DNA of 37,733 nucleotides from Halomonas sp. (GTDB lineage Bacteria; Pseudomonadota; Gammaproteobacteria; Pseudomonadales; Halomonadaceae): positions 1 to 37,733 of the forward strand of contig JAIVHL010000149.1 in NCBI GenBank assembly GCA_020201075.1. The letters run 5' to 3'. The position numbers and the translations under genes were made by a program. The notes beneath the pieces were generated by a model that saw only the letters and a program-made list of their open reading frames with translations, was not told the DNA's origin and made no database searches. Below, in pieces: positions 1 through 37,733 of this stretch. Position 1 is the stretch's first letter. The number at the start of each line of letters is the position of its first letter.

Positions 1-89
1 GTGGAGCGTCTCGCTGTGCTGTTGGGGCGGGGCGTACCGTGTTGCGGTGGTAGCGACTCCGTCTCCTCAGCGCCCTGCGAGGAAGGCGT

Positions 90-117
90 ATTCTACCGAT
101 TTGCGTCAGCGTGTCAA
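90..117 (-). promoter_or_regulatory. rRNA-type promoter, downstream copy
   Basis: The minus strand has -35 TTGACA (117-112), a 16-bp spacer and -10 TAGAAT (95-90), followed by a GC-rich discriminator (CGCCTTCC). This is the better of the two tandem promoters and resembles rrn P1. Nothing coding is supported between it and position 1, so this stretch is probably the start of an rRNA leader. I could not find a clear BoxA antiterminator within the window. Confidence 0.65.
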
Positions 118-203
118 GCGGTGATGGGCGATGATCTGCCATCTCCTCCTGCTTGCCGCCGCATCCTGCCAGGGCAGCGATGACCGCGAATCGTGTGGGA
201 CTC

Positions 204-231
204 AGTTTACCGACTCCGCCGTGAGTGTCAA
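204..231 (-). promoter_or_regulatory. rRNA-type promoter, upstream copy
   Basis: On the minus strand a perfect -35 TTGACA (231-226) is followed by a 16-bp spacer and a -10 TAAACT (209-204). A 16-bp spacer with a strong -35 is typical of stable-RNA promoters in gammaproteobacteria. It points left, in the same direction as tyrS, and is followed about 110 bp later by a second copy of the same design. The rRNA operon itself would lie beyond position 1, so this is inferred from promoter architecture and from the known tyrZ-rrn neighbourhood of Pseudomonas. Confidence 0.6.
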
Positions 232-372
232 GCGTGAAGCCTTTCAATCATTCCGAAAAACCCCAAGTAGAACAATCACTTTCCCCACTTGCCACCGCCA
301 GTAACGTTGCCCGTTGCCGGCAGCGGATGCGTACTTTACGGTGTTCCCCGCCACCCCGCAAGAGCTCCTGAT

Positions 373-395
373 AAAAAAGTGTCAGATCCATGACA
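373..395 (-). terminator. weak intrinsic terminator after tyrS
   Basis: On the minus strand TGTCA/TGACA forms a 5-bp stem with a 6-base loop, followed after one base by six T residues. It lies about 50 bp past the tyrS stop and before the rRNA-type promoters. The stem is short, so the call rests mainly on the T-run and the position. Confidence 0.4.
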
Positions 396-447
396 GACAG
401 GCGTAACGTCGGTGACAGAGCATCCGCAGGGACAGGCCATCACTCCA

Positions 448-1559
<1,112 letters not shown>

Positions 1560-1667
1560 CTACTCCATGTGTCCAGTTGCCGGGCCCCTGCAGGGACCAT
1601 CGAATGGGTCAGAATGTTAGCATGAGACGGCGTCTTGCGGTGACGCCCAACGACCCGAGAGAGTGAC

Positions 1668-2807
1668 ATGCCCTTCTATATTGGCTTGATGTCCGGCACC
1701 AGTCTGGATGGCATTGATGCCGCCCTGGTGGAGATCGACGATACTCCATCCGGCAACCGGCCACGCCTGATGGGCACCCATGCCGAACCGATGCCCTCAC
1801 TTCTGCGCAAGCAACTCTGGAAGCTATGCCACGCTAGAAAGACGACCTTTGCCGAGTTAGCCGAGGCCGAAGATGCTTTCTGCCGGCTGCAGGCGGAGGC
1901 CGTCAAGGCACTGCTATTGCGCTCCCGCACGCCACCGGAGGTGGTGGTCGCCATCGGCAGCCACGGTCAGACTATCGAGCATGCTCCGCGGGGGCATGCC
2001 GGCGGCCCTGCCTATACCCTTCAGCTCGATAACCCGAGCCTGCTGGCTGAGCTTACCGGCCTCACCGTGGTGGCCGACTTCCGCCGCCGCGACCTGGCCG
2101 CCGGCGGTCAGGCCGCCCCCCTGGCGCCCGCCTTCCACGAGGCGCTGTTCCGCGCCCCAAAGGAGTGGCGCCTGGTCCTCAACCTGGGAGGCTTCGCCAA
2201 CCTGACCCTGCTGCCCCCTGCCGAAGATCCACGAGCACCACAAGGCTTTGACTCGGGACCAGCCAACGCACTGCTGGACGCCTGGCACGCTCGCCACCGC
2301 GGCGGCGATTTCGATGTGGACGGCGCCTGGGCAGCGTCGGGGCAGGTCGACGAGAGGCTCTTGAGTCAATTGCTTGCCGAACCCTTCTTCCACCTGCCGC
2401 CGCCGCGCAGTACCGGCCGAGAACTGTTCCGCCTCAACTGGCTGGATGCTCACCTGAAGGGTGACGAGAAGCCCGAAGACGTGCAGGCCACCCTGGCGCA
2501 GCTCACCGCCGAGAGTGTGGCCCTGGCGGTGACCATGGCGCGAGAGCGACTTGAGGCGCCTGCAGCAATGCGGCTGATTCCCTGCGGCGGCGGCGCCCAT
2601 AACCACGACCTACTGTCACGACTCGCCAACCGATTACCCGACGCGACCCTGACCGACGGTGCGACATCGGGCTGGCCCGCTGATTGGCTGGAAGCCGGCG
2701 CCTTCGCCTGGCTGGCCTGGCGAAGGCTTCAGGGCCTGCCGGGCAACCTGCCCTCGGTAACCGGTGCCACGGGGAATCGCGTGCTGGGAGGCATATACGC
2801 TCCTTGA
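1668..2807 (+). CDS. anmK: anhydro-N-acetylmuramic acid kinase
   Basis: AnmK phosphorylates and opens 1,6-anhydro-MurNAc released by lytic transglycosylases, feeding MurNAc-6-phosphate into cell-wall recycling in the cytoplasm. The 379-residue protein opens with the family ATP-binding signature IGLMSGTSLDGIDAAL (residues 5-20). It also carries GSHGQTIEH and LNLGGFANLTLL, the conserved FDSGPANALLDAW, and a C-terminal ATP-site segment PCGGGAHN. Length is close to the E. coli enzyme (369). It is divergent from tyrS and convergent with pilU, with only 18 bp between the stops. In Pseudomonas anmK also sits near the tyrosyl-tRNA synthetase gene, so the neighbourhood is conserved. Confidence 0.95.
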   Translation: MPFYIGLMSGTSLDGIDAALVEIDDTPSGNRPRLMGTHAEPMPSLLRKQLWKLCHARKTTFAELAEAEDAFCRLQAEAVKALLLRSRTPPEVVVAIGSHGQTIEHAPRGHAGGPAYTLQLDNPSLLAELTGLTVVADFRRRDLAAGGQAAPLAPAFHEALFRAPKEWRLVLNLGGFANLTLLPPAEDPRAPQGFDSGPANALLDAWHARHRGGDFDVDGAWAASGQVDERLLSQLLAEPFFHLPPPRSTGRELFRLNWLDAHLKGDEKPEDVQATLAQLTAESVALAVTMARERLEAPAAMRLIPCGGGAHNHDLLSRLANRLPDATLTDGATSGWPADWLEAGAFAWLAWRRLQGLPGNLPSVTGATGNRVLGGIYAP

Positions 2808-2825
2808 TGCAGCGCCGAAAGCGGT

Positions 2826-3968
2826 CTAGAACTCATCGTCGCGCTTCAGTGAAAGGTGGCTGGCCGCTTCCCTGGCCCCGGCCACCCCTTCGCTGTCCTT
2901 GTCGCCATACTTGATCATCATGCGCAGGTCGTTGGCAGAATCGGCATGCACCAGCGCCACCTCCTCGGTGATCTTGCCGGCCTTGAAGAGATCGAAAAGC
3001 GCCTGGTCGAAGGTCTGCATGCCGAGATCACGCGAGCGTGTCATGACGTTCTTGATCTCACTGACGTCGCCCTTCCGCACCAGATCACCAATAAGAGGCG
3101 ACTTGAGCATGATCTCGATGGCCGGACAGCGTCCGCCGTCCACCGTGGGCAGCAACTGCTGAGCCACGATAGCCCGCAGGTTGAGCGAGAGGTCGAGCCA
3201 CACCTGGGGATGCCGCTCGATGGGAAAGAAATTGATGATGCGGTCCAGCGCCTGGTTAGCGTTGTTGGCGTGAAGCGTAGCCAAGCAAAGATGCCCGGTC
3301 TCGGCGAAGGTGAGGGCATGCTCCATGGTCTCCCGAGTACGGATCTCGCCGATCAGGATGACATCGGGCGCCTGGCGCAGAGTGTTCTTTAGCGCCACCT
3401 CGAAGGATTCCGTGTCGATGCCCACCTCGCGCTGATTGATGATCGCCTTCTTGTGCGGATGCACGTACTCGATGGGGTCCTCGACGCTGATGATATGGCC
3501 ACCAAGCGTTTCGTTGCGCTGCTGGATCATCGACGCCAGGGTGGTCGACTTGCCGGTACCGGTGCCGCCCACCACAAACACCAGGCCACGCTTGATATTG
3601 ACCAGTTCGCCCAGCACCGGGGGCAGCGACAGCTCCTCCAGATGGGGAATCTCGAAGGCGATACGCCGTATCACCATGGCCTTCTGATTGCGCTGCTGGA
3701 ATGCACTGACTCGGAAGCGACCCTTGTTCTTCAGGCTGAGCGCAAAATTGGCCTCATGCTCAACCTGAAAACGCTCCATCACCGTTTCTGGAATCGACGC
3801 GCTTACCAGTTCATTGACCTGATCCACGGTCAGGCCCTGATCCCCCATGGGGGTCAGCTTGCCAGCCATCTTCAGGGTCGGCGGTGCATTTACCGAAATC
3901 AGCAAATCCGACGCTTCCTTCTGCACCATGATATCCAGCAGCTGATAGAGCCACTCTTTTGCCGTCAT
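2826..3968 (-). CDS. pilU: twitching motility retraction ATPase PilU
   Basis: PilU is a hexameric cytoplasmic ATPase that works with PilT in type IV pilus retraction. The 380-residue protein has an N-terminal PAS-like domain and a RecA-like core. The core shows Walker A GGTGTGKST (about 132-140), the Asp box VEDPIEY, the Walker B region DVILIGEIR, and the His box HLCLATLHANN. Those asparagines after the His box and the acidic ESEGVA-type tail separate it from PilT. Length matches the Pseudomonas protein (about 382). It lies downstream of pilT, 51 bp away on the same strand, so the two are probably co-transcribed. Confidence 0.95.
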   Translation of the reverse strand: MTAKEWLYQLLDIMVQKEASDLLISVNAPPTLKMAGKLTPMGDQGLTVDQVNELVSASIPETVMERFQVEHEANFALSLKNKGRFRVSAFQQRNQKAMVIRRIAFEIPHLEELSLPPVLGELVNIKRGLVFVVGGTGTGKSTTLASMIQQRNETLGGHIISVEDPIEYVHPHKKAIINQREVGIDTESFEVALKNTLRQAPDVILIGEIRTRETMEHALTFAETGHLCLATLHANNANQALDRIINFFPIERHPQVWLDLSLNLRAIVAQQLLPTVDGGRCPAIEIMLKSPLIGDLVRKGDVSEIKNVMTRSRDLGMQTFDQALFDLFKAGKITEEVALVHADSANDLRMMIKYGDKDSEGVAGAREAASHLSLKRDDEF

Positions 3969-4019
3969 GTCCCTGCTCCTATCTTACCCGTTGTCCCCTG
4001 CCTAGCGGCCGAGACCCGC

Positions 4020-5054
4020 TCAGTTCGCCAGCACGCCTTTGGCCTTGGCCTGCGCCTCATCGCGCGCGACCACATTATCTGCCACCAGCTTGGCCAGGGA
4101 GGCATCCAGGGTCTGCATGCCCAGGTTGCCGCCGGTCTGAATAGCCGAATAGATCTGCGCCACCTTGTCTTCGCGGACCAGGTTGCGCACCGCCGCGGTG
4201 GCGATAAGGATCTCGTGGGCCGCCACACGACCTCCGCCCATGCGTTTGAGCAACGCCTGGGAGATCACCGCCTGGAGCGACTCAGAAAGCATCGAGCGCA
4301 CCATCGACTTTTCATCCCCGGGGAAGACGTCAATGATCCGATCAATGGTCTTGGCCGCCGAGGTGGTGTGCAGAGTACCGAACACCAGGTGCCCGGTTTC
4401 GGCTGCGGTGAGCGCCAGCCGGATAGTTTCCAGATCGCGAAGCTCGCCTACCAGGATCACATCCGGGTCCTCGCGCAGGGCGCTGCGCAGCGCCGGAGCG
4501 AAGCCGTGGGTATCGCGGTGCACCTCGCGCTGGTTGATCAGACAGCGCTTGCTGCGGTGGACGAATTCAACCGGATCCTCGATGGTGAGGATATGCTCGT
4601 AGCGGTTATCGTTGATGTAATCGATCATCGCTGCCAGCGTGGTGCTCTTGCCTGAACCGGTGGGGCCGGTCACCAGCACCAGACCACGAGGCAACATGGA
4701 GAGCTGGCGGAAGACGGTACCAAGACCGAGGTCTTCCATAGTCAGCACATCGGTGGGGATAGTACGGAACACCGCCCCGGCGCCACGGGCATGGTTGAAG
4801 ACGTTGACACGGAAACGCGACACCCCCGGCACCTCGAAGGAGAAGTCAGTCTCGAAAAACTCCTCGTAGTCACGGCGCTGACGGTCAGCCATGATGTCGT
4901 AGATCAGTTTGCGGACCTCGCGGTCATCCATGGCCGGTACGTTCAGACGGCGAATATCGCCATCGACCCGGATCATCGGTGGCAGGCCTGCAGAAAGATG
5001 CAGGTCGGAGGCCTTCTGTTTTGCCGAGAACGCCAGCAGTTCGGTAATATCCAT
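4020..5054 (-). CDS. pilT: type IV pilus retraction ATPase PilT
   Basis: PilT depolymerises type IV pili to drive twitching, DNA uptake and surface sensing. The start at ATG 5054 gives 344 residues, the canonical length, and begins MDITELLAFSAKQKASDLHL. An open frame continues upstream but without family similarity, so it was trimmed. Walker A is GPTGSGKST (about 129-137), followed by IEDPVEF, the Walker B region DVILVGELRD, the His box GHLVFGTLHTTSA, and the C-terminal AIRNL-like element as AAVRNLVRED. All catalytic boxes are intact. It is divergent from yggS with 66 bp between starts, and precedes pilU. This pilT-pilU/yggS-proC arrangement is the same as in Pseudomonas. Confidence 0.96.
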   Translation of the reverse strand: MDITELLAFSAKQKASDLHLSAGLPPMIRVDGDIRRLNVPAMDDREVRKLIYDIMADRQRRDYEEFFETDFSFEVPGVSRFRVNVFNHARGAGAVFRTIPTDVLTMEDLGLGTVFRQLSMLPRGLVLVTGPTGSGKSTTLAAMIDYINDNRYEHILTIEDPVEFVHRSKRCLINQREVHRDTHGFAPALRSALREDPDVILVGELRDLETIRLALTAAETGHLVFGTLHTTSAAKTIDRIIDVFPGDEKSMVRSMLSESLQAVISQALLKRMGGGRVAAHEILIATAAVRNLVREDKVAQIYSAIQTGGNLGMQTLDASLAKLVADNVVARDEAQAKAKGVLAN

Positions 5055-5120
5055 GCGTTTTCCCTTACTCCCGCAGCCCTGGTGACATCTTGTAATGTTT
5101 AGTATGACAGAGCTTGCCAC

Positions 5121-5840
5121 ATGACAGCCCCTTCTGCCTCCACCCCCCTCGCCGAATCCTTGGCCGAGGCGCGTCAGCGGTTGGCCGATGCCTTGTTTGC
5201 CGCCGGCCGGCCGGCCACCGGCGCTAGCCTGCTGGCCGTCAGCAAGACCAAACCGGCAGCGCTGATCCGCGAGGCCTGGCATCTCGGCCAGCGCGAATTC
5301 GGCGAAAACTATGTCCAGGAGGCCCTGGCCAAGCAGGTCGAGCTGGCCGACCTCGACGACATTGTCTGGCATTTCATCGGCCCGCTGCAGTCCAACAAGA
5401 CCCGCGACGTGGCCGAACACTTTGCCTGGGTACACAGCGTAGACCGCGAGAAGATCGCTCGGCGCCTCAGCGATCAACGCCCGGAAGGGTTGCCACCGCT
5501 CGACGTCTGCCTGCAGGTCAATATCAGCGCTGAGCCCAGCAAGTCCGGCGCCAACCTCGCCGAGTTGCCGGCGTTTGCCGAGGCGGTGCTGGCGTTGCCA
5601 CGACTGCGCCTGCGCGGGCTAATGGCGATCCCGGCCCCCGCCGAGGGCATGGACGCTCAGCGTGAGCCCTTCGCGCGCCTTCGCGAGGCCCTCGAGGGGC
5701 TCCAGGCTCGCTTCCCCGAGGCACCGCTGGACACCCTCTCCATGGGCATGACCAATGATCTCGAGGCCGCCATACTAGAGGGCGCCACCCTGGTGCGGGT
5801 CGGCACCGCCATCTTCGGGGAGCGCGAAAGCCCTAGCTGA
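5121..5840 (+). CDS. yggS: PLP homeostasis protein, YggS/PROSC family
   Basis: This family binds pyridoxal 5'-phosphate without a known catalytic reaction and helps balance cellular PLP and amino-acid pools. The 239-residue protein is a single type III-fold TIM barrel. The PLP lysine lies in LLAVSKTKPAALIREA (about residues 34-49), followed by the conserved GENYVQEA, WHFIGPLQSNKTR and, near the C-terminus, LSMGMTNDLEAAI and VRVGTAIFGER, which hold the phosphate. It heads a rightward run with proC and yggT, a conserved association consistent with co-expression; the gap to proC is 70 bp. Confidence 0.94.
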   Translation: MTAPSASTPLAESLAEARQRLADALFAAGRPATGASLLAVSKTKPAALIREAWHLGQREFGENYVQEALAKQVELADLDDIVWHFIGPLQSNKTRDVAEHFAWVHSVDREKIARRLSDQRPEGLPPLDVCLQVNISAEPSKSGANLAELPAFAEAVLALPRLRLRGLMAIPAPAEGMDAQREPFARLREALEGLQARFPEAPLDTLSMGMTNDLEAAILEGATLVRVGTAIFGERESPS

Positions 5841-5910
5841 GCAAACGACTTACCGCAGCTGCCGGATACCTCCATCGGCCCCATTCGTTGAGCGACACAG
5901 GACACTTCCT

Positions 5911-6735
5911 ATGGCTACCAGAGTCACCTTCATCGGCGCCGGCAACATGGCCAGCGCCATCATCGGCGGCATGATCGACAGCGGCTACTCGCCCTCCGCG
6001 ATCACCGCCACCTCCCCCAGCGACGCCTTCCTCGCGCCGGTGCACGAACGCTATGGCATCCACACCAACACCGACAATGTCGCCGCGGTAACCCAGGCAG
6101 ACGTCGTCGTGCTGGCAGTGAAGCCCCAGATGATGAAGGAGGTTTGCGAGGGACTGGCCAGCGTGATCCAGCGCCGCCGCCCGCTGATCATTTCGGTAGC
6201 CGCCGGCCTCGACGCCGACACCCTGGAAGGCTGGTTGGGCGGCGAGCTGGCCTTGGTACGCTGCATGCCCAACACTCCGGCCCTGGTCGGCGCCGGCGCT
6301 TCCGGTCTGTTTGCCAATGCCGGCGTCAGCGACGAACAACGCCAGCTCGCCACCGAACTGATGGAGGCCGTCGGCCTGGTGGAGTGGGTCCAAGAAGAAG
6401 CGCTGCTGGATGCGGTCACCGCCGTCTCCGGCAGCGGCCCGGCCTATTTCTTCCTGATGTTCGAGGCCATGGAGGAGGCCGGCGTCAAGCTTGGCCTTAC
6501 CGCCGAGACCGCCCGGCGGCTGGCCATGCAGACCGCTTTCGGCGCTGCGAAGATGGCGATGGCCAGCGACAAGACCCCCGCGGAGCTCAAGCACAACGTG
6601 ATGTCACCCGGTGGCACCACCGAACGCGCCGTCGAGCATCTCGAGGAGGCCGAGCTGCGCCGGATACTTTCCGAGGCCATGGATGCCTGCGCCGAACGCG
6701 CCAGGGAGATGGCCGTAGAGCTAAGCGGTCGCTGA
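5911..6735 (+). CDS. proC: pyrroline-5-carboxylate reductase
   Basis: ProC carries out the last step of proline synthesis, NAD(P)H-dependent reduction of pyrroline-5-carboxylate. The 274-residue protein starts with a Rossmann dinucleotide-binding motif (FIGAGNMASAIIGG, residues 6-19). It continues with VVLAVKPQMM and RCMPNTPALVGAGA, and ends in the helical dimerisation domain with the signature AVSGSGPAYFFLM and VMSPGGTTERAVEHL. Length and motifs are normal. In halophiles and other bacteria proline is also an osmolyte, but nothing here shows osmotic control. It sits between yggS and yggT, 63 bp from yggT. Confidence 0.96.
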   Translation: MATRVTFIGAGNMASAIIGGMIDSGYSPSAITATSPSDAFLAPVHERYGIHTNTDNVAAVTQADVVVLAVKPQMMKEVCEGLASVIQRRRPLIISVAAGLDADTLEGWLGGELALVRCMPNTPALVGAGASGLFANAGVSDEQRQLATELMEAVGLVEWVQEEALLDAVTAVSGSGPAYFFLMFEAMEEAGVKLGLTAETARRLAMQTAFGAAKMAMASDKTPAELKHNVMSPGGTTERAVEHLEEAELRRILSEAMDACAERAREMAVELSGR

Positions 6736-6798
6736 TTTCACCTATCAGATTCAAGAGGCCGCCGGACGGCGGTCTGCCCACGACATGGAGGAACCCTC

Positions 6799-7380
6799 AT
6801 GGGAAATGCTGGCCTGCTGCTGGTCAACACCCTGGTCAACCTGTACATCTTCTTGCTGATGCTGCGCTTTCTGCTGCAGGCGTCTCAGGCCGACTACTAC
6901 AATCCCATCAGCCAGACAGTGGTGAAGATCACCCAGCCAGCGGTGCGCCCCTTCCAGGGCTTCCTGGGGCCGGTGATGGGACGCTTCGACCTGGCCACCC
7001 TGGCCGCCGGCTTCGTGATCAAGGCGGTCAGTATCGTCATCATCCTGCAGGTGGCTGGCTTCGGCATGCCCCCCATCGTCAGCGTGGCCGTTGGTGCCGT
7101 GGCGGCGCTGGCCAATGCCATCCTCAAGATCTACTTCTTCGCGCTGATCGCGATGATCATCCTCAGCTGGGTGGCCCCCAGCGCCAGCCACCCGGGGGCG
7201 CTGCTGGTGATGCAGCTGGTTGAGCCGATCATGTCACCGCTGCGCAAGGTCATCCCGCCGCTGGGCATGATCGATCTCTCGCCCATCGTGGCATTCATCG
7301 CTATCAGCCTGATCGATGGTATCGTGGTGGGCTCGCTGACTCGCGCCGCCGGCGTGGCCGGAGCCCTGGTCGGGCTCTAA
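6799..7380 (+). CDS. yggT: YggT family integral membrane protein
   Basis: This is a small inner-membrane protein of unknown exact function; the family has been linked to osmotic stress and to cell division or cofactor assembly in various organisms. The 193-residue protein contains two YGGT repeats. Each has a hydrophobic helix followed by a conserved loop: LMLRFLLQA with YNPISQ and the PAVRPFQ loop in the first half, then ILSWVAP and [12 protein letters not shown] in the second. About four membrane segments are visible. The start is supported by GGAGG upstream (ATGGAGGAACCCTC before ATG 6799). It follows proC, as in many proteobacteria. Confidence 0.92.
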
Positions 7381-7427
7381 GACCTGCCCCTTGCGGCCCA
7401 CCGCAACGACTGGACACGGAAGGACTG

Positions 7428-8585
7428 ATGCCCAAGCTCCCTGTTGACTCGGTCGGACTGGTGACGCCCCGGACGGCGCACTTCGACGACCCCCTGGCCC
7501 TGGCCTGCGGCAGGACGCTGCCGGCCTATGACCTCGTCTACGAGACCTATGGCACCCTCAACGCCGAACGCTCCAATGCGGTACTGATCTGCCACGCGCT
7601 ATCCGGCCACCACCATGCTGCCGGCTATTCTAGCGCTGACGAGCGCAAGCCGGGCTGGTGGGACGCCCACATCGGCCCCGGCAAATCCATCGATACCGAG
7701 CGCTTCTTCGTGGTCTCGCTCAACAATCTCGGCGGCTGCCATGGCAGTACAGGGCCCAACCGGGAGAACCCCGAAACCGGGCGCCTGTGGGGGCCAGATT
7801 TCCCGATGGTAACGGTGAGCGACTGGGTGAACAGCCAGGCCCGACTGGCCGATCGGCTGGGTATCGAACGCTTTGCAGCGGTGATCGGCGGCAGCCTGGG
7901 CGGCATGCAGGCGCTGCAGTGGACGCTTGCCTACCCGGAGCGAGTGGCCAGCGCCGCGGTGATCGCCGCCACCTCCAAACTCTCGGCCCAGAACATCGCC
8001 TTCAACGAGGTAGCTCGCCAGGCGATTCGTTCCGACCCTGACTTCCACGATGGCTGGTATACCGAGCACGACACCATGCCGCGTCGGGGCCTCAAGCTGG
8101 CACGTATGGTGGGGCATATCACCTACCTCTCCGAAGACGCCATGGGGCACAGGTTCGGTCGCGACCTCCGCGCCGACGACCTCAACTTCGGTTTCGACGT
8201 AGAGTTCCAAGTGGAATCCTATCTGCGCTATCAGGGCGATGCCTTCTCCACTTCCTTCGACGCCAACACCTATTTGTTGATGACCAAAGCATTGGACTAT
8301 TTTGATCCGGCGGCGGATCACGATAGCGACCTTGCTAAGGCCCTGGCCCCGGCAACCTGCCCCTTCCTGGTGGTCAGCTTCACTACCGACTGGCGCTTCC
8401 CACCGCCGCGCTCAAGGGAACTGGTCAACGCCCTGGTGCGTGCCGGCAAGTCGGTCAGCTATGCCAACATCGACTCGACCCACGGCCACGATGCCTTCCT
8501 GATGCCGGAGCCTCGCTACCAGGCGGTCTTCGCCGCCTTTATGGACCGGATAGCCGCAGACCTCGGGCTGGAGACGCATGCATGA
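7428..8585 (+). CDS. metX: homoserine O-acyltransferase
   Basis: MetX activates homoserine by O-acylation, the first committed step of methionine synthesis. The 385-residue protein is an alpha/beta hydrolase. It shows the oxyanion region [13 protein letters not shown], the nucleophile elbow GGSLGG with Ser about 156, the acid in [10 protein letters not shown], and the catalytic His in [10 protein letters not shown]. Homologues next to metW in proteobacteria have been reported to use succinyl-CoA despite the historic acetyltransferase name, so acyl-donor choice is left open. GGAAGG lies upstream of the ATG. It overlaps metW by four bases (ATGA), indicating translational coupling. Confidence 0.95.
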
Positions 8586-9181
8586 TGAACCGTCCCGACT
8601 TCAAGCTGATCCATGAATGGATCCCCGAGAACGCTCACATCCTCGACCTTGCCTGTGGCGACGGTAGCCTGCTGGCGGCCCTGGCCCGTGACAAGAATGT
8701 CACCGGCTACGGCCTGGAGATCGACCCGGACGGCATCACCGCCTGTATCGCACGAGGCGTCAACGTCATCGAACAGAACCTCGACCAGGGACTGGCCAAC
8801 TTCGACGACGACGCCTGCGATCTGGTGATCATGACCCAGGCTCTGCAGGCGCTGCGCCGCCCCGACCTGATGCTCGACGAAATGTTGCGGGTCGCCAGCG
8901 AAGCGATCATCACCTTCCCTAACTTCGCCTATTGGCGCCACCGCATGTATCTGGGCATCCGTGGCTATATGCCCGTGTCCAAATCGCTGCCCCACGCCTG
9001 GTACGACACCCCGAATATTCACCTGTCAACCTTCAACGACTTTGAACAACTGTGCCGAGACAAGGGTCTGATTATTGTCGACCGAGCAGTGGGCATTGGC
9101 GACCACGAAGGACACTGGACCTCGCGGCTATGGCCCAACTTGTTCGGAGAAATCGCGATCTTCCGGGTCACACGCAGCTGA
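8582..9181 (+). CDS. metW: methionine biosynthesis protein MetW
   Basis: MetW is a methyltransferase-fold protein that accompanies MetX and is needed for full homoserine acyltransferase activity in several proteobacteria. The 199-residue protein has the SAM-type motif I as [15 protein letters not shown] (residues 20-34), an acidic motif after beta-2 (GLEIDPDG), and the family segment [10 protein letters not shown]. There are two adjacent ATG codons (8582 and 8585). The first gives the ATGA overlap with metX and is preferred. The C-terminus ends with [14 protein letters not shown], normal for the family. Confidence 0.93.
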
Positions 9182-9234
9182 CCCGACAATGACACAACAG
9201 CCTGAACGCAACAGGGTAGATGAGAGGGGTGACG

Positions 9235-9690
9235 ATGAAACCTGGCATCCTGGCCTTACTGGCGGTTAGCGCCCTGGCCCTGCTGAGCGGTCCTGCCGCC
9301 GCCCAGCAGTACGAGCAGATCGACAACCACCAGATCCACTACAGCGCGGTGAATACCAGCTTCCTGCCCGAGGAAGTGGCCCGCGAGCACGGCATCCAAC
9401 GCAGCAATGTGATGGCGCTGCTCAACGTCAGTGTGCTCGAGGAGCGCGATGATGGCACCACCCGTGCCCTTCCTGTCTCCGTTAATGGCTCGGTCGGGGG
9501 GCTCAGCAGCAGCGACAAGCGCACACCGCTGAATTTCCGCACCCTGCGCAGCGGCGATGCCCCGTCACAGGTGGCGGTGTTCCGCATCCACGACGACGAG
9601 GCGATGCGCTTTGATCTGGAAGTCCTCCACGATCGCAACGCAGAGCCAGCCAAGGTCAGCTTCATCCAGCGTTTCTATATCGACCGCTAA
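9235..9690 (+). CDS. DUF4426 family exported protein
   Basis: This is a small secreted or periplasmic protein of unknown function. From ATG 9235 (SD-like GAGAGGGG just upstream, better than that of ATG 9220) it has 151 residues. A signal peptide is clear: MK, then a hydrophobic stretch LALLAVSALALLSG and an AAAQQ cleavage region near residue 25. The mature part has the DUF4426 features YEQIDNHQIHYSAVNTSFL and a C-terminal FIQRFYID, and is predicted to be beta-rich. It follows metW by 53 bp, the same position as in Pseudomonas. I do not assign a role; the conserved linkage to metXW is the only hint. Confidence 0.85.
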   Translation: MKPGILALLAVSALALLSGPAAAQQYEQIDNHQIHYSAVNTSFLPEEVAREHGIQRSNVMALLNVSVLEERDDGTTRALPVSVNGSVGGLSSSDKRTPLNFRTLRSGDAPSQVAVFRIHDDEAMRFDLEVLHDRNAEPAKVSFIQRFYIDR

Positions 9691-9747
9691 ATGAACCGTT
9701 AAATGGACCACTAAACGCCCCGGCGCTGCCCTTCACGGCGCTATTCC

Positions 9748-10419
9748 TTACGGTACAAGGCGTCGTTCCAGGTCCACGGGCAGCGCCTGCCCCAAGCGGA
9801 TCGCCACCGGCACATCGCCGTGGCGCTCCACCACGCAGCGATGCGCCAGCACCTCCACGCCACGGGCGGCCGCTTCCCCGAGTGCGGCCGCATAGGCTGG
9901 GTCCTGGTGCCAAGCCGGGGCGACATCACCGATGCCCTCGTGAGCCACGCAGAACAGCAGCACCGCACGATTGCCCTGTTGGGCCAGGGCGGCCAGCACC
10001 TCCAGATGCCGGCGGGCCCGCTCGCTCACCGCGTCGGGAAAATAGCCGTGCCCGTCATCCTCCTTTAGAGTCACCTGCTTCACTTCCTTCAGCTCGGCAT
10101 AGCCCTCAAGCCCTGGAACCTGTCTCAATCTGAGCGCCTCCTCGACGATACGGTTGGCCCGCCCAGTGTTCACCGAGGCAGTCGCCAGGCGTCCGTCGCG
10201 CTGGGGCAGCTCGATCAGCTCCCAGGTCCAGGCCAGCTTGCGCGCCGGGTTGTCGCTGGGCGCGAGCCACACCCGGCAGCCCGGCACGTTCACGGCCCGC
10301 ATGGAACCGGTATTCGGACAGTGGGCCACCACCTCCCGGCCATCGTTGAGACGCACATCGGCCAGGAAGCGCTTGTGGCGACGCAGCAGGGTGCCGGGTA
10401 CCAGTTCCGGGTAGTTCAT
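9748..10419 (-). CDS. sfsA: SfsA, sugar fermentation stimulation/DNA-binding nuclease family
   Basis: SfsA was found in E. coli as a factor raising maltose metabolism; it has an OB-like DNA-binding part and a nuclease-like fold, and its true role is unsettled. ATG 10419 was chosen because family similarity starts at MNYPELVPGTLLRRHKRF; the longer open frame upstream runs into the aminotransferase gene. The 223-residue protein shows CPNTGSM (about 35-41), RANRIVEEA, EVKQVTL and FPDAVSERARRHLE, with conserved acidic and lysine residues of a PD-(D/E)XK-like site. It lies 16 bp downstream of the aminotransferase on the same strand, probably one operon. Confidence 0.93.
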   Translation of the reverse strand: MNYPELVPGTLLRRHKRFLADVRLNDGREVVAHCPNTGSMRAVNVPGCRVWLAPSDNPARKLAWTWELIELPQRDGRLATASVNTGRANRIVEEALRLRQVPGLEGYAELKEVKQVTLKEDDGHGYFPDAVSERARRHLEVLAALAQQGNRAVLLFCVAHEGIGDVAPAWHQDPAYAAALGEAAARGVEVLAHRCVVERHGDVPVAIRLGQALPVDLERRLVP

Positions 10420-10435
10420 AACGAGAGCCTGCGGT

Positions 10436-11596
10436 TTACTGGCGAGCCAGAAAGCGTTCGAGACGATCAACCGCCTCTCCCAAGCGCTCGACCCCGGTGG
10501 TGAAGGCAATGCGCACGTGGTACTCGCCGCCCTCAAGGGCGAAGTCGATGCCCGGGGTGATCGCGACGTTTTCCTCTTCCAGCAGGCGTCGGCAGAAGTC
10601 CTGGCTGTCGTCGCTGTAGCGGGAGATGTCGAGCCACAGATAGAAGGCCCCCTGGGGCGGCAGCGAGGGCGCCAGCTCCAACCGCGCCAGGCCCGTCAGC
10701 AGGGCATCGCGACGGCGCCTCAGCTCGACGCGCCGGGCCTCGAGAAGCGAACGACACTCTGGCGTGAAGGCGGCCAGGGCCGCATGCTGAGCCGGGGTGG
10801 AGGCGGCCAAAAAGACATTCTGGGCAAGGCGGGTGAGCGGCTCCACCGCGGCCTCCGGGGCCAGCAGCCAGCCTAGCCGCCAGCCGGTCATGCCAAAGTA
10901 CTTTGAGAAGCTGTTGACCACGAAGGCATCCGGCGTGATGGCCGCCACCGAGAGTGGTTTGAGGTCGTAGCAGAGCCCCTGGTAGATCTCGTCCACCAGC
11001 AGGTGACCGCCCCTCGCCGCCACTGTTGCGGCCACCGCCGTCAGCTGCTCGGCATCCAGCATGTGGCCGGTGGGGTTCGAGGGCGTGGCCAGCATCGCCA
11101 GGCGGGTAGCGTCGCGCCAGTGGGTCTCGATCAGGCCAGCATCGAGCTGCCAACCGCTCGCCGGCCCCACCGGTACGGCGTCCACCTCGGCGCCGGCCAA
11201 GGCCATGAAATGGCGGTTACAGGGGTAGTTGGGGTCGGCCATCAGCACTCGGTCGCCGGGGCCTGCCAGCAGCTGGCTGGCCAGCAGCAGTGCACCGGAA
11301 GCCCCAGGGGTGACCAGGATGCGCCCGGGATCGACATCGGCACCGAACTGCTCGGCATAGTGGCCGGCAATCGCCTCGCGCAGCGCGGGAAGCCCCGCCG
11401 CCGGCGTGTAGCGGGTATGACCCGCGGCCAGCGCAGCATGGCCGGCGGCCAACACCGGCTCGGGGGTGGGGAAATCGGGTTCTCCCACCTCCAGATGAAT
11501 GACATCGTGGCCGGCCGCCTCGCGGGCCTGGGCGGTTTCCAGCAGGCTCATGACCCGAAAGGGAGCAACCCGGTCGATGCGCGGACTCCACGCCAT
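10436..11596 (-). CDS. class I/II PLP-dependent aminotransferase
   Basis: This is a fold-type I aminotransferase, substrate not determinable from sequence. The 386-residue protein has the usual EVGEPDFPTP near the N-terminus, the TPGASGALL cofactor region, SNPTGHML, the Asp-Tyr pair in LLVDEIYQGLCYD, and the PLP lysine in NSFSKYFGMTGWRLGW (Lys about 232). The C-terminal small domain ends with the substrate-carboxylate Arg in HVRIAFTT. It pairs with sfsA and is divergent from dksA, as in Pseudomonas. Annotators usually call it a probable aminotransferase or alanine/aspartate-type; I leave it generic. Confidence 0.9.
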   Translation of the reverse strand: MAWSPRIDRVAPFRVMSLLETAQAREAAGHDVIHLEVGEPDFPTPEPVLAAGHAALAAGHTRYTPAAGLPALREAIAGHYAEQFGADVDPGRILVTPGASGALLLASQLLAGPGDRVLMADPNYPCNRHFMALAGAEVDAVPVGPASGWQLDAGLIETHWRDATRLAMLATPSNPTGHMLDAEQLTAVAATVAARGGHLLVDEIYQGLCYDLKPLSVAAITPDAFVVNSFSKYFGMTGWRLGWLLAPEAAVEPLTRLAQNVFLAASTPAQHAALAAFTPECRSLLEARRVELRRRRDALLTGLARLELAPSLPPQGAFYLWLDISRYSDDSQDFCRRLLEEENVAITPGIDFALEGGEYHVRIAFTTGVERLGEAVDRLERFLARQ

Positions 11597-11728
11597 GGCA
11601 AGACTCCTGTGAACGAGAGTTGAACACCAGGGAGCCAGGCCCCCGCGGCGCAGTCAACGTGTCATGACATCAAAGGGCAATAGTGTTGCGACTTTGGTAG
11701 CAGTGCCTCAGCTTGCAAGGCCGCAAAG

Positions 11729-11757
11729 TTGCAAACCCTCGACTTTTCCGCTAAACA
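11729..11757 (+). promoter_or_regulatory. candidate sigma-70 promoter for dksA
   Basis: TTGCAA (11729-11734), a 17-bp spacer and TAAACA (11752-11757) lie about 75 bp upstream of dksA, in the 236-bp gap between it and the divergent aminotransferase gene. The boxes are four-of-six matches, so this is a candidate only. Nothing else in the gap looked convincing. Confidence 0.35.
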
Positions 11758-11832
11758 GCATGCCTTTGGCGTGAGATACCTTGCACCAAGGCAGGTATTG
11801 ATCAGCAGTCACTCAAGTAATGAGGCAGTCCC

Positions 11833-12270
11833 ATGCCAGTAGCCGACAAGAAAGTGGAAGCGCCCAGGAAATTCACCCCCTATGAGCCGGCGGCGGGTGA
11901 AGAGTACATGAACGAGAAGCAGCTGGAGCACTTTCGTCAGATCCTGCTGGGCTGGAAGCAGGAGCTCATGGAAGAGGTGGACCGCACCGTGCGTCATCTG
12001 CAGGAAGAGGCGAATAATTACGCCGACCCAGCCGACCGTGCCACCCAGGAAGAGGGATTCAGCCTGGAGCTGCGCACCCGGGATCGCGAGCGCAAGCTAC
12101 TGAAGAAGATCAACGAGACCCTCGACAACATCGACGAGGATGACTATGGATTCTGCGAGGCCTGCGGCGTTGAGATCGGCATCCGCCGCCTCGAGGCGCG
12201 CCCCACGGCCACCCTGTGCGTCGACTGCAAGACGCTGGCTGAGCTCAAGGAAAAGCAGCTGGGCGGCTGA
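11833..12270 (+). CDS. dksA: RNA polymerase-binding transcription factor DksA
   Basis: DksA binds the secondary channel of RNA polymerase and, with ppGpp, represses rRNA promoters and activates amino-acid synthesis genes. The 145-residue protein has the coiled-coil arm (about residues 30-100) with the tip motif DPADRATQEE and a four-cysteine zinc finger (C108, C111, C129, C132, as FCEACG and CVDC). All four cysteines are present, so it is the zinc-bound form. Length matches the family (E. coli 151). gluQRS follows after 84 bp, a very common pairing. Confidence 0.97.
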   Translation: MPVADKKVEAPRKFTPYEPAAGEEYMNEKQLEHFRQILLGWKQELMEEVDRTVRHLQEEANNYADPADRATQEEGFSLELRTRDRERKLLKKINETLDNIDEDDYGFCEACGVEIGIRRLEARPTATLCVDCKTLAELKEKQLGG

Positions 12271-12304
12271 TCTGAGCATGCCGATGACCCGCATGAAACG
12301 TCGT

Positions 12305-12328
12305 AACGGGCACCCCTGGGTGCCCGTT
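12305..12328 (+). terminator. hairpin between dksA and gluQRS
   Basis: AACGGGCACC and GGTGCCCGTT form a 10-bp perfect stem with a 4-base loop. Only a weak T stretch follows (TTCGAG), so it may be an inefficient terminator that reduces, but does not block, gluQRS expression, or an RNA-processing signal. Confidence 0.5.
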
Positions 12329-12354
12329 CGAGTCTCTGACGCAGGCAGCCCTCC

Positions 12355-13257
12355 ATGAGCCTCTACCGCGGCCGCTTCGCCCCAACCCCCTCCGGCCCGC
12401 TGCACTTCGGCTCCCTCGTAGCGGCGCTGGCCAGCTTCCTGGATGCTCGCCACGCCGATGGCGAATGGCTGTTGCGCATCGAGGATATCGACCCGCCGCG
12501 CTGCCCGGCCGGTGCCGCCGACCAGATCCAGCGCCAGCTTGAGGCCTTCGGCCTGCACTGGGACGGCCCCACGCTGTATCAGAACGGCCGTGACGGCGTC
12601 TATCAGGCCGCCCTCGAGCGGCTAGTTCGACTAGGCCTCGCCTACCCCTGTAGCTGCTCACGCAAGCAGTGGCGAGACTATTCGGTCTACCCTGGCTGGT
12701 GTCGGGAAGGCGTGCGCGAACCCGACAAGCCGGTGGCCTGGCGACTGCGCAGCGACCTGGGGCTGCGTCCGGTAGTATGGAAAGACCGGCTGTTCGGCGA
12801 GCAGCGCTTCGACCCCGCCACGCTTGGCGACGTAGTGCTCAAACGCAAGGATGATCTGTGGGCCTACCAGCTCGCCGTGGTGGTGGACGACGCCGAGCAG
12901 AGAATCAGTGACGTGGTGCGTGGCTTCGACCTGCTGGATAACACGCCCTGGCAACGCCAACTGCAGAATGCTCTGAATTTCCCCGAGCCGCGCTACCTTC
13001 ATCTGCCGCTGATCATCGGCGAGGGCGGCCAGAAGCTCTCCAAGCAGAATTTGGCCCCGGCGCTGCCCACCACCGACGACGCCGTGCGCCCGCTGCTGCA
13101 CGCTGCCCTGACGGCCCTGGACCAGGCACCGCCCACCGACCTTGCCGGGGCGCCAGTGGCTGAACAACTCGCCTGGGGAGTCATGCACTGGGAGGCCTCC
13201 CGTATCCGCCCAGAGTTGCACCGCACAATCACCGGCGGCGCGCCCCCGTCTGACTGA
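12355..13257 (+). CDS. gluQ: glutamyl-Q tRNA(Asp) synthetase
   Basis: GluQRS attaches glutamate to the queuosine base at the wobble position of tRNA-Asp; it is a truncated GluRS paralogue without the anticodon-binding domain. The 300-residue protein opens with GRFAPTPSGPLHFGSLVAAL (class I HIGH-like PLHFG). It has a zinc site CSCSRKQWRDYSVYPGWC (about 99-116), conserved WRLR and the KMSKS-like loop QKLSKQN. Length fits GluQRS rather than GltX. It sits between dksA and the small gene that overlaps cbrA. Confidence 0.95.
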   Translation: MSLYRGRFAPTPSGPLHFGSLVAALASFLDARHADGEWLLRIEDIDPPRCPAGAADQIQRQLEAFGLHWDGPTLYQNGRDGVYQAALERLVRLGLAYPCSCSRKQWRDYSVYPGWCREGVREPDKPVAWRLRSDLGLRPVVWKDRLFGEQRFDPATLGDVVLKRKDDLWAYQLAVVVDDAEQRISDVVRGFDLLDNTPWQRQLQNALNFPEPRYLHLPLIIGEGGQKLSKQNLAPALPTTDDAVRPLLHAALTALDQAPPTDLAGAPVAEQLAWGVMHWEASRIRPELHRTITGGAPPSD

Positions 13258-13266
13258 GAGGCGCCC

Positions 13267-13443
13267 ATGTACGTCTATCGCATCCTGCTGTTCCTGGTGC
13301 TCGGCGGCTACCTGCTCTCGCCATTGATGATGAGCGGCTGGGCCAGCCCGGGCGTGGCCTGGTATCGCCCCTTTGTCATCTGGGGAGTGCTGATCGCCCT
13401 GACCCTGTGGCTGGAGCAGAAGAGAAAACTCGATGAACGCTAG
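13267..13443 (+). CDS. small two-helix membrane protein overlapping cbrA
   Basis: A 58-residue open frame starts at ATG 13267, 9 bp after the gluQRS stop, and ends 11 bases inside cbrA. It has two hydrophobic segments (RILLFLVLGGYLLSPL, then FVIWGVLIALTLWL) joined by a short polar loop, and ends in the charged EQKRKLDER. There is no family motif I can name. A small open frame is also reported just before cbrA in Pseudomonas, so I infer a conserved partner whose translation is coupled to cbrA. The overlap, the membrane character and the lack of any other explanation for this gap support it as a real gene. Confidence 0.75.
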   Translation: MYVYRILLFLVLGGYLLSPLMMSGWASPGVAWYRPFVIWGVLIALTLWLEQKRKLDER

Positions 13444-16372
13444 TCTGGCCGGGATGTTTGCCCTGGGCACAGGCTTTTTGCTGGTGCTCTTCCTGTGCGC
13501 GTTGGCAGTAGAGCGCGGGATCATCGGCACTCGTATCACACGTCATCCGCTGGTCTATACCCTGGCGCTGGGGGTCTACGCCAGCGCCTGGGCCGTGTAC
13601 GGCAGCCTGGAGCTCGCCTCGACCTCGGGCTACAGCTATCTGGCCTACTACCTGGGCGTGGCCGGGGCCTTCCTGCTCGCTCCGGTGCTGCTGGTACCGA
13701 TACAACGCATGACCCGCACCTACCAGCTGGCCTCGCTCTCCGATCTGTTCGCCTTCCGGTTTCGTTCGCGGTGGGTAGGCACCCTGATCACCCTGATCAG
13801 CCTGCTGGCAGTTCTGCCGCTGTTGGCCCTGCAGGTGCAGACCATGGGCGATGCCATCTTCCTGATGACCGGTGCCGCCTCGCCGTCGCTGCTGGCGCTG
13901 GCCTTCTGCGCCATGATCGCCCTGTTCGCCATGCTGTTCGGGGCCCGCCAGGGCCGCGTGAGTGGACATCACGACAGCCTGATGGCGGTGATCGCCCTCT
14001 CATCCCTGGTCAAGCTGGTCGCCATGCTCGGCCTCGGTGCCTTCGCGCTGTTCGTGGTCTTCAACGGTCCCGCTGACCTTCAGACCTGGCTCGATGGTCC
14101 CGGCCAAGCCTTTCAGACCGGCGTGGTGCAGCCCGATCCGGCCCACTGGCGAACTCTGCTGCTGCTATTTTTCGCGGCAGCCCTGCTGATGCCCCACATC
14201 TTCCATATCACCTTCACCGAGACCCACTCCCGTCTCACTCTGCTTCAGGCCAGTTGGGCACTGCCGCTGTTCCTGCTGCTGATGGCGCTGCCGGTGCCGC
14301 TTATCCTGTGGGCGGGCCAGCAGCTTGGCGCAGACAACGTGCTGCCTTCCGCCTACCTGGCCTTCGGGCTGTCGGAGTCGCTGTGGGTGCAGTCGCTGGC
14401 CTTCATCGCCGGGCTGGCAGCCTCCACCGCCACCATGGTGCTGATCGCCCTGGCACTGTCCGGCATGATTCTCAACCACGTGCTACTGGTGGCCCACCCC
14501 CCCGAGGCACAGTTCGACCTCTACCGCTGGCTGCTATGGTTACGCCGTGCCCTGGTGGGCGCCGTGGTGCTGGGTGGCTGGCTCTTCTATCGCATCGTGG
14601 GGGTCCACCACGACCTCACTACCCTGGCACTGGCTGCTTTCGTCGGCATGGCCCAGTGCCTGCCTGGGCTGCTGGCCCTGCTCTACTGGCCCGGTGCCAA
14701 TCGCAAGGGAATGATCTCGGGCCTCGTGGTGGGCCTGGTGGTATGGCTGCTCGGCCTGTGGGGGCCGCTGCTCACCGGACTGCCAGCGCTGGTAGTGATT
14801 CCCCCGGGGCTCGAGGCAGTGGCCGGAGATCCAGAATGGTACGTGGTCACCCTGGTCTCCCTGGCCGGTAATGCCCTGGTCTTCATCGTCGTCTCCTTGG
14901 CCACCCGCACCTCCGAAGGAGAGCGTGCCGCCGCCGAGGCCTGCTCGGTGGATGCGGTGATACGTCCTAAACGCCTGCCACTCGAGGCCGCCAACGGCGA
15001 AGAGTTCAAGACGCATCTGGCTCGCGCCCTGGGCGACGAGGCCGCGAAGCGCGAGGTAGAACGAGCCCTGGACGACCTGGGACTGGCCGCCCTGGACGGC
15101 CGCCCCTACGCCCTGCGGCGGCTGCGCGACCGCCTGCAGGCCAACCTCTCCGGTCTAATGGGCCCTTCGGTGGCTCAGGACATCGTCGACCGCTATCTCC
15201 CTTATCGCGAAGGCAGCGCCGGCGCCACCGAAGACATTCACTACGTGGAGAGCCGCCTGGAGGCCTACCGTTCACGACTCACCGGCATGGCCCGAGAGCT
15301 CGACGGCCTGCGCCGCTATCACCGCCGCACTCTCACCCGCCTGCCGGTAGGGCTATGCGCCTTCGGCGAGGACGGTGAGCTGCTGATGTGGAACGACACT
15401 CTGGCCGCGCTCAGCGGCATCGACGGCGCCAGCGTCATTGGCGCCCGCCGCGACAGCCTACCCGCCCCCTGGGGAGAGCTGCTGGGTCGCATTTTTACCG
15501 CGTCACACAGCCACCTCTACAAACAGCCGGTTACCCTGGAAGGCGGAGTCCGCTATCTGAGCCTGCACAAGGCCGAGCTCGAGGGCGATAACAGCGAGCC
15601 CGGTGGCATGGTGATCCTGGTGGAGGACCACAGCGAGATGAAGTGGCTGGAGGATGAGCTGGTCCACGCCGCACGGCTGGCCTCGATCGGCCAGCTAGCC
15701 GCCGGGGTCGCCCACGAGATCGGCAACCCCATCACCGGGATCTCCTCGCTGGCCCAGAACCTGCGCTATGACACCGAAAACCCCGAGATCCTCGAAACAG
15801 CCGAACAGATTCAGCAGCTCACCGACCGAGTCTCACGAATCGTCTCGTCCTTGGTGGGCTTTGCTCACGGTGGACGCCACCTCAGCGGCCAATCGTTTGC
15901 CCCGGTCTCCCTGGCCGAGGTCACCGACGAAGCGATTCACTTGATACATCTCGCCCGCTCGAGCGACGATGTCGTCTTCGATAACCGCTGCCCCCAGGCG
16001 CCCTGCGTCCGGGGCGATGCCCAGCGACTACTGCAGGTGATGGTCAACCTGCTAGGCAACGCGCGCGATGCGAGCCTCCCTGGCGGCCGCGTGGTCATCG
16101 AAGCGAACGCCGAGGCTGCCGGACTGAGAGTCACCGTTACTGACGAAGGCCACGGCATCGACGAGCGGGTACGCGACCACCTCTTCGAGCCCTTCACCAC
16201 CACCAAGCCCCCCGGCCAGGGCACGGGGCTGGGTCTGCCGCTGGTCTACAGCATCGTCGCCGAACACCACGGCCAAATCGATATCGAATCGCCGCCGCCA
16301 GAACACGAGCGCGGCACCCGCATCAGCCTCTGGCTGCCGCTGAACCCACAGGAGGGTGAGACACTGCAATGA
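13433..16372 (+). CDS. cbrA: CbrA, transporter-linked sensor histidine kinase
   Basis: CbrA senses carbon/nitrogen status and phosphorylates CbrB, which drives CrcZ transcription and relieves catabolite repression. The 979-residue protein (Pseudomonas about 983) begins with about twelve or thirteen membrane segments of the sodium/solute symporter type (about 1-500). A linker (about 500-620) and a PAS domain (about 640-730) follow. The kinase core has the H-box with phosphoacceptor His761 in VAHEIGNPITG, the N-box VNLLGNARDAS, G1 VTDEGHGID, F-box LFEPFTTTKPPG and G2 GTGLGLPL. All ATP-binding boxes are intact. The stop overlaps the cbrB start by four bases (ATGA). Intactness here contrasts with the damaged regulator downstream. 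Confidence 0.95.
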   Translation: MNASLAGMFALGTGFLLVLFLCALAVERGIIGTRITRHPLVYTLALGVYASAWAVYGSLELASTSGYSYLAYYLGVAGAFLLAPVLLVPIQRMTRTYQLASLSDLFAFRFRSRWVGTLITLISLLAVLPLLALQVQTMGDAIFLMTGAASPSLLALAFCAMIALFAMLFGARQGRVSGHHDSLMAVIALSSLVKLVAMLGLGAFALFVVFNGPADLQTWLDGPGQAFQTGVVQPDPAHWRTLLLLFFAAALLMPHIFHITFTETHSRLTLLQASWALPLFLLLMALPVPLILWAGQQLGADNVLPSAYLAFGLSESLWVQSLAFIAGLAASTATMVLIALALSGMILNHVLLVAHPPEAQFDLYRWLLWLRRALVGAVVLGGWLFYRIVGVHHDLTTLALAAFVGMAQCLPGLLALLYWPGANRKGMISGLVVGLVVWLLGLWGPLLTGLPALVVIPPGLEAVAGDPEWYVVTLVSLAGNALVFIVVSLATRTSEGERAAAEACSVDAVIRPKRLPLEAANGEEFKTHLARALGDEAAKREVERALDDLGLAALDGRPYALRRLRDRLQANLSGLMGPSVAQDIVDRYLPYREGSAGATEDIHYVESRLEAYRSRLTGMARELDGLRRYHRRTLTRLPVGLCAFGEDGELLMWNDTLAALSGIDGASVIGARRDSLPAPWGELLGRIFTASHSHLYKQPVTLEGGVRYLSLHKAELEGDNSEPGGMVILVEDHSEMKWLEDELVHAARLASIGQLAAGVAHEIGNPITGISSLAQNLRYDTENPEILETAEQIQQLTDRVSRIVSSLVGFAHGGRHLSGQSFAPVSLAEVTDEAIHLIHLARSSDDVVFDNRCPQAPCVRGDAQRLLQVMVNLLGNARDASLPGGRVVIEANAEAAGLRVTVTDEGHGIDERVRDHLFEPFTTTKPPGQGTGLGLPLVYSIVAEHHGQIDIESPPPEHERGTRISLWLPLNPQEGETLQ

Positions 16373-17467
16373 GCCGGATCCTGATCGTAGAAGACGAAGC
16401 CATTATCCGCAGCGCGTTGCGGCGCCTGCTGGAACGCCACGACTACCGTGTCGACGAGGCCGGCTCCGTTGGCGAGGCCACGGCCCTGGACCCACAGCGC
16501 TTCGACCTGGTGATCAGCGATTTGCGCCTGCCCGGGGAACCCGGCACCGAGCTGATCGCCCGCGCCGCACCGGTGCCGGTATTGATCATGACCAGCTACG
16601 CCAGCATGCGATCGGCGGTGGACGCTCTCAAGCAGGGTGCCGTGGACTATGTGGCCAAGCCCTTCGATCACGACGAGTTGCTGGAGACCGTGGCTCGGGT
16701 GCTGCACCTGCAGGCCTCGCGGCGCGCTGAGCCGCCGGATATCACCGAGCCCAGCGGCCAGGCCCAGCCGATGATAGGCAGCTGCCCGGCCAAGGCTGCT
16801 GCGGGTGCTGCAAGAGGGCGAGATCCGCAAGATCGGCTCGGTGGAGACTCGCCACGTAGACGTGCGCCTGATCGCCGCCACTCACCGCGACTTGCGCGCT
16901 TTGTCGAAGACCGGCGAATTCCGTCTCGATCTCTACTATCGCCTTAACGTCATGCAGATCGACCTGCCTCCGCTGCGCGACCGCGAGGATGACGTGCTGC
17001 TGATCGCCGATATCCTGCTGGACAAGGCATGTAAGCGCCACAACCGCGAAGGACTGCGGCTCTCCCGCGCCGCCCGCCGCGAGATTCACGACTACCCTTG
17101 GCCCGGCAACGTACGCGAATTGGAAAACGCCCTGGAGCGCGGAGTGATCCTCGCCGAGGGACACCTGATTCATCCGGATGACCTGGGCCTCTCGCCGATC
17201 GGCGGCGCGCTTCCCGCATCTCGCAAGGTCGCACACCCTGAGCCCGAGCCTGAGACAGTCAATGCAAAAACCGACGCCCGCCAGGGCGATGCCGAGGACG
17301 ATCTCTCGCTTGAAGACTATTTTCAGCACTTTGTGCTGGAGCACCAGGATCAGATGAGCGAGACCGAACTGGCCCAGAAACTCGGCATCAGCCGTAAGTC
17401 GCTATGGGAGCGACGCCAGCGCCTCGGCATTCCTCGCAAGAAGAGTCCACGACGCAAGAATGACTGA
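16369..17467 (+). pseudogene. cbrB: CbrB response regulator, central AAA+ segment missing
   Basis: CbrB is an NtrC-type activator of sigma-54 promoters. The receiver domain is complete (residues 1-120; acidic pocket E8/D9, phosphoacceptor D51 in ISDLRLPG, TSYAS, and K in VAKPF). Then near 16790 the frame breaks. The next frame (from about 16796) resumes at LLRVLQEGEIRKIG, late in the AAA+ domain, and continues through the arginine-finger region and YPWPGNVRELENAL to a Fis-type helix-turn-helix (ETELAQKLGISRKSLWERRQ). About 110-115 residues are lost, containing Walker A, the GAFTGA loop and Walker B. The remains total about 365 residues against about 478 expected. Without those, no ATP-driven sigma-54 activation is possible. 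Real deletion versus assembly gap is undecided. Confidence 0.9.
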
Positions 17468-17574
17468 GCGACCGTCGCTCATGCGGCCATCGTGCATGCG
17501 ACTAAAGCACATGCCCCCGAGGCTACCGCCGCGGGCGCGGTCGTATGAGTGCTGGCTTCCCGCCGCGCGCGATT

Positions 17575-17625
17575 TGTTACCGTCCCACACAGCCCGTGCC
17601 CCACTTTGGGGCTAATGAGGTAACA
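17575..17625 (+). promoter_or_regulatory. inverted TGTTACC half-sites, putative CbrB activating site
   Basis: TGTTACC (17575-17581) and its inverse GGTAACA (17619-17625) are separated by 37 bp and lie about 75-125 bp upstream of the sigma-54 promoter at 17700, the expected distance for an enhancer-type activator. Palindromic upstream sites for CbrB are known at the Pseudomonas crcZ promoter; identity of the bases is inferred, not checked. A small GCCCCA/TGGGGC hairpin sequence lies between the half-sites. Confidence 0.5.
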
Positions 17626-17699
17626 CTCTGCTGACCGGCGTGTTGGACCCCGGACGCTATAATTAATAACGTACTGATATCAAAAGAATAAATTTAGGA

Positions 17700-17715
17700 T
17701 GGCATGCAGCCTGCT
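17700..17715 (+). promoter_or_regulatory. sigma-54 promoter (-24/-12) of the CrcZ-like RNA
   Basis: TGGCATGCAGCCTGCT matches the sigma-54 consensus TGGCAC-N5-TTGCW at all but two positions. The invariant GG (17701-17702) and GC (17713-17714) are exactly 10 bp apart. This predicts a start near 17726, just before the first A-rich motif. AT-rich sequence between the upstream half-sites and the promoter (17658-17696, including TATCAA) could bind IHF, which the Pseudomonas crcZ promoter needs. Confidence 0.75.
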
Positions 17716-17725
17716 ACATATATCG

Positions 17726-18224
17726 TTAAGAAAAATAAGTTCCGGTGTCATCGACTGCTGCCAACAATAACAACCCTGCAGACCCGCGTGACAAGGCCCG
17801 CTCCGCCAACAACAATACCTGCGGGCCAATGCCATCCAGGCGCGATCAGTCAACAACTACAACAGATCACGTGCTCGGCCCCTCGATTGCCAACAATAAC
17901 AAGCTTTCTCGAGGAACCGGAGACTAAGGACCCGACGCATCAGCACGCCCGACAACAAGAACAACGGTCGCCAAAGGTGCACCCCCGGAAACAACACCAA
18001 TAAGCCGGGGGGAGGCAGATCCACTGCCGTCGTGGTTGGATTATTGTTTTGAATACGAGGCGGTCGCCACCAGGAGCGCCAACAAGGACAACAACATAGC
18101 TAGCCTGTTCTTATCCTTAGTGACTGCGGTACGTATTCAAGGCGATGTGCCACTACGAAGAAGAATCAGCAGCATGGATGCTGCAAGAATGCTTTAAGGG
18201 GAGGCCTGCCGGCCTCCCCTTTCT
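17726..18224 (+). ncRNA. crcZ: CrcZ-like Hfq/Crc-sequestering small RNA
   Basis: Between cbrB and pcnB, where Pseudomonas carries crcZ, there is no plausible protein gene but a strong excess of A-rich CA motifs. AANAANAA occurs at 17728 (as AAGAAAAATAA), 17763, 17808, 17892, 17954 and 18158, three of them as (AAN)3AA repeats like AACAATAACAA. Degenerate copies lie at 17852, 17990 and 18090, and one more exact copy (17684) lies upstream of the promoter. The word GCCAACAA recurs four times (17760, 17805, 17889, 18078). In CrcZ these motifs titrate Hfq/Crc away from A-rich target mRNAs and so relieve catabolite repression. A sigma-54 promoter and a perfect terminator bracket the region, giving about 500 nt against about 407 in P. 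aeruginosa. Ends are predicted only. Confidence 0.85.
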
Positions 18225-18226
18225 AT
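18196..18226 (+). terminator. intrinsic terminator of the CrcZ-like RNA
   Basis: AAGGGGAGGCC (18196-18206) and GGCCTCCCCTT (18211-18221) form a perfect 11-bp stem with loop TGCC, followed by TCTATT. The T-rich side is on the plus strand, setting the direction of the small RNA. It ends the RNA 140 bp before pcnB. Confidence 0.85.
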
Positions 18227-18281
18227 TCGATCCTCCCCTGCTGGGCATCTGACGCCAGTCCCAAACGCCGCCATGCTATGC

Positions 18282-18315
18282 AAGGTCCGGGGGGTCGGCT
18301 ACACTCGGACCTTTT
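18282..18315 (+). terminator. hairpin upstream of pcnB
   Basis: AAGGTCCG (18282-18289) and CGGACCTT (18306-18313) form an 8-bp stem with a 16-base loop, followed by TTTTAG counting from the stem end. It could be a backup terminator for the small RNA or part of the pcnB leader. The long loop lowers confidence. Confidence 0.35.
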
Positions 18316-18366
18316 AGTACTTCTTTTCCCACACCATTTTTTCGCACTGCGAGTCGAAATCGCCGC

Positions 18367-19782
18367 ATGTTCAAAGGATTTACCCGCTTTCTGCAGAGTC
18401 CGGGCGAACGCCTGAAGTCTTTCTTCGGCCCCGAAAGCAGCGCCGCCGCCGGCCTGTCAGAGCCGCGTATCATTCCACGCCAGGACCATCCGGTGTCACG
18501 TCAGCACTTCAGTGACGCCGCCCTCAAGGTGCTCTATCGGCTGCACAATGCCGGCTATCAGGCCTTCCTGGTGGGTGGTTGTATCCGCGACTCCCTGATT
18601 GGACGCATGCCCAAGGATTTCGACGTGGCGACCGACGCCACGCCGGAAGAGGTCAAGACGCTGTTTCGAAATTCGCGGATCATCGGCAGACGATTTCGTA
18701 TCGTGCACGTGCGCTTCGGCCGAGAGGTGATCGAGGTCACCACCTTTCGCGGCAAGCCCGGCGACGATCATAGTGATCACATCGCCCAGCAGTCTGATGA
18801 GGGACTGCTGCTGCGCGATAACGTGTGGGGCAATATCCAGGAAGACGCCATACGCCGCGACTTCACCATCAATGCCCTGTACTACAGTATCGCCGACTTC
18901 TCGATCCACGACTTCGCTAACGGCGTACGTGATATCGAGGATCGCACCCTTCGGCTGATCGGTGACCCGGCAACCCGCTATCGCGAGGATCCGGTACGCA
19001 TGCTGCGAGCGGTTCGCTTCGCGGGCAAGCTGGACTTCCACCTGGACCCCGCCACCGAAGCGCCGATCCACGATCTCGCCCCGCTGCTGCTGCAGATTCC
19101 CCCGGCCCGTCTGTTCGATGAGATCCTGAAGCTGTTCATGGGTGGACACGGCCTCGATACCTTCCGTCTGCTGCGCCAGTACGGGCTCTTCGAGATGCTC
19201 TTCCCGGAAGCCGCTGAGGCCATGGACGAATTGCCCTGGGCTGAGCCCCTGGTAGAAGCGGCACTCGCCAGCACCGATCGGCGCATCGCCGAGGAGCGGC
19301 CAGTCACACCGGCCTTCCTGTTCGCCGCCCTGCTTTGGGGTCCCGTGCAGCGTCGACAGGCCGCGCACGAACAGGACGGCATGCCGCCAATCCCCGCTCT
19401 ACAGGCGGCCTCCCAGCAGGTGGTCTCCCGCCAGCTGCAGCATATCTCGATTCCCAAGCGTTTTAGCCTGCCGATGCGGGACATCTGGGACCTCCAGCAG
19501 CGCCTGCCGATGCGTCGCGGGCGTCGGGTCTTCCAGACCCGCGAGCACCCCCGCTTCCGCGCTGCCTATGATCTGCTGCTGCTGCGCGAGGCCGCCGGCG
19601 AGCTCGAAACTGGCCTAGGCGACTGGTGGACCGCCTTCCAGAACGCCGACGAGCATGAGCAGCGTCGTCTATTGGACAAGGTTGGCGCCAACCCCGCTGG
19701 CAGCGGCGCACCGGGTAAACGGCGTCGCCGACGACGCAAGCCGCGTGGTGATAATACCGGCGGCGACAACGGCAACGGATGA
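18367..19782 (+). CDS. pcnB: poly(A) polymerase I
   Basis: PcnB adds poly(A) tails to RNA 3' ends, marking them for decay by exonucleases such as PNPase (also encoded in this window). The 471-residue protein has the nucleotidyltransferase core FLVGGCIRDSLIGRMPKDFDVAT split over residues about 64-86, with the catalytic Asp pair in DFDV. RRFRIVHVRFG, the conserved RRDFTINALYY and the RNA-binding region EDPVRMLRAVRFAGKLDF follow. The basic C-terminal tail KRRRRRRKPRG fits the poly(A) polymerase branch over CCA-adding enzymes. The stop overlaps the folK start by four bases (ATGA). Confidence 0.95.
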   Translation: MFKGFTRFLQSPGERLKSFFGPESSAAAGLSEPRIIPRQDHPVSRQHFSDAALKVLYRLHNAGYQAFLVGGCIRDSLIGRMPKDFDVATDATPEEVKTLFRNSRIIGRRFRIVHVRFGREVIEVTTFRGKPGDDHSDHIAQQSDEGLLLRDNVWGNIQEDAIRRDFTINALYYSIADFSIHDFANGVRDIEDRTLRLIGDPATRYREDPVRMLRAVRFAGKLDFHLDPATEAPIHDLAPLLLQIPPARLFDEILKLFMGGHGLDTFRLLRQYGLFEMLFPEAAEAMDELPWAEPLVEAALASTDRRIAEERPVTPAFLFAALLWGPVQRRQAAHEQDGMPPIPALQAASQQVVSRQLQHISIPKRFSLPMRDIWDLQQRLPMRRGRRVFQTREHPRFRAAYDLLLLREAAGELETGLGDWWTAFQNADEHEQRRLLDKVGANPAGSGAPGKRRRRRRKPRGDNTGGDNGNG

Positions 19783-20273
19783 GTTCGCATCGCGCATGGA
19801 TCGGCCTGGGCAGCAACTTGGACGATCCGCGGCGGCACGTCGAGCAGGCCCTCGAGGAGATCGACCGCCTGCCACTCACTCGCCGCCTGGACGCCTCTCG
19901 CTGCTACGCCAGCCGACCACTTGGCCCCCAGGATCAGCCCGACTTCATCAACGCCGTGGCGCTGGTGGAGACCCGCCTCTCGCCGCTGGCGCTGCTCGAC
20001 CAGCTGCAAGCCCTGGAGCAGCGCCATCGCCGGGTGCGCGCCCGACACTGGGGCCCCCGCACCCTGGACCTGGATCTGCTACTGTTCGATAACAGCGTGC
20101 TTGCCCTACCGCGCCTGTGCGTGCCCCACTCCGAGCTCACCCGGCGCGCCTTCGTGGTAGTGCCGCTGTTAGAACTGTCGCCGGAGCTGACGCTGCCGGA
20201 CGGTCGCCACCTGTTAGGGTTGACCGACACCCTGGACACTGACGGCCTGGTAGCGCTGTTACCGGCGGCCTGA
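19779..20273 (+). CDS. folK: 2-amino-4-hydroxy-6-hydroxymethyldihydropteridine pyrophosphokinase
   Basis: FolK transfers pyrophosphate from ATP to the pterin precursor of folate, just before the FolP step (folP is also in this window, on the other strand). The 164-residue protein begins with AWIGLGSNLDDP, then shows ASRCYASRPLGPQDQPDFINAV, and the signature RHWGPRTLDLDLLLF with the metal-binding DLDLD-type acidic residues, followed by PHSELTRRAFVVVPLLEL. All hallmarks are present. It is translationally coupled to pcnB and followed by a 135-bp gap before panB. Confidence 0.96.
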   Translation: MSSHRAWIGLGSNLDDPRRHVEQALEEIDRLPLTRRLDASRCYASRPLGPQDQPDFINAVALVETRLSPLALLDQLQALEQRHRRVRARHWGPRTLDLDLLLFDNSVLALPRLCVPHSELTRRAFVVVPLLELSPELTLPDGRHLLGLTDTLDTDGLVALLPAA

Positions 20274-20286
20274 TTTGATTGGGAAG

Positions 20287-20328
20287 TGTTACCTATCGAC
20301 ACGCCCCGGTGATTCAGGTAACAATCAC
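20287..20328 (+). promoter_or_regulatory. inverted TGTTACC pair and alternative hairpins upstream of panB
   Basis: TGTTACC (20287-20293) and GGTAACA (20317-20323) repeat, in closer spacing (23 bp), the same half-site pair seen before the CrcZ-like RNA. In RNA, GTTACCT/AGGTAAC and GTGATT (20309-20314)/AATCAC (20323-20328) would be mutually exclusive stems. Either a CbrB-family operator or a leader switch is possible; no convincing sigma-54 promoter follows. Confidence 0.35.
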
Positions 20329-20408
20329 GAGTTTATTGCAGCGAAGTGTCAGGCGGGACAGGTATTCTCCACGCGCCTTGCCTGCTGCCACAACGATGAG
20401 AGCACGCC

Positions 20409-21200
20409 ATGAAAAACGTCACCCTGAGCACGCTGCAGACCTTAAAGCGCGCCGGTGAGTCCTTCAGCTGCCTGACCGCCTACGACGCCTCCTTTGCCCG
20501 ATCCGCCAGCGATGCCGGCATTGAGGTGCTGCTGGTCGGCGATTCCCTGGGCATGGTCCTGCAAGGGCATGCCAGCACTCTGCCTGTCACCCTGGCCGAG
20601 ATCTGTTACCACACACGCTGCGTGGCCCGCGGCAAGGGCACCAGCCTGTTGATGGTCGACCTGCCCTTCATGGGTAACGCCAGCACCGAGCGGCTCCTGG
20701 AGAACGCCGGCGAGCTGATGCGCGCTGGCGCTGAGCTCGTCAAGGTGGAGGGTGAGGCATGGATGGCGGAGGGCGTCCGCGAGCTGACTCGCCGCGGCGT
20801 GCCGGTCTGTGCCCACCTGGGCCTCACGCCGCAGACGGTCTATCAGCTCGGCGGCTACAAGGTACAGGGCCGCGAGGCCGAGCGCGCCACTCAGATCCTC
20901 GAGGATGCCCGCACCCTGGTAGCAGCTGGCGCCTCGGTCATCCTGCTGGAGTGCGTACCGGCGAGCCTGGGCCGAGCCATCACCGAAGCGCTGGACGTGC
21001 CGGTGATCGGCATCGGCGCCGGCCCTGATACCGACGGGCAGATACTCGTGATGCACGACATGCTGAATGTCACCGCCGGCCGAAAGCCGCGCTTCGTCAA
21101 GGACTTCATGGCCGAAACCAGCGACATCCAGGGCGCTTTTCGTCGCTACCACGAGGACGTCAAGGCCCGACGATTCCCCGCCGAGGAACACTGTTTCTAG
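20409..21200 (+). CDS. panB: 3-methyl-2-oxobutanoate hydroxymethyltransferase
   Basis: PanB makes ketopantoate from 2-oxoisovalerate using methylene-tetrahydrofolate, the first step to pantothenate and coenzyme A. The 263-residue TIM barrel has the metal-binding signature [40 protein letters not shown] and ECVPASL, followed by [20 protein letters not shown]. Length and motifs are normal. panC starts 16 bp downstream, so the two form one transcription unit with folK likely upstream. Confidence 0.97.
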
Positions 21201-21216
21201 CACTGGGAGCCCCGCC

Positions 21217-21705
21217 ATGCGAACCCTCAGAGAAATCCCTGCCCTGCGTGAGACGCTGGCGGACGTTCGTCGTCGTGGCGAGCGCATCGCCCTCGTCCCC
21301 ACCATGGGTAACCTGCACGATGGCCATCTGGCGCTGGTCGCCGCGGCCCGTGAGCTCGCCGAGGTGGTAATCGCCACTATTTTTGTGAATCCCATGCAGT
21401 TCGGGGCAGGTGAAGACCTCGAGGCTTACCCGCGTACCCTCGATGAGGATCAGGCCGCGCTTGAGGCGGCCGGCTGCGACCTGCTGTTTGCCCCCGACAC
21501 CGCCACCGTCTACCCGCGTGGGCTCGAGGCCCAGACTCGTATCGTGGTGCCCGACATCACCGACGGACTGTGCGGCGCCTCGCGACCCGGCCACTTCGAC
21601 GGCGTCTCTACCGTTGTCGGCATGCTCTTCAACCTGGTACAGCCCGACATCGCCTGCTTCGGAGAAAAAGATTACCAGCAGCTGGCGGTGATTCGCCGCA
21701 TGGTG
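21217..21705 (+). pseudogene. panC: pantothenate synthetase, C-terminal part missing
   Basis: PanC joins pantoate and beta-alanine. The first 163 residues are normal: [14 protein letters not shown] (HIGH-like ATP site), [19 protein letters not shown], the pantoate-binding [18 protein letters not shown], and [16 protein letters not shown]. Immediately after RRMV the similarity stops and the frame runs on meaninglessly to a stop near 21897, because panD sequence has been joined in another frame. About 115-120 residues are missing, including the KMSKS-like SSRN segment needed for catalysis. The gene as written would not give a working enzyme. Start ATG 21217 is clear, 16 bp after panB. Confidence 0.9.
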
Positions 21706-21707
21706 GG

Positions 21708-22073
21708 CTCAAGGCCAAGCTGCACATGGCCCGCGTCACTCACGCTGTGCTCAACTACGAGGGCTCCTGCGCTATCGACGGTGAACTGCTCGACATGTCC
21801 GGCATTCGCGAGAACGAGCAGATCCAGATCTACAATGTCGAAAACGGTCAGCGCTTTACCACCTACGCCATCCGCGCCGAGGAGGGATCGCAGATGATCT
21901 CCATCAACGGCGCCGCCGCCCATCTGGCCGGTCCCGGAGATCGCGTGATCATCTGCAGCTACGCCCACTACAGCCACGCGGAGCTGGAGAACCACCAGCC
22001 GGCGCTGGTCTACCTTCAGGAAGGCAACACGATCAGTCACACCAGCCACGCGATTCCCGTGCAGATGACGTGA
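21708..22073 (+). pseudogene. panD: aspartate 1-decarboxylase, start codon missing
   Basis: PanD is a pyruvoyl enzyme that makes beta-alanine from aspartate and cleaves itself between Gly and Ser. Similarity begins at [12 protein letters not shown] without the preceding Met, directly after the broken panC. The self-processing site YEGSCAID, the conserved [15 protein letters not shown], and [19 protein letters not shown] are intact, as is the C-terminal HAIPVQMT. The first in-frame ATG is 21726, after the conserved catalytic lysine of LKAKLH, so initiation there would lose it. It appears to be the rest of a panC-panD deletion. Convergent terminators separate it from pnp. Confidence 0.88.
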
Positions 22074-22125
22074 CGGTTAGCGCAGCACCCTCGGTCTTGT
22101 GATGCCAGCAGCATCTACCCGCTGC

Positions 22126-22157
22126 ATGCCTCGGGAACGCCACCCGGGGCATTTTTA
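22126..22157 (+). terminator. terminator of the panBCD unit
   Basis: ATGCCTCGGG (22126-22135) pairs fully with CCCGGGGCAT (22143-22152; one G-T wobble), loop AACGCCA, followed by TTTT on the plus strand. It lies about 50 bp past panD. Confidence 0.8.
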
Positions 22158-22170
22158 TGTCACCCAAAAG

Positions 22171-22208
22171 AAAACCGCCGCCAGGGCTGTCCCTGGCGGC
22201 GGTTTTTA
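22171..22208. terminator. strong bidirectional terminator between panD and pnp
   Basis: AAAACCGCCGCCAGGG and CCCTGGCGGCGGTTTT form a perfect 16-bp stem with loop CTGT. Runs of A before and T after the stem make it work in both directions, so it can end both the rightward pan transcripts and the leftward pnp transcript. Confidence 0.9.
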
Positions 22209-22230
22209 TTGCGGCTTTAGGCCCAGAGGC

Positions 22231-24366
22231 TTAGAGCTCGGGTTCGGCGACCCGCTCGGCTTCGAACGCCGCCTTCTCTTCCGGGGTGATCTCCTTGATG
22301 GTGAGCTTCACCCGGTTGCGGTTATCGATGTCGAGCACCTTCACCACGACATCGTCACCCTCGTTGAGGAAATCACGCACGTCGTTGACCCGCTCCGGCA
22401 CGATCTGAGAGATATGCACCAGGCCGTCGGTGCCCGGCATGATGTTGACGAAGGCGCCGAAGTCCGCGATGCGGGCCACCTTGCCCAGGTAAAGCTTACC
22501 GATCTCCGCCTCGGCGGTGATCGCCAGCACGGTATCGATCGCCCGCTTGGCCGCCGCCTTGTCCTCGGCGTAGATGCGCACGGTGCCATCGTCGTCCAGA
22601 TCGATGGAGGCGCCGGTATCCTCGCAGATCTTGCGGATGGTGGCGCCGCCCTTGCCGATAACGTCGCGGATCTTGTCCGAGGCGATCTTGATGGTCGCCA
22701 TGGAGGGGGCGTTGTCGGAGACATCGGTGCGGCTCTTGCCGATCACCGCGTTCATCTGCGCCAGGATGCCGAGGCGTGCCTCCAGGGCCTGCTGCAGCGC
22801 TTTCTCCATGATCTCCTCGTTGATGCCCTCGATCTTGATGTCCATCTGCAGGGCAGTGACACCCTCGGAGGAGCCGGCCACCTTGAAGTCCATGTCGCCG
22901 AGGTGATCCTCGTCGCCCAGGATATCGGTCAGCACGGCGAAACCGTTGTCGTCCTTGACCAGGCCCATGGCGATACCCGCCACCGGCGCCTTCATCGGCA
23001 CGCCGGCGTCCATCAGTGCCAGCGAGGTGCCGCACACCGAGGCCATGGAGCTGGAGCCGTTGGACTCGGTGATCTCCGAGACCACGCGGATGGTATAGGG
23101 AAACTCCGCCTCGTCAGGCAGCATGGCCTGAACGCCACGGCGCGCCAGGCGTCCGTGACCGATCTCGCGACGCTTGGGACCGCCCATGAAGCCGGCCTCG
23201 CCCACGCAGTAGGGAGGGAAGTTGTAGTGCAGCAGGAAGCGGTCCTTGCGCTCGCCCTCCAGCGACTCGATCAGCTGGGAGTCGCGCAGGGTGCCCAGGG
23301 TGGCGACCACGATGGCCTGAGTCTCACCGCGGGTGAAGATGGCCGAACCGTGGGTCTTGGGCAGGCTACCCACCTCGATGGCCAGCGGACGCACGGTCTT
23401 GTGGTCGCGGCCGTCGATGCGGGGCTCGCCCTGAATGACCCGAGCGCGCACCACGCGCTTCTCGAGGCCGGCGAAGGCACCCTTCACCTCATCGACGCCG
23501 AACTTGCCATCCTCTTCTCCCGCCAGCTGCTCTACGGCATGGGCCTTGAGGGCGGAGAGGGCATCCTGACGGACCATCTTGTCGGTGATGCGGTAGGCCT
23601 CGCCGATCTTGTCCTCGAAGGCGCTGGCCACGGCGGCTTTGAGTTCGGTGTTCTCGACCTTCGGCTGCCAGTCCCACTTCGGCTTGCCGGCTTCGGCGAC
23701 CAGCTCGTTGATGGCCTTGATGGCCACCTGCATCTCCATGTGGCCATAGAGCACGGCGCCGAGCATCTCGTCCTCGAGAAGCTCCTTGGCCTCGGACTCC
23801 ACCATCAGCACCGCCTTGTCGGTGCCGGCCACCACCATGTCCAGCTCGGATTTGGCCAGCTCTTCGACGGTGGGGTTGAGGAAGTAGCCATTCTTCTCGT
23901 CGAAACCGACCCGGGCTGCACCGATCGGGCCCTTGAACGGCACGCCGGAGATGGCCAAGGCCGCGGAGGTTCCTAGCAGCGCCGCGATATCCGGATCATG
24001 ATTGCGGTCGGTAGAGAGCACCGTGCAGACAACCTGCACCTCGTTCATGAAGCCCTTGGGGAAGAGCGGACGGATCGGACGGTCGATCAGCCGCGAGGTG
24101 AGGGTCTCCTTCTCGGTGGGACGCCCCTCGCGCTTGAAGAAGCCGCCGGGAATCTTGCCGACCGCGTAGGTCTTCTCCTGATAGAACACCCCCAGCGGGA
24201 AGAAGGGCTGAGCAGGGTTAGCCTCTTTCTTGGCCACCACGGTGCACAGCACCACGGTGTCGTCCATGGTGACCATCACGGCACCGGTAGCCTGGCGAGC
24301 GATGCGCCCGGTTTCCATGGTGACGGTGCTGCGACCGTACTGAAATGTCTTCTTGACCGGATTCAC
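22231..24366 (-). CDS. pnp: polyribonucleotide nucleotidyltransferase (PNPase)
   Basis: PNPase degrades RNA from the 3' end using phosphate and is part of the degradosome. The chosen start is GTG 24366 ([11 protein letters not shown]), preceded by AAGGAA at good spacing; it gives 711 residues, the E. coli length. Further upstream frame lacks similarity. Two RNase PH-like domains are visible (first with [12 protein letters not shown]; second with [14 protein letters not shown] and [10 protein letters not shown]). A KH domain ([17 protein letters not shown]) and an S1 domain ([15 protein letters not shown] to LVHISQI) follow. It comes after rpsO with a terminator-like hairpin between them, as in E. 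coli. Confidence 0.96.
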
Positions 24367-24523
24367 GGCGACTTCCTTCAACGTTACTTTTCTGTGTTTG
24401 ATTCGTTTCGACTCGGCGACCATTTTAGGGGTTGACGCCCGCCGGGGCCACCGGATAGCGACATTTCCCCTGGGCAATTACGAAGCAGCACCACGAGGGG
24501 CGATACACTTGCCCCGAAATGCA

Positions 24524-24551
24524 AAACGGGCAGCCCGAAGGCTGCCCGTTT
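24524..24551 (-). terminator. rpsO-pnp intergenic terminator with UUCG loop
   Basis: On the minus strand AAACGGGCAGCC and GGCTGCCCGTTT form a 12-bp stem capped by a TTCG tetraloop and followed by TTTTGC. It lies 30 bp past the rpsO stop and resembles the partial terminator between rpsO and pnp in E. coli, where most transcripts end but some continue into pnp. Confidence 0.85.
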
Positions 24552-24582
24552 CTCTATCGCGTGACCGCGTGGGGTGCGTCGC

Positions 24583-24852
24583 TTAGCGGCGCAGGCCCAG
24601 ACGCTGGATCAGCGCCTGATAGCGCTCGAAATCCTTGCGCTTCAGGTAGTCCAGCAGCTTGCGGCGCTGGTTGACCATGCGGATCAGGCCACGACGTGAG
24701 TGGTGATCCTGCTTGTTGGTCTTGAAGTGATCCTGCAGGCCATCGATGTTGGCGCTCAGCAGGGCAACCTGCACTTCGGGGGAACCGGTATCGTTTTCGA
24801 CACGACCGAAATCGTTGACGATAGTAGCCTTCTGTTCGGCTGTGAGTGCCAT
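24583..24852 (-). CDS. rpsO: 30S ribosomal protein S15
   Basis: S15 is a primary binder of 16S rRNA in the platform of the small subunit. The 89-residue protein begins [17 protein letters not shown] and has the usual [30 protein letters not shown] and the C-terminal [16 protein letters not shown], exactly family length. GGAGAG lies upstream of the ATG. It sits between truB and pnp as in other gammaproteobacteria. Confidence 0.98.
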
Positions 24853-24867
24853 CTGTCTCTCCAGTAA

Positions 24868-24911
24868 GCAATATGCCTGAATGATGTATGTGTGAGACCA
24901 CGCATATTTGC
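24868..24911 (-). promoter_or_regulatory. rpsO leader hairpin
   Basis: On the minus strand GCAAATATGC and GCATATTGC pair (9 bp with one bulged A) across a 25-base loop, in the 78-bp truB-rpsO gap just before the S15 ribosome-binding site. S15 represses its own mRNA through a leader structure in several bacteria; whether this fold does so is inferred from position alone. Confidence 0.4.
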
Positions 24912-24930
24912 AGTCTCGGGCGTTTCTCCC

Positions 24931-25848
24931 TTAATCGGCTGCGGTGCTCAGCAGCCGTTTCGGCGCCACCTCCTGTGGCCCCATAACCGCACCGAGGCCC
25001 AGGAAGGCCCCGTCGCAGTAGAGTCTTGCCGTCTCTCCGGTGCCGATACCTAAGGCATCGACCCGAGCCACCCGACCCTGGTTCAGATGGGCCGCTTCCA
25101 CGGCGTCCACCTCGATCCTCGGCAGGTGCGCGACCAGCACGTCGACGGGCATCAATATCGCCTCACGAGCCGCTTGATCGGGCAGCGCCTCCAGAGCCTC
25201 AAGCGTTAGCAAGCCCGGCCCCGTGAAGGGGCCTGTCTCCAGGCGGCGCAGCGCACTGATGTGCGCCCCGGTGCCCAGTGCCCGCCCAATATCCTCGGCC
25301 AGGGTGCGCACATAGGTGCCCTTGCTGACCTTCACGTGGAGCTCGAAGGCCTCGCCCTCGAAGTCAAGAAGCCGGGCATCATACACCGTCACTCGCCGCG
25401 CTGCACGCTCGATCGACTTGCCTTCACGCGCCAGCTCGTAGAGCTTTCGACCCTCATGCTTGAGCGCCGAGTACATGGGCGGCACCTGATCGATCTCGCC
25501 ACGGAAGCTCTCCAGCACGCCTTCCACATCGGCAGCGGCAAGGACCGGCACTGCCGGCCGTTCGACCACCTCACCCTCGGCGTCGCCGGTGTCGGTCACC
25601 GCGCCCAGTTCGACTCGGGTGCGGTAGACCTTGTCCGCGGCAAGCAGGTGGGCTGAAAACTTGGTCGCCTCACCGAAACAAACCGGCAGCAGCCCGGTAG
25701 CCATCGGGTCCAGGGTGCCGGTATGACCGGCCTTCTGGGCCTGGAATAGCCGCCGAGCACGCTGCAGCGCATGGTTGCTGGACAGGCCTTTAGGCTTGTC
25801 CAGCAACAGCACGCCGTTCACCGGTAAGCCGCGACGCCGACGGGCCAT
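24931..25848 (-). CDS. truB: tRNA pseudouridine-55 synthase
   Basis: TruB makes the pseudouridine at position 55 of the T-loop in nearly all tRNAs. The 305-residue protein shows GVLLLDKPKGLSSNHALQRA, the catalytic Asp in GHTGTLDPMATGLLPVCFG (residues about 41-59), and YRTRVELGAVTDTGD. A C-terminal PUA-like domain ends in GLGAVMGPQEVAPKRL. The start overlaps the rbfA stop by one base (TGATG), suggesting coupled translation. Confidence 0.96.
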   Translation of the reverse strand: MARRRRGLPVNGVLLLDKPKGLSSNHALQRARRLFQAQKAGHTGTLDPMATGLLPVCFGEATKFSAHLLAADKVYRTRVELGAVTDTGDAEGEVVERPAVPVLAAADVEGVLESFRGEIDQVPPMYSALKHEGRKLYELAREGKSIERAARRVTVYDARLLDFEGEAFELHVKVSKGTYVRTLAEDIGRALGTGAHISALRRLETGPFTGPGLLTLEALEALPDQAAREAILMPVDVLVAHLPRIEVDAVEAAHLNQGRVARVDALGIGTGETARLYCDGAFLGLGAVMGPQEVAPKRLLSTAAD

Positions 25849-26300
25849 CAGTCTCGACCGCTGTTGCTGCCGGGATCGTTCTCGCCAGCCGGCTCACCAG
25901 CCTGACCGCCGCTCTCATCGCCACTTTCATCGCCTAGCCGGGAGCGGTCGCTGGCGACCGCATCCTGAATCAGCGAGGAGAGCCGCTGGCCCCGCACTAC
26001 GCTTTCGTCATAGTGAAAACGCAGCTCGGGCACATGGCGCAATTTGATGCGCTTGGCAATCTGGCTGCGAAGAAAACCCGCGGCCTGCTTGAGGACCTTG
26101 AGGTTCTCCTTGATTTGTTCCGGCGTATCCTCTCCCAGCAGGGTCACGTGGACATCGGCATAGCCGAGGTCACGGCTGACCTCGACGCCGCTGACCGTCA
26201 CCATCCCCAACCGCGGATCCTTGACCTCGCGCTGGATGAGTACCGCCAGCTCCTTCTGGAGCTGGTCGGCTACCCGGTCTGTTCGCTTGAACTCGCGCAT
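25848..26300 (-). CDS. rbfA: 30S ribosome-binding factor A
   Basis: RbfA binds the pre-30S subunit for late 16S processing and cold adaptation. The 150-residue protein has the KH-like domain: REFKRTDRVADQLQKELAVL, KDPRLGMVTVSGVEVSRDL, and PELRFHYDESVVRGQRLSSL. It then carries an extra acidic and serine-rich tail of about 28 residues (GDESGDESGG...), which the E. coli protein (133) lacks. Acidic tails are common in moderate halophiles, but this alone is not proof. It lies 18 bp after infB. Confidence 0.94.
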   Translation of the reverse strand: MREFKRTDRVADQLQKELAVLIQREVKDPRLGMVTVSGVEVSRDLGYADVHVTLLGEDTPEQIKENLKVLKQAAGFLRSQIAKRIKLRHVPELRFHYDESVVRGQRLSSLIQDAVASDRSRLGDESGDESGGQAGEPAGENDPGSNSGRD

Positions 26301-26318
26301 GAACGACTCCTCGAGCCT

Positions 26319-28892
26319 TTAGAGGGTACGCTCGACCTTGATCTGGTCGAAGACCTCGATCTTGTCGCCGACCTGGACATCGTTGTAGTTCTTCACGCCG
26401 ATGCCACACTCCATACCGTTGCGCACTTCCTGGACATCGTCCTTGAAGCGGCGCAGCGACTCGAGCTCGCCTTCGTAGATCACCACGTTATCGCGCAGCA
26501 CACGGATCTTCTTGTTACGGAAGACGCTGCCCTCGACCACCATGCAACCCGCCACGGCGCCGATCTTGGGCGCGCGGAAGACGTCACGGACCTCGGCAAT
26601 GCCGACGATCTCTTCCTTCCACTCCGGCGCCAGCATGCCCGTCATCGCCTGCTTGACCTCGTCGATCAGCTGGTAAATGACGCTGTAGTAGCGCAGATCC
26701 AGGCCTTCACGCTCGATGATCTCGCGGGCGGCGACATCGGCACGCACGTTGAAACCGACCACGATAGCTTCCGACGCCAGCGCCAGGTTGGCATCGGTAC
26801 CGGTGATGCCGCCCACTCCGGAGGAGACTACGGCCACCTCCACTTCGTCGGTGGAGAGCTCTTCCAGTGCGCCCTTGATGGCTTCCAGCGAGCCCTGGAC
26901 GTCGGCCTTGAGAACGACATTGACCTTGGCCACCTCGTCCTGACCCATCTGGCTGAACATGTTCTCCAGCTTGGCCTTCTGCTGGCGCGCCAGGCGTACC
27001 TCGCGATACTTGCCCTGCCGGAAATTGGCAACCTCGCGGGCCTTCTTCTCATCGGCCACGACCATGAAGTCATCACCGGCGTCCGGGGTACCGTCGAGGC
27101 CCTGAATCTCTACCGGCATGGCCGGCCCGACCTCGTCAACTTGCTTGCCCAGCTCGTTGGTCAGGGCACGCACGCGGCCGTAGTGCAGGCCGGCGAGCAC
27201 GATGTCGCCTTTCTTCAGCGTGCCGTTCTGGACCAACACGGTGGCAACGGGGCCGCGACCCTTGTCCAGGCGCGATTCCACCACTACACCCTTGCCAGGC
27301 GCTGCAGGCACCGCCTTGAGCTCGAGCACTTCGGAGACCAGTTGAATGGCCTCGAGAAGATCATCGATGCCGTCGCCGGTATGGGCGGAGACTTGCACGA
27401 ACTGAGTGTCGCCGCCCCACTCCTCGGAAATCACGCCATGCTGGGAGAGCTCGTTCTTGATCCGATCCAGATCGATGCCCGGCTTGTCGATCTTGTTGAT
27501 CGCCACCACCATGGGCACTTCGGCCGCCCGAGAGTGATCGATCGCCTCGATGGTCTGGGGCATCACGCCATCATCGGCGGCCACCACCAGGATGACCACG
27601 TCGGTGGCCTTGGCACCGCGGGCACGCATAGCGGTAAACGCCGCGTGACCCGGGGTGTCGAGGAAGGTCACGCCGCCGTGGTTATCCTCAACGTGGTAGG
27701 CACCGATGTGCTGGGTGATACCGCCGGCTTCACCGGTAGCGACCTTGGCCTTGCGGATGTAGTCGAGCAGCGAGGTCTTGCCATGGTCGACGTGACCCAT
27801 GACGGTGACCACCGGCGAACGAGTGATCTCATCGCCCTCATAGGAGATGCCTTCGAGCATCGCGGTCTCGAGCGCGTCATCCTTGATCAGCTTGGCCTTG
27901 TGCCCCATCTCCTCGACCACGATGGACGCGGTGTCCTGATCGATAGTCTGGTTGATGGTCACCGCCGCGCCCATGTTGAACATGGCCTTGATGACTTCGT
28001 TCGCCTTGATCGACATCTTGTCGGCCAGATCGGCGACGCTGATCGACTCGGGGATCGAGACCTCGCGGATGATCGGCTGAGTCGGCTTCTGGAAGCCGTG
28101 CTTGCCGCCGCCCGGGGAACCGCCGCGACGACCGCCGCGACGCTCGGCACGCTTGACCTTCTTGCCACCACCGCCACGACGACGCTCATCGCGATCGTCA
28201 TCGTCACGCTCGTGACGCCCCTTCTTGGCGGCAGTCTTCTTGGGCGGTGCGGTACGACGGTCGCTGCGGCCCTCCTTGGGCGGCGCAGGCTGATCGTTGC
28301 CGGTCTGCTGCTCCACCATTTCCGGCACCGGAACCCGCGGCTGGGTGACGACCTTCTCAGCGTCGCGCTTGGCCGCCGACTCGCGAACGGATGCTTCCAC
28401 GGCACGCGTCTGTTCCTCGGCGGCACGCGTCTGTTCCTCGGCGGCGCGCGTCTGTTCCTCGGCGGCGCGAGTCTTGGAGACCTCGGCGTCGCGCGCGTCC
28501 TGCTCAGCCTGAGCCTGCTGGGAGTCGGCCATGTCGCCGACCAGCTGACGCGGCCCGGCATCTTCTACCGGCTCCGGCGGAACGTCATCCTCGGCGCGCT
28601 TAACGTAGGTGCGTTTCTTGCGAACCTGCACCTCGATGGTCTTGCCCCGCTCACCGGTATTGATGCGACTACGCGTCTTGCGCGTCAGGGTGATACGGTT
28701 TTTCGGCGCCGCAGCGCTGGTGTCCCCACCGTGACTCTTGGTGAGGTGATCCAGCAATTGACGCTTGTCCTCTTCGGACACCGCATCCCCTTCAGATTTG
28801 TGGCCGAGACCGGCCTCTTTCATCTGTTCCAGCAGACGGGGCACGTCGCGACCCACCTTCGCTGCAAAATCTTTAACGGTCATCTCTGACAT
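26319..28892 (-). CDS. infB: translation initiation factor IF-2
   Basis: IF-2 is the GTPase that places fMet-tRNA on the 30S subunit. ATG 28892 is chosen because AGGAGGG lies 5 bases upstream. The 857-residue protein has an N-terminal IF2_N module ([20 protein letters not shown]). A long charged linker (about 60-285) contains a 7-residue repeat. The G domain follows, with G1 GHVDHGKTS (about 364-372), G3 DTPGHAAF and G4 NKID. The C-terminal domains that bind fMet-tRNA are also present. Linker length differs between species, so 857 versus 890 in E. coli is normal. It lies between nusA and rbfA. Confidence 0.96.
28401..28463 (-). repeat. 21-bp tandem repeat inside infB
   Basis: Three near-identical 21-bp units (plus a partial fourth) encode the repeated heptad AAEEQTR in the IF-2 linker. 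Units one and two are identical; the third has one change. The heptad favours a charged single helix or coiled coil. Copy number may vary between strains. Confidence 0.9.
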
Positions 28893-28944
28893 TACGACCC
28901 TCCTGAGCCCGTGACCCCAATTCTGTTCGCTTTCGAATACTGTT

Positions 28945-28966
28945 GCCCGGCCAGTCGGTGCCGGGC
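28945..28966 (-). other. hairpin in the nusA-infB gap
   Basis: GCCCGGC and GCCGGGC form a 7-bp stem with an 8-base loop in the 89-bp gap. No T-run follows on the minus strand, so it is more likely an RNA-processing or translation-control structure than a terminator. Confidence 0.4.
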
Positions 28967-28981
28967 TTGGCGCATTGCGCG

Positions 28982-30472
28982 CTATTCTCCTTCGAACCAG
29001 GGCGCACGGGCAGTCATGATCAGTGCCGCGGCGCGCTCCTCGTCCATCCCTTCGATGTCCATCAGGTCATCGACGGCCTGTTCGGCTAGATCCTCCATGG
29101 TGACGATTGCCCGGCTGGCCAGGATAAAGGCCAGGTGGCGCTCCATGCCGTCCATTTCCAGCAGGTCGTCGGCCGGCTGTGCCCCATCGAGCGCCTCCTC
29201 AGAGGCGATGGCCAGGTTAAGCAGCTCGTCCTTGGCGCGGGTCCGCAGCTCTTCGATAGCCTCTTCGTCGAACTCTTCGATCTCGAGCATCTCTTCCACC
29301 GGCACGTAGGCGATCTCCTCCAGAGAGGTAAAGCCCTCCTCCACCAGCAGGCGTGCGACATCGTCATCGATGTCCAGATGCTGGATGAAGTGCTCGACCA
29401 GGCTATCGATCTCCTGATCGCGCTTGGCCTCGGCGTCTCCCTCGGTCATGACGTTGATACGCCAGCCGGTGAGCTCGGAAGCCAAACGTACGTTCTGACC
29501 GCTGCGGCCGATGGCCTGGGCCAGATTGTCTTCGGCAACCGCCACATCCATGGCATGAGCGTCCTCGTCGACGAGGATAGAAGCCACATCTGCCGGCGCC
29601 ATGGCGTTGATCACCAGCTGGGCGGGGTTGTCATCCCACAGCACGATGTCCACGCGCTCGTTCTGCAGTTCGGAGGAGACCGCCTGCACCCGCGAACCGC
29701 GCATGCCCACGCAGGCACCTACCGGATCGATGCGGCGATCGTTGGTCTTGACGGCAATCTTGGCTCGGGAACCGGGATCACGGGCGGCGCCCTTTATTTC
29801 GATGAGCTGCTCGGCGATCTCAGGGACCTCGATGCTGAACAATTCGATGATCAGCTCAGGACAGGTGCGCGAGAGAATCAGCTGGGCGCCACGCGCCTCG
29901 GGATCCACCTTGACCAGCAGTGCACGGACCCGCTCGTTCATGCGGTAGCGCTCGCCGGGGATCATCTCACCGCGGGGCAGGAATGCCTCTGCATTCTCAC
30001 CCAAGTCGATAATCAACCCGTCGCGCGTAGTCTTCTTGACGATACCGGCAACCAGTTCGCCCTCGCGATCAGCATACAGGCGCACCACTTCCGCTCGCTC
30101 GGCTTCGCGAACCTTCTGCACGATGACCTGCTTGGCGGTCTGGGCAGCAATACGGCCGAAGTCGGCGTTATCGATCTTCTCCTCGACCACATCGCCCAGC
30201 GCCAGGGGCGGGTCGCGACGCTCGGCAAAGGTGAGCTTGATCTCGTGATCAGGGCCGTCAAAGTCGTCGTCTTCTACCACCGTCCAGCGGCGGAATGTCT
30301 CGTAATCACCGGTGCGGCGATCGATATGCACCCGCACGCTGGCTTCCTCGTCCTCGAATCGCTTGCGGGACGCACTGGCCAGGGCCGCCTCGACGGCCTC
30401 GAAGATCACCTCGCGGGGAACTCCCTTTTCGTTGGAGATCGTTTCAACGACCGCCAGAATCTCTTTGCTCAT
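28982..30472 (-). CDS. nusA: transcription termination/antitermination factor NusA
   Basis: NusA binds RNA polymerase and nascent RNA, controls pausing and termination, and joins rRNA antitermination complexes. The 496-residue protein has an N-terminal polymerase-binding domain ([18 protein letters not shown]), an S1 domain (about 135-200, [16 protein letters not shown]), and two KH domains ([30 protein letters not shown]). Two acidic C-terminal repeats of the gammaproteobacterial type ([13 protein letters not shown] and [14 protein letters not shown]) follow. Length matches E. coli (495). A 143-bp gap separates it from rimP, longer than usual. Confidence 0.97.
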
Positions 30473-30564
30473 GCCATTGCCTCGCCAGAAAACCTGTCCT
30501 CGAGCCTCATGCTCATCCAGCCGTTCCGACCGGTGGCCTGGTCATCAACCGTGATCATGAAACT

Positions 30565-30587
30565 TGACCATCAGCACTGACCATCAG
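30565..30587 (-). repeat. 10-bp direct repeat in the rimP-nusA gap
   Basis: TGACCATCAG occurs at 30565-30574 and 30578-30587 (period 13), with a weaker relative (TGGTCATCAACC) near 30538. The 143-bp gap holds no gene. The repeat might be a small-scale slippage or a protein-binding site; nothing further is supported. Confidence 0.5.
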
Positions 30588-30615
30588 GCCTGAAAATAAA
30601 ACCCAGTCATCCATC

Positions 30616-31077
30616 CTAGTCATCGAACCGTGGCACTACCTGTGCCTGGTCGATGCTGTCGATCGGAAAGCAATACTCCTCACCCTCGGCCTGGAGCAGC
30701 ACTTCATCGTCCTCGACCCCGACCAGCAGGCCCTGGAACTTGCGCCGCCCTTCGAAGGGCGCCCGCAGCTTTAGCACCACATCATGGCCGCGGTAGCGAT
30801 CGAAATGATCGAGAGTGTAGAGCGGACGATCCATCCCCGGAGAGGAGACCTCGAGACGATATTCGCCACGGACCGGATCCTCGACGTCGAATATGGCACT
30901 CACCTGGCGGCTAATGTCGGCGCAATCGTCGACGCTGATGCCGTTCTCATGATCGATATAGATCACCAGACGGGAGTGCTTGCCGTGGGATAGAAAGTCG
31001 ATGCCCCACAGTTCGAAGCCCATGGCGGTGACCACGGGTTCGATCATTGCGTGCAGTGCAGCATCCTTGATAGCCAC
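30616..31077 (-). CDS. rimP: ribosome maturation factor RimP
   Basis: RimP assists 30S maturation. The start is GTG 31077 (MAIKDAALHAMIEPVV), with GGAG about 11 bases upstream. The 153-residue protein shows GFELWGIDF, the LVIYIDHENGISVDDCADISRQ stretch split around the Ile, YRLEVSSPGMDRPL, and a C-terminal SH3-like domain (FQGLLVGVEDDEVLL). Family length is about 150. As in E. coli it follows the initiator tRNA gene and precedes nusA, but a terminator lies between the tRNA and rimP here. Confidence 0.95.
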   Translation of the reverse strand: MAIKDAALHAMIEPVVTAMGFELWGIDFLSHGKHSRLVIYIDHENGISVDDCADISRQVSAIFDVEDPVRGEYRLEVSSPGMDRPLYTLDHFDRYRGHDVVLKLRAPFEGRRKFQGLLVGVEDDEVLLQAEGEEYCFPIDSIDQAQVVPRFDD

Positions 31078-31200
31078 GAAAATATAGCTCCTACAGCCGT
31101 TGCATCAGGCACCTGGCCGGGAGTAAGCAGGAAAGTCAGGTGGCTGATTGGCATTACCCGGAACAGCTGCGGACGCTTGACGCCCTGCATGCTGCTAACA

Positions 31201-31228
31201 AAAAGCCCCTTCACAGGAAGGGGCTTTT
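31201..31228 (-). terminator. terminator after the tRNA-fMet gene
   Basis: AAAAGCCCCTT and AAGGGGCTTTT form an 11-bp stem with a 6-base loop; on the minus strand TTTTTGTT follows. It would end the secG-tRNA transcript before rimP, though the flanking A and T runs allow action in both directions. Confidence 0.85.
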
Positions 31229-31323
31229 ACATAAAACCTTTAGACCACTCCGGCAATTTGGCTGCCCCTTCTCTTCGAACCCTAGCGCAACGGCTGCAAT
31301 TCGAAAGGCGCCTAACCGGAAGA

Positions 31324-31400
<77 letters not shown>

Positions 31401-31525
31401 TCAATCTAGGTCGGTGATTTTATACATCACCAAGACTTTTGTCAAGGCATATCACCGCTTTACCCGTACTGCCTGTTACTTTCTGAAGAACCACTTGTAC
31501 ACCCGGTACACTGTGATGATTCAGA

Positions 31526-31612
31526 TGGTGCCGAAGGCGGGACTTGAACCCGCACGGCCATAAGGCCACTACCCCCTCAAGATAGCGTGTCTACCAATTC
31601 CACCACTTCGGC
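31526..31612 (-). tRNA. tRNA-Leu (GAG)
   Basis: An 87-nt gene with encoded CCA. The acceptor stem is GCCGAAG/CTTCGGC, the anticodon loop TTGAGGG gives GAG (reads CUC/CUU), and there is a long class II variable arm (TGGCCTTATGGCCGT) as expected for leucine. Its place after secG matches leuU of E. coli. Confidence 0.97.
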
Positions 31613-31642
31613 ATCAGGGGATGCTGGAAACTGCCAAGCGGA

Positions 31643-32002
31643 CTACTCGTCGCTTCCCTCCAGCACTGGCGCTGCATTATCCACACCTCGGGCGCTGTCG
31701 TCAAGGGTGGGAACGCTGCGCTGTTGCTCGATCAAGCGTGAATCGGGAATGCCTGCTTCAGGCGCCTGACGCGCCTGGGAAGCATACCAGGCTAGGGTCA
31801 GGGAGGTGGCGAAGAAGGCAGCGGCCAGGAAGGCAGTAAACTTCGCCAGGAAGCCACCGCTGCCGCGAGAGCCGAATACGGTCTGGGAGGCACCGCCACC
31901 AAAGGCGGCGCCGGCTTCGGCGCCCTTGCCCTGCTGCAACAGGACGAGGACAACCAGGGCGATGGCGAGCGTCACATGAATCAAAAGAATGGGAACTTGC
32001 AT
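31643..32002 (-). CDS. secG: protein-export membrane protein SecG
   Basis: SecG is the small accessory subunit of the SecYEG translocon in the inner membrane. The 119-residue protein has two membrane helices ([18 protein letters not shown], then [17 protein letters not shown]) joined by the signature loop [20 protein letters not shown]. The C-terminal tail is polar and variable. It starts 4 bp after the tpiA stop, with a ribosome-binding site inside tpiA, so it is tightly linked; tRNA-Leu follows. Confidence 0.94.
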
Positions 32003-32006
32003 GAAT

Positions 32007-32756
32007 TCAACCTGCTGACTGACAGATGGCTAGGAAATCGTCGACCTTGAGGGAGGCACCGCCCACTAGGCCGCCGTCGATATCGGGTTGGGCAAGCAGT
32101 TCACCGGCGTTACCGGCGTTCATACTCCCCCCGTAGAGAAGTCGCAGCCCTTCGGCCAACTCCCGGTTATAGCTGGCCTGGTAGTCACGAATGCCGGCCA
32201 TCACCTCTTGGGCCTGTTGCGGCGTGGCGGTGCGACCCGTGCCGATGGCCCATACCGGCTCATAAGCAATCACGACGCATGCGCGCTGGGCGGGCTCCAG
32301 GCGGGACATGACAAAACCTACCTGACACAGCACCACTTCCATGGTGCGACCTGCGTCGCGCTCCCCGAGTCTCTCGCCCACGCAGAGCACCGGCGTCAAA
32401 CCAACGCTCAGGGCGGCACGCACACGATCGAAGACCTCCTCGTCTCCTTCGTGATAGAGCTGGCGCCGCTCGGAATGGCCTACCAGGACATAGCGAGCGC
32501 CGAACTCACACAACATGGTACCGCTCACCTCGCCGGTATGCGCCCCGGAATGCAGCGGATTAAGCGATTGAGCGCCAAGCCGCAAAGAAGTGTCGGCAAA
32601 GGCGTTCTGCGCCGCCTGCAGATAGGGAAACGGAGGGAAAACCGCGACCTCAACCCCCTCCGGTAGCTCAGCCTCGGCAAACGCGCGACCGAATGCCTCG
32701 ACCAGTTCGACCGAGCCATTCATCTTCCAGTTGCCGGCAAGCAGCGGAGTACGCAT
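32007..32756 (-). CDS. tpiA: triosephosphate isomerase, fused in frame behind GlmM
   Basis: TpiA interconverts dihydroxyacetone phosphate and glyceraldehyde 3-phosphate in glycolysis. From ATG 32756 it has 249 residues, the family length. It shows the catalytic Lys in GNWKMNG, His in VLVGHSERR and Glu in [11 protein letters not shown], plus the C-terminal [16 protein letters not shown] and GGLVGGASL. The protein itself is intact. However, no stop codon separates it from glmM, and no ribosome-binding site lies before the ATG (nearest GGAGGGG is about 30 bases up). As written it would be made as the C-terminal part of a GlmM-TpiA fusion, or poorly by itself. Confidence 0.9.
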
Positions 32757-34073
32757 TGACAGGCCATCCACATCCAGATGGGGGCGCCCCTCCACCATCA
32801 CCCGGATCAGCGGCTCGGTCCCGGATGGACGCAGCAGAACACGTCCCTCGTCCCCCAGCTCGGCCTCCACTTCGGCTACCGACGCCTGAAGCTCCGTTCG
32901 TTCCATAAGCACCGCGGCATTGCTGCCCGGAGTGAGACGAACATTAACCAGCGCCTGGGGCGCCTTCTCCAGTCCGGCAAGCAGGCGCTGTAGCGACTTC
33001 TCCTCACGCACCATGATCGCCAGCACCTGAAGCGCCGAGACGATACCGTCGCCGGTGGTCTGCACATGGCCACAGACGATGTGTCCCGAAGACTCGCCGC
33101 CCAACTGCCAGCCCTTGCTGGCCAGGAGCTCCATGACGTAGCGGTCGCCCACCCTGGAACGCTCAAAGGGAATGCCCAGCTGCTCGAAGGCCGCGGCCAA
33201 GCCAAAGTTGGACATCAGGGTGCCTACCACGCCGCCACCCAGTTCACCGCGGGCGTGGCGATCGCGGGCAATCAGGTAGAGGATATCGTCACCGTCGATT
33301 TCGCGACCGTCGGCATCTACCAGCAATACCCGGTCGCCGTCACCGTCGAAGGCCACGCCGAGATCGGCGCCCTGCTGGATCACCGCAGCACGCAGCGCTG
33401 CCGGATGGGTGGAACCGACCTCCTTGTTGATATTGAGGCCATCCGGACTCGCCCCGATCAGGCTCACGTCGGCACCCAGCTCTCGGAACACGCTGGGCGC
33501 GATGTGGTAGGTCGCCCCATGGGCACAGTCCAGCACCACCTTCAGGCCAGTGAGGCTGACCCTATCTGGCACCGTGGACTTGCAGAACTCGATGTAGCGA
33601 CCCGCGGCATCATCGATGCGCGTCGCCTTGCCCAGCTTGTCTGCCGCCACCGTAGTCAGCGGTTCATCGAGCATCGCCTCGATCTGGTTTTCGACGTCAT
33701 CGTCCAGCTTGGCCCCGGCAGGAGAGAAGAACTTGATGCCGTTGTCGGCGAAAGGGTTGTGCGATGCCGAGATGACAATACCGGCATCGGCGCGGAAGGT
33801 GCGAGTCAGGTAGGCGATGCCTGGCGTCGGCATGGGGCCCAACAGGGCAACGTCCACGCCGGCGGCGGAGAGACCGGCCTCCAGAGCCGATTCGAACATG
33901 TAGCCGGAGATCCGGGTGTCCTTCCCGATCAGCACGCGCGGGCGGCGCTTGGCGCCGCGCGCGGCCAGCACGCGACCGGTGGCCCAACCCAGCTTGAGCA
34001 TGAAGTCGGCCGTGATGGGCGGCTCACCGACGGTGCCACGGATCCCGTCGGTACCAAAATAACAACGTGTCAT
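32757..34073 (-). CDS. glmM: phosphoglucosamine mutase, C-terminus joined to TpiA
   Basis: GlmM converts glucosamine-6-phosphate to glucosamine-1-phosphate on the way to UDP-GlcNAc. The start is ATG 34073, one base overlapping the folP stop (TGATG). Normal landmarks are [10 protein letters not shown], the phosphoserine loop [16 protein letters not shown] (Ser about 102), the metal site [18 protein letters not shown], and the substrate loop [15 protein letters not shown]. After VMVEG about ten residues ([10 protein letters not shown]) lead straight into the TpiA Met, whereas the family usually has about 20 residues and a stop. Up to half of the last helix is gone. The joined frame is 688 residues in total. 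Confidence 0.92.
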
Positions 34074-34924
34074 CAGCATCCTTCCTTGAGTACGGCCCAT
34101 GTCATGTTCACCGCATCTACGCTCGGAGCCACATCATGGACGCGCACGATACGAGCGCCACGCTCCACCGCCAGGGCCGTCAGTGCCAGCCCGCCGGGGA
34201 GGCGTTCCTCCACCGGACGCTCCAGCACCTTGCCGATCATGCTCTTGCGTGACATACCCACCATCAGGGGCAACTCGAGTGCCGCCAGCCGTTCCAAACG
34301 GTTGAGCAGTCGGAGGTTGTGCTCGACGGTCTTGCCAAAGCCGAAGCCGGGGTCAACCAGCAACCGCTCGCTGCGCAGGCCTGCGGCTTTGCAGGCAGCG
34401 ACTCGCTCCGCGAGGTAGTCGGCCACCGCCTCCTCAATGGGCACATCATAGCGGGGCGCCTGCTGCATGTCGCGGGGCTCCCCCTGGCGGTGCATCAGGC
34501 ACACCGGCAGGCCGGTGCTGGTGGCCGCGGCCAGGGCCCCCTCGCGCTCCAGTGAGCGCACGTCATTGATCATGCCGGCGCCCAGGGCAGCACTCGCGCG
34601 CATTACCTCTGGGCAACTGGTGTCCACCGAGACCAGGGCATCCAACTCGCGCACCAGCGCCTCTACCACCGGCGCCACCCGGTCGAGCTCCTGCTGGGGC
34701 GAGATCTCATCGGCGCCCGGCCGAGTCGACTCACCCCCCACGTCGATGATTGCCGCGCCCTCGGCCAGCATGCGCTCGCCATGGCGCAGCGCATCCTCCA
34801 GAGCCACGTGGCGGCCGCCGTCGGAGAAGGAGTCGGGGGTGACGTTGAGGATCCCCATGACGCGGGGATAGGAAAGGTCAAGCCGGTGGCGTCCGCAGAT
34901 CAAAGTGGCTGGAGTCAGGTTCAT
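34073..34924 (-). CDS. folP: dihydropteroate synthase
   Basis: FolP condenses the FolK product with p-aminobenzoate to dihydropteroate and is the sulfonamide target. ATG 34924 ([13 protein letters not shown]) is chosen; an upstream extension crosses the ftsH terminator. The 283-residue TIM barrel has both family signatures, [16 protein letters not shown] and [13 protein letters not shown], along with ISVDTS-type [28 protein letters not shown] and GMSRKSMIG. Everything needed is present. It lies between ftsH and glmM as in E. coli. Confidence 0.96.
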
Positions 34925-34967
34925 TATCGCTCGGCAGGTTTGTCGGAAATGGGATGGCCAGAATGGC

Positions 34968-34990
34968 AAAAGCGCCCCCGATGGGGGCGC
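34968..34990 (-). terminator. ftsH terminator
   Basis: On the minus strand GCGCCCCC and GGGGGCGC form an 8-bp GC stem with a 3-base loop followed by TTTT. It lies 24 bp past the ftsH stop and 44 bp before folP, so folP-glmM-tpiA may rely on read-through or its own promoter. Confidence 0.85.
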
Positions 34991-35013
34991 CTGCCTGACG
35001 GGAGGAAGCGGGC

Positions 35014-36987
<1,974 letters not shown>

Positions 36988-37192
36988 ATCATTCAAGGGA
37001 CTACCCTCAATATCAGTAATCTGTCGGCCACATATGCGCCTGGCACATTTGACACTACATGAGCAGGCTGCGTTCAGCCACCGCCGTTAGCTACGCACGG
37101 TCGGGCTACTATTTAGTCACTTTGACACAGTTGCACGTCGCTGTGTGACAATCGCCGCGTTAGGCCTGGCCTATCGAGCCATTCGACGACGG

Positions 37193-37733
37193 TCAGCCTC
37201 GAAAGCCCTGTGCCAGCAGATAGACCTCGCGAGATCTCGCTCGGGAAGCCCCTGGTTTACGGGCGACAACTCGAGTAAAGCGCTCTCGAAGAATCTTAAG
37301 GTATTCGTCAAAGCCCTCCCCCTGGAAAAGCTTGGCCAGGAAAGTACCGCCAGGACGTAGCGTCTGACCCGCAAGGTCCAGCGCCAGTTCCACAAGGTAC
37401 ATCGCCTGAGGCTGGTCAATGGCGGCCATGCCGCTCATGTTGGGCGCCATATCGGACATCACCAGATCCACCGGACGTTCGCCAAGCACCGCGAGAAGCG
37501 CCTCAAGGACCGACTCCTCGGTGAAGTCACCCTGGATGAAGTCGACACCTGCCAGGGCGTCCATCTCGAGAATGTCAGAGGCGATTACCACTCCGTCGGA
37601 GCCCACCTTATCGGCCGCTACCTGGCTCCAACCACCGGGAGCAGCGCCCAGGTCGATCACCGTCATACCGGGCTTGAAGAGGCGATCCTTGTCGTCCAGT
37701 TCAAGAAGCTTGTAGCTGGCCCGGGAGCGGTAA
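37193..37733 (-). CDS. rlmE: 23S rRNA 2'-O-ribose U2552 methyltransferase, 5' end outside window
   Basis: RlmE (FtsJ/RrmJ) methylates U2552 in the A-site loop of 23S rRNA and matters for 50S assembly. The visible 179 codons run in frame to the window edge, beginning [16 protein letters not shown]. The SAM motif [13 protein letters not shown], the motif [14 protein letters not shown] with the catalytic Asp, the lysine in [16 protein letters not shown] and the closing [15 protein letters not shown] are intact. About 30 N-terminal residues lie beyond 37733. It precedes ftsH (205-bp gap), the usual ftsJ-ftsH order. Confidence 0.95.

Follow-up and report, generated by a model that had tools for sequence, protein, structure and literature searches.

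The closest described counterpart of the locus analysed here is CrcZ of Pseudomonas aeruginosa. According to passages of PMC4063720, this RNA of 407 nt carries six A-rich stretches, that is, (ARN)n runs with n≥4, binds the distal face of Hfq and abrogates repression; the same source names the decoys RsmY/RsmZ and CsrB as an analogy. One review (PMC8871633) and one research paper (PMC6296734) call the CbrAB system exclusive to Pseudomonadaceae, and cbrAB transcripts have been reported in ocean samples (passage of PMC5073097). The CbrB site given in the review is TGTTAC-N12-14-GTAACA-N15-19-GTAACA (part of PMC8871633).

We have analysed a stretch of 37,733 nucleotides (hereafter, the window) from a Halomonas MAG of 2.81 Mb, assembled in 260 contigs and 85.6% complete. 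The original prediction had placed the gene for a CrcZ-like decoy of Hfq/Crc between cbrB and pcnB, which would extend CbrAB-CrcZ control if the organism lay outside Pseudomonas. Synteny, promoter elements, conservation and the occurrence of Crc, Hfq and RpoN in the genome supported this proposal well, and we consider it very probable that the interval encodes a CrcZ-type RNA, the counterpart in Halomonas of the crcZ product. In the open-licence literature, where wide result lists were surveyed in part, we found no treatment of this RNA in Halomonadaceae.

Gene order, promoter and A-rich motifs

The genes of the window follow the order dksA-gluQ-cbrA-cbrB-RNA-pcnB-folK-panB, and then panC (Table 1). 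An interval of 899 nt separates the stop of cbrB (17467) from the start of pcnB (18367). The window CbrA was 51-53% identical to the CbrA of six Pseudomonadaceae-like genomes. Its N-terminus gave no SLC5/SSF match in Pfam, even at E 10, and CbrA was therefore named from its full-length similarity and its place. The window cbrB has lost its frame and misses ~312 nt of the AAA+ domain, including Walker A and GAFTGA, through either a real deletion or an assembly fault; in the relatives fetched, cbrB was one open frame of 442-480 aa (34/34). Further along, panC (21067-21897), which is followed by panD, also seems cut, the Pfam profile being matched in frame no further than position 173 of 268. The window also holds an S15 ribosomal leader found by Rfam (minus strand, 24796-24921) and two tRNAs (31327-31612).

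Of the 38 genomes searched, our own included, 35 had a full-length CbrA, and the other three (G002, G026 and G036) gave only matches no better than E 9.1e-59. We have fetched 34 regions downstream of cbrA: 23 belong to the same genus and 11 to further families of the order. Gene order was the same in the 23 same-genus loci with full-length CbrA, one of which has pcnB past the contig end; in the other 22 the interval measured 829-962 nt.

The exact motif AANAANAA, with overlaps merged, occurs seven times on the plus strand of the interval (17684, 17728, 17763, 17808, 17892, 17954 and 18158), compared with a mean of 0.31 and a maximum of 3 in shuffled sequence (0/2000 shuffles reached seven). 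The rest of the 37.7 kb has three further sites only on that strand. The word GCCAACAA is found at 17760, 17805, 17889 and 18078 and is absent elsewhere on the plus strand of the window. The length of the interval, the seven clusters with their coordinates and the four copies of the second word were all as originally predicted. The strand bias was kept among relatives: the 23 same-genus loci had 5-10 motifs on the RNA strand vs. 0-2 on the opposite one, and eight regions of other families with pcnB close by had 42 vs. 9, a tally that leaves out L054 and L056 (no pcnB found) and L063 (pcnB 2.8 kb away). A sigma-54-like site was present in seven of these eight regions. In two other families, the interval between cbrB and pcnB (L058, with sigma-54 sites at positions 515 and 1021; L060, at 125 and 516) contains two consecutive units, each a sigma-54 site plus an A-rich stretch, resembling a tandem crcZ/crcY pair.

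Upstream of the motifs, the GTAACA half-site of the window lies 39 nt past the TGTTAC half-site and 80 nt ahead of the sigma-54 site. The three elements occurred in this order in 23/23 same-genus loci, with the half-sites 38-39 nt apart and 79-81 nt from there to the sigma-54 site. This half-site pair fits the F1-to-R2 spacing of the published CbrB site (33-39 nt), and the middle R1 subsite had no exact match. A scan for sigma-54 sites at up to three mismatches gave as many matches in the window as in shuffles, so that the weight of this promoter rests on its conservation. The sigma-70 scan returned one weak site within the RNA, about the expected number. Between the CbrB half-sites, a dyad block of the TGCCCC-N5-GGGGC type (17597-17613) is partly conserved in the genus.

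The position of the sigma-54 site agrees with the RNA start foreseen at 17726, which leaves the motif at 17684 upstream of the predicted transcript and the other six exact motifs within it, together with four (ARN)n runs of n≥4. At the other end, the terminator announced as perfect does have a flawless stem of 11 pairs, though the T tract behind it is short (TCTATTC), and the consensus terminator scan did not flag this hairpin. It was kept among the relatives, with compensatory changes.

Table 1. Coordinates of genes and predicted elements at the cbrAB-pcnB locus of the window
Feature	Position	Strand	Evidence or remark
dksA	11833		
gluQRS	12355		
cbrA, sensor histidine kinase, 979 aa, intact	13433-16372	+	HisKA/HATPase; full-length match in 35/38 genomes
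cbrB, sigma-54-type response regulator, broken in assembly	16369-17467	+	
TGTTAC half-site, CbrB subsite F type	17575-17580	+	
GTAACA half-site, CbrB subsite R type	17620-17625	+	
Sigma-54 (-24/-12) promoter, TGGCAT-N5-CTGCT	17700-17715	+	Two mismatches to consensus; kept in genus alignment
Predicted CrcZ-type RNA, ~497 nt	17726-18222	+	Full-length homologues; fold z -4.44; ends inferred
Array hairpin 1, A-rich loop motif (17763)	17747-17792	+	
Array hairpin 2, A-rich loop motif (17808)	17795-17827	+	
Array hairpin 3, degenerate A-rich loop motif (17852)	17840-17876	+	
Array hairpin 4, A-rich loop motif (17892)	17878-17917	+	
Array hairpin 5, A-rich loop motif (17954)	17937-17980	+	Compensatory changes
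Array hairpin 6, degenerate A-rich loop motif (17990)	17982-18011	+	Compensatory changes, 5/8 pairs
3' core domain	18030-18158	+	Nearly invariant in Halomonadaceae; long helix pairing 18037-18057 and 18132-18152; apical region (18080-18097) A-rich
Terminator-like hairpin, 11 pairs	18196-18221	+	18196-18206 with 18211-18221
pcnB, poly(A) polymerase	18367-19782	+	TIGR01942, 535.8 bits

Fold of the RNA and its conserved 3' core

A profile of the genus RNA produced 174 matches, of which 10 partial ones at contig or locus ends were dropped. The 164 full-length RNAs that were left include the window and some genomes twice; 163 came from loci, and 141 of these had been fetched via a pattern in the core of the RNA itself, so that the presence of the core in these RNAs cannot count as independent evidence. 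We have retained 99 of the 164 as non-redundant (window included), of which 33 entered alignment A1, and 25 of those 33 entered alignment A2; L037 was excluded because its contig ends. The 99 RNAs carried 5-9 exact motifs (median 7) and 0-1 on the reverse strand; when shuffled, they had a mean of 0.51 and a maximum of 4.

The predicted fold of the window RNA was better than that of its shuffles (0/100). The consensus fold of 23 Halomonas RNAs, the window included, consisted of six array hairpins upstream of the core, each with its A-rich motif in the loop. Considering the array and a small hairpin at 18014-18028, compensatory change was seen at 27 of 52 pairs, compared with a shuffle mean of 14.8 and a maximum of 21 (0/500), and with 8-18 when the partners were slid. 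The excess of pair types was less striking (54 vs. a shuffle mean of 48.0, reached by 7/500). With the wider, overlapping set of 33 Halomonadaceae RNAs, compensatory change was found at 14 of 50 predicted pairs, and only the 3' ones among the array hairpins were predicted.

The 3' core was followed through the family by several searches. The 24-mer TTGGAYTATTGTTTTGAATACGAG, at up to two mismatches, was present as one copy each in 114 of 151 family genomes and in 14 of 24 genera. A scan of the species-genome collection with a 22-mer of it returned at least 119 stretches, and the 80 listed among them all belonged to Halomonadaceae genera or to MAGs so named, which does not by itself restrict the 22-mer to this family. 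A model of the core domain (R1) matched 7/7 Halomonadaceae and 0/187 others among 194 genomes of the order. It also matched one Kushneria locus, with a weak match on the reverse strand as well (E 0.036). R1 found no match in 29 loci of other families and misses Pseudomonas CrcZ. Several CrcZ-type RNAs from other families are nevertheless predicted to form long helices, though L066 does not in its best fold. Since R1 matched no other-family locus, we do not claim sequence homology between these helices and that of the core, only a resemblance.

Such conservation raises the question of whether the RNA has a second job in its 3' core, the helix binding another protein or pairing with a target, with the A-rich array being just part of the function of the RNA. 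The helix arms, with their flanks, were 96% identical in the 23 Halomonas RNAs (window included), above the 90% of pcnB codon positions 1+2 and the 65% of its four-fold sites. Across the 33 Halomonadaceae RNAs, the main helix showed no both-side changes and retained its G-U pairs, which suggests that the sequence of the core helix is itself selected; the helix is also retained in two Kushneria genomes whose locus has no cbrAB. On the other hand, the long helices predicted in several RNAs of other families mean that the core helix may serve simply for stability or spacing. We regard a second job as possible, if rather unlikely.

We have also considered whether the interval could be the 5' leader of pcnB, acting as an attenuator or cis element, rather than a free RNA. 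It does sit immediately ahead of pcnB in all 22 same-genus loci that have this gene on the contig; however, the conserved terminator-like hairpin would stop the RNA 145 nt ahead of pcnB, the RNA has a conserved sigma-54 promoter of its own, and the Pseudomonas equivalent is described as a free RNA in part of PMC4063720. A leader function is thus very improbable. The idea of a chance A-rich spacer, or of overlooked small-protein genes, could draw on an ORF of 99 aa (17704-18003), the longest lying entirely within the interval on the plus strand, but given a motif count that no shuffle reached, the covarying hairpins and the numerous small indels seen when the interval is aligned with relatives, we give it practically no credit.

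Crc, Hfq and the proposed mode of action

The genome search suggested along with the original prediction found both partners, Crc and Hfq, and RpoN as well. The Crc of our genome (G000:C248) was 47% identical to P. aeruginosa Crc and is encoded between rph and pyrE (rph-crc-pyrE), as it is in the relative G006. It keeps K77, K135, R138, K139, R140 and R141, all six residues of the RNA-contacting basic patch named in a passage of PMC9890229, and it has lost catalytic nuclease residues and motifs that its XthA paralogue retains. NCBIfam files the protein as exodeoxyribonuclease III (TIGR00633, 199.5 bits, over the cut-off), with no Crc-specific family model appearing in that search; the name Crc therefore rests on its residues, its place and its closeness to P. 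aeruginosa Crc. Of 38 genomes, 36 gave a Crc-like match with an E value of 5.4e-60 or lower, G024 giving a weak match only and G026 none. Hfq was found in 37 of the 38 genomes searched. Residue 25 of Hfq (L252:2242-2490) is F, at the place of the distal-face tyrosine (Y) of P. aeruginosa Hfq, a point against the decoy reading.

By analogy with the work on Pseudomonas, the RNA would be transcribed under the control of CbrB, bind Hfq/Crc and relieve repression. Upon exhaustion of good carbon sources, CbrA would activate CbrB, which would bind the TGTTAC/GTAACA half-sites and drive the sigma-54 promoter at 17700-17715. This promoter would yield an RNA of ~500 nt ending near 18222, which would draw Hfq/Crc away from mRNAs for catabolism and transport, where they occupy the ribosome-binding sites.

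Candidate targets were searched with the pattern AACAANAA-N1-9-ATG, which in two genomes gave 38 sites, a modest excess over the 18 obtained with the reversed control. Thirty target loci were fetched and 29 placed, and by ORF length most were not gene starts. The best two were transporter binding proteins, named by eye; under a strict rule, the motif at their start codons was kept in 6/10 and 4/16 loci, in a few of which the start codon is poorly placed. This conservation was too weak to name a regulon from the A-rich target sites.

The Kushneria locus and the relation to known decoy RNAs

Kushneria belongs to the same family as Halomonas, and two of its genomes, G199 and K. konosiri X49T, have a different arrangement. 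Their locus reads dksA-gluQ-RNA-pcnB-folK-panB (L321:10874-13080 and L322:8894-11000), and neither cbrA nor cbrB was found in the 19-20 kb at the locus in either genome. Nor did a search of the whole G199 genome find CbrA at E values up to 1e-120. The RNAs keep nine and eight motifs plus the sigma-54 site, and their core domains scored 80.3 and 79.7 bits with the core model.

The Halomonas-type CbrB half-site pair is absent upstream of both Kushneria RNAs, K. konosiri having one GGTAACC and then one TGTTAC. Both upstream regions have instead, in matching places, two dyads of the TGCAC-N7-GTGCA form, which resemble NtrC boxes and were scored against an NtrC-box consensus. The dyads are spaced by 31-32 bp, and their centres lie 104-105 and 135-137 bp ahead of the promoter; one of them is exact (in K. 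konosiri) and the rest are degenerate. The pair score of 19.5 was reached by 0/2000 shuffles for each genome, and the score of the best single dyad by 18/2000 in G199 and 0/2000 in K. konosiri, counts that are not clean probabilities, as the scoring was designed after the sites had been seen in two genomes. The maximum pair score in 23 Halomonas intervals was 17.5, below that of Kushneria. Judged by this consensus, the dyads could constitute an NtrC enhancer. We tentatively propose, at somewhat less than an even chance, that the decoy RNA is more independent than CbrAB and that the Kushneria sponge is wired to nitrogen status via tandem NtrC boxes. Kushneria would then be a natural case of a sponge separated from its activator, and it is our most interesting lead.

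The check with the Rfam CrcZ model (RF01675) that had been proposed for the Halomonas RNA found nothing, either in the genome or in the window with the E limit raised to 10; membership of that family requires more than 95 bits. The best score in the Halomonadaceae was that of a Kushneria RNA (22.3 bits, E 0.0096). Across 194 genomes of the order, RF01675 had matches in 41, nine of them over the cut-off and belonging to families f21, which we have taken as Pseudomonadaceae from these very scores, and f2; other families stayed below. We have chosen 18 of the 41 genomes and found CbrA in 16, with RF01675 located 1.6-1.8 kb downstream of cbrA in 14 of these; in two f8 genomes CbrA was present and the match was not at that distance. 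The two genomes of the 18 with no CbrA at E 1e-120 were G138 and Kushneria G199. With no RF01675 match and the same setting, the Halomonas RNA therefore corresponds to CrcZ by place and apparent function and falls outside the Rfam family in its present form.

Six f21 CrcZ matches, which have the same promoter elements, allowed a direct comparison. The Halomonas RNA is longer, as expected (~497 vs. 375-403 nt). It had also been expected to carry more motifs and to titrate more Hfq per molecule, but it has six exact motifs vs. 5-6 in the f21 RNAs, and four (ARN)n≥4 runs vs. 5-6; since the motif count is no higher, greater titration was not borne out. The Halomonadaceae medians were seven exact motifs, slightly above the Pseudomonadaceae-like RNAs, and six (ARN)n≥4 runs, equal to them. 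In one Pseudomonadaceae-like genome, Rfam "sRNA P36" (RF01679) matched L066:1345-1405, in the CbrB-site region upstream of crcZ; this match may represent promoter and cbrB-terminator DNA rather than a separate sRNA.

Contrary to the Pseudomonadaceae-only statements, the whole CbrAB-CrcZ-type set is present in Halomonas and relatives, and CbrA is again accompanied by an A-rich sigma-54 RNA in other families of the order. Halomonadaceae strains are used for making bioplastics and ectoine; carbon catabolite repression in these hosts becomes testable, and a comparative structure for CrcZ is gained. What the analysis yields is a real CrcZ-type gene with its own architecture, in a family without prior description in the literature surveyed.

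The Halomonas RNA is like Pseudomonas CrcZ in its place after cbrB, its sigma-54 promoter and TGTTAC/GTAACA sites, its several ARN/AANAANAA motifs and its hairpin terminator. It differs in having no Rfam match, in being ~100 nt longer, in the spacing of its half-sites, in presenting its motifs in the loops of covarying hairpins and in its family-specific 3' core helix. It would also act like CrcY and CrcX of Pseudomonas and Azotobacter, CbrB-driven Crc/Hfq antagonists according to part of the review (PMC8871633). Unlike these, which are extra RNAs beside CrcZ, it is found as one copy per core-matching Halomonadaceae genome. With RsmY/RsmZ and CsrB it would share the design of an RNA sponge with protein-binding motifs in hairpin loops, though those RNAs bind RsmA/CsrA at GGA motifs and not Hfq/Crc at A-rich motifs. 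Among these systems, the Halomonas CrcZ-type RNA is ordinary in principle, and new in place and form.
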